A DNA stretch of 64,000 nucleotides from Phytophthora sp. 'mugwort' (lineage: Eukaryota > Oomycota > Peronosporomycetes > Peronosporales > Peronosporaceae), in assembly GCA_033558025.1 (NCBI GenBank), contig JAUCEF010000004.1, forward strand, positions 2,170,001 to 2,234,000, in the 5' to 3' direction. Of the stretch, positions 1 to 64,000 are shown piece after piece. The notes under the pieces are model-generated. The model was not told where the DNA came from, ran no database searches, and saw nothing but the letters and a program-made list of their open reading frames with translations. Numbering within the stretch: position 1 is the stretch's first letter; each line of letters starts with the position of its first letter. The position numbers and the translations under genes are program-made.

Positions 1-637
1 GTAAAAGAAGACACAAAACAACACACAACCAGTTAGTGTTCGACGCCGATAGAGGATGTTTACAGGGGTCAGCAGCTCCGTAGCCGGTAGCGGATTTCGA
101 ACACAGGCGCACCTTGGCTGCCCCTGAAGTGGTCCATGATACAGTGTATTGTCGATCACGGAGACGTTGACAGTGATGAGCTCCTTGGTCAGGTACGAGT
201 ACATGCGGTAGTTCTCGTCCTACCTGGAGTCCAGATAGAATCCCTCCCCCGTACCGAAGGCTCAGTTGCCCTCATTCCCCGGTGCGCTCTCGCCGGGTGG
301 ATGCGTGTACATGGTGACAACGGTGCCGCCTCTGTTGCAAACACATTCAGCGCCCCGGTCGTCTCAAAGACCACCCGCTTGGTATTGCTCGTGGGCCAAG
401 TAGAAGATCATAATCAGCTTGTTGTGGTGGCGGCACTAATGCGCTCAATGACGTGTCTGCTTCACGAGCTGCGTGGTGGACAACGTGAGGCGCCCTCACG
501 GTTTGATCTTGAAAGGAGCCGTCCAAAAGTGTCCAAAAGTCGGCACCTGTTATCGAGAATATTATGTCTGTTAGTTTTGAACATTTTTTGTATTTTGAGC
601 GGAATTTCGGGCGTGTGCTGGAAGTGTTTTGGACAAT
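1..637. other. No supported gene
   Basis: I see no recognisable coding region here. An open frame runs on the plus strand from about position 136, but its translation has no recognisable motif and looks like chance. A ten-base motif (GTCCAAAAGT) is repeated in tandem near 522-541. The right part borders the GIY-YIG-like reading frame on the opposite strand. It is probably intergenic or old transposon DNA. Confidence 0.4.
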
Positions 638-976
638 TTAGAAGTCGTCCAAAACCATCCCTGTATGCGTATGTTTGCCTTCAAGCCAGCGTCGAAAGTT
701 ATTTTTGTGACCTTGCCAACACCATGACAATTTGTTAATAGCTGAACCAATATAGCATAGGTCACTTTCAAGATGAATGATTCTGTAGACTCGGCCGATC
801 ATTTTATTTCTCAAATTGGATTTCCAGTATTTATAGCTTCTATACTGATGTATATACTTATCGGAAATAAAAATAATGCAAAGTTCCGAGGTTCCAGAAA
901 CGGGTTCCAAAACGATGTCAGGTAACATCACCGAAGTTCGTGCAATTGAACAGCTCAGGACCACCGAAGAATCCAT
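638..976 (-). CDS. GIY-YIG nuclease-like ORF, possibly truncated
   Basis: The 112-residue frame starts at a real ATG. Residues 61-68 read GRVYRIIH and residues 75-78 read YIGS, the two-part signature of GIY-YIG endonucleases, in which the paired tyrosines sit in the active site. The spacing and a following Trp/His-containing helix (WQGHKNNF) fit the family. The frame ends soon after, so the distal catalytic arginine and glutamate cannot be confirmed, and the domain looks truncated. The 60 residues before the motif are not recognised. It sits in repeat-rich DNA with no housekeeping neighbour, so a mobile-element origin is likely. It may be a pseudogene. Confidence 0.45.
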   Translation of the reverse strand: MDSSVVLSCSIARTSVMLPDIVLEPVSGTSELCIIFISDKYIHQYRSYKYWKSNLRNKMIGRVYRIIHLESDLCYIGSAINKLSWCWQGHKNNFRRWLEGKHTHTGMVLDDF

Positions 977-1352
977 GTCTGCTGTTGTGATTCGGCGGCA
1001 GTGAAAACATGATAAAAATGGCGTCTTGTTTTACTTGCATATTACATCACAGATTCACGAGTTGCAAGAATCGCTTGAAACTTGGACAGTAGTCAGATCT
1101 AATCGCATACAAATTTCCTGTGAGTCTCGGTGGCTGTCGATACCTCTGCACGTTGCTATCCCACGCGGTCGTCGCTTACCTGCTTGGATAAGACTCACAA
1201 AATAACCTCAGTTGAGTTCGGAACCCGGTACTAGAGTTGCTGTGGTGCTTTAATTCTGTAGTGAATTGAAACTAATTGGCGAATGGTGGATGCCGAATTC
1301 GGAACCAACTTTAATATCTAGAAGGGTTGTGGTTAAGTCGTCATCTGCTGCG
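977..1352. other. No supported gene; scattered GGAACC/GGTTCC motifs
   Basis: No coding frame with recognisable content. Short GGTTCC or GGAACC motifs recur through about 880-2220 on both strands, suggesting degenerate repeat DNA. Confidence 0.35.
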
Positions 1353-1358
1353 GGGTTC

Positions 1359-2216
1359 CGAGGTTCCTCAGTTTTATATAGATTTATATGAAAATTTATG
1401 TAGGGGTATAAAAGAGAAAGAAGAGATAGAGAGACAGTGTTGGTTCTTTTTTTGCGAACATAGGAACTTAGTCCCGCATTGTGTATGTGCAGAGCTGTCA
1501 ACGTTTCGCATAAACCTCTAAACCTTGTAAACGTTTGCACAAAACCTTAACTCCTGCAGCTAAGTTTAGATGTGGACCACCTAAATTTGAGATGGTCGCT
1601 CGGCGAACAGCACGGCGCTCATGTGAAGGTGCAGTGGTGAAGCTTCATCTATGAGCTTAAACTACAACAGGAGCGGGCGGACAAGCATAAGAACTGGGCC
1701 AGGGGCACTAGTAACTCATGGAGAAGCGGAAAATAATAAACACAGCAGCACCGCAGCCCAACCAGGAAGACCAAGAGCTCGGATCTGCACGGACTAGCAA
1801 CGCGCAAGCTGGTAAGGTGCATGCAAGCAACAGAATGTTATATTATGAGCTTGTAAGCATCCTAGTGCTACGTGATTTGGTGATTCGCGAGGAGAAGTGC
1901 TGTACGTTCTCCGCTGCTTGCGCGTGCGCGTGGACCGTGCTCGACTACTTGCTAGCGGACTTGATGTCGGAGTTCATAGAGGCGTTGACGGCGGCAGACT
2001 GCGATGCAGGGTCCGCCGGCCGGAACTCGTGTCACTTCTACTGTAGTACGACCAAGAGCTTCGAAAAATCCATTCACTTGAAATTTGTATAGCTACAAAA
2101 CTTAGTCACGAAAACTGCGAGAGCTTAGAAACGTTTAGCAAACCCGACTCTGAGTCAGGTTGACAAAGTTTCCGAGTTTAGACCCCTAAACGTTGACAGC
2201 TTTAGTTCTGTGAGGA
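1359..2216. repeat. Imperfect inverted-repeat block, possible decayed DNA transposon
   Basis: A 14-base sequence at 1493-1506 (AGCTGTCAACGTTT) is the exact reverse complement of 2188-2201. Outside it, GGTTCCTCA near 1361 is mirrored by TGAGGAACC near 2210. The arms also share looser similarity around ACTTAG and AAACGTTT motifs. The interior contains a 124-residue plus-strand frame (1718-2092) with no recognisable domain. This fits a decayed element with terminal inverted repeats, but the arms are diverged and no target duplication was identified. Confidence 0.3.
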
Positions 2217-2473
2217 ACCGGTTCAATCAGATTTCGGAACTTTCGGCACTACTGGATTTTGATAACTACAATCACTCTGATGACACGTCGTTTAAGTGAC
2301 AGTTCTGAGACTTCACATTAGGATATACACCTTTTTCCAGGCAGGTTGAGTGTTTTCACAAGCAAAACGGATTTGGCGAGCTTGTGCAACTTAGTAATTC
2401 AACGAAAAAGGACACTTGCCAGGCAAAGTGGCTTTCTGATATAATTTCCCATGCAAAATGGTTTCTACAAGAG

Positions 2474-3623
2474 TTACTTTCCTAGTTCCATATCGTCCCC
2501 GCGCTCGGCAAAGAAAATGCTTTTGAAGCGGTGTCGCTCCATACGCCAGACCAATCGTTGCGTAAGGACTATCTTGCTGATTTGTACGGCCTCCCTCATG
2601 AGCGCCATTCTGTTCGCAGCCAGCGAGTTGTACTGGCCTCGCACTCGCAACTCACGCCACTTGGCTGCGAGATGAAACTTCAGGCGCGCCTTCAGCACAC
2701 TGAAGCAGCCGTCGATTGCATTGAACATAGGGCTGTACGGTGCTAACCGTAAAATGACCAGCTTGTTGCTATTGACGATGCCATCAGTAACAAGTTCCTC
2801 GCGTGCCAGTGTCTCTACCTGGCTGTGGGCGGGGGCGTTGTCGGTAACCACGACAACCTTCTTGACCACGCAACACTCCTTGTACTCGTCGCTGTTGAGC
2901 GCAGCCACAAGCAGGTCCGCGACAAAGCGCGCATTCTCTTCCATGTGAACAGAGCCGTAGTGAGTGCGCAGCCATACGAGCCCGTTGCCCAGCGACACAC
3001 CGCACTGCACGTGGAGATTCTTGCCCTTCGACGCCGGAAGCATCACGACTGCATGCTCGCCTGCACGAGCCCAACCTTGGTTGCGAGACAGGTAGATGTT
3101 GAAATTGGTTTCGTCGTGGTAGACAATCATGTCCCCGGCGTCCACGTGCATGTTCAGCGCTTTGGCAAACTCCATCCGCTTCTCCTTGTTCACTGCATTG
3201 TTCATGGCGGCCTTCTCGATTCGTAGGATCTTGACCGTGTACAGCATGCCGTGCAGCGCGCGGTGGATGAAGATGATGCTAACGTCCACCCGACATGTCG
3301 CTCAGCAGTCTGTCCTTCATGACGGCCATGGTCATGTCCGCCTGCTCGTCCAGGTACTCGAGCTTGGACATGACCTCGACCGTCATCTTGATGCACGCAG
3401 TCCGCACGCCACCACGTGGCTGCTGCTCGATACTGCCCTTAGCTGCGATGCGCCGTGCAGTAGTGACAGACACATCATTGCTAGCAGCGACACCTAGCCA
3501 ATCTTGCCCTGCCAAAAAAGCGTCGAGCACGCGCTTCTTCGCACTGTTGCGCTCGAACTGCTTGGCCTCACGTGACACAAGAGGCGTTGTCAGGGGCGTC
3601 GGCGAGGTGGGCGGCGGGACCAT
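2474..3623 (-). pseudogene. IS630/Tc1-superfamily DDE transposase, frameshifted
   Basis: Two overlapping minus-strand frames form one transposase. The N-terminal part (3623 down to about 3285, real ATG) carries a helix-turn-helix-like segment. The C-terminal part (about 3289 to 2474) carries the catalytic core: HDETNFN (first Asp), VVVTDNAPAH (second Asp), then LAPYSPMFNAID ending in an acidic residue 42 positions later, so a DDxD-like triad. The frames join within a G-rich run near 3285-3290, where one base has been lost or gained. Otherwise the protein looks complete at about 370 residues. It would cut and paste its own element in the nucleus. Clear terminal repeats were not found. The single lesion suggests recent inactivation. 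Confidence 0.75.
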
Positions 3624-4117
3624 TGTTGGAGAGCTGCTGGGGCAGGGTTGTGAAGTAGGCAGCTAGTATGCGAATGAGTGAGTGCCGGTACGGTGGCGAA
3701 GAACGGCTTTGCTAGTGTCGAGTGGTTGGTGTTGTTTCCCGCCACCACGCCACTTTGGTTGGGAAAAAGTTGGCGCCAAACCGCTTTGATTGTAAAACCT
3801 GATTGTAGGTAATTAAGGAAAAACCTCGCTTGACCGTTTCGCTGTGAAAACACTCAACCTGCTTGGTAAAAGGTGTAGTAACATCGCGCGTTCTTTTTCT
3901 TACGTATGCTAGTGGACGGACGTCTTGGTTTAGGTTACATCGTCCGCTCAACCTGTGCATAAAAATGGCATCTAGAGTACCCCTAGACCCCCTTAGAGAC
4001 CTCGTTAATGTACAGTATGTATGCATCTGGTCCTATCTGGTGCCGGGCTGCATGGGTCTTTCGCACATACCGGTAATCTACGTCACTTTAGAATTTGCCG
4101 CAAACAAGGATATCAGC
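3624..4117. other. No supported gene
   Basis: Intergenic sequence between the transposase relic and the decayed nitroreductase. It may hold the old promoter of the latter, but I recognise no element. A CAAAGTGGC near 2425 and GCCACTTTGG near 3749 could be remnants of transposon ends, but this is weak. Confidence 0.3.
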
Positions 4118-4943
4118 ATGACCGAGTACCTGGGAGCTGCAATCCATGAACGTTACGCCAGCAAGGCTTTCCTTCCTAAGCCTGTGCTCGATGCAACGCT
4201 TCGGGAGATCCTCAAGCTCACCCAGGTTAGTGGTAAGCGGGTTACTTGAGAGGAAGTTCACCGCGTACTGACAGTTTTTTTTTTCGTGACACAGCGAAGC
4301 CCGCCGGGTTTTAATACGCAGGCTTGGATTTGCATTGTGCTGCGCACGGTTGAGGATCGCGCAACGCTGGCGAATGCTATGATGGGCAGGAACGGTCACA
4401 AGGCCAACGAGGCCCCATGTCGTGGTCGTCTTTGCCGCTGACTGCGGTAGATGACTAATTTTGCAGCGATACCGAGTTCTCAGAGTGCTGATGCATTTGA
4501 CGTTTCCTGCCACGCAGAGATCAGCAAGAATGTGCCGCGCATGCAGCAGCTCAACCGCGACAACGGCGCCCCAGATGACTTTGTGAATGGTATCCCGCCC
4601 CTTGCGGAGCTCCCCGGCGAACACGACCCGAACGTGTCGACCGAGGCATGGGCGTACAAGCAGGCCACGCTCGCTGCTGCCACCTTCCTGTACGCCGCCC
4701 AGATACATGGTCTCGCAACGTGCCCGATGGAAAGAATGGACGAAGCCAAGGTGAAGGAGGAACGTCCCCGACCGCTGCAGCATCCCGTGGTGGTGGCGCT
4801 TGGTCACGCTAACCCTGCTGCCAAGCCGACCAAGGGTGCGCTTTTCTCCGACGGAAGTGTTCTTCGACGGCAAGTTCGGTCAGTCCACCGAGAAACTATT
4901 TGAGGAGAAGCAGACTCGCAAATTTATTTTAAAGCAGCTTTAG
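4118..4943 (+). pseudogene. Decayed nitroreductase paralogue that keeps an intron
   Basis: This is a broken relative of the intact gene at 7673. From the ATG it reads an N-terminal LGAAIHERYASKAF region closely matching the intact LGAAIEERYACKSF. A clean phase-0 intron follows at 4226-4294 (GTTAGT...ACACAG, 69 bp), then RSPPGFNTQAW, matching RAPTGFNVQPY. Beyond that are a frameshift near 4405-4420, an in-frame stop, a disrupted stretch near 4440-4510, loss of about 30 codons equivalent to the RLFSGEG...VPS segment (junction near 4610), and a further frame change near 4850. The last residues (TEVFFDGKFGQST) are still recognisable in a third frame to the stop at 4943. It encodes no full-length enzyme. 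Confidence 0.8.
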
Positions 4944-5129
4944 CATAACGCCTTAGAACACAAATCGTTGTTTTATCGAAAAACGTATGCAGATACTCTT
5001 GGGCGCATATCTTTGCAAGTATTGTTCCTGTGAGTGTACTTCATAATATTATTATTTTTGTATTTATCAGGGAAACATAAATATAAGAGAAAAACGTAAA
5101 ATCCTGCTCATACCCTCACGAGTTCACTC
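4944..5129. other. AT-rich spacer
   Basis: AT-rich spacer between the nitroreductase pseudogene and the kinase relic. No element recognised. Confidence 0.3.
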
Positions 5130-6358
5130 TTAAATTGCGTGGAAGCTACATGTGTACTGTGTAACTTTGAAGTCAGAATTCTCCGCCATCTCCCAGGGGG
5201 TCAACGATCTATTACCTTCAATAACCTTGAAGAGTGAACTAGCCGTGGGTCTGTTTGACGGACTCTCCTGCAAACACTGTTTTTTATTCTTTTCAGTTCC
5301 GGCGGAAGATGTGGAACAAGTGATGTCTTTAAGGAAGCCCACGCTCCAGATATCAACATTGATCGTTTGAAACGGAGATAACAATATCTCGGGAGCATGC
5401 GATTCCGCCTTCAAATGATTTACTTTTGCGGTGCCGGTTAATACACATTAAAAATGTACCTAAAAGTGTTCTAATTGTCCTAAAAACGTGCGGTATATTA
5501 CGGTATTAGATCCCTTTTAGGACTAATTAGCCGGGTGAATTAGAACAGTTACCATACCATAAAATATCCGACCACGCATAAAACGACGAAAGAGGGATAT
5601 CACTAAAAAAATATCACCTAGCTATGCACTCCGCGCAGTCCTAATAACCCTGGCGGCTTACAGGGCTCGCTGGTGACAGAACCCGCTACGGCTGCGCCTT
5701 CGCTTGACGGTTGAACAGTGGTTTGTCCTGGGTTTGCGCTCGGGTGCTTCGCCGCGGTCTGCAAACCGCAACTTCGCTCGCGTGTGTGGCTTCCGCCCCA
5801 GGTTACGGCCAATCAGCGTGCTTGAATATCTTGACTTTACTTGATATGGCTCCGAAGTTATTCTGAAGTGACTTGAACTAAGTATTCAATGATAAAATAG
5901 CGAGTGGTATTTTAATCTATTTTTAGGTCAGATTCACTAGAACGTGTAATTTACATTAGGACTTTTAGATCAGTTTAGATCGGTATTAGGTATGCATTAT
6001 CTATCTCCTACCACTTTTGCAGCTGGTGATGATGCCCAAATGTGCTGAAGTATGTACGCAAAGGCGACAATTAACCTCTTGTCGCCCTTGCCTACATATG
6101 GCTTCTTAACCTCTTGTCGCCTTACATACATATAGTTTCTTGTCCTCTTGTCGCCTTTGCCTACATACTTCAGCACATTTCCCCACTATGTATCAGGTTG
6201 ATCGCGTGCAGTGCCACAAGCGCCTTAAGTATATCGTGGAAAGCCGTCAGGAGCTGGTGGACATTTTCAGGTGGGCTAGGTCGACCAATGGGTGCCAGCT
6301 CCACGTGTTTATTTTTCATGTTCGTCTTCCATAGCTCTACAACGTTTGAGTGATGCAA
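5130..6358 (-). pseudogene. Protein kinase relic, interrupted by repeats
   Basis: Two separated minus-strand pieces carry kinase subdomains in the right order. The upstream piece (6358-6181) reads HHSNVVELW, like subdomain IV, then DILKALVALHAINLIHS, like the helix and catalytic-loop entry (normally ...LIHRD). A 143-bp inverted-repeat element follows at 6038-6180, then about 600 bp of AT-rich DNA. The downstream piece (5414-5130) reads ESHAPEILL (APE motif), VDIWSVGFL (the D-x-W-S-x-G motif) and LQESPSNRPTASSLFKV (subdomain XI arginine). The catalytic HRD and DFG residues are missing. It looks like a gene inactivated by insertion and then decayed. The kinase subfamily cannot be told. Confidence 0.6.
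6038..6180. mobile_element. MITE-like element with 33-bp terminal inverted repeats
   Basis: The left arm 6038-6070 begins AAATGTGCTGAAGTATGTA. The right arm 6148-6180 is its reverse complement with a single mismatch over 33 bases. The 77-bp interior contains tandem copies of a unit built around AACCTCTTGTCGCC followed by TACATA. It codes for nothing. It lies inside the kinase relic, exactly where the catalytic loop should continue, so it is probably an insertion. No convincing target-site duplication is visible. Confidence 0.65.
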
Positions 6359-7672
6359 AGTCTTCAGATTGTGAATTATGGTGTCGTTTGGCGCGCTCCC
6401 AGGGATACGTCTTTCTGCGAACGTAATCCGTACACCATTGACTCTTTCGATGGTGCTGTATTCGGGTATACCTAGCGGCTAGATATGATCCACAACTGGC
6501 GGAAAAGGGTCGAAATGTTAAGCACAGCGAGAATGAACGTAAGTCGGTACTGAGACCTAAATTGTACGTTTCAATGATACCCACTTTTGCACCACATTCC
6601 GTCATATCATCTTTCCGAATAGCTACTAAACACATGTGCAGTCCCATATCAGCGTGGCCAAAGACGCATGGCGCACCGTCATATTTTCCACGTTAGTTCC
6701 TCATGCAATTCTTTAACTGACACTTGGAACTGGCCACGTTAGATCCTCAAGCAATTCTTTAACTGGCACTTGCAACTGGCCACTTGAAGCACGCCCACAT
6801 TGCTGTTCTTGTAGTAGAAGCACAAATCTGGTAGATATGTGCCACTAGAAGTAGACGCATCCGAATGCCGGCGAAAGTTCCCGTTTCACAAACGCATTAG
6901 CAGTACCGGAAAGAGAGAATCCCAAAAGTGATCATACGTCTCCTTAGAAACGACTTCTGAGCCCTCTTAGAATAAAATTTGGAGCCAATCCCTATGGGAT
7001 CGATTACACTCCCCAAGTGAACCGCAATAATATGTGAAAGTTTTTCACATGGTTCGGGTTCAAACAGTTTCTCGAAAATACTCGATAAAACTCTCCTGTT
7101 GTGTCCTTCGTGGACACAATCTGAAATAGTCCCTCATTGATGGGGGACCTTGACGTGAAGCGCGCATTACAGGTGCTTCTTCAAATCTTCACAAGTGACG
7201 GTAGCACTGTAAACTGCTCACCCTTAATCCCCTTTATCCAAAGCGTCTGCGGCATCTTCCATTCTTTTTTTCTTCCTTGGGGGCCGATAGGAGCTTCCTT
7301 CAACTTCCTCGAGACAGCAGATTCTTGGATGTAAGAAAGTCAAGTCGCGTTACAGCCGGACAGCCGGGGAGGCGGCGTCAACTTTGACTGAAGGCTGTCA
7401 ATCGATCGTTATAGCCTCTCGGAGGTAGTGGCTGGCGGTCGGAAGAGACCAACGTTCACTAACCGGAATATTCACAAACTGGAGTGTGCCATAATAGTTA
7501 CATTCTGAAACCAGAGTACTTATTCTACTGTAAGTTAAAATTTCTAACTATAGCTGATCTTGGATTCATGGTATTGCATTAGGAAAAAAAGGTATTAAAT
7601 TAGGAGAGGGTACTAATTTAAAAAAACAATTAAATTAGGAAGAACCCGATCTTTGCATCTCGAATAAGTACG
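6359..7672. other. Gene-free stretch with a 46-bp tandem duplication
   Basis: I find no supported coding region. It contains the 46-bp duplication listed separately and AT-rich, poly-A/poly-T sequence with repeated ATTAAATTAGGA motifs at about 7580-7640, just upstream of the intact nitroreductase. That part may include its promoter. Confidence 0.35.
6688..6779. repeat. 46-bp tandem duplication (two copies)
   Basis: Copy 1 is 6688-6733 and copy 2 is 6734-6779, immediately adjacent and identical at 42 of 46 positions. Both begin CCACGTTAG and contain GCAATTCTTTAACTG. No coding role is seen. Confidence 0.8.
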
Positions 7673-8581
7673 ATGATGAGTGCGTCACTCACGTCGCTGC
7701 ACCCGTATCAATCGTACCAATCGGCGGCGATCATTCCCGAGCTTGCGACGAAGATGGCATTTCGTTATACCCCCGTATTGTTGCTCGCGGCGGCGACCGG
7801 CCTGGTGCATCAAGGCGCCCTCGCGATGGCGCAAACTCGCTTCTTCACTAGCGCACAGAAGAAGCTCGGCGCCGCCATCGAGGAACGTTACGCGTGCAAG
7901 TCATTCCTTTCCAAGCCCGTACCCGATGAAACGCTCAAGGAGATTCTTCGGCTCACACAGCGCGCACCAACTGGGTTCAACGTGCAGCCTTATGCCTGCG
8001 TGCTCGTTCGCGAGCAAAAGGACCGCGAGAAGCTGGCGGAGGGCATGATGGACAGCAACGTTCGCAAGGTCAAGGAGGCCCCGGTGGTGGCGGTCTTCGC
8101 TGCCGACTTGGAGCCTAGCAAGCGCTTGCCGCGGCTGCAACAGCTGGCGCACGATAACGGCGCCCCCGCGGACTTTGTGAGCAATATGCCGCACGTGGTG
8201 CGTCTTTTCTCGGGCGAGGGCTTGGTCGCAAGCGGCATCCGTGCGGCCATTTCGACGGCAGTGTCCCCGCTGCTGCCCGTTCCTTCGAACGTGTCGACCG
8301 AAGCGTGGGCGTTCAAGCAGACGACATTCGCTGCAGCGACGTTCTTATACGCTGCTCAAGTTCATGGATTGGCGACGTGCCCGATGGAAGGGTTCGACCA
8401 GAACCGCGTGAGGAACGTGTTAGACATTCCGGACCGCTACGGCGTGCCTGTGGTGATCGCTCTTGGCCACCCGAACCCGGCTGCCACGCCTGAGAAACCC
8501 TCCGTGAGACTGGACCCGACGGAGATTTTTTTCGACGGCAAGTTTGGCAACTCGAGCGACAGCATTTTCTCTCACAAGTAG
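7673..8581 (+). CDS. Nitroreductase family protein (intact copy)
   Basis: An intronless 302-residue protein from an ATG. The first roughly 50 residues include a hydrophobic stretch (VLLLAAATGLV) and could target a membrane or mitochondrion; an internal Met at residue 25 is an alternative start. The nitroreductase fold begins near residue 63 (LGAAIEERYACKSF, then RAPTGFNVQPY), where the family's flavin-binding Arg/Ser and substrate-loop residues lie. The C-terminal half has the typical ATCPMEGFD and VPVVIALGHPNP motifs. Members bind FMN and use NAD(P)H to reduce nitro compounds or quinones; the substrate here is unknown. A decayed paralogue lies 3.5 kb upstream on the same strand, so this was once a tandem pair. 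Confidence 0.85.
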   Translation: MMSASLTSLHPYQSYQSAAIIPELATKMAFRYTPVLLLAAATGLVHQGALAMAQTRFFTSAQKKLGAAIEERYACKSFLSKPVPDETLKEILRLTQRAPTGFNVQPYACVLVREQKDREKLAEGMMDSNVRKVKEAPVVAVFAADLEPSKRLPRLQQLAHDNGAPADFVSNMPHVVRLFSGEGLVASGIRAAISTAVSPLLPVPSNVSTEAWAFKQTTFAAATFLYAAQVHGLATCPMEGFDQNRVRNVLDIPDRYGVPVVIALGHPNPAATPEKPSVRLDPTEIFFDGKFGNSSDSIFSHK

Positions 8582-9499
8582 ATTGTAGTAACGTTTGCCC
8601 GGCGAACGCATGGGCTTTTTTAAGCTAGACAGCGCCTTCCTCATCTTTCTTCCATGTTCAAACATGGATCAGCATCTTGAATCGGCTAGTGAGACTTTAA
8701 CACACCAATTCAGACAGCCCTTCGTCGATATTGTATTTCCCATGCCATGTTTCTGCTTTCTTTGCACACTAAAATCAATGTTACCACCGAACCCGGTCCA
8801 CCGATGCTGCCTGTACACTGTAGGTCGACGCTTGCACAATGCAATCCGATCGATCATCATCGATCGCGCGTAAATGCATTTTAACTAAAATTGGCGAGGG
8901 ATATTCTGTTACGAATGCTGTATAGTAATATTCCAACATTTTCCTCCCAGTGAGCACCCCCCCCCCTTGTGGCACTGATGCCATCTAGGCGAATCTACGA
9001 AAGTGACTACCGCAAAGAGAACTCAATATGCACCAGTACATGTTATGCTCATGCTGGCCTCGTAATTTTAGGTACATTATGCACTACATATTACTACTAG
9101 TTCGGCTGCATTAATCACAGCACCGCAAAACCAGTCGTTTCCAGCAATCTCCGACACCAATGCTGCCTCACTCTTGAATTCCAAGTCTTACTGTAACGCT
9201 CGGTCTCGTACCTAGCTGATCAAGCACCTACGAACCTCCTAGTCGCACAGGAAAGAATCAAACGACCGGGAGCGGCTCCATGCCTAAGGCGTTTAACCGC
9301 TTAGCTGTATCCCACTACTTCAAGCTGCAAGTGCTGCTGTATCCTGACAACCATCTATGAGGGGACCATCGCTCGCTATACTGGCCTGATTCGCGGCCAA
9401 GTCCGTTCTAAGAAACGTCTGTGCTACACGTGGAAGGATGAACGAAATCTAATTGAAGCTAAGTGCGCTGCTGGCTTAGATGGTAACCACCGCGATCGG
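8582..9499. other. No supported gene
   Basis: Region between the nitroreductase and a pogo-like transposase relic. A poly-C run occurs near 8957. The right end (from about 9280) may hold the decayed 5' part of the transposase, but I cannot read it with confidence. Confidence 0.35.
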
Positions 9500-10430
9500 G
9501 TTCACGAGACGGGCGCGACATTGCCTATCGACGTGAAAGAGCCGCTCGTGAGGTGTGTCAACGACCTTCGAGCAGATGGTGTGCCTGTGACGAGGCTCAT
9601 GTTGAAGCTGCAAGCTTGTGAGCTGTACGCGGCCATAAGGACTGCCCCACTGGGCATTTACTGCATTACGGTCCAGGCCCAAGCATTTCCTCCGGTCACA
9701 CCGTCTGGTGATTCGACGAAGGACACGAGAAGTACAGACAACGCCACAAAACGCGGCTGCAAAGCTTGCTGATTTCAGCAACCAGGTTCAAGCAAATATG
9801 CAAGAGCTTAAAATCTCTATGGTCTGCAACGCGCATCAGATCGGTAAGGACTCTAGTTCCAGTATGTACCGCTGGTATTGGTATTAATTGGCATATAGGT
9901 GTGAAAAATGATATGTATATGTTCCAACAGCCACTGTCAATGCGAAGGTCGCCAAGACTGGGTGGGACAAGTGCGCCGGCAAGTATAAAGAGAGTGCGAC
10001 GGCAATGCTGCTCGGCGACAGCGACGACAACAAGGCAGCGCCATTCCTGCTGTTTAAAGCGCAGCTCTCTAAGATCACAAGCAGGGCCAGGAAAAAATGG
10101 TCCTACGACACGGCTTCGGACAAAAACGCTGGAAGGAGCTGCGAAGTTAGCAGGTAGGTGTCCGGATCTACGGCAACACGGCCGGGTGGGTGGTGGAACA
10201 GCGAGCTATCAATCGAGTTCCTCTTTTACCACTTCGGTCGTCATGTAAACATGCACGATCCCGTCTTGTTGCTATGGGAGGATTTCTCGTAACATTGGCG
10301 CCAAGATGTTCTGATTATTGCTAAGCTCCTCAATGTGGAACTGATGAATTTTCCCGCCGAGATAGACGTACGTGTGTCAGCCGGAAGATGTAGCTTGGAA
10401 TCGGCAACCGAAGGAGTCTTACGCACTGAA
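9500..10430 (+). pseudogene. Pogo/Tigger-like DDE transposase relic (copy 1)
   Basis: Fragments in changing plus-strand frames line up as one transposase. DVKEPLVRCVNDLRADG (about 9530) resembles the N-terminal DNA-binding region. QVQANMQELK (about 9785) precedes the first catalytic strand. AKTGWDKCAGK and ATAMLLGDSDDNKAAPFLL (about 9955-10050) match the pogo-family core. HDPVLLLWEDFS (about 10255) matches the second-Asp strand. Stops and frame changes are frequent, so it is inactive. The same family recurs at 21.6-22.5 kb and, more distantly, at 60.9-61.6 kb. Confidence 0.65.
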
Positions 10431-11659
10431 TGGATGTAGTTGCTACTAGCTCAAGTTAGCGCTGTTGGAGATGTGGCTGCGCTTGAGATAGCGCCACCAA
10501 CACTGCGTGACATTTTGCACTGAATTTAAGAGTGCATGGCGTTCGCTCACATCGGCTACGATTGTTGGGGGCTTTAAGAAAGCTCAACTTGCAGGACTCG
10601 AAGCGCCGAACAGTGAACTCGAAGAATCGGCGTCTAAAAATCAGAGTGGGGATCGCGCGCTCGTCTGCGTTCGAATTCAGGCTGTACCTGTGCAGGAGAT
10701 CGACCGGCGGAAAGAAATAGAGCAAGAAGAGAGCGAAGGTGAAACGGTAGTGTAGCATTCACCTTAAGCACCGTAATAGACGTCGCTTCAGCAATGTTGA
10801 ACCAGCACGCGCTTTTTCACGGTCTTGTGCCTCTTCCATGCCTCGTACCTCTTCACTACCATGCGCCCCTTCACCGCATCGTTCCGCTTCACCTTGTGTC
10901 TCTTCGGCATACCGGCGGCCTGATCACACTATTGACTCGCTCCGCCGCCGCCCTCCATCACCATGCGCTGTCACTCGCCTGTCGCCATGCTTGTGAAGAC
11001 CTACAGCAATAAACTCGCAGACACGGTTAGTACCTCACTAAGCTTGACGATCTTCCTCGCGCTCTGACACCTTTTCGTGTTGGAGGGGGCATTATCCTGT
11101 CAGGTGACAACCCGCTTAGGGTGTTATTCCCCCTCAATTAGCTTTCGCAGTCAATCCAATACTGAGGAGAAAGGAGCAGGTCGTTGCCGTGCGAGATTTT
11201 GTTGTCTAATCATTCATTTCTTACCTCAGCCCGCTATTCAATACCAGATGCTGCCTCTTATTTGCAAGTCTTTCTCTTGCAGATACAACCACATGAACTC
11301 GGTCTTCCTCGGGTGCGGATATTGAGCTCCCTTTTGCAGTACTGCACCCAGCTAAAAAAAGGGGGGGGAAGCCACATACAACGACCAACCGAGGAGAGCA
11401 GTCGCGAGCGCGCGTATCCATAGCAAACCAACGCGGAGTGCCCTCGAAGCAGGGTCACACGGCATTTGGCGGAGGCTGGCCCAGCGCCGAGCTTCCCAGC
11501 GAGCTGAGCACTGTAGCGGGCCAAACTTATAATCTTATCCTCGCAGGACGCAATGACGGCCTTTGAGAAAAAAGGCTTAAGACCGCGATGGCATCGGTCT
11601 TCAGGAGGACTAGAGTAAACGGTTATGTGATACATTCTATACAAAACGTATGTTTAAAC
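10431..11659. other. No supported gene
   Basis: No reading frame with recognisable content. It lies between a transposase relic and the long inverted repeat at 11660. A poly-G run is present near 11360. Confidence 0.3.
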
Positions 11660-11771
11660 TACCAGATCCGGGGCGTATGCCGCTGGATCCAAGTATGTGG
11701 GCACAGGCTCACTCTGCAATGGGCCTGTGCCCACATACTTGGATCCAGCGGCATACGCCCCGGATCTGGTA
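11660..11771. repeat. Perfect 49-bp inverted repeat with 14-nt loop
   Basis: Bases 11660-11708 (starting TACCAGATCCGGGGCG) are the exact reverse complement of 11723-11771, separated by a 14-base spacer. Any transcript would fold into a 49-bp hairpin. Both arms carry GGATCC, the motif strongly enriched in the adjacent gypsy element, so the hairpin probably belongs to that element or its 3' flank. Perfect arms imply a recent inverted duplication or ongoing correction between the arms. Confidence 0.9.
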
Positions 11772-12705
11772 TCGAAGGTGCAGATCAAGGCTCTATACGC
11801 TACCCAGCCGTGGACGGTCTTGGCTGGTGTGACGCCTGCGCCCTTTGCATTTTCATTTGGGATCGGGGAAGCTCGTCGGACATTATGTCTATTTTGACTG
11901 ATTTCGAGGGCTTCTTGTCTCGTCATCTGCAGGCGTTTTGGGAATCGACACATCCGTTCCTGATTTCTAAATCGATGAAGGATCAGGATCCATGGTTTTC
12001 CTCCTTCTACCGGAGCCGTAAAAATCGCAGTTCACGCTGCGTACCAGCCTGCGGATCCAGCGTACTGGATGCTGTGACTTGGATCTTCTTCTGGATCCAG
12101 CTTTCTTGCATTTTCCCCAAGCCGCTGAAGACGCGACATGGTTCCCTGGTCGTGAGGCAATTGCCATAGGGGAGGCTGCTCCCGTCACTCTAACTGCCGC
12201 GTTGGCAAATTATGACTAGGCTTGTCCCTGGCGCAATCACTTTCGCACATCTCCGGGTGATCATCCGTCTCTCTCGATTGGCCTTCTTCGTGGCAAGTTC
12301 GTGCCGGATCAGTGAAGTTGTCGTCTCGTTCCCTTTTCCAGGTTTCCCTTTTGCGTATCTTGGATAATATAATCGACTCTTTCTCCTTGTTCCTGGTGTT
12401 GCCTGGTTTTTTTTGGTGGATCTTGACTTGGTTCAGCCGCTTATGCAGTGGATCCCAGCTGGATGCTACCACTTGTGTGGTGGATCCTAACTGGATCCTG
12501 GATCCTACCTGGGTCCAACCACTTGTCGTCTGCGAACACCGTGGGAATTACATATACACTCACAATTCTCTGTTCTTCCAGCCGCGCAGCCACCCTCCGC
12601 ATCTTTTCTTCTGTTATTCGTCCCGGCCGCCTAAAAGCCGGGCGGTACCCTTTTCCGCCTACCCCTGCCAACGGGGTCTTCTCTCTCCGTCTTCCACATC
12701 AAGGC
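11772..12705. other. 3' region of the gypsy element, LTR not resolved
   Basis: GGATCC-rich sequence (three copies between 12481 and 12505) downstream of the minus-strand gypsy coding region, so its 3' untranslated region and probably its 3' LTR lie here. I could not match it by eye to a second LTR beyond 21 kb. No independent gene is supported; a 193-residue plus-strand frame (11588-12169) spans the hairpin and looks spurious. Confidence 0.4.
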
Positions 12706-13338
12706 CTATTTCCTGATAGGGATCCTCCGCACTAGTTCTCTCTCGTGCGACTGCATTACCTGGAAACGACTACGCTTGGCTTGTTTCGTAGGAAATCGTA
12801 CAGCATAGCTCCACAATTCAGATCCGACTTTTTTTACCCATGTTGGTTCGTCATACCCCTTCCAGCGTACTTCAAACTCCCGTAGACTCCTTCCGTAGCG
12901 TGCGGGTCGGCGTGTTCTCATGTTGATAATTTCTTCGACCTCCTACTCGTCGTCGTCCAAGTCTCGTTCCCAACTATCTTCGGGCAGGAGCGCTTCGTCA
13001 AAATCCACTCGATTCGCCTCGTCTACCGTTATCTTAATGGTCGGGCGATCCGGGAAAGTACGAACCAACTTCAGCTTGGATACATGTACCACCGGAAAAA
13101 GGCGATAGTCCTGCCCGCCACTTCTAGTCTGATCGCATAATCGCTTACCATATCGGCCACTCGGAATGGGCCATGCCACATGTGGGCCAGCTTTTTCGCA
13201 TAGCCTTCTTTGACGCGCTCCAGATATAGCACACCGGGAACCGGCTTCGATCGCACGTGACGTGGCTGTTTCGTTATATTGGCTGGCGCGTTCGGCGATC
13301 GCCTTTTTCAACCTCGCATTGACTTCCGTTCTTTGCAC
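12706..13338 (-). pseudogene. Gypsy integrase C-terminus and chromodomain-like tail
   Basis: The frame 13338-12943 carries the end of integrase and the linker, with VVHVSKLKLVRTFPDRP typical of gypsy integrase C-termini. The next frame, 12921-12706, has FEVRWKGYDEPTWV, the chromodomain signature (aromatic residues and WKGY) used by chromoviruses to direct insertion to marked chromatin. A stop or frameshift separates the two. Confidence 0.7.
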
Positions 13339-13639
13339 CTTGGTAGATTCGTTGGATTTTATATCTCCACCGACGAGGATCTATGTCTCTTCGCCTTGTA
13401 CTACCAACAGGTAGAGTTGCTTCGAGCGTGGTTCGGGGATCCCACCCATGAGCCAAATAGAAAGGCGTATCACCTCAGATCCTATCATGCGCGGTGTTCA
13501 GCGCGAACGTTAGCCGCTCTGCATACTCGTCCCAATCTCGTTGATCTTCGTCTTCTACATACATCTTCAACGATCTAGTGATGGTTTGTACCATTCGTTC
13601 TGCGGTGCCATTCGCTTGGGGTCGGTATGCCATAGTTGT

Positions 13640-14480
13640 CCGTTATCGTTACCCGAGGATCCGATTGAATATCACAAAGAATTCAGACATAAAACCAGGT
13701 TCTCTGTCATGGCGGATCACTTCACTAGCGCCAAAACGCCGGAACACGCATTCCTCATAAGATTCAGCAATAGTTTGAGCTCTGCGGGATCCGCTCGCTT
13801 TGGCTATCGCATAACCTGTGAACAGGTTTACCCAGATCAGCAGCTCCGTATTTCCTTTGTGTGACTGGCAGCGACGGTATATGATCCACGGCGATGATTT
13901 GAAATGGGTAAGTAGCCTGCAGGTTACCTGGGGACTTGCCTCTATCGTAGGTCGCCCCTTTCCTGTCTCACAATCAGTAGACTCGCCCACATACTGCTGA
14001 ACGTCTCGAAATAATCCTCGCCAAAAGAAATAATTCTTGATTCGCTGGAAGGTACGTCCGATCCCTTGGTGACCTCCTTCTAGACTGGCATGGTAATGGT
14101 GTAAGACATGAGTCTGCAGCATTTCCGGGATCACTAGTAGGATCGACCCGTCACGTTCGATTTCTGTCCTCGCTGCTGGCGGACAGTAGTACAACAGGCC
14201 TTGTTCATCCAGTTCGTAATCTACGGCGATGTTACTGCATGATCGTGCTTCCTTCTTCTCCAGTTCACTTACTTCACCTCTCAAATATTTCTTTGAGGTG
14301 ATGGATCTAGCTTTCCTCGTCCTGAGCTTGACGAACCGGTCGACCCGAAGTTGGCGGACTACTTCTTCCTTTAATATTCGGGGGTTACTGATCACCTGTC
14401 GAGCGCGAATCTTTACGGCTGTTAGTCGCCACGTCGATTCACTATTCCCGGAAACCAAAACTTCTGACAGTCGGTTTAAA
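13640..14480 (-). pseudogene. Gypsy integrase zinc-binding and catalytic core
   Basis: The translation contains HHYHASLEGGHQGIGRTF, the HHCC-type region in which the paired His are visible. The downstream Cys pair is partly lost: only STDCETGK remains, where C-x2-C is expected. The core follows with an altered first acidic region (SPWIIYRRC), then LLIWVNLFTGYAIA, and VIRHDREPGF, where the second catalytic Asp sits. The third acidic residue is not reached before the frame breaks near 13650. Confidence 0.7.
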
Positions 14481-14940
14481 GTGACTAGATCCTCTCGCGC
14501 TTGATCTCCGATGACTATTATTCCGGCTTCTCGTTGCAATGCCGCGCCGGCAAGACTGTCTGCGCTGGCGTTCCATGCCCGCTTAACGTGTAGCAGATCA
14601 TGTACTGGCCAGGCTTGCAGTTTTCGTAAGCTTTCTGCCGTAACAACGTTAAAGTCGGTGCCTTGCAATCAATTTCTCCACGCATCTGTCGGATCACCAA
14701 ATTGGAATCTCCACACATTACCACTCGTTTACGTTCCAGATCTTCGAGTAGATCGAAACACAATAAGAGACCACTATACTCTGCTTCGTTGACCGTTGAC
14801 TCTTCTTTCTATACGGATGCTGCCTTAACCACTGTCCATTCCGGTAGTTTCCACACAATTGCACTACAGGCTCCTCCTCCTCGTTTGACTCGTGCGGATC
14901 CGTCGAAACTGACAACCCACAGATCTTCGTCGTAGTTCAC
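14480..14940 (-). pseudogene. Second (archaeal-type) RNase H domain of the gypsy element
   Basis: After the usual gypsy RNase H comes an extra RNase H fold, read across three frames: VVSFDGSARV (first Asp, codon at 14902-14904), STVNEAEYSGLLL (Glu), VVMCGDSNLVIRQ (second Asp) and HVKRAWNASADSLAGAAL (His/Asp end motif). All four catalytic acidic positions are visible. This archaeal/plant-like type has been reported as an independent acquisition in some oomycete and plant LTR elements. Frameshifts occur near 14765 and 14810. Confidence 0.7.
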
Positions 14941-15093
14941 AGTCGGGACAGGTAGCTCGATGGTTCGACGAGGTTCTTTTCGTGGAGCGATGGCTATTAG
15001 GGCCTGATCTACTTCGGACCGCGTCGTGATACTTGCCGCTAAGGATCCCACGATTTCATCCTTGCATTTCGTGCATTTCGTAATCTTCAAAAT

Positions 15094-15721
15094 TCAAGGC
15101 GAAAGCAGGGCAGTCCATTGGCTAAGCCGCCCTTGTAATCCTGCAGATCTGAAGAGCCAGGACAACGTCGTATGGCGCGTCACAACCCTGATCTGTCTTC
15201 CCATCAGCGTAGAGTGCGCCAGATCTAACATCCGTAACAGATCCAACACTTCTTTGTCCACAATCCCATAGGTGAGCTCATTCTGCATCAACGTTCGACT
15301 AGCGAACATCACCGGGAAGTAGGTATTATCATATTCTTGCATCAGCGACGCCGAGATGGCCCAGTCGCTCGCAGAGATGATAATGACGGGTTGTTTGAGC
15401 GGGTCAAAGTGTCTGAAGATCGGGGTTGCTGCGATCTTATCTTTAAGCGTATTGAACGCTAACTCGGCCCGTGTTCACTGTCTCGAGATCGAGTGAATCC
15501 GACTCGGGTGGAATGGATCCCGCGTGTGGTACATCGATCCGGGACTCCTTCCGATCCTGAGATCTGCCCGCCTCTCGCAATGCTGCAAAGTCCACTTCCC
15601 GGAGTTCATACAGCACCGCTGCGTACACAGCCATATCCTCAATAAAGCGGCTGTAGTAGTTCAGGCTGCCTAGAAAAGACTGCATCGCTCGCAAGGATCT
15701 CGGAAATGGCAGATCTACCAC
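15094..15721 (-). pseudogene. Gypsy RT connection region and first RNase H
   Basis: Frame 15721-15443 reads LRAMQSFLGSLNYYSRFIEDMA, the conserved thumb/connection region after the polymerase. Frame 15342-15094 reads FPVMFASRTLMQNELTYGIVDKE, typical of the gypsy RNase H that follows directly. The YADD-like polymerase active site should lie in the 15720-15970 gap. That gap includes a C-run (15800-15810) and is frame-broken; on the minus strand the nearby translation includes SYIDDILV-like sequence. Confidence 0.7.
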
Positions 15722-15973
15722 GCCTTGAGATCTTTAGGATGAGCTTCCAAATCTTCATGTGTGACACTCCATGCCCGAGATAATCCACTTTTCGACCCCC
15801 CCCCCAAACTCTTAGTCACGCTAATGCACAAGGCCCAGTTGTTGCATTCTTTAAGTAGACGCTTCGCCCTCTCACATAGTTGTTCCCAGGTTCCGTCAGT
15901 GACCAGGATATCGTCAATGTAGGATCTGCGGCCTATAACGGACGGCTGTCCCGACTCTTCCGCTTGGACCGTC

Positions 15974-16925
15974 TCAAAACAGGTCAGTTTGCGACTCCTC
16001 TCCGGTCGGAGGGATCCTTATGAATCCATACAGCGCGTTATCCACCAGCCGCTGGTAAATCTGGGGGCGTCTCTTAATCGAATGGCATACGGTTCCACTC
16101 GAACAGTCCAAAGGTGTGACAAAAGCTGAGACTGCGCGAGCGCGATCCGTCATAGCTACCACCCAGAATCCACTAGCCATATCCAGAGAGCAATACCACA
16201 GCACCTTATCTAGATCTTCCAATAGATCATTGATCAGGGGCATCGGGTAAACCATTAGTCTGGTTAGACTATTCACCCGCCTGTAATCGATGCCTAATGT
16301 CCACTCCATTCTTCTTAATGATCACCACGATTGGCGAGGCCCAGGGTGACGTCGAGTGTCGGATGATCTTGGCAGCCAGTAGCTTCTTGATCAACTCCGA
16401 AACTTTCTCGCGGAACTGGGGTGCGATCTTGCGTACTCGTTGCGCGATCGGCTTTGCATTTCCGACGTCGGTGTCACATAACACTCCAATTGCAGCGGGG
16501 GGAAGAGCATTACCTTTCCCGATTAGAAGATGTTTATGTCCCCAGATTATTTCCTTCAGCCTCTGTATCTCTTCTGCCGTATTATCTTCCAGGTTTCCGA
16601 ATTGAAGATCTTCCATGCGAACTTCTGTCGTTGTGGCTGAAACTTCCGGGAGCACTGCTAGCTGATCTTCCAGATCCTCTGCATACACTGTGTTGCCTTC
16701 GTGATAATAACCTTCGTCTTCTACGATTGGACACTCGGCCAGCACGACTGGTCCTTGTCCGGACTTCACTTCAGGTGGGAGCGTTGCCTCTTGCATAACC
16801 AGTACTTCCTCGGTGAGTCCCTCTTGACTCACCTTTTGTACTGCGTCGCCCTCTGGTTTGGGCCTTGGATTCGTAAAGCCATTCGTGGATCCGGGGAACT
16901 GTCCAAGTCTTGTTTCGTCTATCAT
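15974..16925 (-). pseudogene. Gypsy reverse transcriptase N-terminal half
   Basis: Frame 16925-16269 ends with HSTSPWASPIVVIIKKNGVD, the conserved RT motif 1. Frame 16309-15974 continues with LGIDYRRVN, YPMPLINDLLEDL and YCSLDMASGFW, containing the first catalytic Asp. A one-base frame change joins the two near 16290-16310. The N-terminal 150 residues are the acidic protease-RT linker. Confidence 0.8.
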
Positions 16926-17030
16926 TCTTGCGAATCCTCCTTTTTGGGGGCTGGGGATATAGTGCTGGACACTGTCTTTTCACTCTCAACCTCGTCTTCG
17001 ACCGTTGATCCTGATCCATTGGTAGATGGA

Positions 17031-17960
17031 TTATCTTGAGCTTCGGGATCTGATCCAGAGAAATCCAGTTCCAGCACATATCGATCTTCGATCATTGATG
17101 GCGGTACGTCCTGTTTTGCTCTTCTCCTGGTATAGAGGTGATGTCACGTACCACTGCAATCTTTGGGTGACCTTCCAAACTTGTCGGTCTCCGCAGAATT
17201 TCTTTCGGTCTGGGATACTCCGGTCGTGATAAAAATGGTAAGGATCCGGCGGTGGTGGCTTGGCTGCTTCTGCCCGAGCTGCTTCAGTGGTAGCACTCAG
17301 CGCGAGATTCTGCCATTCCACATGGCACCGCGATCCTACCGAAACGAACTTGATTTCTCTGGGTACGTTATCTCCTGACATCCATATCCCCACCACCTTA
17401 TCATGTTGAGGGATCAGTGGTTTCTCCGCCAGGTTGGTGAGTTGTAGGTACTTGATTTGTCCCGGACCATTCGCTAGAGTCGGTACCCAGTTTGCACCTC
17501 CGGTTAACCACAACTTGTTTGACGGTGACAGGCGGATCCGTTGAGGCAATTCTATGTTCAGTCCTGGATCAACCCGGAGGTGTTTACCTACGGTGTGCCG
17601 TCTGGCCCGGTCGCTGAAGATCCTGCGCCTCCCTTGGAGCGGGATCCGGACTTCGTCGGGCAGACACACTGTTCCATCACCTAAGTCTAGACGGACCCCT
17701 GCTGGGACCATGAAGTCCATATCCAGGATCGCCTGGTTTTCTGAAGGAACATCATCTCCAACCCACACATCGTAATAGTACACCAGCCTCCCTGGCAAGG
17801 TAAGCTTGATGCGTATACGTCCTTTCGCCACATATAACTTTTCGCCGATCCCTAGGCATTCTTGACTTTGACTTTCGTCGATCTGGCATCCTACCTTACG
17901 AGCAAAGGTGGCATCGATAATCGATACCTCGGATCCTGTTCAAGAAGCATTACGGTGTTG
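17031..17960 (-). pseudogene. Gypsy aspartic protease region
   Basis: Minus-strand translation from about 17960 gives SIIDATFARKVGC, the flap-side sequence that follows the active-site DTG in oomycete gypsy proteases, then YYYDVWVGDD and ILDMDFMVPAGVRLDL, the conserved second half. The DTG itself is not readable (it falls at a frame break near 17935), so the protease would be inactive. The remainder to 17031 is a linker. Confidence 0.6.
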
Positions 17961-18264
17961 GTGTTGTTAATCTTTCCACTAACTTTGGCCTGCTTGCGGT
18001 GTTTGTTAAGCACGTGATATTTCCAATACCCGCACGATTCACCTGGGAGCAGATCCAAACTCATGGCCACGTCCGCCCCCCTCGTATTCGTCGTTCGGGC
18101 GAAGACTTACCACTGCAGCCTTCCAAATTTCGGGTGGATCAAGTTATTACGGAATACACTGGATGGTGGTCGGCTAACCTCTTATCTCTTCTTTCTTTCC
18201 ACAAATGCATATACGTATGGACAAGAACGCTCGTCTCGTACTGAGTTCCACCTCAGTGAGCGTC

Positions 18265-18492
18265 CTATTTTAACATCTTCTCGGCTGCTTCAGGCAGGAG
18301 TCCGTTCTTCGCCACCGGGTCGTACCACTGGCGGATCAGGTTGTAGAATTCTTCCATCTGGCATTTGCCGTGATCGTGAATTTCTCCACAGCCACGGCAC
18401 ACGAAGAAGCACCGATCTGACGGATGTCCTCTTTTGCCACACTTCCCGCAGGTCAAACGTTTCCAGCATTCCCGATCCGAGTGTTTATGCAT
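18265..18492 (-). pseudogene. Gag zinc-knuckle segment
   Basis: The 75-residue frame contains CGKCGKRGHPSDRC (CCHC zinc knuckle) followed by CRGCGEIHDHGKC, a second Cys/His cluster. These bind retroelement RNA in the nucleocapsid part of Gag. It is bordered by stops on both sides. Confidence 0.65.
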
Positions 18493-19749
18493 CCGCAGTG
18501 GAGTAACGTGGCGACTTATTGCGATTGAACTTGCGGTGACTCTGTTGAGGCGGGTCCGTGGGTATCGAGTTCGGCAGGGTTTGGATCGGGTGGCTTTGAT
18601 CCGCGGATCTTGGTTGGTTGGTGGCTTGCGTCGCTGGTGGCTGATCCGCCAACGCAGCGATATACGCGTGGCGTACGTCGTTGTCCGATCCGGATCCGTC
18701 TGAGTTTGATCCGAGGTCCGAGTCTGATTCCTGAATGTGGATCACCCGGACTGCACGGGCTGGCGCGCTTGAAGGCAGGGGGCTTGGTTTCGGTCGGAAT
18801 TTGGTGGATCCTGCTGGCTTTTTCTGGCTGGACTTCGATCGTTCACGGGCTTAGAGTACTTCCTCCAGTTGTTCCGCATCTGCTAGGCGCAATAACGTAC
18901 GCTGAGCCGCCAGCTCCACGTCACCCAGAGTTTCGATTAAATGATCCACATGCTCGCGTCGTGACTTCAAGTCACCAACCATCCTTGATCTTCACTCGGG
19001 CTCGCATACCTGCGACATTCAAGCGGTAGAGGTATTCCAGCGGCGTCACATCCGTGCGTTTGCGTGCGTGGTAGTATTGCCACGCGACTGAGATCCCAAG
19101 TCCACAGTATTGCATGTGGAAACTCCGCACCAGGTCGGCCAATTTCATTCGGGTTGACCGTCCGAGTTGGCGATACCAGTTGCGCGACTGTCCAGTGAGC
19201 AGACCCGCGAGGTAAGGCACTTTTATTCTTCCGACGCTTGGTCTATTGTAAATGCTAACTTTTTTTTTAACCTTGCTGATCCATGCTCTCGCTCTCTCTT
19301 CCTCGCGGTCTTTTCCCGTGAATTCTTTTAGATCCGAGACAGCCGAGATCTTGACTCGTTGCACTCCAGCGGATCCTCCGGACGTGTCTGCGGCCGGCTG
19401 CCGTCGTGGTTGCACGGCTTGCCGGAGTTGTGTCCAGCTCATCCGGATCGTATTCCCAGTGTTCTGGGTGGTGTGATCCGACTGACTCCATTTCGATATC
19501 CTCCCCGGTCTCAGGATCCGGACGGCATTGGGGTAGTGGAGTAGCGGCTGTTTGCTGTTCCTTCAGGAACCGCGACATAGCTGTCTGGAAGTATGTCTCC
19601 AGGTTTCTCGGATCTTCCCTGATCACGGGTCTGCTCGTACGGGCAGCTGGTACCACCGGTCTCGCGTGGTGTTTCACTGGCAACGGACTGTTGACTCTGG
19701 CTGGCAGCCGGTTTCGTAACATCGAGGTTCCGGCAGGATCCATCGACAT
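18485..19749 (-). pseudogene. Gag capsid segment
   Basis: Frame 19442-18972 contains FTGKDREEERARAWISKVK, GLLTGQSRNWYRQL and LADLVRSFHMQYCG, matching the retrotransposon Gag capsid fold. Frame 19749-19267 supplies the upstream part in another frame, overlapping by frameshift near 19270. Frame 18745-18485 gives an acidic Ser/Asp-rich linker before the zinc knuckles. Confidence 0.65.
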
Positions 19750-19781
19750 GCGTTGCGGTTCAGAGGAACTGTCTGATCCGG

Positions 19782-20729
19782 CTACCGAAGTCGCCGAAGC
19801 ATATTGAGAGGATCCCGTCTGATATTCCTGCGGCTGGACACGGCCACAGTTGAGTCCATTCTCGGTTGAGCCGTTGGACCCACCGTTGGGGTGGTCTTCG
19901 ACATTGTCTTCTGTGTCATTTCCGAGGTGGGTCGTTCACCCACGACTGGCTTCAACACGTTGAACAGCGATGTAACGGAGATCCTAATCATGTCATGCTC
20001 CATGCAGACTAGGACTTCTGCATCGAAGGCTCCGGCCGTCAGACCAGCCTCGTCCAACAGTCGTAGCAGATCCATGGCTGCGTCCAACCCGTTCGACGTC
20101 TCGATTGGCGCCGTGATTGGCCCCGTCAGGGAGCTTAAGAGCTGTGGCTGCAGGATCTGCATCACCGGATCTTCAAGAAGGAACTCAGCGAGCTTCGTCC
20201 GCTGATAAGCCAATTCTAGATTGGATCGTGCTGTGTTCAGATCAACACGATCTTCCCCTTCAGAGTCAGGTGCCTTAAGTTTCTTCCTTGTGGTTTTGTT
20301 CTTCTTCTTCTTGGATGCAGCGCCTGAGGCTGGAGGGGTATTGGTGAGTGAAGGTCCTTTAGCTTTCGCTTTTGGTCCTTCATACGGCGAATCCCGACTC
20401 GCGTCGAGATTCACGGGGGTCCCCGGAGCGACCTGGGGAGGAGGGTGAGGCTTTTCTTCGAGAAGTTCGGCCTCTGTACTATCGATAAGGCTCCCCCCAG
20501 CGCTATATCGCTTCGTGGATCTCGCTTTCAGCGACGCCGCCAATGATCCAACTTCCGTCGGCGCTTCATCTCCCGATTCATAGCTCACATGCGCATCATC
20601 TTGGGATTCACGGTGAAATCCCAATGTGGTGGAGCGGATCAGTAAAATCACTGGATCCGTGCACCCACTGCGCCCAGACACCGACTGTGGAGGGGGTACT
20701 CCGATAGCCGTGTAGTTGCTGAGGTTCAC
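19782..20729 (-). pseudogene. Gag N-terminal extension
   Basis: A 315-residue frame, low-complexity and Pro/Lys-rich in its middle (KKKKNK near residue 135), with a predicted helical section (ARSNLELAYQRTKLAEFLLE). It precedes the capsid frame and shares nucleotide similarity at its 5' end with the fragment at 54.6-54.96 kb, including CCAGACACCGACT and TTCACCTTGTGTA. The function is unrecognised beyond being the start of this element's Gag. The first codon in the frame is not ATG, so the true start is unknown. Confidence 0.5.
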
Positions 20730-20944
20730 CTTGTGTACCCGTCGGCGGGCTGGATATGCGGTGAGCTCTGAATCGTCCTTTAGTAGGACTTTGGGGGGGG
20801 ATTTGGCGTGGGTATTCCTGCACGCCGAGATCCGTTCGAGTTGATCTTGGACTTGGCCGTAGATCTTGTGGATCGGTATAGTAAACCGGATCCGGAGTAG
20901 TGCCGCGTTAAGGGGCTTCCTTTAATCTTTACGTTGCTTGTACC

Positions 20945-20951
20945 GCTACCA
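20945..20951 (-). other. Candidate retroelement primer-binding site
   Basis: The minus strand reads TGGTAGC, fitting a tRNA 3' end GCTACCA. It lies about 215 bp upstream of the Gag frame. The same heptamer sits at the expected site of the second gypsy fragment (57397-57403), which supports the call. Confidence 0.4.
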
Positions 20952-20999
20952 ATAGCGGGGGCTTGAGGGGGTTGAGAACCGAAGGGCAGACTTCTAGCC

Positions 21000-21574
21000 A
21001 AGCTTATCTAGTAAGTGCCACAAATGGATGGAGTATATTACTTAATTAAAGTATGGACCAATGCGGATCCCTATACTAATAACCAGTGTTGTGTATTTCC
21101 AAGTAAATTCGATTCTGACTTATGGGGGTCCCTGGCCACCACTCGTTTCGGCCTTCCCATCCCAGTTGGCTCTTAGCCACTAGATCTTTGTCCACCGTCT
21201 ACGCTATACAGGATTCCTGTCCTCCTTCTACGCTTTTACCTATCTGGTTATTATGTCCTGTTTTCCTGTTTCTACGGCAGATCCGCCCTTAATATGGCCA
21301 GATCCGGTACCTTGGATCTGGCCTAAGTTCGCTTCCCAATCCAAGTGGGTTGATCAGCACTTAGCCGGTTGCCGCGCATTCAGGGTCCTGATCCATCCAA
21401 TCCGGTCGGGATCCATCAACCCGCTGCCGTTGGCATCTCCATCATCCTTCCAATCCGTTACGAAAAACCTTCCCATATTTTATTGGGAGTGGCTCCTGCT
21501 CTGTCTGTTGCGCAAGGTAACTTTCTCTTGTTCACTTCACCACAAAAACTTGTTTTAGCTGTATTTTTGAATTC
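21000..21574. other. Upstream region of the gypsy element, LTR not resolved
   Basis: Expected position of the 5' LTR of the minus-strand element. It contains GGATCC and GATCCGG motifs (about 21065 and 21400) but no matching partner repeat was found by eye. No gene is supported. Confidence 0.35.
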
Positions 21575-22528
21575 TTGCCTAAACAGACCATATCAAAACG
21601 GGGTGCTAAGACTTTTTGGGTCAAGTGCTCAATAAAGAAAACGCAAGGGCAAACAGCGATGGTTTTGGCTGACTGGGAGAGTAACAAATTGGCTCCATTT
21701 CTTGTATCTAAGTGCGCTCCATCGACCATCCCAGAAAAACGCGACGAGAATGACGAGCTGCGTCATGGATTCAGTCCAACCATGTGAAATGTGAAATTCG
21801 CTCGCTACAAGAACGCACTAGCTGCCAAACTTACGGTAACAGGTGTGCCTGGTGGAATGCAGATTTATCAGTGGAATTTCTGCGATTTCATTTCGCTGGG
21901 CGCCGCACGAGAGACGACAATATCCTACTGCTATGGGATGATTTTAGTGGTCATTGGACCACTGAAGTTAACGGTTATGATGCGTCGATTAACGTGGTCT
22001 TCTCAAAGTACCGCCAAGGTACACGTATGTCTACCAACCGGCAGACATATCGTGGAATAAACCTCTGAAAGCTCGTCTACGTGCTATGTGGATTAATTGA
22101 TTGCGAAGCCAACTTGTTGCTTACCGTGCCGGAGAATCGAAGCGGCAGCAGAAGCGTGAGGCCCTCGAGACCAAGATTACACGTGCTCGTAAAAATTTGG
22201 TCCAAAAGAAAGCAGATATCGAGGTAGAGCGGCTTCGAGCATTACATACAGAAGATCCGTTTAAACTCAAAGCACCAAACCGAGCGGAAATTGCTGAGTG
22301 GGTGTCAGCATGCTTGGACGAACTATCAACACAGACAATTGTGAGTGGATTGACAAGGTTGGCATTTTGTATGACACGCGACCACCACATCACGTCGCTG
22401 ATATTTATCAGATTGATAACAGCATTGTTGAAGAGATGGAGAACTGCAACCTTGCCGACGGGCAAGTTGACTCGGACGATGATATCGGATCAGGTGACGA
22501 TTCAAGCAGCGACAGCGAAGAGGACTAA
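21575..22528 (+). pseudogene. Pogo/Tigger-like DDE transposase relic (copy 2)
   Basis: Three plus-strand frames reconstruct the C-terminal two thirds. ISKRGAKTFWVKCS and TAMVLADWESNKLAPFLV form the first core strand. RDDNILLLWDDFSGHW holds the second catalytic Asp pair. A TYVCQPADISWNKPLK-like region (near 22025-22070, split by frame changes) follows, then a basic helix and an acidic Asp/Ser-rich tail ending at 22528. Frameshifts are evident near 21790, 21850, 22000 and 22345. It shares its layout with copy 1 at 9.5-10.4 kb. Confidence 0.7.
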
Positions 22529-22677
22529 ATATTGCAGTACCGGTAGATTGTAATACACCCCTTTGCAAAAACATGATTTGAATGCATTAATGATTTGCCA
22601 TCCTTGCTATTGAAGTGGCGCCTAGGACTACGATAATACGGTAGTCTTGCCCCTCAAGCACATGAATTAGTCTGATA

Positions 22678-22728
22678 TAGACTAATTATGAACATAGACT
22701 AATTATGAACATAGACTAATTATGAACA
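22678..22728. repeat. 17-bp tandem repeat, three copies
   Basis: The unit TAGACTAATTATGAACA is present exactly three times (22678-22694, 22695-22711, 22712-22728), followed by degenerate partial copies (ACTAGTTTTTAA, AGACTAATTG). It lies just downstream of the pogo-like relic. Confidence 0.9.
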
Positions 22729-22945
22729 TATACTAGTTTTTAACTCAGACTAATTGCTGTAAGCACTGTAGACTCGGGCTTTGATAGTACTTAGCTACGA
22801 ATTCCATTAAATGAACTACTGAAAGGCGCCGCGAGTCCTAAACAAAAAAAACGAACGCATTCGCTTGTTTTTACGCCCGTAAAAGCAGGAAAATGTGTCC
22901 GTCTTACTCGTTCGAAAGCACACCAGGCTTTGAGAGACTTCCAGA

Positions 22946-23203
22946 CTATGGCGTTGGTGACAAACCCGCAGCAACACAACTGGCCATGCACGTCCCTAGC
23001 GCCACGTTGCAGCTCACAATAGCGGGCAAGGTGCCCACTCCACCAGTCACGGTGCCGAACACCGCTCCAGCAGCGGCATAGCACGCCACAGCGAGTGCAT
23101 TGCACCCACTCTGGCAAATGCCATAAGCGAGGGGCCCAGCGTTGATTTCGGGAGTGCTGGCGAGTCCCAGTACCGCAAACGCGACGATCAACTTCTTGAA
23201 CAT
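22946..23203 (-). CDS. Small secreted cysteine-rich protein
   Basis: The open frame runs upstream to 23377, but the Met at 23203 is followed directly by a convincing signal peptide (MFKKLIVAFAVLGLAS..., predicted cleavage near residue 22). I therefore chose it, giving 85 residues. The mature part is about 63 residues with six cysteines (ICQ, GCN, ACY, SCN, TCM, SCV), rich in Gly/Ala. Similar small six-Cys proteins occur in fungi and oomycetes, sometimes annotated as zygote-specific; their function is unknown. It is presumably exported. Sitting at the edge of the repeat-rich arm, it could be a secreted virulence-related or developmental protein, but nothing in the sequence proves that. Confidence 0.7.
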   Translation of the reverse strand: MFKKLIVAFAVLGLASTPEINAGPLAYGICQSGCNALAVACYAAAGAVFGTVTGGVGTLPAIVSCNVALGTCMASCVAAGLSPTP

Positions 23204-24248
23204 CTGGGCACCTTGAGCTTTCTTTAACCGAGTCGAGTGGCAACCACGCGGCGAAATGAATTCTGCTTGCCGCGAGTACTTTTGCTTATGACGATTTGCA
23301 ACCAGCAACTGCCTTGAACTTCGTTCCAGGTACTTGCTTCGATAATTCTGTAAAAGTGCCCAATTGCACCGTTGCAACGTCGACGGTTGACTAGCGCGAC
23401 GGTATCGCTACAATTCAGTTGGAGCACGCCATGTCAAGCAAACTCTGCACATTTGCCAGTACCACAGCTTTGGCCACTCCCGATCTGCATGCACTAGAGG
23501 TTGATATGTCGGTAGTGCACTTCGTATTAAGCCCAGTAAAGGCCGAAGTCGAAATCGACCAACTGAAGGCTGTTCATGCGTTGTGAACGGTGCGATGGCA
23601 TGTTTAGATAAATCTTGTACTTCGAGACGGGAAAAACTGTTGCTGGATTGTAAACCCTAGCGCAGTCCTCGATTCGACATGGCAATTGCAGCGCCACGTC
23701 GACCCAACGACAAAAGGTTGAAAGGTTAACCCGCTGGGTGTCTCGTTCCTCCAGGTTAATAGTCCCCGCGCTGCGCTGTACCAGCCAGCAAGAACACTTT
23801 GCACCGCCAAGCCACTGCAGCCATTCCATGCGGCAAGTTGAAGTGAGTGTCCGCTTGGCAACCACCAAAACGATCTGCAGCTGAGACGTTGGACGCTCGA
23901 GCTCCGAAGCTCGCTGGTCTTTGACGCTACTGGCGCCTCGAATAGTCTCTCGGTGACGAGGGCGTGCAGCTCCGTCGGGCATCACAACGAGCAAAGCTCG
24001 GGCGGCGCTGACGGAATGGAGGTCGTTTGCGATTAACCTTGGCTTTAGTATTAGTCACCCCACCACATCATAAATTGCACAAACCAGACCGCGGTGCACA
24101 AACCAGTCCAGTGCTTTCCAGCGACTTCGAGCAGCTACGGTCGACTTCGGCAACTTGCACCGGCTCCGGCGGACAGGCAATTGCTCCAGCCAACGCTCCA
24201 GATCGCGAGCTCGTCCCACTTGCTCTTTTCCTGCATAGAGAGGACTCA
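23204..24248. other. Intergenic, no supported gene
   Basis: No convincing gene. A 155-residue minus-strand frame (23994-23527) has no recognisable motif. The segment probably holds the promoters of the cysteine-rich protein (minus) and the membrane protein at 24249 (plus). Confidence 0.35.
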
Positions 24249-25037
24249 ATGGCGGAGATCTCCAGTGACCGATCCCAGCAGGGACCTGCGAAACTGGCCA
24301 AGCAGCTCGTGGTAGACACGGCCGCCGCCATGGCCGCGTCGCTCGGCGTGGCGCCCTTCATCACCATCGTGGACCGCGCCATCATCGAGAACGCCAGTGG
24401 GGCCCGTCCGCTAGGCCGCGGCCTCAAGGAGCTCAGCATCGACTTCCTCAAGCACCCGCTGCGCTTCGTCGGCAAGCGCGAGTTCCACCTCATCTTCGGT
24501 CTCTACACTGCCACGTACGTCACGGCCAATGTCGTCGACTCGGTGTGCGAGTACGCCGAGACAGACAACCAGATGCCCAAGTTCTTCGGCACCACAGCCG
24601 TCAACATGTCGCTCTGCATCGCTAAGGACCGCGCCTTTGCCCGCATGTTCGGCGTCATTGCACCCACCGCCTTCCCGCTCGCGTCCATCGGCCTCTTTGC
24701 CGTACGCGACTCCATGACGTGCGGTGCATCGTTCAACGCCCCCAAGGTGCTGGCCAAGAAGCTTGAGGACAAGGGTCTGATGGAGAAGTCGGGCGCTAAC
24801 ACCTTCGCCCAACTCATCTGCCCCGCGGCCGTGCAGTTCGTGTCGACGCCGCTGCACCTACTGGGTCTTGACCTCTACAATAACAAGGGTCATGCTATGG
24901 CGCGGCGCATGAGCTTCGTACAGCGCGAATACTTCAAGTCAGTGTTTGCTCGCGTCGGCCGCATCGGACCTGCCTTCGGTGTCGGTGGGGTAGGCAACAC
25001 CTACTTCCGCAACACTCTCCGCGCGAAGTTGGATTAG
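24249..25037 (+). CDS. Conserved membrane protein of unknown function (mitochondrial carrier-like, C365.16-type)
   Basis: The frame is open from 24027, but the ATG at 24249 gives a natural 262-residue protein. Helices such as LVVDTAAAMAASLGVAPFITIV and a FGLYTATYVTANVVD segment alternate with basic loops (GKREF, AKDRAFARMFG). The overall pattern resembles a fungal/oomycete family of unstudied membrane proteins (the S. pombe C365.16-like group) with a carrier-like repeat look. No carrier PX(D/E)XX(K/R) signature is intact, so transport activity is only a guess. Strong third-position GC bias supports it as a real gene. Intronless. Confidence 0.7.
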   Translation: MAEISSDRSQQGPAKLAKQLVVDTAAAMAASLGVAPFITIVDRAIIENASGARPLGRGLKELSIDFLKHPLRFVGKREFHLIFGLYTATYVTANVVDSVCEYAETDNQMPKFFGTTAVNMSLCIAKDRAFARMFGVIAPTAFPLASIGLFAVRDSMTCGASFNAPKVLAKKLEDKGLMEKSGANTFAQLICPAAVQFVSTPLHLLGLDLYNNKGHAMARRMSFVQREYFKSVFARVGRIGPAFGVGGVGNTYFRNTLRAKLD

Positions 25038-25398
25038 ATTTGTGTTGATTTAAAGGAAACACGAAGCAGTAAAACCACATTGGATCCTAGTATGTGAGAA
25101 GCGCAAGTCATCCTGCACACTAGAAGCGAGTAGATACTTTGGGGTGAACATATGTATATATATCGTACATGTATCTGCCGGTACCTAATTCTACGAGTTT
25201 GTGTGTGCGTGTAGCACCAATTCAGTGCTTTAGAGCACGTTAGCTCTGCCCGATCTTAATGCTTATTTATCGTCTGCTATATTGACATTTGCTATCAATG
25301 GTTTTGTGCTATTTTGTCTTCCTTACAAACTTGCTGCGTTTGCTAACGTCCTTTCGCTTATTTTTTTTTTCTGAGCTGTAAACTTGTTGCAGTAATTT
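25038..25398. other. Convergent 3' intergenic region
   Basis: AT-rich spacer between the convergent ends of the membrane-protein gene and the coiled-coil gene. No feature recognised. Confidence 0.4.
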
Positions 25399-26602
25399 CT
25401 AGTCATCCGCAGTATCGTCATCGTCATCATCATCATCGTCGTCTTCATCACCTTCCTCTGACGGGGTTTTCTCCTCTTTAAGCGCAAGAGCTTCCACCTC
25501 TTTGATCTCCCGCTCCAGTTCAGCGAAGTCCTTTAGCACCTTCCGTACGCTTCGTTCTGCCTTCTCCGGGTTAATGCGGGCTGCCGATGCGCGTGCCTTC
25601 TGCAGCTCCTTTAAAAGAGGAATGTCAGGGCCCTGTTTAACAGAATGGCAACACAACATTAGCATGCTGTCACCAAATATTGATTGCACACACTTCTCCG
25701 ACGAACCTCGTGCTCAATCAACACGTCCATTTGCTTGTCATAGGCATCAAGGAGAAGCTTCAACAATTCCTCCGAGGACATAGCGAAGAAATGCAGGAAC
25801 GATGGCTTTCCGACGGATGACCGGGTGTCTATGATTGAGCCTAAGTCCTCCCCCTACTCAACAAAAAAAAACAAAAATCACGTCCTTTTAGACCATCCAG
25901 ACGTCAGTCACCCTTCAACATACAAGAAAACTTACCTTGACGCGAATGAAGGCACCAGGAAACCCATCAAGTTCCTGAACGCCATGCAATTTCTACACAA
26001 CCAAAGCAAAGCATCCTAAACGTCAGTAAACTACAACCATATATCTCAATCCCATTGAGCTTCTGCTGAGTCTTGCCACAGACCGGCGCTGATTTCTTTA
26101 CTGGTGGCCACTCCATAGCGTACCACCAGCGACAGAGCAGCTCCTGCGCTAGCCGGCCCTTGAGCGTCTCGTACAGCTCCTCCGTGCACTCCTGCTGTCG
26201 GATTTTAATCTGGAACACGTACCGTCCAGCCACAACGCGTCGTTCGTCAGCAAGCATTCGTCATTAAAGATACTTCCAAGACCCAGTCAACTCCCCACCT
26301 TTATTACTCTCTTCTTGATCTTGCGCGGCGTGATCCTTGGCGTGGCGACGGACGTCTTCTCCGTCTTGACATTTGTATCCACCTTCAGCTTCTTGCGCTT
26401 GGCCAGGCCGCTAATGGGGATGTCATCGTCGCTATCGCTGTCGGCCGCCGCTTGCCGCTTGCCGGTGCCCACTCCGTTGGTCATTGGCGGCGACATCTCC
26501 GTCTTTACTTGGGTCTTCACCTCATGCTTCGCTTCCAGCTTCACTGCTGGAGCCTTGGCGCGTAAGGACGAGAGTGGGACGTCGTCATCGCTGTCACTGT
26601 CG
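25399..26602 (-). CDS. Unrecognised nuclear-type protein, at least five exons, acidic tail
   Basis: I rebuilt exons at 26602-26299, 26209-26084, 25992-25936, 25853-25707 and 25632-25399. All visible introns are GT-AG and join in frame, the last four in phase 0. The 5'-most exon begins mid-codon, so a first exon upstream (perhaps near 26680) is missing from this model. The N-terminal exon is Ser/Asp-rich and Lys-rich (DSDSDDDVPLSSL repeated as DSDSDDDIPISGL, then KKLK). A compact domain follows with LYETLKGRLAQELLCRWWYA and LDGFPGAFIRVK, then GSIIDTRSS, a coiled-coil helix, and a terminal run of ten aspartates. The pattern suggests a nuclear or chromatin protein. The family is not recognised. 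Confidence 0.55.
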
Positions 26603-26928
26603 CTGCGGAGCCAGAGAGAAGGCGATGGGGTGAGATCTTCCGACTTTCTCGCAGTCTATCGGCAGCTACAGACATCATAAAGAGGCCAGCGCACCGCAAT
26701 GACGCAGTGCGGACCTTCCTCTATCGATCGGGCTATTACATAGAGAATGTACCTGTCGATAATGCGAGGAATGGACGAGAGCGAGCTCATGCTTGTTGTC
26801 GGTGTCGGCAATTAAAAGTGCCGTCGGCCATCGACTTTCGGTCCAATGTCACTAGAACGAGGTAGTAGTGACGGCTAATGACGGCACCAACAAAAGCCAT
26901 TGGACGATAGCACAAGCAGGTGGAGACC

Positions 26929-28632
26929 ATGGACGACGACCCGGTGGTGCGCGAGATCCCCGTGCATCTCGCCGATGAGCTGCGCCGCAATCTGTAGGTT
27001 TATCACCGCTTTATTTGCCTCCATTATGGCTCTCTCTGTCGCGTTGATATGACCCAGTGGCTGACGAAATGACTGGCAAACAGCTACATGATGCAGTTCC
27101 CTTTGCGACCAACGTACCGCCCGATGCCGGAGCCGCCACGTCGCGCGCGTATCAAGCCCAACAACCAGCTGATGCAGCTCGACTTCCCAGTGGATCAGCG
27201 CAGCGAGCACTTTGACGAGGACGCGGAGGAGTATCTCAAACAGAAACACTTGCGGCTGCAATCGTCCAGCGTGCCGGCGCTGTCCAATTATGCCGTGGCC
27301 GTCTTCCGCCAGGGCCAGCTGCACCTGACGCCGCTGTCGCAGATCATGCAGATGCGTCCCAGTCTCTCGCACATTGATGACGCCGTCGATGACGAGGAGG
27401 AGGACATGGAAGTAGAGGAGAAGGTGGAGGCCCCACCCGCCGAGATGAAGGAGGTACAATTCCAGTTCAAGAAGAAGCAGTCGGAGCGCGCCATCTCAGC
27501 CATTCAGAACTCGTTCGCGTACAAGAAGCAGCAAATCGACGCTGAAAGCTGGATCGAGCTTCAAGTACAGGACAAAAGCGTACGTTACGGTGCTGGGGAT
27601 TTTGACCATGAAGAGTTGCTGATTTGATGATGTCTGACGCGTGTTGTGCTTATGGACGACCTGTGTGCAGAGTGCTGGCGCTGATGATGAGTTTGAGAAT
27701 TTGTTTAGTGAAAAAGAAGAGGAAGTGGTGTCGACAATGACGCCAGACGAATACATTAAGGCGATGCAGTATCGCGCAATGGCCTCTGTGGAGAAGCCCG
27801 CAGCTCCGACTAACCCGGCGCAGTACGTGCTACTCTCTGAAGTATTTCATCTTGTGAAGCAAAAAAGGTAACAAAAAAACTTACGATTTATTGTATGGAC
27901 GCAGGACGAATGTCGAAGACGAGGAAGAGAAGGACGAGACGATGGAACCCGTTACCGGACACCTGCTTGATGGCATTGATGTGAAATATGCGGACGTACT
28001 GCGCCTGCTTGCCACCGACCAGATCATGCACTTTGACACACTAGTGAAACTCCTCCCGACGCGTAGTGAGGAAGAGCTGTTGGAGGCACTCAAGCATGTG
28101 GCCGTACACGTGCAAGGACGCCTGCTTCCCACCAGGTGCGTTGCTGATGGTATTATTTTCGGTGAATTATAGTGACTGAATTGTATATTTGCTTGTGCTG
28201 TATTGTTTGGATTGAACAGCACCTTGGTGTGTCGTGGAGAGGCGACGGTGCGCGGTCGCAATGATATTATCAAGACAGTACGTTTGATGCTCGGGTGTTT
28301 TCTTGTTCTAACGAGTGTATAAATTGATTTTTTCATTTGCTTTTTCGTTTCCCCTCAGTTGTCGAAAATTCCTGCCGGTGTATCACGAATGGAACTCGTA
28401 GAAAAATTTTCATTGGACGCCGACGTCGCTAAAACCATCCTAAGCGGTAAGACTCGCAAACTACTGAGCAGTTTTAGGCCTCTTCTTTCCTATTCCTAAT
28501 TATTTATGTGATGGGCGTTATGCAGAGTTTGCTATTCTGGAGTCGACTACGCGCAAGTGGAGCTTCCGCTTGGGCCCCGATGACTCGTTCACGAAGCGGT
28601 TCCCTGCCGTCGCAAAGACAATCAAACTTTAG
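26929..28632 (+). CDS. POLR3E: RNA polymerase III subunit RPC5
   Basis: Seven exons: 26929-26993, 27084-27579, 27671-27822, 27905-28135, 28220-28277, 28359-28446 and 28526-28632. All introns are GT-AG, and the exons total 1197 nt (398 residues). The start VVREIPVHLADELRRNL followed by QFPLRPTYRP is the hallmark of the RPC5/Sin-like N-terminal domain, which pairs with RPC4 to form the TFIIF-like lobe of Pol III (tRNA and 5S transcription in the nucleus). An acidic linker (DDEEEDMEVEE) and C-terminal winged-helix-like segments follow. At 398 residues it is nearer the yeast Rpc37 size than the human protein. Confidence 0.88.
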
Positions 28633-28794
28633 TTGGCAGAGTAAGGAAATAACGAGAATGCACCCTGATAGAGACAATGCTGCCTGCTTACGTGTGAATA
28701 ATTTAGCATCTGCAACTTCCTTCAGTTTGTATAGTGTACTATGCTCAATTTTTCCGTACGCGTCGTAGATACATGAACATTATTTTGTGCCGCA

Positions 28795-29905
28795 CTATGT
28801 CACGACTGTGAGTTGATCTACACCACTGCATTTTGCCATCTCGTTTTCTTTCTTCTTACGCATGAATTCCAGGGCTTTTGCCCTCCAGTCGGCGTACTCC
28901 TCAGCGGTGGCAGTCGCCACACTATTTCTAGATGCTCCAGGGTTTAGCTCTGCTGTTGCACTTGCGCGAGAAGCCCGCACTCGTTGTAGCACTCGCTGCT
29001 GTGCCAACGTCTTGGGTGGTGAGGCCATATCACCGTCAAAGCTCGTTCTCTGACGTTTTACACGCTCCTCGTCTTCAAGCTGCTCAAGACGATAGTGATC
29101 TGTAAGCTTCTTCGTTGCTCTCTCTCCTGCAAGACTACGACGCTTCTTTCGATCCATAAAAGCACCCCTTAACGATGCTTTGCATTGAGTCTGACGCAAT
29201 CACAAGCAACAACAAAACACTTTCAGAGTGAACAAACTACATCTTACTACTGCACCAGTTGAACAGACTAGGTACGCACCTCAATAGAAGACACAACCGC
29301 GTCAAATTCTTTTGCGTTGCCGCACACAGCTTCCAGCAGCTTGTCCTGGTTCACATTCATCTAAAAGAGCCGTCAGAAACCCGTCCGCAGACGTCTTTTC
29401 CAAAATTCCTCACCTTTGCCTGCTTCGCAACTGCAAACAAGCACGCCGCTGCAAATACCGGGTCCTGGCCGTTCATCCTGGCCATTATCGGTCCGAGAGG
29501 ATGCTTGCTCCTCTTACTCCGGTTCCCCACCGTTATCTGCGCCAGATACGTACAATATTCGTCCAGCACGCGATGCACGATCTCCGTTAGGGCCTCGCAG
29601 CCGAACTTGATGCACAGCGCGGCCGGCGACGTCTTAACCACCGTGCGCACGCCCACAGCGTCTACCACCTTGCGCACCGTGGGCTCTACGAGCCGGTTAT
29701 TGGCACCTGCGCATTTTGCCAGTCGTTTCTTATCCACGACCTCGTCCAGCGCGCACGCTGCTACCACAATGCACGCCACGGGCCCAGCAAAAGGGTCCAG
29801 CGACGCCGATTTCTTGGCGCTCGTTACTCGCCAATTCTCCTCCGCCCGCGCCACCACGCGCGCTGGTAAGCCGCCGTACTTAGCCGCAATCGTCTTCACG
29901 TCCAT
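28795..29905 (-). CDS. ORC6: Origin recognition complex subunit 6
   Basis: Three exons: 29905-29414, 29360-29280 and 29190-28795. All introns are GT-AG in phase 0, giving 322 residues. The N-terminal half has two TFIIB-like cyclin-fold repeats: a first with VACIVVAACALDEVVDKKRLAKCAG and a second with AALCIKFGCEALTEIVHRVLD and PVFAAACLFAVAKQAK. This layout is that of ORC6, which helps load the MCM helicase at replication origins. The C-terminal third is basic and coiled (GERATKKLTDHYRLEQLEDEE) and ends with a helix WRAKALEFMRKKKENE. It converges tail-to-tail on RPC5 (163 bp between stops) and diverges from the golgin gene, with 147 bp between start codons. Confidence 0.72.
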
Positions 29906-30052
29906 AATTAAAAAAAAATGACTTAGTTGTCAAATGGCTACATTTCTGCGCTGCGTCACTATATGATGTATGAGAGGTCATTGATGTAACGGTTGTGTAT
30001 TAGACGCGGATTGAAGCCGAAGGCGCCACGTTCCCGCACTTGACCGCCCGCA
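29906..30052. promoter_or_regulatory. Divergent promoter between ORC6 and GRIP golgin
   Basis: A 147-bp gap separates the two ATGs, so both promoters must overlap or lie in untranslated leaders. A poly-A run and CATTTCTGCG near 29940 could be initiator-like, but no confident motif was found. Confidence 0.4.
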
Positions 30053-32152
30053 ATGGAAGCAGCAGACGCAGACGCGTCGCCGCTGGTGCCAGCCGAAGGT
30101 AAGAGGACGAAGGGGGACTGTACGTGCTCGTCGATACGTCCAGCTGTGTGAGGAGACGGCAACTCTGACCTCCGTCTGACGCTGTAACAGACCCTCAAGG
30201 CGAAGACCACGAGACGCCGACTTCGCAAGAGCCTCAGCAGCCTTCCCCGCCGCGTTCCAATGGCGGAGCGGACATCGCCACGCAGCTGCATGCGTGGAAG
30301 GAGCGTGGTGCTCGCATCGAACAGCTGCTGGCCAAGAAGAACGCCAAAATACAGGAGATGGAGGAGACGGTGAGCTTCAGTGTTAAGGGCGATACACAGA
30401 CGTCAATAACTGCAGGGTGGAGTGTTGTGGAGGAACTGATATTGGTATTGGCTGGTGCGATGATACAGGAAAACAAATTGAAGCGATTGCTGGCCATGGC
30501 CAAACGCAGCATTGACAACAGCAAGTTGGAGCTGACGGAGAAGGACGAAGTCATCCAGAAGCTGCGAGACGAGCTGGCCAAGAGCCAACAGGCCAGACGC
30601 TCGTGGTTCGTGGACGCGTCTACGCGCGATCCGCGAAAGCTACTGCACAAGGTGGCGCATGGAAACCTGCTCTGGTGTTTGGTCGAGTACGCAAACGAGA
30701 GCGAGTTTGACGACTCGAAGGAGTTTGCGTGGCACTGCTTCCATGATGATACAGAGATTCAAATGTACGCAAACCGCGCATCGGGAGAACCTCTGACGCT
30801 ACCGGATTTCTCCATGACGCCGTCTAAAGTGGAGCGCGTGGTACGTTTTGCTGCTTGTGTATATCTGTGATTGAGTTGTTGTGTTAAATTGTTTTTTTTG
30901 GTTATTGTTTTCGTAAATTATAGAAGAAAAGCCTGAAGGAAGAAATTGATCGCGTGCAAGAGGAATTCCGTCGTTATCGCGTTCGCTCGGAAATCGCGCG
31001 AAAGCAGAAGGACGCGCAGATTCGAAAGGTTTGTTGCTTTGTGATAATAATATGTAAACATCGAGAAAAGGTACTGAAAAGTACGTCATGTTCCATGGTG
31101 ATGCAGATGAGCGCGAATGTGGTAGCAAAACAGACGGAACAAATATCGGAGAGTGATCTTTCAGGGGAGCTGCAATCGACAAAGGCACAGATCCGCCGGC
31201 TTACAAAGGCCCAAGTGGAAGCTGAGGAGCGGGTATGTCTGCATCTAGCGTTTATGTCATTTATTTAAGATGTTCACTCTTGTTCACGCTTGGGATTGCC
31301 GTGTTGGCTTGCAGGAATCCGACTGGCGACGAAAGTTTGAGAAGCTGATGAAGGATTATGAGAAGCTGAGTGGTACCATGGGCGAAACAGTGCTTGCAAT
31401 GGAGTGGAGAGAGAGGTGCGTTGCTTCTTTTGCTGGCGTATGAGTAATACTCAGCTGATGGCCGTGTTGTTGTTGTTTCCGTTAAACTACAGATACGAAC
31501 AAGCCGCTCGCGAGAAAAAGGAGATCGAAAAGAAGATGGAGGAACTGAAACTGATGTCCAATGGTGCGTTTGGTAACGGGAGCGAAAGTGGCAATGGTGA
31601 TTTTCAGTCGCTGCGTCAAGAATTTGCGCAGTATCGAAAGCGTGCATTGAACGCTGTAGAGCAGAAGGAAAAGGAGTTGAATGACATACAAGCGCAGTAC
31701 CACGAAAACGGTGGTGGAAGCAGCAATGCAAGCCGTACTAACAGTTTCAAGGAAGTTCGCGTTCGTCGCATGAGCATGGAGTCCAATAGCAGCCTGTCAG
31801 GCTTCGAGACGCCCAATGCAACCAAGACAAACGAGTATTTGAAGAATATAGTGTACAAGTACATGGCCTCGGACCAAGATGAGGTGCGTGCAGGGACGCC
31901 AAATCTGCGATTAGGAATACTGTACTAATACTGTTTTCTTTATCGTGTAAATAATCAGGCCAAGGAGCACATGGAGAAGGCCATTGCGACGGTTCTCAAC
32001 TTCACACCAGGGGAAATCGCTTCCATTCAGGTGCGTAGGAATGTGGAATGTGACGTTTGCTTTTGTGATTGTAGTGTCTGATCTGCAATTTGCTATTTCT
32101 TCTGGTTGTTACGTAGGAGAAACGTAAGCAGCAGCAGGGCTGGTTTTGGTAA
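30053..32152 (+). CDS. GRIP-domain golgin (coiled-coil Golgi tether)
   Basis: Nine exons: 30053-30098, 30191-30369, 30469-30840, 30924-31028, 31107-31232, 31315-31415, 31493-31883, 31959-32030 and 32117-32152. They total 1428 nt, 475 residues. Most of the protein is coiled coil (for example LKRLLAMAKRSIDNSKLELTE and EKKEIEKKMEELK). The C-terminal EYLKNIVYKYM...ATVLNFTPGEIASIQ is a GRIP domain, whose conserved Tyr binds Arl1-GTP on trans-Golgi membranes. It ends KRKQQQGWFW. The intron at 30370-30468 is 99 bp with no in-frame stop, so its retention would simply add 33 residues. GRIP golgins capture vesicles at the trans-Golgi. Confidence 0.85.
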
Positions 32153-32331
32153 CTAAACACCGTGAGTACAGTATCTACATATTTTCTGAGGAATCCTCAT
32201 TCATTTCATGCATACGGTTGAGGGATTACCTGTCTGGTACAGTAGATTTGCAGTTGAGTTGAATTATTAGTGCTATTATGCGTTTTGATACTTAGTTTTC
32301 TACAGTTGTGAGGCGGCGGTGACTCGAAAAG

Positions 32332-33729
32332 CTAGTTTAGCTCGTTAATCGTTATCGGGTTGGAGCTTGTCGAGGTAGCGTACGTATCCCTCCACTCGTA
32401 GAGCGACGAGCGCCGTCGCTTGAGTTCGTCACGAGCAATATCAATGGCTTTAATGCTGAGGGCGTTTCTCTGACAACCGTAGCAAATTGCTATCTGCTGC
32501 CGTACCAAACGATGATCAGGTAGGACAAACGTCAGCTTATGCAAGCTACGACAGTCTGGACACACGTAGTGTTCGCAGAGCTTACATCGACGTCGCCAGC
32601 GGAAGTTCTTCCCGAGAATTATCCGACTAGCTGCAGCAGATAGGAGACTGGAGACAGCGGAGCGCTTTTTGCCACAGGTCACACAGGGACTATCTGTCAG
32701 GGAACACACTGCTGGTATTTGACTATCCACCGAAACGGATCGATGCCGCTGTTGGATGGCCCACTTGATCTTCTTCATCTGGCAGCAATACACATTTCTG
32801 GACATGGAGAGCAGCTTCCGAGCAATGGAGCGCGTGATGACGGCATTCTCCAGTCCACTTACGGGGTTGAGGAATCCCTTGACGTAGACAGCAGTTTCGT
32901 CGCTGTTTTTCTGTCTGTAGAATGCACAGATGGACATGTTGCCGCGAATGGCGGACGGACGTTCGGGTGTCTCTGGGAATTGGATCGAGTGAACGATTTG
33001 GTAGCCGACTCGCTCACCGTTGCGAAGGTATTCCACTCCTGTGGCCTCGAGATACACATAGTCGCGATTTCTTACCATTGCGCGAGTATGCGCTGGCTGA
33101 CCACTTTCCATCCATTTGACAGTGAGCGAAGTGAACGGGTTTTCCACCGTTGGCGTCTCAAGCGTAGCTAGCACACTGCCACGCACAAGGCCGTTTTTCA
33201 CGTACGACGTCTTGACTCGCATCTGATCCAGCGCCGGACACATGTGGCCGTACATTGTATCGTCCAGTTCTCCCGCAATCGCACCCACTACAAGAACCGA
33301 CGGCACGTCAGTCGTCGACGTCTGTGTGAACACTGGCGCTCGTCGGTCCAAATGTCCCGCTGCCGCTCCCATAGCTGCCGCAAACCCGAACGAAGGCTTG
33401 GTGCTGCGTTCCGCATACGACCGCAGTCCTCCTTGTTCGTACATTAATTTCCACTGCGTCTTGTCCACATTGTCGCCACTTTCATGCAGATGCCATTCGT
33501 ACGCCTCGATGTTTCGTGTTACGAGCGTTTGAGTTAAGGCTTCCAGCTCCTCCACCGCCTCAGTTGACAACAATAGCGGCGCGAAAGGGTTCGTGAAGCG
33601 GGCGCTGATTCGTGACGCTCGATTGTCTTCACTGCTCTCGGTGCCGGCATTCGTGCGTCGGTGCCGCATGCTGAGCAGTGTTCGGAAGCGACTATGAAGA
33701 AATTCCGATACGTTGGGATTAAGCGTCAT
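32332..33729 (-). CDS. START-like protein with C-terminal FYVE-type zinc finger
   Basis: Intronless, 465 residues from an ATG. The middle region (TSYVKNGLVRGSVLATLETPT, TSLTVKWMESG, YVYLEATGVEY, GYQIVHSIQFPE) has the beta-rich pattern of START lipid-binding domains. The C-terminus has ordered Cys pairs (CVTCGKK, CKLCEHYVCPDC, ICYGCQ) with a WRRRCKLC motif close to the FYVE R(R/K)HHCR signature. Oomycetes carry many such START+FYVE proteins, thought to bind membrane lipids such as phosphatidylinositol-3-phosphate. The ligand is unknown. Convergent with the golgin gene. Confidence 0.72.
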   Translation of the reverse strand: MTLNPNVSEFLHSRFRTLLSMRHRRTNAGTESSEDNRASRISARFTNPFAPLLLSTEAVEELEALTQTLVTRNIEAYEWHLHESGDNVDKTQWKLMYEQGGLRSYAERSTKPSFGFAAAMGAAAGHLDRRAPVFTQTSTTDVPSVLVVGAIAGELDDTMYGHMCPALDQMRVKTSYVKNGLVRGSVLATLETPTVENPFTSLTVKWMESGQPAHTRAMVRNRDYVYLEATGVEYLRNGERVGYQIVHSIQFPETPERPSAIRGNMSICAFYRQKNSDETAVYVKGFLNPVSGLENAVITRSIARKLLSMSRNVYCCQMKKIKWAIQQRHRSVSVDSQIPAVCSLTDSPCVTCGKKRSAVSSLLSAAASRIILGKNFRWRRRCKLCEHYVCPDCRSLHKLTFVLPDHRLVRQQIAICYGCQRNALSIKAIDIARDELKRRRSSLYEWRDTYATSTSSNPITINELN

Positions 33730-34897
33730 CGTTCTCGGTGTACACGCATAAATGGGGAATTTAGCCAGGTGAAGAATTTTTTGAGATGTTCTGCTTCAAG
33801 ACTGACCCAGGAAGCCGTAGCAGATCATGGTCAACGTGCCCCAGCTGCTTCTCGACCCGTTTAACGCCAGAGTCGGGGGTGATAATTACAGACGACTGGA
33901 TCGCCTGATGATCTGGCTATAGGCTTCACAGAAGTCGGTTAACGACTTAAGAGGATGGTTCATTGTCGACACAGATTGCAGACGGTGTCGTACATACCGT
34001 CAACTCGATCATGCCACGAGCTTGAGATCAAGTCGGCCATACAATGGCCGCATGTGGACGGACGGACCTTGCTTTGGTTTGTGGTCGTGCGAATTAAAGC
34101 GTGAGTATTAAAGCCGATGCTATTATCCCCACTCACCTCCTCCTATTGGTACTAACAGCAACGTACTTAGGTAGCCGGCCGGGGTTTAACCAGTCCAGCT
34201 CATTTGTTGCAAGGATGCAGCGTGCGTTGCTCGCCATCGAGGACATGCTTGACGAGGAGAGTAGTCGGGCAGTACTTAGTATCAGATACTGATAGGCTAA
34301 TAACATTGGGCACTTAATAATAGTGATCGATCGGCAACTAAACGATGTTCCCAATTTGCTTTCAGTAGGAGATGCAGTGATTGCTTGAGATCCAACGTGG
34401 TACGCCAAAGCAAGGCTACTCACGGTGAAATTTCGACAGGAATTTCTCTCGCAGCAGGCGATCGCGCGCTAGATCAAGGAGCCGCTGCCGCGTTTGACAC
34501 TGGAAAGGCTATTATGTGACTTGCCGACTGACCCAAACCAATTTTTCTTTCGCAAGAGTCAATTTGGCTTGCGTCCTTGGTCAGGAAGTGAGATCGAAAT
34601 GGTGACGAAGCTGCAGCAGCAGCTGACAAACCTCATGGGACGAAATTGTCGGTGGAGATCATGGCAGCGCCAGCGTCCTCGACGACAGCCGGGTATCCAA
34701 GCGGTGGACTATTCGTGGACCAAGCATGGCAAGGCCACGGCGACAACGAAAGCTGCAATGCTGTGTCCGTGAATCGGTGACGTGTGCAGACGATTTACCC
34801 AATTAATGAACCAAATTTTAGTGATAATATTCAAAAACCCAAATGAAGCCCCCCAAATAGGAATAAAGCAGCAAGGAAAAGAAGCGGCAAGGAGGCG
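33730..34897. other. Intergenic, no supported gene
   Basis: Longest gene-free gap within the gene island. Short frames (for example 34494-34772 plus) have no recognisable content. A segment near 34210-34270 reads MQRALLAIEDMLDEESSRAVLS in one frame and might be a relic of a gene. The TRAPPC2 promoter must be at the right end. Confidence 0.4.
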
Positions 34898-35359
34898 ATG
34901 TTTGTGGTGGTGGGCTCCAAGGAGCCGCTGTACAAGATGGAGATGCGCGCGCGGCGTGAGGAGAGCGCACATGTGGATGAGTTCGTGCTGCATGCGGCGC
35001 TGGACCTGGTGGACGAGCTCATGTGGACGACGCCCGCCATGGCGCTCAAAGTCGTGGACCGATTCAACGACCAGCTCGTATCTGCTTTCGTGACGGCCTC
35101 GGGCGTCAAGTTTCTGCTGTTACACGAGACCCGCAACGATGACACCGTCAAGGCTTTCTTCCACGAGGTTCACGAGCTCTACGTTAAGGTGAGGGAGGCG
35201 ATGAAGAGGCTTGTCAGACGTGTCATTGACGGATCTAATTCCTCTTTTGTGCGCTGCTGTCTGCAGCTGCTAATGAATCCATTCTACGAATACGACACGC
35301 CAATCTCCTCAGAGGTGTTCGACGCGCGGGTGAAGACATTGGCACGAAGATACTTGTAA
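34898..35359 (+). CDS. TRAPPC2: TRAPP complex subunit 2 (sedlin/Trs20)
   Basis: Two exons, 34898-35188 and 35267-35359, with a phase-0 intron of 78 bp; 127 residues. FVVVGSKEPLYKMEM begins the longin-like fold. HVDEFVLHAALDLVDELMW, ALKVVDRFNDQLVSAFVTA and LLMNPFYEYDTPISS match the most conserved sedlin blocks in order. It is slightly shorter than the human protein (140) at the N-terminus. It is a core subunit of TRAPP, the Rab exchange factor for ER-Golgi transport. The ATG at 34898 is the only sensible start without adding an upstream exon. Confidence 0.92.
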   Translation: MFVVVGSKEPLYKMEMRARREESAHVDEFVLHAALDLVDELMWTTPAMALKVVDRFNDQLVSAFVTASGVKFLLLHETRNDDTVKAFFHEVHELYVKVREAMKRLVRRVIDGSNSSFVRCCLQLLMNPFYEYDTPISSEVFDARVKTLARRYL

Positions 35360-35508
35360 AGAAATACAACCCTGTGGTTAAAAAGAACATATCGATATCG
35401 GAAATGATAAAAGGCGACGCGTTAAGACGCCTTAAAACTAGCATTATTGCAAAATAGCTCTCTGATTCATTCGTCCGATTACGTTTTAGCTGCGAAAAGC
35501 GTCCGAAC

Positions 35509-35973
35509 TTAAGCACGCACAACCTGGCCGGCGATGCGGTCCAGGTCCTGCTGGCCGTGGCTAGTGATCTTGCGGCCACCCTTGTTCACGCCCTCAGGGC
35601 ACTTGTCCACGACTTTCATTTCCTCCAGCTGCTGCAGAATGTGACGGATGAGACCACCCGAGGCTTTCTGGAAGTGCTGACGGTGCACACCCTTGCGGGC
35701 GGCGCCACCGTACACCTTCTTGAGCGAGCCCACACCAGTGTACTGGCGGAGGTACACCTTGCGCGCGATCGAGGCGGCACGGATATAGTACCAGTCAGGG
35801 TCGGCAGGCGAGTACTCCTTGAATGGGGCCGTCTTGACCACATCCCACCAGGCGGGCAGCTCGATCTTGCCCGAGCGCTTCAGGTGCTCGGCGTAAGCCT
35901 TGATGAAGTCAGCAGCCTTCACATCACGGACCGTCACACCGCGCACAACTTCTTCCTCGTCGTAGTCAGCCAT
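35509..35973 (-). CDS. RPS19: Small-subunit ribosomal protein eS19
   Basis: 154 residues, the usual eS19 length. The ATG at 35973 begins [20 protein letters not shown]; the open frame extends upstream to 36036 without good reason to use it. Conserved blocks include [60 protein letters not shown] and [16 protein letters not shown]. It is a structural protein of the 40S head needed for late pre-rRNA processing. Its intron-free coding region and strong codon bias fit high expression. It shares a CCAAT-rich divergent promoter with NOP58. Confidence 0.97.
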
Positions 35974-36626
35974 TTTGGAGTCTGTAGCGGAACATAGGGC
36001 ACGTACAGGGTTAAGAACACGTCTGTACCACCACACTCCCAGGCGGGACTCTCAGCCGTTGAAGACAAGCATTGAGTCCGCGTCGGTCGCGCAGGACAGT
36101 CTCGGTCTTAAGAAACATCGTCATTATAACGCGTCACCCAAAACTCTACGACGACTTACAGTCGAGAGGCGCTGTCAGTGAGGCGGGGAAACGTCCACAT
36201 CGGGGTCACCCCACCGCACCCCGCACACCGAGCGGCCCCACACCACCGATAGCATAAGAACAGAAACAGCCACTTACTTGTTAGGAGAGGAACTTTGCAA
36301 CAAATGGAGAGCTCGCAATGCTGGTGCCCGAAGTGTCCGGAGCCCCACCACCAGTGAAAACTTGCAATCACATTTTGACCAATGATTGGTGGTGAATGTA
36401 TCACTTACGCTTACAGATTGGTTGAAAAGGATTGTATAACGCTGCAGCCAATCGATAAACATCGGATTTGACAGGTGCTATGTGAGATCATGGGATTAGT
36501 CTCTTCGACGGGGCGACGCCACTCCATTGGCTGTCCATTGGCTGGCCAGGACAGCGTTTCGGGCGCTAGGATCAGTCGTGAATATCGAGCCACCAGGAGA
36601 CTAAAGACTCGCTCGCCTTCGCTACG
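35974..36626. promoter_or_regulatory. CCAAT-rich divergent promoter of eS19 and NOP58
   Basis: The 653 bp between the two ATGs contain six CCAAT/ATTGG boxes within about 175 bp: 36379-36383 and 36385-36389 (opposed), 36417-36421, 36448-36452, 36536-36540 and 36547-36551. The pair near 36380 overlaps a minus-strand sequence (TCATTGGTCAAAATG) resembling the oomycete initiator consensus. CCAAT boxes bind NF-Y, and the oomycete core promoter includes a CCAAT-containing element, so coordinated expression of these two ribosome-biogenesis genes is plausible. An intron in the eS19 leader is also possible. Confidence 0.6.
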
Positions 36627-38129
36627 ATGTTGGTTCTGTTCGAAACGGCCGCGGGCCACGCGCTGTTTAAGGTCCAGGATGAAGCCAAGCTGGCCAGCAC
36701 CGATGACGTGTTTAAGCACTTTTCGACGCCTGAGAAGGCCGCCAAGGTGCTGAAACTTAAGGGCTTCAATGCCTTCAAGGACACGACAGAGGCTGTTGCT
36801 GCCGCCACCGACATGGTGGATGGCAAGATGGGTAAGACGCTCAAGAAGTTCCTCAAGAAGAACGTGGTAGATGCCGGCCTTAAGGACAAGCTGGCCGTGT
36901 CGGACAAGGCGCTCGGCTCGCTCATTAAGGAGAAGCTCAGCATTGCCTGCGTCAACGACAGCGCCGTCAACGAGGTCATGCGTGGCATCCGTGCCAACAT
37001 GGACACGCTGATTACTGGCCTGGAGGACGAAGATCTCAAGGCTATGACGCTCGGTTTGTCTCACTCGCTCTCGCGTTACAAACTCAAGTTCAGCGCCGAC
37101 AAGGTGGACACGATGATTGTGCAGGCCATCGGACTGCTTGACGAGCTAGACAAGGAGATTAACACGTATTCGATGCGCGTTCGCGAGTGGTTCGGCTGGC
37201 ACTTCCCTGAGATGGGCAAGATTGTCACCGATAACCTTCAGTATGCCAAATGCGTGCTCAAGATGGGCATGCGTTCCCACGTCAAGAACCTCGACTTTTC
37301 GGATATTCTGTCGGAGGACGTCGAGGCTTCCATGCGCGAGGTGTGCGAGGTGTCTATGGGCACGGACATTTCCGAGGAGGATGTGACCAACATCTCGGCC
37401 CTTTGTGAGCAGGTCATCTCCCTCACCGAGTACCGCGCCCAGCTCTTCGACTACTTGAAGAACCGCATGAACGCTATTGCCCCCAATCTTACCGTTATGG
37501 TGGGCGAACTGGTCGGTGCCCGTCTTATAGCCCACGCCGGCTCCCTTATGAACCTGGCCAAGCACCCAGCTTCCACAGTTCAGATTCTCGGTGCCGAGAA
37601 GGCGTTGTTCCGTGCTCTTAAGACCAAGCACGATACCCCCAAGTACGGTCTGATCTATCACGCGTCGCTGATTGGCCAGACTGCTCCCAAGCACAAGGGT
37701 AAGATCTCTCGTGTGCTGGCTGCCAAGACGTCGCTGGCTGTGCGTGTTGACGCTCTGGGTGACGCTACGGAGGCCACCATCGGCTTTGACAACCGTGCCA
37801 AGGTAGAGGCTCGTGTGCGGCAGCTGGAGAACGGCTTCTCAGGCGTGCCCAACTCAAACGGCAAGACCAAGAATGAGGCCAAGAAGTACACGAAGACGGA
37901 GACGAGCAAGTCGTACAACGACGACGCTGATATAACTGTATCAAGCAAGAAGCGTAAGGCCGAAGATGCCGACGAGGAGGAAGAGCCCAAGCCCAAGAAG
38001 GAGAAGAAGGAAAAGAAGGCGAAGAAACACAAGAAGAAGGCCGCTGAGGAAGACGCTGAAGACGAGAAGAAGGAGAAGAAGGAGAAGAAGGCTAAGAAGC
38101 ACAAGAAGAAAAAAAGCGCCGAGGAATAG
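36627..38129 (+). CDS. NOP58: Box C/D snoRNP core protein NOP58
   Basis: Single exon, 500 residues. It has the NOP5 N-terminal domain (MLVLFETAAGHALFKV), the NOSIC/coiled-coil middle (VREWFGWHFPEM, KIVTDNLQYA) and the RNA-binding Nop domain (APNLTVMVGELVGARLIAHAG, then LAKHPASTVQILGAEKALFRALKT and YGLIYHASLIGQ). The tail is the family's Lys/Glu-rich KKEKKEKKAKKHKKK repeat. It scaffolds box C/D snoRNAs for 2'-O-methylation of rRNA in the nucleolus. The length matches yeast and human orthologues. Confidence 0.98.
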   Translation: MLVLFETAAGHALFKVQDEAKLASTDDVFKHFSTPEKAAKVLKLKGFNAFKDTTEAVAAATDMVDGKMGKTLKKFLKKNVVDAGLKDKLAVSDKALGSLIKEKLSIACVNDSAVNEVMRGIRANMDTLITGLEDEDLKAMTLGLSHSLSRYKLKFSADKVDTMIVQAIGLLDELDKEINTYSMRVREWFGWHFPEMGKIVTDNLQYAKCVLKMGMRSHVKNLDFSDILSEDVEASMREVCEVSMGTDISEEDVTNISALCEQVISLTEYRAQLFDYLKNRMNAIAPNLTVMVGELVGARLIAHAGSLMNLAKHPASTVQILGAEKALFRALKTKHDTPKYGLIYHASLIGQTAPKHKGKISRVLAAKTSLAVRVDALGDATEATIGFDNRAKVEARVRQLENGFSGVPNSNGKTKNEAKKYTKTETSKSYNDDADITVSSKKRKAEDADEEEEPKPKKEKKEKKAKKHKKKAAEEDAEDEKKEKKEKKAKKHKKKKSAEE

Positions 38130-38385
38130 ATGCTTGAGGCATGGAAGTGATCGGGTGGATACCCCGGTAGTATGCTAGCTAGACAGACTGTAGCTGGGCC
38201 GGCTGGTCACTTGCCTTGCCCCCCTCGCTCTTTATTGTTTCTTCTGTGGGCGGCCACGCGTGTGCATGGCCCCCTAGTAACTTTAACATTTTCTTTTCAT
38301 TTCGCAATGCGCAAAAATATCTTCTTGTTCCACTTTTTGTATGGGTTTCAGTATAGGAAAACTGCAGCAGATTGACTGATTGTGG

Positions 38386-38760
38386 ATGAGCGAACCTGAG
38401 CAGCAGGAGAGCAACAGCAAGGCCATGGACCGCTGGCTAGAGGTACGTGGGAAGGTGCAGAACGTCATGTTCCGTCAGACGGTGATCCGCGCCATGCAGA
38501 AGCGCGGACTGGAAGGCGGCGCCACCAACGACCGCCAGGATACGAACCTGGTTCGAATGACGTTGCGCGGGGACCCCGAGCGCATGGAAGGACTAGTGGC
38601 GGCGTTGCGCGAGGGCAAGCCTATTAATGACTGGGGTGCCAAAGCCACCAGCATCGAGGACGTGAATGAAGAGCGTGGTATGGCGCTAGAGGACCATCAA
38701 GTGACCACGACCACCGTCGACAATCACCATTGGAACCCGAATATCACCATGTTTCTCTAG
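38386..38760 (+). CDS. Acylphosphatase-like protein
   Basis: 124 residues from the ATG at 38386. WLEVRGKVQNVMFRQTVIRAM matches the acylphosphatase signature V-x-G-x-V-Q-x-V-x-FR with the catalytic Arg; the family's usual Gly is replaced by Asn in QNV. GGATNDRQD supplies the second-signature Asn. The family hydrolyses acyl phosphates or has lost activity in some lineages. The ~45-residue tail beyond the fold (VTTTTVDNHHWNPNITMFL) is unusual. The upstream sequence has a CATTTCGCAATGCGCAAAAA stretch that could be an initiator. Confidence 0.75.
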   Translation: MSEPEQQESNSKAMDRWLEVRGKVQNVMFRQTVIRAMQKRGLEGGATNDRQDTNLVRMTLRGDPERMEGLVAALREGKPINDWGAKATSIEDVNEERGMALEDHQVTTTTVDNHHWNPNITMFL

Positions 38761-38934
38761 GTTGGCAGGCTACGTCAGTGTATGAGTGTGTCAACCAAAA
38801 GACAGCAGAGAGTAGAAGAGAGACTCCCAAGAGAGAAAGACAAGCTAGTCTATAAAGCGTTGATATAACGGGAAGACCAAGCAGAGGCTGCTCTTCTGAT
38901 CTTTTACTTGAGCTCCGTCGTTGTGGAGCGCAGC

Positions 38935-39602
38935 CTAATCGTCGTCACTGTCGTCAGCTCTTGTTTGGCCACCGCCCAGCATCCCCGCCAGCAGCGATGA
39001 GGGGTCCGTGGACCCCATCTCATCCTGGGCCTTCTTCATCTCTTCTGGGTCTGCACAGTATCAAATCAACGTCAGTATCTAAACTCAGAAGTATCCCCTT
39101 TGCTAAGTAAATACTCACCCATTCCCTCCGACAGCTTGGGCAGCAGATACAGCAGACCGATAGGCACCACAATGGTCAGGAAGGATGGGTTCATGATAAG
39201 TCCCAACAGGTTGAACTTCTCGCGCTGCTCGAAGTAATCGAGTTGCTTAACGGGCTCCACGGTCAGTGGGTAGTCGGCGCGCATCTTGGGAGCACCCGGG
39301 TACTTGTATTCGAGCGCACGGATGAGTCCGTCAGCCGCCACGTCCACTTTGTATTGACTGAACAGGAACTGCGTCGACGGGATGTCCACCACGTAGCGGC
39401 CCGGCTCCAGGTCGCGGAACACGAACGAGCCGTCCGCGCGCACGAATGTCGTCTGCTCCCCACCGTTCAGCTGGACCTTCAAGGGCTCTATCTTCTCCGC
39501 CACAGAGCCTTGAGGGTACACGGTGCCGCTGATCTCGAATGCCTGTGCGCATGCCCCCAGTAGCAACAGCAGCGCCAACACCCACAGCCTCATGGCTGAC
39601 AT
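38935..39602 (-). CDS. EMC7: ER membrane protein complex subunit 7
   Basis: Two exons, 39602-39119 and 39050-38935 (GT-AG intron of 68 bp, phase 1), about 199 residues. The start could be one of four Mets at 39611, 39608, 39602 or 39593; all leave a signal peptide (MRLWVLALLLLLGACAQA). The lumenal beta-sandwich follows (FEISGTVYP, GSFVFRDLEPGRYVVDI, DYPLTVEPVK) with the EMC7 motif near REKFNLLGLIMNPSFLTIVVPIG, whose end is the transmembrane segment. The cytosolic tail is acidic (ADDSDDD). EMC inserts and folds membrane proteins in the ER. Confidence 0.88.
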
Positions 39603-39699
39603 CGTCATCATCGTCCCCGGGATAATGGTGCAAGGGGGAGGAAACGGCCAATTGAGATGTGGCATACACAAATCCCGTCAAAACTGATGTTGAAGTGCT

Positions 39700-41520
39700 C
39701 TATCTTCGCATTAGGCTCGAGATCAGCGCGAGGATGGCCGTGGCATGCGTTAAGTACCGAACGAGGAGCTCCCCGCTTGGGCTGCTATTTTCGTTCATCA
39801 CTAGATCCATCCTCACCAGCAGACGGGCCCTCAAGTAAACCAGGCGCTGCTGGGTTCCAGTCCAGGACTCGTCCACCGGGCGACCAGTGTCAAGCATCAC
39901 GAGCTCCCACAAAGCGTCTGCAGCAGTAGTAAACAGAGACCAATTTTTCTGCTGTCCAGCCTGTAGATCGTCGCTCAATACTAACAGCACCTCGCCAAGC
40001 ATCTCAATCCAGCGCGAATCTAGTCGTCTTCGAGCACTAGAGCAGTCGAAACGAGTAACTGGCTGGTCGGTTCGCTGTTTCCAGCGACGATACTTGGCTA
40101 TGTTTCCCAGGGTGAGTAGTAGATTGTGCAACACTAGCGGATCGGATGACTCATGGCTCATTCGAACGAGAACGTTGTGGATGAGCAGCGAAGTCGGTAC
40201 TTCGATGCAGCGAGCGCAGCACTCTTGCGAGCCGCTCGTGAGCTTCTGAATGGTGGCACTTGCACTCACCATGGCAGTAAAATCGACGTTACGAAGGACG
40301 TCCAGTGCGTTTTCCAACGACGAGTTTGTGCGTGACTGCGCTGTACGGCCCCGCAAGAGAATGCGCCCCCGCAATTGCCGCATGAAGGTAGCTACAGCAC
40401 TTGAGTCCATGGCACTGGTTCTACTGACACCCGAGGAGCGGTGTGCGGTATTTGTCTCGTAGCGCCGAATTCGCTCACGGACAGTTAGCTTCTGTTGTGG
40501 GTGCTCAACCTCGACCCTGGGCATGGATGTGTGGGCGATTTCGAGACGTCCATGTCGACCAATGCGAGCAGAGGCGCCAGCTGGAATCCGTCGTTGGGGG
40601 ACGGAATTGACAGATTTCAGCTCAGAACGCAATAGTTGCGGCGTAGCCGTCTGCGTCGCTAGTGCAGCTATTGTCTCCGTCTTGTTAGGTACTGCCATTG
40701 CGACCTTGATGCACTCGGGTAGCGGTTTGATGGTTCTTGCGAGTGCGGGGTCTTCCTCCTTGATCGACAATACCTTGCTGCGAGTCAGTTGGAGATGAAC
40801 GCATCGATCTTGTGCCTCGAACGTCGCAGTTGAGGAGTTGGTAAAATTGCTGACAAATGGGCCCATACCAGCAGCTTTCTCGACCTCACTAACCTTTGTG
40901 GTACACCCACTGCGTGTACCAATCACTGGGAAAGCCGTTGTAGTCACGCGTCTGCATGCTAGAGTGTTGAGCTTTAGCGGTGTTGTTTGAATCTTTTCCA
41001 TGGTATCTGGAGCATCAGTTGATGCAGTCAAATCGACGTCCAACGCAGCCGGTATTACTATCATCTGCTGAAGCTTGTTTGTGGATATCTTTGACGCTGG
41101 AGTCATCGGGGTCGTTGCCGTTGGAAATATCGTAGCAGTGGGCACACGTTGTATGTCATGGTTAAAGTCGGTATCATCTGTCGCAACGTCCTCAATTTCG
41201 ACCATGGCGATGGTGCCTCGGATAGCGGTGCCACTAATAGGATCGAGGTCTTCCATGACAACCATCGTGATATACCCTCCCGGTGGTATCTGGCTAGATA
41301 CGAGCGCTCCAACGCTAGCATATCCGGAGAATGTAGTGTGGATCTGGTCGGACGTGGGCTTGTCGCGCTGCTGGAAGTCTGGGGCCCCGTCCGAGTGAAT
41401 AGCGACCAACGTCTTATCAATACTCAAGTCGAGCTGCGAGTCATGTGCATGACCGCAATAGCGCAGTCGTATGAGTAACCTACAGCTGCAAGTTATCGCT
41501 ATCCAAAAGGCAAACGCCAT
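39700..41520 (-). CDS. Unrecognised 606-residue protein with helical-repeat C-terminus
   Basis: A single open frame from an ATG. The first roughly 380 residues are Thr/Ala-rich and low-complexity, with a hydrophobic start (MAFAFWIAITCSC) that could be a signal anchor. The C-terminal 220 residues are helical with ARM/HEAT-like spacing (SLLIHNVLVRMSHESSDPLV, LHNLLLTLGNIAKY, WSLFTTAADALWELVML). The last part recalls the C-terminal repeats of abnormal-spindle (ASPM) proteins, but this is a weak impression. It lies downstream of EMC7 on the same strand. The long antisense frames are shadows. Confidence 0.5.
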   Translation of the reverse strand: MAFAFWIAITCSCRLLIRLRYCGHAHDSQLDLSIDKTLVAIHSDGAPDFQQRDKPTSDQIHTTFSGYASVGALVSSQIPPGGYITMVVMEDLDPISGTAIRGTIAMVEIEDVATDDTDFNHDIQRVPTATIFPTATTPMTPASKISTNKLQQMIVIPAALDVDLTASTDAPDTMEKIQTTPLKLNTLACRRVTTTAFPVIGTRSGCTTKVSEVEKAAGMGPFVSNFTNSSTATFEAQDRCVHLQLTRSKVLSIKEEDPALARTIKPLPECIKVAMAVPNKTETIAALATQTATPQLLRSELKSVNSVPQRRIPAGASARIGRHGRLEIAHTSMPRVEVEHPQQKLTVRERIRRYETNTAHRSSGVSRTSAMDSSAVATFMRQLRGRILLRGRTAQSRTNSSLENALDVLRNVDFTAMVSASATIQKLTSGSQECCARCIEVPTSLLIHNVLVRMSHESSDPLVLHNLLLTLGNIAKYRRWKQRTDQPVTRFDCSSARRRLDSRWIEMLGEVLLVLSDDLQAGQQKNWSLFTTAADALWELVMLDTGRPVDESWTGTQQRLVYLRARLLVRMDLVMNENSSPSGELLVRYLTHATAILALISSLMRR

Positions 41521-42808
41521 GCCTACGCACTTGCTTGTTTCTTAGTAAATGGTGCGTGTGTTGACTTGAGTGACAGATCGCCGCTTCTGGCGGTGTCAGT
41601 TTGTAGCTAACATTCAACATGGTGAACGAGACGTGCGTGCAATCGCCACGTTGAGAAAAAAAATTGTTATTGAAGCGGCGTCATCTCGAAGCTTGACGTC
41701 CTCGAAGCTGGTGAAGTTCGTCTGTAGCATGGCGATGAATTAAAGTTATAGTATCTATCGGCAATATTACTCGAGAAGGCATCAACGACATCATACTCAA
41801 GACATACATGTACGAGGAATCATACTCTTGTTGGCGTATTCCATGGTATCTATGATCGAGTCAACTGAACTTGAACAACATAATTATTTGCACCGGATGG
41901 TCGTCGTTGTGCCGCTGTATGTGAGATAGAAACACCACAGGTGCTTATCAGATGGGCACAGTCAAGCACCAAATATACACAACGACGAGGGGTCTATCGT
42001 GACTATTGAAATTCACTCAAGACCCACGAGGGTCCCCGGCTTACAAGGTAAGCCACCGGCAACCCCGGCGCTTATTTCCTGGCTTAGGAACTTTCAGACA
42101 TCTTGATAATAATTTGCAAGATAGACGACCTTGAACATCTCCCTTCTTCGTCCACTGTGACTCTCGACTGACACTGACGAATTGTGAGTCCGCCATGTTG
42201 AAGTGTGCCAGCTGTCTTCACTCTGGCTTACTGCAGACACGCCGCCACCAGCCTAGAACCTTAGGAAAAGAGTGGGCTAGCGTGGTTCAGAAGAAAAAAA
42301 GAGGTTAATGAGGATGCATACCAAACGAATCAAGTAAACGGAGGATGATATGAAAGTGTTAACATGCTGCGTTACTGGACGTTTGCGATCTAGTCCCATT
42401 GAACAAGCTTATAGGTTTGTGAAAAACTATCAGTCGTCGTTTCTGTATTATTTTTCTGGATGTACCGTACGATTAAATGGTCTGCACCAATAAGTAAAAT
42501 GCATGAACGTGAATACTATCCTGGATACTTAAGCACTGTAGTAAAGTTTCTGAACCAGTTTGGCAGGAACGATGTTGTGGGGTCTCAGCACGGGGTAACA
42601 CAACATTATTAAGTCGGACTTGGTGGAGGCTGTGGCCGTCCAATACCTTTTCCAATTTTATCTTAGATTTGGTTACCATATTAGCTACCACGTTTGGTCC
42701 TACCGGTACTGTACATTTGCCCATGAAGTTTATGCGCATTACAAACCAAGGCGATCAAAATGCTACGAGATCCTGCTATGCGATTTGATAGTTTTTAACC
42801 CCTTAACA
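41521..42808. other. Intergenic, no supported gene
   Basis: 1.3 kb with no recognised gene, RNA or repeat. It separates the unrecognised protein gene from the M96-like gene and holds both promoters. A short inverted motif (GGTCCCCGGC...GCCACCGGC) near 42030-42060 looks incidental. Confidence 0.4.
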
Positions 42809-44068
42809 ATGTCGCTGCAGCTCGTGGACGATGAGCAGGTACTGGAAGCGGCGCTGTCGCTCTTGGATCAACTCGAGGACGAAGAGGTAGACGCTCTGCC
42901 GCAAGCACCGAGCAAGAAGAAGCGGAGGACGCGCGGCTACAATCCGAACCGAGCGCGGGAGTCTCAGCAGCAAGAGCTGCTTGCTCTGCGCGAGCAGGTT
43001 CCGCAACTGGAAGATCATCTGCAGTCGCTGAAAGGAGAGAGGTCAGCGGTGAGGAAGGGAACAAACATAACAGAAATGTGGAAGAAGTTGGCCATGCACG
43101 AACGCAAGTCAAGGGTGAACGCAGAGCAAGAGAACCGACGATTACGCGAGTTGGTTCGCGAAAACGCCGAGGTTTCCACCTGTAACGTGCAGCAATTGCT
43201 GCAAACCAGACAGGAGCCTATCGAGATCTTGGCCGACCAGAGACCAGAGCCTTGGCCTTGGCTGTACCGACGAAGGTATGCCATACCGGTAGATCCTCGC
43301 GATGGCTCCATCTTCCGGGAGATGGCGGCGAGTATTGACGTTGTGCATCGCCAAGTACTTCAAGTTTACAACAGCGGCTCCAATCCTGACAGGGATTTCG
43401 GTGCAGCTCAGTTCTTCACGTCTGGGAAAGCTCATTGCCGCGCTTTCGCCGATAAAATTCTACCGTATGACGTCAGTTCAGCTGGCGACGCGGCTTGGCA
43501 GTTCTTCGCGCATTCCTTCCGGCACTCAACAACGAGATTCTACCATACGGATCCACGCACGGTGCGACTTCTTCCTTGGTTGAGTGTTTGTTACATGCTT
43601 ATTGACACCTCTTTTCATCCGTAGTCTTCAGGTCTCGTGAGTGATGATACAGTTGCTGAAATCTTCGGGGAAGAGCATCGTTTCGGCCAAGTGTTGCTGG
43701 ATCTTAAGGTCAAGCAGATTGTTCGACGTTACGTAGCTGCCGATCGCGTCGTTATTGTATGGCGAGCATCCCTACGTCCGAGTAAATTCAAGACGGAAAC
43801 TCTGAGTGACATCGTATACGACGAGAAAGGAGCGCTTGTGATCGAGACCTTCGCATCAAGAACCCAGAGCAGCGTCAACGAGACAGCATCCGTTGTTCAC
43901 ACGTGGCAAACCGTCACTCCCGGCATTTCCGAGGACGCACTGGGCGTACAAAGCGACCTGGTGCAGGAGCTCACTGGGTTTGTGCTCAACAGTTGCAGAC
44001 CTGGGCGAGCTGTTCAAAGCATGGAGACAAATCTGCGGGCGCAGGCCATGCAGTCAGTGCCAGGATAG
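42809..44068 (+). CDS. M96 mating-specific-like family protein with basic/leucine-zipper-like N-terminus
   Basis: Two exons, 42809-43561 and 43625-44068 (63-bp intron, phase 0), 398 residues. The N-terminus has a basic KKKRRTRGYNPNRARE stretch followed by a leucine-heptad-like helix (LLALREQVPQLEDHLQSL), like a bZIP. A PWPWLYRRR block, the FYHTDPRT stretch before the intron and the VVIVWRASLRPSKF, HTWQTVTPG regions after it fit the large oomycete family named for the P. infestans M96 mating-induced protein. The role is unknown; a transcriptional or START-like lipid function has been suggested for relatives. The 5' open frame extends upstream to 42620 but lacks support. Confidence 0.65.
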
Positions 44069-44403
44069 CTGTATATTGCAGTCTCCACAATGTGAACTGG
44101 TCGGTAAAGTTAATCTGAGTCAAAAGCTACAACGACTTTTTTCCACTTGTCCTGACTCCGCATCCGAGTCAAGCACTGGCAGCTAACTACTTACAGGCTT
44201 ATTATCCCAAAACACGTCAGCGTCTTCTAATTGACAAAGTTAAGTGTGTGCTAGACTAACACACTCTTAACTGTTATTTCAGTACTTCAACCAGGAGCGT
44301 CTTTTTTATGCTGGTTAAATCCTGTTATTGACGACAAGCTCAGTTTGTCATCCGCTATCAAGTGTTGACACATACGGTACCCCCCCTTCCTCCGTTCACG
44401 GCC
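44069..44403. other. Intergenic spacer with LarA-like gene promoter
   Basis: A 335-bp spacer between two plus-strand genes. TGTGTGCTAGACTAACACAC near 44244 forms a short inverted repeat, perhaps a terminator-like hairpin for the upstream transcript. Nothing else recognised. Confidence 0.35.
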
Positions 44404-46272
44404 ATGACGCTGCTCTTCGCCGAGGGCTCCAAGACCACCGAGCTATCGGATGCGCGACTGCGCGAGATCGTGCATGAGACGCTGCAGAAGCTAGAGACGC
44501 AGCGCGGCGCCACGTTCGAGAAGGCCGTGATCGTGCCCCCTGACTTCACACGTTTCCACTCGTACGTTTCAACCACTGCGACTGATGTGGAGGAGATGGA
44601 GGTACTTTACAGTGTATTTGACTTGGTTTTTGCCGTTGTGCTATGGATAATGCAGGAAATCGGGTGTGCTGTCGCAGTATGCCTACGAATATCTGCAGCA
44701 CAGAGTGACGGACGTGTTGCCGGCGCTGGGCACGCACGACGCCATGACGGACGACGAAATCAGCAAGGTAGACACGCTAACAAGCTCGGGTGCAAGATCT
44801 AGGGTTGATTCTCTCGACGGGCGGCTGATTATTTGATGTTTGCGGTGCTTTTTGCAGATGTTTGGCGAGATCCCGAAAGATCTCTTCCGTGTACATGACT
44901 GGAGGTACGTCGGTTACTGTTGGGAATGCTGGAAGTGTGTGGGAAGACCGACGTCCCATACTTGTTACAGAAACGACGTGGTGACGATTGGCCAGGTGCC
45001 TGCGGAGCTCATCCAGAAGGCCAGCGACGGCAAAGTCAATGAGCCTTGGCCGGCACAGATTAACAAGCTGGTAAGCTTAATTTTTGTTAAGATTTCTGGA
45101 GGGTCTTTGGCTCAGTTCTGACGTTCTGGCAGTTGTGGGAAGGTGGCCATGATCTCGTGCTTTCCATCGGCCAGGTCGTCCCGCACGAGGTCATGGGCAT
45201 GGCCAATTTCAACAAGAACATCTTCGTTGGCACTGGAGGTAGCGAGGGTATTAACTTTTCGCACTTTATCGGCGCTGTGTACGGCATGGAGCGTATGATG
45301 GGGCGTGCCGACAACCCACTGCGTCGTATCCTCAACTATGCCTCCACCAATTTCCTGCAGAAGTTGCCGCTTATTTATATCCAGACGGTGATTGGACGCG
45401 GGTGCGTTTTCCATTTGCCAACCTGCTTCACCTAGAACGGTCAAGTCTTACTCGATAGTGTGTTTTTGAGCTGTAGAGAGAACGGTGACCTCGTAACCCG
45501 CGGCGTTTTCATCGGAGACGACGAAGAATGCTTCATGAAGGCTGCTGAACTGTCGCTGGAAGTGAATTTTGAGTTGCTGGAAGCGCCACTTGACAAAGTG
45601 GTGGTGTATCTGGACCCGGAAGAGTTCAAATCCACGTGGCTTGGAAACAAGTCCATCTACCGCACGCGTATGGCTATTGCGGACGACGGTGAACTCATCG
45701 TGCTCGCTCCTGGTGTGGCTCGTTTCGGCGAGGATAAGCGCATTGACGAGCTCATTCGGAAATATGGTTATCGCACGACGCCAGTACGACCTTCTCGCAG
45801 CCTTTTCAGCGAGTAAGTTCTCACATGTTGCTGATTTGTTACTGTATAGGAAGTGTTAGCCCACTTGAAGGCCAACCGCGATCTGATGAAGAACCTAAGT
45901 GCGGCAGCACACTTGATTCACGGCTCGTCTGAGGGTCGTTTCCGCATCACGTACTGTCCAGGACATCTTACAAAGGAAGAGATTGAAGGTGTGGGTTTTG
46001 GCTACGGTGACCTGACAGAAATGAGTGCGAAGTACTCGGTGGAAAAGCTTCAGGATGGCTGGAACGTGGACGCACATGGCGAGCGATTCTTCTACATCTC
46101 TAACCCTGCTCTGGGTCTGTGGGCGTACCGTGGACGATTCGAGGGTTCATCAATAGCAAGCACCACCTCAACCTCTGAAGGTTCTACAGCGACCAACCTC
46201 GCGGCTTCTGCGGATACATCCAAAGCTTGTCTTGATGCCGGCGTGGGCGGTGGTCCCTTCAAGCATAAATAA
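44404..46272 (+). CDS. LarA/DUF2088-type nickel-pincer racemase homologue
   Basis: Seven exons: 44404-44561, 44656-44767, 44858-44904, 44971-45070, 45133-45401, 45477-45783 and 45850-46272 (1416 nt, 471 residues). The order of conserved blocks matches LarA: VIVPPDFTRFHS, ALGTHDAMTDDEI (His motif), DLFRVHDWR, HEVMGMANFNKNIFVGTGGSEGI and LVTRGVFIGDDEECF. LarA racemises lactate with a covalently bound pyridinium-Ni pincer cofactor attached to a Lys in a GGxKxI motif; here the matching position (Glu177 in GGSEGI) is not lysine. The protein may use the cofactor differently or lack it. The C-terminus carries a Ser/Thr-rich extra tail (SSIASTTSTSEGSTATN). Confidence 0.7.
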
Positions 46273-46597
46273 TGGGACTCCTAACGCGTGTTCTGTTGAC
46301 TGCTGTTCGAGGTCTTGTCATCATTAACCTGAGTGACGGATAACGAAGCAAATAAATCTTAATGCAATAGCCTTCGAGCTTGTCTGCCGCAAGGCTAGGA
46401 GGGGGGGGGGGCAATTTGATGATGACTGCATTGTGATTTCCTTCCTCTCCCCTCTTGTGTTTGGTTTCTTATTGCGTAGTTGCTGACAGGCTAGGCGTGC
46501 AATCGTGCCGGGAGGTTCTGGTCCTTGGCTTGGCCATTTCACTCGGGACTTCTTTGATCTAAAGACCGCGAGAGCATTTCCCTCCACCGAGACTCGT
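46273..46597. other. Convergent 3' intergenic region
   Basis: Convergent 3' ends; a poly-G run at about 46401-46410. No gene supported. Confidence 0.4.
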
Positions 46598-47029
46598 CTA
46601 GTTCTCCTCCTTAGTCTGGTTGTAACCCTTGTACTGTCGCCAGCACTCCTCCAGCGCAGCCTGCTCCTTCCGCGTCTCGTCGATTCGGTGCCAGTTCTTC
46701 TTGAGCGCCTTCTTGTACGCCGAGTACGTCTCGCCGCAGTGGGTCTCGACCTCGCGTAGACTAAACAAAACAACAGAAGAGGTTATTCGAAAGCTCACGC
46801 CCCTAAATAATCTTAAAGGTTGTATGCTCCAGCTAACGTACGTCTTGAGCACGGCGGCTGTGACCTTCTCGCCCTGCACGAGGCAGGCGCGCGGGTTGGC
46901 GTCGCGTTGCTTGCAGCGCATGAACTCCAGGTTGGCGTCCGCGCACTCGTGCGCCAGGATCCGCGCGGCGCACGTGAGGCTCGTGTTGTCCGTGTCCGGC
47001 AGCTTGACGGTCTTGCGCTCCTCGGCCAT
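46598..47029 (-). CDS. NDUFA8: Complex I accessory subunit NDUFA8
   Basis: Two exons, 47029-46842 and 46760-46598 (81-bp intron, phase 2), 116 residues. It carries the double CHCH pattern of this intermembrane-space subunit: CAARILAHEC and MRCKQRDANPRAC in the first half, and HCGETYSAY with EECWRQYKG in the second. Cys pairs oxidised by the Mia40 route hold the helices. It is shorter than the human protein (172). Upstream divergent neighbour is none; LSM1 lies 246 bp away on the same strand. Confidence 0.8.
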   Translation of the reverse strand: MAEERKTVKLPDTDNTSLTCAARILAHECADANLEFMRCKQRDANPRACLVQGEKVTAAVLKTYVSWSIQPLRLFRGVSFRITSSVVLFSLREVETHCGETYSAYKKALKKNWHRIDETRKEQAALEECWRQYKGYNQTKEEN

Positions 47030-47274
47030 GACTGCTGCTGTGATGAAGTAACTCGAGCTTAGCGCTGCCTTCCCTCCCGGAGTCTCACCAACGGAAACGA
47101 TAACTTGAACGAGCGGCTATGCTGAGATATGTGGGGTACATAAGTTGATGTGTCGTACATTATAGTGAGACTGTAGCTATGTTGGGCTAAGGGAAATGTA
47201 CTCATGTGCCAGGCCTCTATGAATGCTACACTACAGTAGTACAAGAGCGACGAAGGCTACCGATATCCGTGCGA

Positions 47275-48145
47275 TCAGTGTTGCTGCTCGAAGTCCCACT
47301 GCTGACGCACACTGGTGTTGCCTTCCTCGTTCAGTCGCTCCTCGGCCTCCAGCACCTCTTCTAGCTCCACGCGCTTCAAATGCGGCTGGTCGCGCTCCTT
47401 GTCGCTATCCTGGAGCGTCGGATGTAAATAATAAGGCATCGAGTCAGTGGGTCAACGTCCAAAGGTAAATGGGTCCGACAGCTCACAAAATACCAAATCC
47501 GTACCAACTCGCCGAGGAGAACGATATTGTCACCACTGTGAGCACAGCAAGAAAACACACAGGAAACCCACCCAGAAACGTACGTAAGCATCAATCACCC
47601 CGGACTTTCACCCCGAATCTCGTAATGACGCAGCATAGCAATGTCCCTGAGCGTGCCGCCGCGTACCGAATGATGTTGAGACCCAGCTCGATGTCGCAGA
47701 ACAGTCCTCCAGCCACATGACGCTCAAATGTATCTTCCAGAATGATATTAGCTGCAGCATCAAGAATTTACGTGCCCGATGCCAATAGCAGTAGCAACAC
47801 ACACGCGCACAAAATCCTTTGAGCCAACTGTCCTAGCTCGACAACGTGAAGCTGTTTCCTGCCCAAAATCCGACGCAAACAAGACAGGGAGACACGTACA
47901 GTATTGATCGAAGCTCCGCAGATATCCAACGAGGTGGCGGCCGTCGCGCAAAACCATCAGCACTTGCTCTGCTCGAACATCCACGCAAAATCACGTCACC
48001 GCGTCAGTTAGCCGCGCATATTGAGGCTAAATCGGCGCCATATTCCGCATAAAATAGACTAGCAGGACCACGAGATAAGAACTTCCAAGTACGCACTGTC
48101 TAGCTGCTGGATGAGGCTGCTGTTGCCCGGGAAAATGCCGCTCAT
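47275..48145 (-). CDS. LSM1: U6-like snRNA-associated protein LSM1 (mRNA decay)
   Basis: Five exons: 48145-48097, 47968-47900, 47751-47667, 47535-47505 and 47409-47275 (369 nt, 122 residues). One exon is only 31 nt, so automated annotation could easily miss this gene. QVLMVLRDGRHLVGYLRSFDQ is the Sm1 motif, NIILEDTFERHVA follows, and RGDNIVLLGEL is the Sm2 motif. The C-terminal helix (KRVELEEVLEAEERLNEE) is typical of LSM1, which in the cytoplasmic LSM1-7 ring binds the 3' end of oligoadenylated mRNA and activates decapping. Confidence 0.9.
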
Positions 48146-48329
48146 GGTGCGCTAGTTCGCTCGTGCGCTGTGCAGTTCCAATTCAGAATTGAATCGATAT
48201 CCTTAAGAGCATGTGATTGGTTGTAATTATTCAATTGTCATGATTTCAGCCAGTTACGTACGACCCCGGATTTGCGGTGATCCTTCCTCGCAGATAACTG
48301 CACAGCGCCAAGACCTTCCTGCATCGATC
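48146..48329. promoter_or_regulatory. Divergent promoter between LSM1 and NDUFA5
   Basis: 184 bp between the two ATGs. It contains a TGTAATTATTCAATTGTCATG segment (48220-48241) with ATTG/CAAT boxes and AT-rich sequence suited to a shared start region. Confidence 0.45.
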
Positions 48330-48927
48330 ATGTTTGCGTCGCGAATGCTGCGAATGGCGGTGACCAAGACTTCGACGGGTATCGTGGGTCTTAAGGTGAA
48401 TCCGAACGCCCGTCAGGATCTCATCAAGATCTACCGCCGGACGCTCGAGGAGGTTAAGGTGCGACGAGGACATTAAGAAAATCGTGAAGAGCTACTGGAG
48501 ACTGAGGCTGACTCTGTCGCTGTTTTTGCTGCAGGTGCTGCCAGCTGAGGCCAAAAACTACCGCAATGCTGTGGAGCAGATCACCAACTTCCGTCTGAAC
48601 GTGGTGGAGACGAACGAGGATGTGAGAGACGAGATTTTAAGTGTATTCTGGTGGTACAGGTGAGGCAGAAGGTGATGATAGATTGTGTACTTGTTGGTGA
48701 TGTACTGTAGGAGGACGTCATTGAGCGCAAGATTAACTGCGGACAGCTAGAGGAGCTGATCGATCAGGCCGAAGACGAGCTGAGCGTCATCCCTGTGTAC
48801 CTGGGTACGTTGCGTCGCCTCTGCTGTGGTCTTAGGAACAGATAGCATTGACGGGATGTATGTGTGTGTTGCTACTGTTGTTGCAGAGCACAAGCTGTGG
48901 GAGAGCCCCATCGAGTCCGCTAAATAA
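48330..48927 (+). CDS. NDUFA5: Complex I accessory subunit NDUFA5 (13 kDa, B13)
   Basis: Four exons: 48330-48458, 48535-48621, 48711-48804 and 48887-48927 (351 nt, 116 residues). TGIVGLKVNPNARQDLIKIY, YRNAVEQITNFRLNVVE, ERKINCGQLEELIDQAEDEL and the KLWES end are the family's conserved blocks in order. The N-terminal MFASRMLRMA looks like a short mitochondrial targeting segment. It sits in the matrix arm of NADH dehydrogenase. All introns are GT-AG. Confidence 0.93.
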
Positions 48928-49113
48928 ACATGGCAGCATCCTTCAATTAGTTTGAGGCATGTGCATGTAACAGGGCGAGAGCAACCAATTAAATACACTA
49001 CACAGCCACCTCAGCCGCCTCAGTCCCAAGGCAGAAGCAGTGAACGAGGACATAACAATGTGATGCAAAAAGGTCTATGTATTTGTCTACCGGTGCACAG
49101 AGTTTTGTCCAGA

Positions 49114-50628
49114 TTAGTTGCGGATCTTGCGACTGCGAGACAGGTTCGACTTAATACCTGTGGTTTCGCCTCCGTACTTGCCGGCCTCGCCCACGCGCAC
49201 GTCACGAACCTGGCCCTTCCTTCTGATGACAGCCTTGCGGTACTGCAAGCGCTTCTTGACGCGCGGATTGCGGTTCAGCTTGCTTTTGTGCGCCTTCAGA
49301 CCCTTGTTCTTCATGATCTGGTACGAAGCGCCACGCTTGGCGCCCTCCGCGTCGCTGTCCTCGCCGGTCGACGCCAGCGCCGCAGGAGTTTCGTGCGTGT
49401 AGAACTCCTTCTTTGCCTTCTTGAGCTCCGCCTGCTCGCGTGCAGTCTGCTCGTAGAACTTCTCTGCCTCGGCCAGCTCCTCGGGTGACACCTTCGCTGA
49501 CTTCTTCTGCTTCTTGGCCGATATCATCTCGCACTCGTTACGACGCTTGCGCTCTGACTTGGCAAAGAACTTGTCGAGACCATCGTTGGCCTTTGGTTCC
49601 CGCTCAGCCGGCAGTTCCTTCGTGAGAAGCTCCTGTAACTGGTCGTTCAATACCTCATCTATAGACTGGAGTTTGGTCAATTGTTTTTTAAGTAGCAGCA
49701 AGTGCATCAGCACGGGATGGTCCGATACGCTCTTGCCTTCCGCACGCAACAACAAGTAGAACGAGATGTTTGCCGAGTAATTGAGTAGCAAGTTCTGGCG
49801 GGTCATCAAATAGCGCAGACCCATCTGTAGTTGGCGTGATTTCCGACGCACTGGTCGCAATTTAAGCACAGCAGGTGTCACGACCTCCTCCAGCTCCTTC
49901 GTGGTCGATTCCAGTTCTGACATGAGACCCAGCAGCTCCGGCGCCGACTGGTTCACAACCTGCAGCTTGTCCTTCTTGGACATCTTGGAGAAGTCCTTAT
50001 GCACCTGTTCCACAGTATCCGCACCGCCCGCGCCATTGTCTGCGAGCATAGCAATATCAGCGAGCTGCTCTCCAACCAGTTCCTCGTCATCCACCGGCGC
50101 TGCCTCGTTCTCCTCCTCTTCTTCTTCCTCCTCTCCGTCAGCTTCAGGCTCATCAATGCCAAAGTCCTCGTCGTCCATCATCTCTGCCTGCTTGCGTTGC
50201 AGTTCGAGAGCAGCTTCTTCTTCGTCCTTGGCGATTTCCTCGTCCGATTCGAGCTCGTACTCGGCCGTATCTGCCGAGTAAAAGGTCTTGCGGTTCTTGC
50301 CCCATTTGCCCTCCATCTGCATCGCCTTTTTGCGCTCAACGTCGGCATAATATATGTCGTTATCGTCGTCGTCCATGTCGGCATCTTCCTCCTCCGCCTC
50401 GTCATCATCTTCTTCATCGTCTCCGAGCTCCAGCACCTCCTCACCCGCCAGCTCGTCATCCTCTGACTCAACCTGCTCGCTGTCGTTCTCATTCTCAGAC
50501 GGGTCGTCGTAGAACGTCAGCTCCGCGTCCTTCTGCGCTTGCTGCGCATCCTTCAGCTGCTTATTGCGCAGACGCACCTCCGCGCCGCCGTCGCCCGTGC
50601 GGGCCGAGTGCCTCGCCTTGCGTCCCAT
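49114..50628 (-). CDS. UTP3: U3 snoRNP-associated UTP3/SAS10 family protein
   Basis: One exon, 504 residues. Acidic runs (DDEEDDDEAEEEDADMDDDD and a later EEEEEEEE tract) precede a Sas10/Utp3 core with VVTPAVLKLRP, YLLLRAEGKSVSDHPVLMHL and the C-terminal Sas10 domain (RGASYQIMKNKGLKAHKSK, NPRVKKRLQYRKAVIRRKG, VGEAGKYGGETTGIKSNL). This is the SSU processome component needed for 18S rRNA maturation. The size is close to human UTP3 (479). It converges on NDUFA5 and shares a 152-bp divergent promoter with the CBP3-like gene. Confidence 0.95.
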   Translation of the reverse strand: MGRKARHSARTGDGGAEVRLRNKQLKDAQQAQKDAELTFYDDPSENENDSEQVESEDDELAGEEVLELGDDEEDDDEAEEEDADMDDDDNDIYYADVERKKAMQMEGKWGKNRKTFYSADTAEYELESDEEIAKDEEEAALELQRKQAEMMDDEDFGIDEPEADGEEEEEEEENEAAPVDDEELVGEQLADIAMLADNGAGGADTVEQVHKDFSKMSKKDKLQVVNQSAPELLGLMSELESTTKELEEVVTPAVLKLRPVRRKSRQLQMGLRYLMTRQNLLLNYSANISFYLLLRAEGKSVSDHPVLMHLLLLKKQLTKLQSIDEVLNDQLQELLTKELPAEREPKANDGLDKFFAKSERKRRNECEMISAKKQKKSAKVSPEELAEAEKFYEQTAREQAELKKAKKEFYTHETPAALASTGEDSDAEGAKRGASYQIMKNKGLKAHKSKLNRNPRVKKRLQYRKAVIRRKGQVRDVRVGEAGKYGGETTGIKSNLSRSRKIRN

Positions 50629-50780
50629 TGCTCGTCACTACGGTAACTGCACCAGTGGCCGGAAGCACTTGACTGGCTGGCGCAATTTGCTATTACTTTT
50701 GTGTGCGCCACATCATTAAGTACGTGTGCGAACTTAATACTTGTGGCTGATGCGATTGAGCACTACATTCCGGTTTAAAC
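50629..50780. promoter_or_regulatory. Divergent promoter between UTP3 and CBP3/UQCC1
   Basis: Only 152 bp lie between the two ATGs. GAGCACTACATTCCGG, just before the plus-strand ATG, is a possible initiator. GCAAATTGCGCC on the minus strand could serve UTP3. Evidence is positional. Confidence 0.4.
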
Positions 50781-51830
50781 ATGCGGGCTGCAGCGACGCG
50801 ATCGGCGGTGAGAGTGGCGACTTCCTGCGGCCAGCGCGGCAGTGCCGCCCTAGTGACCAAGGGCCTGGGCGTCTCCTCTGTCCATTCGCAGCGCGTCGCG
50901 ACGCATATACAGGTGCTGGCGGCCAAGACCTTCGCGTCCGCCGCCAGCGCACCACAGCCTCAGATCTTGCGCGCAGATACGCGCAAGTTCGCCTGGGCCG
51001 AAACGGACATCGCACCGCCGTCTCCGGGCCGCGGCATCATTGGCCGCTCCGCTAACGTGGACGTGACCAAGAGCCAGAACCCCATCCAGCGCTGGCACTG
51101 GTTGTGGAAGTTGCTGGGCTTCCTGAACGAGGATGACCGCCTATTCCGCCACTCGACCGCCGTGTTCCAGAGCTGCATGAACTACACAGCCAGACCAGAG
51201 TACTACCGCGCGCTAGGACTACCGCGCTCGTTTCGTGCTCAGCAAGCGCTTCTCATGGCGCACGTGTGGCTGGTGCACCGCCGCTTGGCGCTGGAAGGCG
51301 AGCAGGGCAAGATCATGCAGGAGCTCATGTTCGACCGCCTCTGGGAGGAAACTGTCGTGCGGATCCGCTACCAGGACATCTCGGAGCTCACAGTGAACAA
51401 GCACCTGGCTCAAGTGCAGCAGATATGCTTTAACGCCTGCATTGCCTATGATCAGGGCTTGAAGAACGGGCCCAACGTCCTCCAGACGGCCGTGGCCCAG
51501 CATTTGCTCGAGAACGAGACGCCCGAGGGTCTGCGTATTGCAAGTATCATGGCCGAGTACATGAAGCGCGAGCTCAAGAACCTCGAGAAGGTCGATGCCA
51601 CGTACATCATGGAGGGCACCATTCCGTGGAGCCCGCTGCCAGAGACCCACGTGAAGAGCATCCCTAAAGACGACGACGACGACGTGGTGCTCATCGGACA
51701 GCGCTTCGGCAACTGGCGCTCAGCGCTAGACAACCGCGGCAAGCTTTACTACTGGAACATGACGACACGATACTCGGTCTGGGACCGACCGACGGGCAAC
51801 CAGCTCTACGAAGGTGACAAGCAGAAGTAA
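50781..51830 (+). CDS. Ubiquinol-cytochrome c reductase assembly chaperone (CBP3/UQCC1) with C-terminal WW motif
   Basis: Intronless, 349 residues. The start (MRAAATRSAVRVATSCGQRG) is Arg/Ala/Ser-rich like a mitochondrial presequence. LMAHVWLVHRRLALEG, IMQELMFDRLWEETVVRIRY and FNACIAYDQGLKNG match the ubiquinol-cytochrome c chaperone domain that stabilises newly made cytochrome b. After an acidic DDDDD patch, FGNWRSALDNRGKLYYWNMTTRYSVWDRP has the two Trp, central Tyr-Tyr and final Pro of a WW domain, which normally binds proline-rich ligands and is not usual in this family. Confidence 0.85.
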   Translation: MRAAATRSAVRVATSCGQRGSAALVTKGLGVSSVHSQRVATHIQVLAAKTFASAASAPQPQILRADTRKFAWAETDIAPPSPGRGIIGRSANVDVTKSQNPIQRWHWLWKLLGFLNEDDRLFRHSTAVFQSCMNYTARPEYYRALGLPRSFRAQQALLMAHVWLVHRRLALEGEQGKIMQELMFDRLWEETVVRIRYQDISELTVNKHLAQVQQICFNACIAYDQGLKNGPNVLQTAVAQHLLENETPEGLRIASIMAEYMKRELKNLEKVDATYIMEGTIPWSPLPETHVKSIPKDDDDDVVLIGQRFGNWRSALDNRGKLYYWNMTTRYSVWDRPTGNQLYEGDKQK

Positions 51831-52102
51831 ACTTACCTGTCTACCCGATCTGTTGGTCTGCTAGCCCATTTGCGACAGGTGCAAATTGATCCATCGGCAT
51901 GGCAACTTTATATAACGGAGCGCACAGCAGCAACATCAACCGTTCAAGAGGTTTCTAGCTGTTCTGCTGCGTTGCATTATAGCTTCCTTCGCAGCAATCA
52001 ATACACGAAACACAAATATCTGCTTCCAGTCCTAAAGTTTTTGAGTGTTTGTCACAGTTTCGCGTTAGTCTCGTGGTTGTCAAAGTTCGGTCGGTCGTAA
52101 CT
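51831..52102. other. Convergent 3' intergenic region
   Basis: AT-rich spacer between convergent 3' ends; nothing recognised. Confidence 0.35.
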
Positions 52103-52496
52103 CTAGTTGGCGGCTGCTGCAGTCTTGTTGGTCTTGGTTTCCTCCTTGGTTTTCTCCTCCGCTGCCACGCGGTCGCGGTGCTCCTGCATTTTCTGCCTCA
52201 CGTAGGCGTCCGACGCCTTAGCGTGCTTAAAATTCTCCGAGCGGATACGGACCTTTTCGCCCTTAAAGCACCAGTCTAGTGCCGTCTTCACGTCGCCGCA
52301 TGCACCAAAGAACTTGGCGTACGGGTTGTTCTCGTGACACTCGAGCAGCGCCTTGATCTCCTGCTCAATCAATTGACGAATCAGTGGCCAATCTTCACAT
52401 TATGAGGCAGTCATATCTACTGGTCGCAATAACCACTTCATCCACTGGACATACAGCTTGGCAGTCAGGGTGCGGGCGGTCGAGCGGCGTGTGCAT
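52103..52496 (-). CDS. CMC2: Cytochrome c oxidase biogenesis protein CMC2
   Basis: Two exons, 52496-52455 and 52360-52103 (94-bp intron, GTATGT...GAGCAG), 99 residues. MHTPLDRPHPDCQ is the family's start. The second exon has LLECHENNPYAKFFGACGD and ALDWCFKGEK, so with the first-exon Cys the protein shows CX9C-type cysteines for intermembrane-space import and disulfide bonding. The second splice acceptor could instead lie a little upstream. The tail is Lys/Glu-rich (AEEKTKEETKTNK) and longer than in human CMC2 (79 residues). Confidence 0.85.
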
Positions 52497-52769
52497 GTTA
52501 CTGCTGTTGTTGCTGTTGCTTCCTTCAGCTTGAGGTCGAGATTGAATCTGGCGATGGTGGGTCACTGACCCGCACTGACCCATCATTAAGCATAAGTGCT
52601 CCTCCGCACGATCGAGTCGGGCGCAGGAGCTTGAGCATTTTTCCATTTGGGTAAAATACTTTTTGAAAAGAATCGTAGTATTTTCTTCAAACTTACGATT
52701 TCATAGAAATATTATTTCAGGCGCACAGCAATACTAGGATGACATAATACTATTATACGCAGCAGTATA
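52497..52769. other. Boundary between gene island and transposon arm
   Basis: Upstream region of CMC2 and AT-rich boundary with the Tc1 element. GGGTCACTGACCCGCACTGACCC near 52558-52580 contains a short inverted repeat (GGGTCA...TGACCC), a possible regulatory hairpin. Confidence 0.35.
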
Positions 52770-54340
52770 CAGTCCGCGACAGTGGTATATGAACACCATC
52801 GGTCTCTCCAAAAATTTTTTTTATCAAATTGTGTTTTCATTCGCTGAAATTACCCTGGATTATAACAAATTGCAAGATCTGTCGATTGCACCAACTGTTG
52901 ATGCTGAATTCCACCTGGTCTTGAAAAACGATGAGAAATATTACTTCACGAGGTGCGACACAATATATGAACATAACTTCGGGTTTGCTGAAAGTTTGCG
53001 TAAGTTTGATCCACAACCCTCGCCACGCGTTGCTAATGTGTTTACTATACAGACTGCTATCCCACCAATCGTGGCGCCACTTTTCAGTTCGCCAGCGATG
53101 GCACGAGCTTCGCATCTGTCCGACAAAGAACGCGAGTCAATTCGGGCGCTCTCACTGCGCGGTTTTTCGGTCCGGGGTATCGCACAGGTGCTCACACGCT
53201 CTGTCGGTGCCGTGCAGAATGTGTTGAAGGTGCCTGCCAATTTTCAGCCCAAGAAACGGCTTGGAAGCGTGTCGAAAGTGGCTGCGCGTGAGAAGCGCCA
53301 TGTCATCCGCTGTGCTCCGTTTGTCCGCAACAAAAGTGAAAGAGAAGCTCAAGTTGGTGAACAGCGTGCGTACGATGCAGCGCGTGATCAAGTCGGTGAG
53401 CTGGCTTAAGTACAAGAAGCGTGGTGCCGCTCCAGCGTTGACGAAGCGCCACCGAGAAGCAAGGGTCAAGTGGGCCGAGCGTATGGGCCTCAAGGATGAC
53501 GAAGCGTGGTATCAAGTGGCGTTCAGCGATGAGAAGAAGTGGAACCTGGATGGCCCGGATGGCATGCGCTACGAATGCGTCGACACGCGTCGCTCTAAGG
53601 AGCTCAACGTCCGTCGTCATACTGGTGGCGGTGGTGTCATGATTTGGGGAGCATTTCGTGCGGACACCAAGTCTGAATTGAAGTTCGTGGATGGCAACCA
53701 AGACTCCGTCAAGTATGTGAGCACCCTACGCACGCATTTCCAACCGTTCATCGATGCGGAAAACCATATTTTCAACAAGACAATGCAGCCATCCACAAAT
53801 CCCGCTACACGATGAACTGGCTTCAGGCCCAAGGGATCGACGTTATGGACTGGCCAGCTTTGTCCCCAGACCTCAATTCTATTGAGAATCTATGGGACAT
53901 CATGATCCAGCAAGTTTACGAAGGCGGGAAGCAGTACAACACGAAAGACGAGCTGAAGAAAGCGGTTTTGGCGGCATGGGCTGCAATTCTCCCCAAGACG
54001 CTCACAGATCTGACCCTATCAATGCGCAAACGCTGTATCCGGGTATTAGTACGCCGGGAAGCATATATTTCGTATTAGCAACGCGCGAATCGCATCCATA
54101 ATGCTTCAAAACAAATGTTTCGGTCATGTGGAAGTTATGTTCATATATTGTGTCGCACCTCGTGAAGTAATATTTCTCATCGTTTTTCAAAACCAGGTGG
54201 AAATCAGCATCAAACGTTGGTGCAATCGACAGATCTTGCAATTCGTTATAATCCAGGGTAATTTCAGCGAATGAAAACACAATTTGATAAAAAAAAATTT
54301 GGGGAGACCGATGGTGTTCATATACCACTGTCGCGGACTG
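52770..54340 (+). mobile_element. Tc1/mariner element with about 210-bp terminal inverted repeats
   Basis: The ends CAGTCCGCGACAGTGG... and its mirror ...GTCGCGGACTG bound a 1.57-kb element flanked by TA on both sides (52768-52769 and 54341-54342), the target preference of Tc1/mariner. The inverted repeats extend to about 52980 on the left and from about 54131 on the right, roughly 210 bp each with few differences, so unusually long for Tc1. The transposase inside is frameshifted (listed separately). The near-identical arms suggest a fairly recent insertion. Confidence 0.92.
53098..54078 (+). pseudogene. DD34E Tc1-type transposase with two frameshifts
   Basis: Begins MARASHLSDKERESIRALS with a helix-turn-helix (GFSVRGIAQVLTRSVGAVQN). 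The frame shifts near 53270-53310, then continues KLVNSVRTMQRVI, VAFSDEKKWNLDGPDG (first catalytic Asp), GGGGVMIWGAF. A second one-base shift near 53770-53780 hides the QQDNAAIH motif (second Asp). The last frame reads WPALSPDLNSIENLWD, with the catalytic Glu 34 residues after the second Asp. It ends EAYISY at 54078. The protein is otherwise complete. Confidence 0.88.
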
Positions 54341-54352
54341 TACGCGTGCAGA

Positions 54353-54544
54353 CGTACTACTATATATGCATCTGAATGAGAATTGTATCAATATAATGCT
54401 TCCGTACTAGCTAGCCTACTAGTACAGAAGCTTCATTCTGAATGAAACTTGTATCAGTATAATGCTTCCGTACTAGCTAGCCTGCTAGTACAGAAGCATT
54501 ATAGTGGTACTAATTTCATTCAGATGCATATATAGTAGAACGTT
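54353..54544. mobile_element. Palindrome-rich MITE-like element beside the Tc1 element
   Basis: CTACTATATATGCATCTGAATGA at about 54357-54379 is mirrored at 54516-54538, forming terminal inverted repeats of some 23-28 bp around a ~190-bp unit. Inside are two 48-bp direct copies (54384-54431 and 54450-54497, 46 of 48 identical). Each is itself a near-palindrome (GCTTCCGTACTAG...CTAGTACAGAAGC), with a small palindrome TTCATTCTGAATGAA between them. It begins 11 bp after the Tc1 target site. The repeats can fold into nested hairpins. No coding capacity. Confidence 0.75.
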
Positions 54545-54579
54545 GCAGGCTGCAGGCTAGCAGAACGTGTAACCTATAT

Positions 54580-54963
54580 TTGCATTTTGGCACCCGTCGC
54601 GGACAAGATGGCTGTGGTGGCGGGATCGGTCAAAATATGATTAAAACCCGATCCGAGGTTCCCAACTGCACCCAGACACCGACTAACGGGGAGGGTTATC
54701 CGATGATCCGTGATCTGCTTGGTTTCACCTTGTGTAGCTGGATATGCTCTCTCTGGACCCCGAAGGATTTGTCGATGCAAAGTCTTGAACGTCCTGGGCG
54801 GGACGCGGGCTACGGAAAGCAGCGCGGAAGTCTTCGTTCTGCTGGCTTTATCGGGCCCCGATCTGGGGTAGTCTCCCTTCGATCGGGGGCCCTGGACTTG
54901 ATCCCGGGTCGCGGTATCAGTTGTGGTATTGCAGCACACAAAATCGTCAGATGTGGATACTAG
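54580..54963 (-). pseudogene. Gag N-terminal fragment of a second GATC-rich gypsy copy
   Basis: Nucleotide similarity to the start of the 12-21 kb element (about 20663-20800): shared CCAGACACCGACT, TTCACCTTGTGTA and GCTGGATATGC in the same order and spacing. It also carries many GATC sites. Only a short fragment remains and all frames are broken. Confidence 0.55.
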
Positions 54964-55215
54964 GCAAGAAACACAACAATAGCCGAGCTAGTCGGACCTT
55001 GTTGGCCTGCGCTGGGTTGCACCTAACGGTTCGGCCTTTCCAGGGCAGTAGTGTCTCGCTTCGCCGAGACTAAGTGCCCCAAGCCAGTCAATTCACAGCG
55101 GTCAGCTGGGCTGACTGCCTCTGGCTCAGATATACCGTGTCCTTCACTAAAGAGCGGACGACGGCGCGTTAGCGCTTTGACGGGTCGCCGAGAGCAAAGG
55201 ATTCTCGGCTAGAAG
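54964..55215. other. LTR-like sequence upstream of the plus-strand gypsy fragment
   Basis: Contains short inverted repeats (TCTCGCTTCGCCGAGA; GGTCAGCTGGGCTGACTG) of the sort seen in oomycete LTRs. Could be a neighbouring LTR remnant. No gene. Confidence 0.3.
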
Positions 55216-55957
55216 TGTTACGGTACCCGGGCTGTACGGCGTACCGGCCTGCCGAGTTCGGCAGGACTTGTTCCTTCGCGCTTGGCGAGACATGCCCTTC
55301 CTCGGGCCGACCTAGTTCTCTTGGCGCTACCAGTCAACACCTTACAAGCTATGCCTCTCGGGTGTCAACGGTAACCATAATCCAGTCCGTGCAGGGACTT
55401 ACCGGACAGTGTACACTTGTCTTGGATTTGGAAAGAGTTACTCTGTTATTATTTTATCTCCCGGGAGCCCCCAAGGGCTCCTCCTATTGTTAGCTATGTT
55501 CCTATACAAATATAAGATGAAACGAAATGTGGTCGGCTCTCAACCGACCCTTCGCAAAGATCTCAATGTAACCACCCAAACTCAACGGCCGGTCGAGTTC
55601 ATACAGTCGAGTAGCCGGATCTTTAGCTGAGTTCATACTCAGCGAGCACTACTGTGGTTGCTTACTTCAGTGCGATGTGTGAGCAGCTTCATCTGGCGTC
55701 CACTACACCACAACTGCCCCGGCCATGCTACGAGCCGAGCTGGCAAGTGGCTTGGCCTAACTGGTGTGTCGCCACAGGTCAAGATTACCACATTCACTCT
55801 CACTCTCACCTTCCCTGATGCTTGACCTCTGACTGTTCTCAAGACACACACTGAGTCGCTGACTTGACGCTTCTTCTACGAACTGGTAAGCTTCTGTTGA
55901 CTTACCGGCTCAGCCCGATCTCCTTCTGACTTGTTTCCGTGTGTATCGCTAGCCCAT
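55216..55957 (+). mobile_element. LTR and leader of a plus-strand gypsy-type fragment
   Basis: Starts TGTTACGGTACCCGG, typical of oomycete LTRs beginning TGTTACGG. The segment is rich in short inverted repeats (TGCCGAGTTCGGCA; GGGAGCCCCCAAGGGCTCC). It leads into a gag-like reading region at 55958. The LTR's right edge and primer site were not fixed. Confidence 0.5.
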
Positions 55958-56930
55958 ATGGCTAAGAGAACTTCTTCTGCTTCGCCAGAACTCAAAAGTT
56001 CGGACGGCTGTCTTATTTCTCCCTCAGGAGAAACTTCACCGCTATCGCTTGAGTTACCAGCAGCTCAAGGTGACAGCCAACCGAAAATGACGCTGGAATA
56101 ACTCCAGTTACTGTTTCAACTCACGTGAGGTCTGATGGATCGTCTGAGTCAGCTGAGATTGCCACTGGTAGTCACGCCTCTCAGTCGACTTCCTCCAAGA
56201 CTGCCCGAGCAATTCATCCGGTAAGCCCAGCTCTCAGATCGTTGAATTCACCGAGTTCGGTTCGTAGATGCTCATTCCTCCCTATTTCTCACAGGACTCC
56301 CCTGCCCATCTCTGAGCTTCCTTCCCGGCAACTCAACTGAATGGGCGTCTTCAACCACTGTCGCCGCTGGTCCTCGGTTTCCTGCAGCTCGCCTCCTTGA
56401 TAAGTCAGTATCACCGAATTCCACATCTCTGAGCGATCAACCGACGGACCCTCACTCACGACCGGTCCCTCGCGCGTTAACGCTTAAGTCTATCCTTCGG
56501 GTTCGAGACGGTGAAGACTCGGCTTTTCCCCTCGCCGGGTCTCCTCCTCCTCCCCAACGCTCGGATGAAGACCCAGCGTTGAAGCCGATTCCGCCGAGCT
56601 TGGATTCCCTGGTCGATGACTTACAAGAATCTCAACATTCTCCAGATATGTCTTCCGTGGATAGTGATATTTATTCTCCATGTCCGTCACCTCTGCCGAG
56701 TCCACCGCATGCGATTCCGCTGCCTGGGTTCCGTCCGGATGGACTAATGGAGACTGGGATTCCTCCGCTTTCATCAGCTGAGTCTTCGCCGTCTCAGCTC
56801 GAGTCTCAGTCTCACAGCCAAGAGGTTTCTGCTGGCCCACTGGACTCAGCGGGATCTTCTTCTGCTGGCTCGAGAATTTAGTTGAGGACTCAGTTCAGCC
56901 TCCAACAGATATAGCTGAGCTCTGGATGCT
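55958..56930 (+). pseudogene. Plus-strand gag-like relic (Ser/Pro-rich)
   Basis: From ATG 55958 the translation MAKRTSSASPELKSSDG and, after several stops and frame changes, a Pro/Ser-rich stretch (SPCPSPLPSPPHAIPLPG, about 56665-56730) and [13 protein letters not shown] (near 56905-56940) have the composition of oomycete retroelement Gag N-termini. It runs head-on into the minus-strand gag at about 56932. Confidence 0.45.
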
Positions 56931-56931
56931 A

Positions 56932-57347
56932 CTAGCACGTGAGTGCCCATTCTCGTGCTCGGCCACCGAGCTTCGAGATCGCTAGCGCCACGCGCTGTTG
57001 CTCATTACGGAATATGGCCGATTCCATAGCCATTTCGATCTCACGGATCCACAACATGAGGTTCTCCCCCTCCTTTCCTTCGAAAGTCTTGACGGTCACA
57101 ATGAGCGGTTTAGGCCGGGAGGCCCCATCCTGCGATGTCGTCGACGTCGGTGCAGACGCCGACATCCACTGCCGGAGGTGCTCCAACAGAGTATTCTCGT
57201 AGTTTGAGAACGCTTCCAGACGCGCTTCACCGCGTCCGGTCCTTGCGAAGCAAGATGCGTTATGCCCTCAGGGCCGAGCAAAGACATAAGCTTTTCCAGC
57301 GCATCTTGCTGGCTCTGGGACGGGTTAGAAAACGCTGTCTGCTCCAT
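56932..57347 (-). pseudogene. Minus-strand gypsy Gag N-terminus, truncated
   Basis: ATG at 57347 begins MEQTAFSNPSQSQQDALEKL. After a frame change near 57190 it reads [10 protein letters not shown], then [19 protein letters not shown], a very common oomycete gypsy Gag core. It ends [11 protein letters not shown] at a stop where the opposing fragment begins. It is the 5' end of a gypsy element whose remainder is gone. Confidence 0.7.
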
Positions 57348-57396
57348 CCTCACTGAGGAATAGTCCTAAGACTCAGGTGCGGGATTGACTACAAGT

Positions 57397-57403
57397 GCTA
57401 CCA
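57397..57403 (-). other. Candidate primer-binding site of the minus-strand gypsy fragment
   Basis: The minus strand reads TGGTAGC two bases from the LTR end and about 50 bp before the Gag ATG, the expected place. The same heptamer is found ahead of Gag in the 12-21 kb element. Confidence 0.5.
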
Positions 57404-57405
57404 GG

Positions 57406-57802
57406 TGCAGCGGGGCTGCGTAGCGTGGTGCGTCAGAGGAAGACGTATGACTCCCCGAGTCTTAGCTGCGGTTATCCTAACCCCTGAGGTCTCCGCAGAG
57501 GCTTAGATCGCTCTAGTTATACCACTAAAGACTCAAAGAGTCAGCATTCCTAAACCTAGGGCAATACTCTCTTTGATGCTAAACTGAACTGTTATTTGTT
57601 TGCTTATCTGCGGCAAAGCCGCCTGTGGTGTAAATGTATGACTCTAACTATCTACCATAGTTTAACCTAGTCAAATGCATGTCGAGTGGCCCTGTGGCCA
57701 CGTACTGAAATCCCGTTAATACAAGTGGTACCAAGTACCACTTACTGCAAGGTGACACGTAGCACGGCTACACTCGTGTTACCTTCGTGTAACCCCGTTA
57801 CA
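57406..57802 (-). mobile_element. LTR (5') of the minus-strand gypsy fragment
   Basis: A 397-bp segment bounded by TG at 57406 and CA at 57802 (on its own strand TGTAACGGGG...TGCA). It lies directly upstream of the primer site and Gag. Contains short dyads (GAGTGGCCCTGTGGCCAC; GTGGTACCAAGTACCAC). The right flank is the decayed piggyBac. No second LTR is left. Confidence 0.6.
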
Positions 57803-57847
57803 TACGCGCCGGTCTAGGCTCGAGGTGAAGACACAACGAGGAACGAC

Positions 57848-59910
57848 GTGTTGCTAAAGGAGACTAAAACTCACAAGGAGATTCAACCTGAGGATATACT
57901 GCATTGGGTTGCTGGTCGCATGGATGTTGTGTCTTCACAAACGACGGCTCGCGGATCACTGGGTAACGACGACCATCGGTGCCGTTCCAAAAAGGTCAAA
58001 TCGGGACTTGCGCACAAAGCATCTTCGGGTCCTTTGCGCGCAAGTCCGGATTTGACCGCATCACGCAGATCTTTCACTTCACGAATGCAGACCCACGCGC
58101 GGAGACGGATCGCGCATGGAAGTCGGGTCCGTGGTTGATACACTGTAGTAGACATTCGTGCGGGGCTACACGGCGCCGCCAGTGCTCGCATTTGATGAAG
58201 CCATGATCCCATCGAGAAGCCGCCACAACACTTCCCGCCAGTTCATTAAGGACAAGCCGGACAAATGGGGAACGAAGTTGTTCATGACATGCTGCGCAAA
58301 CACCGCATCTGTCTTCGGTACGTCGAAGGTGAAACGGCGGACTCTAACATGGAGGCCGCAACGTTTTTTGCTAGTTCTACATGTTGTATAATAACGCGTG
58401 CTTATTTGTGTTCATGATGTATATGCACGCTTGCAGGATTAAAATTTCTGTGGGACCGACCAGCATGCTGACGAGCTTGGGAAAGCGTCACCGACGCAGT
58501 TGTCGGCAGACCCGAACTCAGTCCCTGCCGCAGTGATGCGAAACCTCGATAAGGTACTCCCACCCTGAAACAAGGGTTTTTTATGTTGTGGTCACCGACC
58601 GTTTTTACACGTCGGTGCAGCTAGCGCCGTAGCTTTTGGCGCGTAATGTATACATCGTGGGTACGATCCAGACCAACAAAAAAGGCTTCCCATCATCGCT
58701 GATCATCAAAGAGGCGTAACTACCAGCAAGCGTGGCGCGTGATTCGGCTACTGTCGCAGTGGCAAAAAACTGTCCAAAGCTGCAAGCCTTACAGCTTCGG
58801 GACCGCCTGCCGGTCTACCTACTTTTAACTGGAAGCAGCACAATGGTCGAGACGTGCGGTGCGTTTACGGGAATGCAATGCGAGACTGTGGATTCTAACG
58901 TAAGTTACTGTCTGATTGCTACAGAACGTCATGTTCCTGGCGGTTTGGCTAACCAGCATCCCCTGCCCGTCTGCGATGCGCGACTACCATCGCTGAATGG
59001 GCGAAGTGGACATTCATGACCAAGCTGCGGCTGCAGCGCTATTCGCTGAGCTTTCAGTGCGCTTTCAAAGTACTACAACACAACCTTCTTGGTTCTGTTC
59101 GATATGGCAATGGTCAATGCCTATATCGTCAACGCCAGACCCAAAAGCAACAAGGCAAACCTCCAGCAGATAAGGGGGGGGGGCAGGTGCTCCAAGATCA
59201 GCAGCTTCAGACAACGGAAGACGACTCCGCTGAAGAGGTATACACAACATGTTTGTACCTGAACATACGGTATAATGTTGTATATTACTGACACTGCGTT
59301 TTCCTGAACAGATCTTCTCACCAGGGCAATCTACGCCAAGCGCAACATGCCGCGGCAATGCTGCTGAGCATATGCTATCCGAAGTTCCCTAGGGGGTCCA
59401 AGTTCGCGAAGTCTTTCGTATGAGGCCGCAGCATCAACGCAAGGTCTGCTCGCTCCGAAAGACGAAAGTTGGGCAGCGCAATGCCACCAGATTCTTTTGC
59501 GATGCGTGTAGCATTGGGACCAAGCGGTGAGTTACGGCATGTAAATTTGTTGTACTCTTTCGGCTAACATTTTGTATGCTGTAGTATATACCTGTGTGAT
59601 CGTGTTCGTCCAGGTCGCTACGCGAACAACATGACGTGCCAGATTTGATGGCACGTCAAGTGGAAGAACGGAGAGGAACGCCCGCGTGCTCGATTTGGGC
59701 GAGACATTCAGATGCCTGGAGTGGGGAAGAAACACCACCGTCGTTCCGCACAAGGCGCTGAGGAGGGAGAATAGGAGGACGAGAAAGAGGATGAGCAAGA
59801 TGAAGTGAAGGAGTAGGACGGGCAGGGCGCGGAGGAAGAGCAGAACAATAGAAGCGAACAAGAAGAGCAGACAGGTGATGAGGAGTAGAAGGATAGCTAT
59901 GATGATTACG
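57848..59910 (+). pseudogene. PiggyBac-like DDE transposase relic
   Basis: Pieces in successive frames follow the piggyBac layout. IFHFTNADPRAETDRAW and LAFDEAMIPSRS (first catalytic Asp region), then DKPDKWGTKLFMTC. At about 58580-58720, VVTDRFYTSVQLA (second Asp) and YIVGTIQTNKKGFP. Near 59010, a LRLQRYSLSFQCAF region. A Cys-rich zinc-ribbon-like end (RKVCSLRKTKVGQRNATRFFCDACS, about 59440-59515) and a YLCDRVRPGRY piece follow. The tail is Glu/Asp-rich (to about 59910). Stops, frameshifts and an internal inverted repeat make it inactive. Confidence 0.78.
57994..58057. repeat. 26-bp inverted repeat inside the piggyBac relic
   Basis: Bases 57994-58019 (GGTCAAATCGGGACTTGCGC...) are mirrored at 58032-58057, with 24 of 26 positions matching across a 12-base loop. 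It replaces or interrupts transposase coding sequence just before the HFTNADPRAE motif. It could be a short inverted duplication or a natural hairpin. Confidence 0.8.
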
Positions 59911-60274
59911 ATCGAGAAGGAAGATGTACTTGCTACAGCAATTCAACCATTCTGAAGCTGAAAGTTGGTATAGTTATGCGCATACGTTCCACTTTGTCAT
60001 CTTCAAATAATAAGGCCCAAGCAAATGCAGTATATACACCGTGCGCCTACTTGTTACCCCGGCGGAGGTGTATACGGCTACATCGCTGGTACAGAGTGCT
60101 GCGAACGACGTGCAAGCAATCTTGGCTGATCAGGGTGCCTGCCGCAGTCCTTACAATACACTCGTACTTATCGAAGGCAAAATACAAAAATCAATCTTAG
60201 ACCGGCCTTAACATGTAGTCTTTAACATCATGTTAAGACTTGCCGGGGGGACAAAAACGACTTGAGAGCGGGAA
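59911..60274. other. No supported gene
   Basis: Gap between the piggyBac tail and the repeat pair. No gene or repeat recognised. Confidence 0.3.
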
Positions 60275-60604
60275 TTAATCTGGTTAGTACCGTACATGCT
60301 TCAAGTCCCCGCGGTTCGATGGCTGTAGGTTTATCACGAGTAGCTAATTGATCAAACCTGCTTGTGCGAAACTACCAATCCTACTATGCAGTTTCTCAAA
60401 ACGCCTTTTTTGGCTTGGGTGGGAGGATCTTCCCAAAACTTCAATTTCCCAATTACCAAAAGCGTCTTGCTTTGCTCTGGTAGAGATGTAGTTACATATC
60501 TCTTTTTGGGCAAAAAATGAAGTTAATCTGGTTAGTACCGGTGCAGGTATTAAGTCCCCGCGGTTTGAAGGATGTAGGTTTATCACGAATAGCTAGTTGA
60601 TCAA
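60275..60604. repeat. Two 81-82-bp direct repeats around a 167-bp spacer
   Basis: Copy 1 (60275-60355) and copy 2 (60523-60604) both begin TTAATCTGGTTAGTACCG, share TCCCCGCGGTT and TGTAGGTTTATCACGA, and end TTGATCAA; they are about 85% alike. The spacer holds a minus-strand frame (AKQDAFGNWEIEVLG) of unknown kind. The arrangement could be a tandem duplication or the two ends of a small element. Confidence 0.7.
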
Positions 60605-60904
60605 CCGAAAAACTACGGAGGTCATGCGACACACGGTAATCCAGACGCACCTTGTTAGAATGTGAGAGACGCTTTTTGACGTTACCACGACGAAATAGCT
60701 AAAGTGACCCCCACTTGCAACCAACATCCAACCTTTTCAATGCCACGACTTTTATTATTATGCTTCAACTACTCCTTCACTAAAGGGAGTCGATTGCGAA
60801 TATTGCGGAGCGGTATTGCGAAGACACCTTCTGCATGCGCGGACCCGTCACAAAAAGTTTGCTTTCAGAGAGCGGTTGCAGATAGATTCCTCATGTCTTC
60901 GTCC

Positions 60905-61640
60905 TACGCTTGCAGGACAGCCGCTGCAATACTTCGCCATTTCTGTGCTATGTCAGCAAATTCGCCGTTTTCAATTACAAACTTCACATATATATCCCTG
61001 AGTCTATTCTTGAAAGGTTTTATAACGGCAATGTCCATAGGCTGTGCCGGGCCAGTCACCCCAGGAGGCACGTAGACCACACTCATGTGCGCGTGCACCA
61101 CCAAACACGCTCGAATGCACTACGTTTTATGCGTCTTGAGGCTGTCCAGGGCCCAAACCACTTGGCCCCTGGATTTCGTTGGCCCAGATATGGTCAATCA
61201 CCCCTCCATGACCTTCTTGTCGTAGTATGCCTTGGTCTGAATCGTATAGTATCCTGTAACGCCTGTCTTCCTTGAGCTCCTCATGGACAACTGCCCCTGG
61301 TATCCGAACAAAACCGATAACTGGTCTTAGTTTGCGAGACGTAGCCGAGGCGCACAAGAACACTGATGGCGAAAGGAGTCAGCTGTCGTAGCTACATGCA
61401 CACGCAACATACAGATTATTCAATCGCTTAGTCAATTAATTAAATTCGCTTAATAATAGCTTTTTAAACGTACACGGAATAATCTACCGTGCGCGCATCA
61501 ACAAACTCGATCGTCTGTGCGGATTCATATTAATACATACCGATGTCTGGCCCATGTTGAAAACGAAGTCGTATCTGTTTGGCATCCCAAGAGGAAAATA
61601 GCGTTGCTCTCGATGTGATGGAGCATCGACATTGAGAAGC
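60905..61640 (-). pseudogene. Pogo/Tigger-like transposase relic (copy 3)
   Basis: On the minus strand, RYDFVFNMGQTSV (about 61590-61550) is the start of the catalytic core. A region follows with PGAVVHEELKEDRRYRILYD and then VVYVPPGVTGPAQPMDIAVIKPFKNRLRD (61080-60990), the typical end of the core after the third acidic residue. The frames differ, stops intervene and the middle acidic motif is unreadable. It is related to, but not the same subfamily as, the copies at 9.5 and 21.6 kb. Confidence 0.6.
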
Positions 61641-61902
61641 GATCAGCAACAATATATAAGAGCGTTATTATAAGCAATGATCGACCTCTTAATTCAAATA
61701 TTGTTTACCTGCATATCGTCGCGCGACACGGCTGCGGTGCGTGATCCGCCGATAGGCGAGTCGATTGTGACGTAGAAAACAAAATATGTACATTTTCACT
61801 ACATTATGTATTCTTGACGCCTGATACGCCGGGTCGAAGTATGCGAGGGCATAGCGCATGCACTCCGTATTGATGAAAAAAAAAAAAATAGCACCCCGCA
61901 TG

Positions 61903-62457
61903 TGTCTAATCCAGGAAGTATTCTGATATCAATACAAGTGAGAAACTAAAGTATTGCGGCAACAAAAAGAGCATGTGTACCATACTTGTAATGGTGTGTG
62001 TTCCTGATGGATGGCCCATGACCAGCTGGTGTGACCACACAATATGGGACGGCCATACACTAGGTACAGATCGTATCTAGGAGAGAGAGACACACCATTA
62101 AGTACTGATCGCACTTACCAGAGACACAGTTAGGTACGAATCGAACTTAGGTGAGAGACACCTTTAGGTACAAATCGCACTTAGGAAGGAGACATGGCTT
62201 GAGGACCACCTATTCAGAAACCGGTGATTTAAGAGATGCATTAAATAGACAGTTTACAATAAGTAGGAACATAGGAGCAGGTTAATAAAGGCTCAGTTTA
62301 AATCTACCTAGAAGTTCGCAAGTCGTGGGAATCCCGTCCCACGGACAATAGGATAGCCAGGCTTTCCTCGTGCGAAGAAAACAGAGAGACGCAGGGCGTC
62401 TGTCTCTGTTTAGAAACTACGCTTCCTCAGGCCAGGGCGCGTGTGGCCCTCGTCACA
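61903..62457 (-). repeat. Solo-LTR-like block with internal tandem repeats
   Basis: Bounded by TGTCTAAT at the left and CGTCACA at the right, so on the minus strand TGTGACG...TTAGACA, like a 555-bp LTR of a copia-type element. Inside, about 62066-62196, a roughly 33-bp unit built of GGTACNNATCGNACTTAG and GAGACAC recurs four times in degenerate form. No matching partner or coding region is nearby, so if real it is a solo LTR. No target duplication was recognised. Confidence 0.4.
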
Positions 62458-62556
62458 ATACTACTTCTCGATGTCTGTCGAGACTGCAGCAACCTTAACC
62501 TTAGTTCCTAAGAACACCGCCTTAGGATTGACAGTTTGTACGTCTCCAGCGTCATA

Positions 62557-63008
62557 TAACGTATTTTCCCGAATAAAAGACCCATCCCTATTTGAAATCC
62601 GCTCCCGCCTTCGCGACACATTCTAGAACGATGAAAAATAGAAGTCTGCATCGAATTGAAGTCCGTCTTTGTGTGGCTGTCGTGAAATTTCGAATGGATA
62701 TTCAGTATTCCCGCACTCCGATGCGCGATTCCCAATGCGCAAGGAACCTCATATTCGCAACGGAGCAATGGGAGTCATTCGACAAGGACTACCAATATAT
62801 CGCAAGCTCGAAGTCATCGTGTGGTCGCAGGAGCGCGGCGACGGTGTATCGTCTTGCGCGACTCGACACTTATGAGTCTAGGCTCTACCCTTACCTCCCA
62901 ATACAACTATTTGCTTCTGTGCGACAAATTGGAATCCTCATTCGATTTGAAGTCCGATGCCGCTTAAATTCTATTGAGCACCGGTGTTTTATTCGGTAAA
63001 ATACGTTA
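62557..63008. mobile_element. Non-autonomous TIR element (MITE-like)
   Basis: TAACGTATTTTCCCGAATAA at 62557 continues to 62581 and is mirrored at 62984-63008 with two mismatches in 25 bases. The 450-bp unit has no transposase. An internal motif (GAATTGAAGTCCG near 62654, GATTTGAAGTCCG near 62944) is repeated near both ends in the same orientation. TA dinucleotides at the edges fit a Tc1/pogo-type target. Confidence 0.7.
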
Positions 63009-63672
63009 GTCACGCGTGTGACACCGTAGGAGTGCGCAACAGCGCTGATTGTCTCGCCACTGTCAACACACTCAAGTGGCGGTAGCTTGTCGGCATTTTA
63101 GTGCTGAACTTCCTGTTCGCTGTCATCTGGGCGATGAAGTAATGGATGGCTCTGCAGCAAGATAAAATACCATAAATACAATGAAACCCTGATCAGCACA
63201 ATAGAATGCAGCACAGCACACGAGCAGAGACGCTGCAGTAGCGTCCCGCCTGAGGACATTTTTATTCCTCTTGCTCTAGCGATGAATGATGGGGGCCACG
63301 GACTCACCTCTCATTCAAGATTCCGCGTCGCCGCCGGCAAACAGCGCCTAGACCGTGTGGGGGAGGGGCTGAAAGAGGCGCCAGGCTAACCGCGCGTCTT
63401 CGGCGACTTGCAGCGCGCAGCTGGCGCTGGGCGGATGGACTGCGGCGGGGATGGAGGAGGCGCTGAGGCGGCCGCGCGTCGTCGGAGACCAGTAGCGCGC
63501 GGCTGGTGCTGGACGAGTGGACTAAGGTAAGCTTGGCGTTGCATTGAGGTGGAAAGGTTTGGCAAAAGCTGGCTGTATTGTATTGCTTCAGTGTTTCTAA
63601 AGCGTTTTCAATTAAATGATGTGGATTTGTTCTACTGTTCGTATTCTGCATTGTATGCGTCGTGTCGCTTAC
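63009..63672. other. Possible downstream exons of a minus-strand gene; unresolved
   Basis: On the minus strand, an open GC-rich stretch (about 63530-63306) ends in a perfect donor (GAGAG|GTGAGT), and an acceptor (CTGCAG near 63153) is followed by a short open stretch. These could be exons continuing from 63673, but reading frame and content are uncertain: the GC-rich part is Arg/Ser/Pro-rich in one frame. Confidence 0.3.
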
Positions 63673-63778
63673 AGCCGGTGAAGGGCGTGGCCAATGCTTT
63701 GCAGATGCCCTGCATTTCGGACGCGTTTCCTTTCACCAGAATTTCCTCGCCCAACTCGATGACAATACTTCGGGACTG
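63673..63778 (-). CDS. Internal exon of an unrecognised gene running off the window
   Basis: A clean exon between acceptor TTTGCTCAG (63787-63779) and donor GTAAGC (63672-63667), 106 nt. It encodes SRSIVIELGEEILVKGNASE and MQGICKALATPFTG, a sensible protein segment with no stops. The upstream exons must lie within or beyond 63779-64000. The family is not recognised. The position inside a repeat-rich arm means it could also belong to a mobile element. Confidence 0.45.
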
Positions 63779-63787
63779 CTGAGCAAA

Positions 63788-64000
63788 CAGTAGGTAGAAG
63801 AAATATAGCAACGGACAGAATGCAACTGCCAGGTATGGTTAGCAAGCAATTTTATATGATTGGCTAAACTCTATCATTTTAGATTTGAGATCAACTTAAG
63901 AATTAGATCGCACCAGATGCAAAAAAGGAGGCTGTATTTTTTTGTTTTTGCTAAAACTTAGTGAGAAGGGCTTTGTTGAACGCCCTGTAGTGGTCGTTGC
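63788..64000. other. Window end, no supported gene
   Basis: Probably intron or upstream sequence of the exon at 63673; nothing else recognised. Confidence 0.3.

What the first reader, a model, noticed from the sequence alone, without database searches (positions are those of the whole stretch)
11660..21430. Extreme GGATCC enrichment throughout a gypsy retroelement
Counting by eye, the palindrome GGATCC occurs 32 times between about 11685 and 21413 (about 9.7 kb). Random expectation is about 2-3, and I found only about 5 in the remaining 54 kb. The sites fall in gag, pol, linkers and non-coding flanks, in different reading frames and on a decayed copy, so amino-acid bias cannot explain them. 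GATC without flanking G/C is also unusually common, and the related fragment at 54.6 kb shares the trait. Possible causes are selection for a DNA-binding or methylation target that the element uses, a mutational or repair bias during its replication, or origin from a GGATCC-rich repeat.
Basis: seen in the sequence. Interest (0 to 1): 0.78.

Follow-up and report, generated by a model that had tools for sequence, protein, structure and literature searches.

The report
GGATCC-tagged gypsy retrotransposons in an oomycete
A family of jumping genes in this oomycete-like genome has kept an unusually dense sprinkling of one six-letter DNA palindrome (GGATCC, core GATC), chosen even at silent codon positions and fading after a copy lands, which suggests a DNA signal that something in the cell reads.

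Summary
The count is right: 32 of the window's 37 GGATCC lie at 11685-21414; 200 dinucleotide shuffles averaged 3.8 and never passed 10 (30 observed in the stretch shuffled). The trait belongs to a lineage: all 25 relatives cut out (72-78% identity in the matched pol part) carry 1.4-4.4 GGATCC/kb and 15-20 GATC/kb (about 4/kb expected); six Copia loci do not. The element is a Chronos-like Ty3/Gypsy, concentrated near Copia clusters that I take for centromeres. Codon choice shows the sites are favoured as DNA: Asp leans to GAT when C follows, Arg/Gly to final A when TC follows, and silent flanks lean to G before and C after GATC, in two clades about 58% identical. GATC is the most conserved of 136 tetramer classes between them, yet about 64% of sites are unshared. 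After insertion sites decay (32 losses, 5 gains in four close copies). I read this as selection, in the active element, for symmetric double-stranded DNA sites read by a sequence-specific protein. DNA from other species, other Gypsy families and methylation data were not available.

The parts
11660..21430 (-). Ty3/Gypsy (Chronos-like) retroelement copy, truncated and decayed, with 32 GGATCC and 151 GATC
   Evidence: homology to the C6 copy runs from 11720 to at least 21511, the end of the piece fetched, so the true right-hand end was not fixed
12450..12505 (.). densest GGATCC cluster (12450, 12482, 12493, 12500), outside the pol frames and beyond their 3' end
11660..11771 (.). fold-back: 52-bp arms, 98% complementary, 8 bp apart, at the truncated end; the arms carry GGATCC at 11685 and 11741
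   Evidence: only one arm in the C6, C12 and C7 copies, read from the overlapping matches
18265..18741 (-). gag-like frame with Cys/His zinc-knuckle-like stretches (by eye; no Pfam match)
17031..17939 (-). frame upstream of RT, protease-like by eye (TGSEVSIIDATF); no Pfam match
15974..16321 (-). reverse transcriptase fragment (RVT_1, 19.9 bits, below cut-off 29.6)
15094..15474 (-). Ty3/Gypsy RNase H (RT_RNaseH, E 2.7e-19)
14518..14808 (-). second RNase H (RVT_3, E 4.8e-4, 20.5 bits, just under cut-off 21.6)
13649..14668 (-). integrase: Integrase_H2C2 (E 3e-14) and weak rve (17.1 bits, cut-off 32.6); the homologues listed with an organism name (120 of 329 listed) are Phytophthora or Peronospora
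12943..13380 (-). C-terminal pol frame; no Pfam match here, but the homologous frame of the C6 copy (L034:972-1511) has a chromodomain (27.0 bits, cut-off 25.1)

Best explanation
The window holds a dead copy of a Chronos-like Ty3/Gypsy lineage whose active members are selected to carry many copies of a palindromic double-stranded DNA site: core GATC, preferred form GGATCC, on average every 54-66 bp, in LTR, leader and coding DNA alike. Shown here: lineage-wide enrichment, choice at synonymous sites with symmetric synonymous flanks, conservation with turnover between distant clades, and decay after insertion. Inferred: the sites are read on double-stranded DNA (cDNA or integrated copy) by a symmetric, sequence-specific protein, and each site adds a little to a copy's success. 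Adenine methylation of GATC is the main alternative.
For: 25 of 25 relatives cut out are GATC-rich. In open frames of 150 aa or more of L003-L032 and L058-L060 (some antisense; L058-L060 overlap L004, L005 and L009), GGATCC is 221 against 75 after synonymous codon shuffling, in phases 65/81/75. Clade B codon choice (25 loci): Asp GAT 0.79 before C against 0.32 otherwise; Arg/Gly NGA 0.69 before TC against 0.28; Ile ATC 0.83 after G against 0.67; third-base G 0.65 before ATC against 0.43; all four are also significant in clade A (4 copies, p at most 7e-5) and none in nine ORFs of the window outside the element (p 0.13-0.78; four of the nine have no Pfam match). Synonymous flanks are symmetric: G before GATC 0.64 against 0.33 (n 243/1031), C after it 0.48 against 0.20 (n 226/900). 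Between clades GATC is the most conserved of 136 tetramer classes (0.358; 0.154 of all aligned tetramers are identical) while about 64% of sites are unshared. Presence/absence parsimony gives gains/losses of 116/74 on internal and 106/157 on terminal branches (odds ratio 2.3, p 1.7e-5; other words 1.0). Six of six Copia loci have 3.5-4.3 GATC/kb, as composition predicts.
Against: No reader protein was found. The copies are related by descent, so pooled p-values overstate the evidence; in the window copy alone the four codon tests point the right way but are not significant (p 0.08-0.36). Some control words also change with branch length. No DNA from other species was reached. About 150 weakly selected sites per element need cumulative selection, which is inferred and not measured.
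Confidence: 0.55

Rival explanations
1. GATC is the substrate of the host's adenine methyltransferases (DAMTs). Dense sites attract 6mA, which either protects the element or is a host mark that the element exploits.
For: Recombinant Phytophthora DAMTs (PsDAMT2 excepted) make DNA sensitive to DpnI, which cuts methylated GATC, and 6mA peaks are enriched in transposable elements, with 37% (P. infestans) and 15% (P. sojae) of peaks in LTR elements (PMC6211444, passages). This genome has four PF10237 matches that look like three genes, two on C7 and one on C5.
Against: DpnI reports only GATC, so the assay does not show that GATC is the preferred site. Nanopore 6mA in P. capsici gave TTATT(A/T), or (A/G)AGGAG in isolate RJA1, and not GATC (PMC10936191, passages). 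The G and C flank preference goes beyond GATC. No D12/Dam-class match in a six-frame search.
Confidence: 0.22
2. A mutational or repair bias of the element's replication cycle (reverse transcription or cDNA stage) creates GATC without selection.
For: The enrichment arises during the active life of the element and is not maintained after insertion. Between the clades the one-step variants are unevenly represented (GACC 296 and AATC 269 down to GTTC 15 in one direction).
Against: All 12 one-step variants occur; within clade B the four transitions are about equal (35-39 columns each) and the eight transversions have 9-19 each, where a simple editing process would favour one route. Palindromic flanks at synonymous sites also need explaining.
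Confidence: 0.12
3. The palindrome acts in RNA: self-complementary GGAUCC promotes pairing or dimerisation of genomic RNA for packaging.
For: GGAUCC can pair with itself, and sites are spread over the element.
Against: Other self-complementary hexamers are far less frequent in the 25 relatives (TCGCGA 84, GGCGCC 70, against GGATCC 276), and the second most frequent, AGATCT (93), shares the GATC core. That points to recognition of GATC rather than to pairing strength.
Confidence: 0.08
4. Inherited oddity: an ancestor was GATC-rich for some other reason and all present copies are decaying remnants.
For: Copies do decay, and related copies share many sites.
Against: Two clades at about 58% identity keep similar densities with about 64% of sites unshared; a young copy with 98.6% identical LTRs (L060) has 163 GATC in 8.9 kb.
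Confidence: 0.05

Closest known systems
Chronos Ty3/Gypsy retrotransposons of oomycetes (PMC5348765)
   Same: RT, Gypsy RNase H, second RNase H (match just under cut-off), integrase and, in the C6 copy, chromodomain in that order; Peronosporales relatives
   Different: The passages read do not mention GATC/GGATCC enrichment or a position near centromeres; RT phylogeny was not tested here
VANDAL transposons with VANC anti-silencing proteins, Arabidopsis (PMC5735166, passages)
   Same: A short motif much enriched in one transposon lineage, working as a tag for a sequence-specific factor (there shown, here inferred)
   Different: VANC motifs are 8-9 bp, in non-coding regions and as tandem repeats, and the protein is element-encoded; here a palindromic hexamer runs through coding and non-coding DNA with hardly any tandem arrays, and no reader is known
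DNA uptake sequences of Neisseria and Haemophilus (recalled, no call)
   Same: A short self-identity tag spread over coding DNA
   Different: Bacterial whole-genome tag for uptake; nothing here points to uptake
CoLT Copia elements of Phytophthora centromeres (PMC7082073, passages)
   Same: Copia matches in this genome form one main cluster on each of 17 contigs, near many of these Gypsy copies
   Different: Copia superfamily; GATC at the level composition predicts and no consistent codon preference for GATC

Membership tests
Chronos Ty3/Gypsy | dual RNase H between RT and integrase | tested here: inconclusive
   RT_RNaseH at 15094-15474 is clear (E 2.7e-19); RVT_3 at 14518-14808 is 20.5 bits against a cut-off of 21.6; several homologues carry PF13456 beside the integrase; the active-site type of the second RNase H was not tested
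Chronos Ty3/Gypsy | chromodomain after the integrase | tested here: met
   found in the C6 copy (L034:972-1511, 27.0 bits, cut-off 25.1); the window copy's own frame gives no Pfam match
Chronos Ty3/Gypsy | position on the RT tree | not tested
   no reference RT set was aligned
VANDAL/VANC-type motif-tagged transposon | short motif strongly enriched in the element lineage | tested here: met
VANDAL/VANC-type motif-tagged transposon | motifs in tandem repeats of non-coding regions | tested here: not met
   sites lie in coding and non-coding DNA; gap variation is close to random (CV 0.84-0.91); the window copy has one two-copy array. L043/L044 do show a 20-bp repeat with GGATCC, so other copies may have some
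VANDAL/VANC-type motif-tagged transposon | element-encoded protein that binds the motif and relieves silencing | tested here: inconclusive
   Pfam scans of the frames given show only RT, RNase H, integrase and chromodomain parts plus weak coiled-coil matches in L060; binding cannot be tested here
6mA (DAMT) target | GATC in the element is N6-methylated in vivo | not testable with these tools
   no read-level data; published evidence is mixed

The most novel reading that the evidence does not exclude
A eukaryotic LTR-retrotransposon lineage carries an element-wide self-identity code: a palindromic hexamer written into synonymous and non-coding sites, kept by selection across clades whose sequences have otherwise largely diverged, and read by a dedicated DNA-binding protein that tells these elements from host DNA.
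Probability: 0.35. Interest if true: 0.92.

Novelty: new variant of a known kind. Interest (0 to 1): 0.8.

Why it matters
Selection for one short DNA word at silent sites along a retrotransposon would mean that the DNA itself, apart from its proteins and LTR ends, carries a dispersed signal. That would give a direct handle on how oomycetes, which in the two Phytophthora species tested lacked detectable 5-methylcytosine (PMC6211444, abstract passage), recognise transposons or are evaded by them, and perhaps on why this lineage gathers near the Copia clusters. The predictions are simple: a protein that binds GGATCC, or a modification at GATC that is confined to these elements.

Tried and rejected
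Satellite or internal duplication as source: no direct repeats of 60 bp or more in 8-26 kb, one 18-bp two-copy array in the element. Amino-acid or codon-usage effect: rejected by codon shuffling and synonymous-choice tests. Chromosomal mutation bias: rejected by losses far above gains. General effect of the centromere region: not supported, since Copia copies from those clusters have no excess. General LTR-element effect: tested only on Copia.

Led nowhere: relatives of the integrase in viral and prokaryotic collections (20 and 123 pattern matches, none confirmed); an antisense coiled-coil frame in L060 as a possible accessory protein (matched only in L009, L051 and L060, which are the same copy); regular spacing (CV of gaps 0.84-0.91; pooled short gaps are uneven, which shared descent may explain); a recent survey of eukaryotic 6mA (PMC12695648: the term Phytophthora does not occur in its main text). 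Literature: no paper with GGATCC, retrotransposon and oomycete together; in the listings no title or abstract start reports this enrichment. These searches cover open-licence PMC papers only.

Caveats on counts: one search scored 40 of 139 candidates and 30 loci were cut out; the 25 relatives L008-L032 include near-identical pairs (L029/L030, L026/L032). L007, a partial copy, is in the tree but left out (clade comparison). One search counted an ambiguous root as absence. In one search every abundant word tends to lose more than it gains; among the 25 most frequent classes shown GATC has the lowest gain/loss ratio (0.16), the next being 0.32. In one search, three of six control words also correlate with branch length (ATCG -0.45, CCGC -0.48, CTTC +0.58), so -0.83 for GATC stands out but is not alone, and GGATCC by itself gives -0.31 (p 0.13). 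The test used 40 of the 42 rows (two second pieces dropped) and, as control, 94 of the 150 RVT_1 rows, thinned by hand to about one per tandem array (those 150 being the scored part of 1506 candidates); the length of contig C11 was set to 3.4 Mb by guess; Copia spans came from the 150 scored of 1973 candidates, leaving out Copia rows more than 300 kb from the median of their contig; some control rows may themselves belong to the lineage. In one search the strand of 4 of the 25 loci was undecided, so I rely, where strand came from BLAST. In one search one of three codon tests reached p 0.03-0.04 in 2 of 6 Copia loci (3 of 4 codons each), a weak point of that control.
Full report
WHAT IS THERE. 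The stretch is one retroelement copy on the minus strand. GATC runs at 3-12 per 500-bp bin inside and 0-3 in the bins outside. Composition does not explain it; 200 dinucleotide-preserving shuffles never exceeded 10 GGATCC or 87 GATC, against 30 and 147 observed in 11773-21430. The basic unit is GATC (151 against 35.5 expected from the rest of the window); within the element the number of GGATCC (32) is what its GGATC and GATCC counts predict (29.2), so the two flanks add independently.

WHICH ELEMENT. The frames give, in order, a gag-like zinc-knuckle region (by eye), an RT fragment, a Gypsy RNase H, a second RNase H just under the Pfam cut-off, an H2C2 integrase and weak rve; the C6 copy adds a chromodomain. 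This is the layout of Chronos elements described in Peronosporales (PMC5348765, passages). The homologues of the integrase that carry an organism name, among 120 listed of 329, are from Phytophthora and Peronospora. The genome (86.3 Mb, 154 contigs; one main Copia cluster on each of 17 contigs) resembles P. sojae, whose published assembly is 86 Mb in 70 contigs with Copia-like centromeres (PMC7082073, passages). The record is unnamed, so the species and the centromeres are inferences.

THE TRAIT BELONGS TO THE LINEAGE. A search with 1.9 kb of pol found, besides the window itself, four close matches (92-94%, one of them partial) and many at 71-78% (40 of 139 candidates scored). All 25 of the diverged relatives cut out (L008-L032, 72-78%, including two near-identical pairs) carry 1.4-4.4 GGATCC/kb and 14.6-20.4 GATC/kb; pooled, GGATCC is 276 and the next palindromic hexamer, AGATCT, 93. 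A copy of the other clade with both LTRs (L060; LTRs 98.6% identical) has 35 GGATCC and 163 GATC in 8.9 kb, of which 7 and 16 lie in one 912-bp LTR. Six of six Copia loci have GATC at the level composition predicts. Genome-wide GGATCC is ordinary in number but clustered (75 triple clusters, against about 0.9 by a hand Poisson estimate from the rate).

IT ACTS AT THE DNA LEVEL. Shuffling synonymous codons removes two thirds of the GGATCC in open frames of 150 aa or more (221 observed, 75 after shuffling; some frames antisense, three loci overlap others), and sites fall evenly in the three phases. Using sense-strand frames only, codon choice bends towards GATC by four routes in both clades: Asp GAT before C, Ile ATC after G, Arg/Gly ending in A before TC, third-base G before ATC. 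Nine ORFs of the window outside the element show none of this at p below 0.13, and six Copia loci show no consistent preference (one of three tests p 0.03-0.04 in two loci, on four codons each). The flanks at silent positions are symmetric: G before GATC 0.64 against 0.33, C after it 0.48 against 0.20, each clade significant alone. A symmetric preference on both sides points to recognition of double-stranded DNA by a symmetric protein, although RNA-RNA pairing is not strictly excluded.

IT IS KEPT WHILE ELEMENTS ARE ACTIVE AND LOST AFTERWARDS. In four close copies (window, C12, C6, C7; about 93% identical) changes were polarised site by site: of 267 GATC positions 32 were lost and 5 gained, at a loss rate (0.120) like that of all words (0.108). 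In clade B GATC density falls with terminal branch length (rho -0.83, 25 copies); three of six control words also correlate, less strongly (-0.45, -0.48, +0.58), and GGATCC alone gives -0.31, p 0.13. On the 30-copy tree gains/losses of GATC are 116/74 on internal and 106/157 on terminal branches, while other words together show no such shift. Between the clades (about 58% identity) GATC is the most conserved of 136 tetramer classes, yet about 64% of sites are unshared while density stays similar. One-step variants of all 12 kinds occur; within clade B the four transitions are about equal, between clades the kinds are uneven.

WHERE THE ELEMENTS SIT. 23 of 40 copies lie within 400 kb of the Copia cluster of their contig, against 8.6 expected (none of 5000 shuffles exceeded 19); 94 other RT loci show 17 against 18.8 (limits of this test are in Tried and rejected). 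The element of the window lies about 124 kb from the cluster of its contig. The chromodomain could explain this by itself, so position is context and not proof of function for GGATCC.

MECHANISM. The closest precedent is VANC/VANDAL in Arabidopsis, where a 9-bp motif directs an anti-silencing protein (PMC5735166, passages); there the motifs sit in non-coding tandem repeats, here they pervade the element. Adenine methylation is the main rival: most Phytophthora DAMTs tested methylate GATC in vitro and 6mA is enriched in transposable elements, LTR elements among them (PMC6211444, passages), and this genome has PF10237 matches at what look like three genes; but P. capsici 6mA mapped to TTATT(A/T) or (A/G)AGGAG (PMC10936191, passages).

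LIMITS. Copies share ancestry, so pooled p-values are optimistic; the window copy alone gives consistent but non-significant codon tests. Other Gypsy families and other species could not be read. No methylation or binding data were available.

Noticed in passing
window 11660-11771: Fold-back at the truncated end of the element: 52-bp arms 98% complementary with 8 bp between; the C6, C12 and C7 copies appear to have one arm only, so it probably arose at the breakpoint of this copy.
   Followed up: partly
G000 contigs C1-C14 and C16-C18 (on the window's contig C4:2315272-2527741): The 150 scored Copia RVT_2 matches (of 1973 candidates) form one main cluster on each of 17 contigs, as expected of CoLT centromeres.
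   Followed up: partly
G000 C7:5390494-5391924 and C5:791430-791902: DAMT-like adenine methyltransferase matches (PF10237); the two on C7 are neighbours and lie about 87 kb from the Copia cluster of that contig.
   Followed up: no
G000 C13:2064932-2159144 and C12:3344138-3418904: RVT_1 matches repeat mostly every 6725-6726 bases with open frames of up to 2184 aa: long tandem arrays of a retroelement.
   Followed up: no
L045, L049, L056 and other places: A different interspersed repeat carries three GGATCC within about 32 bp, but its surroundings are not GATC-rich (3.0-5.9 per kb).
   Followed up: no
L060:6977-7783 (-): Antisense coiled-coil open frame of 268 aa near the 3' end of the element; among the loci held it matched only loci of that same copy.
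   Followed up: partly
window 22677-22755 and 54371-54497: Short tandem arrays of 17-bp and 66-bp units outside the element; the bin at 54501 has a small local peak of 7 GATC without GGATCC.
   Followed up: no
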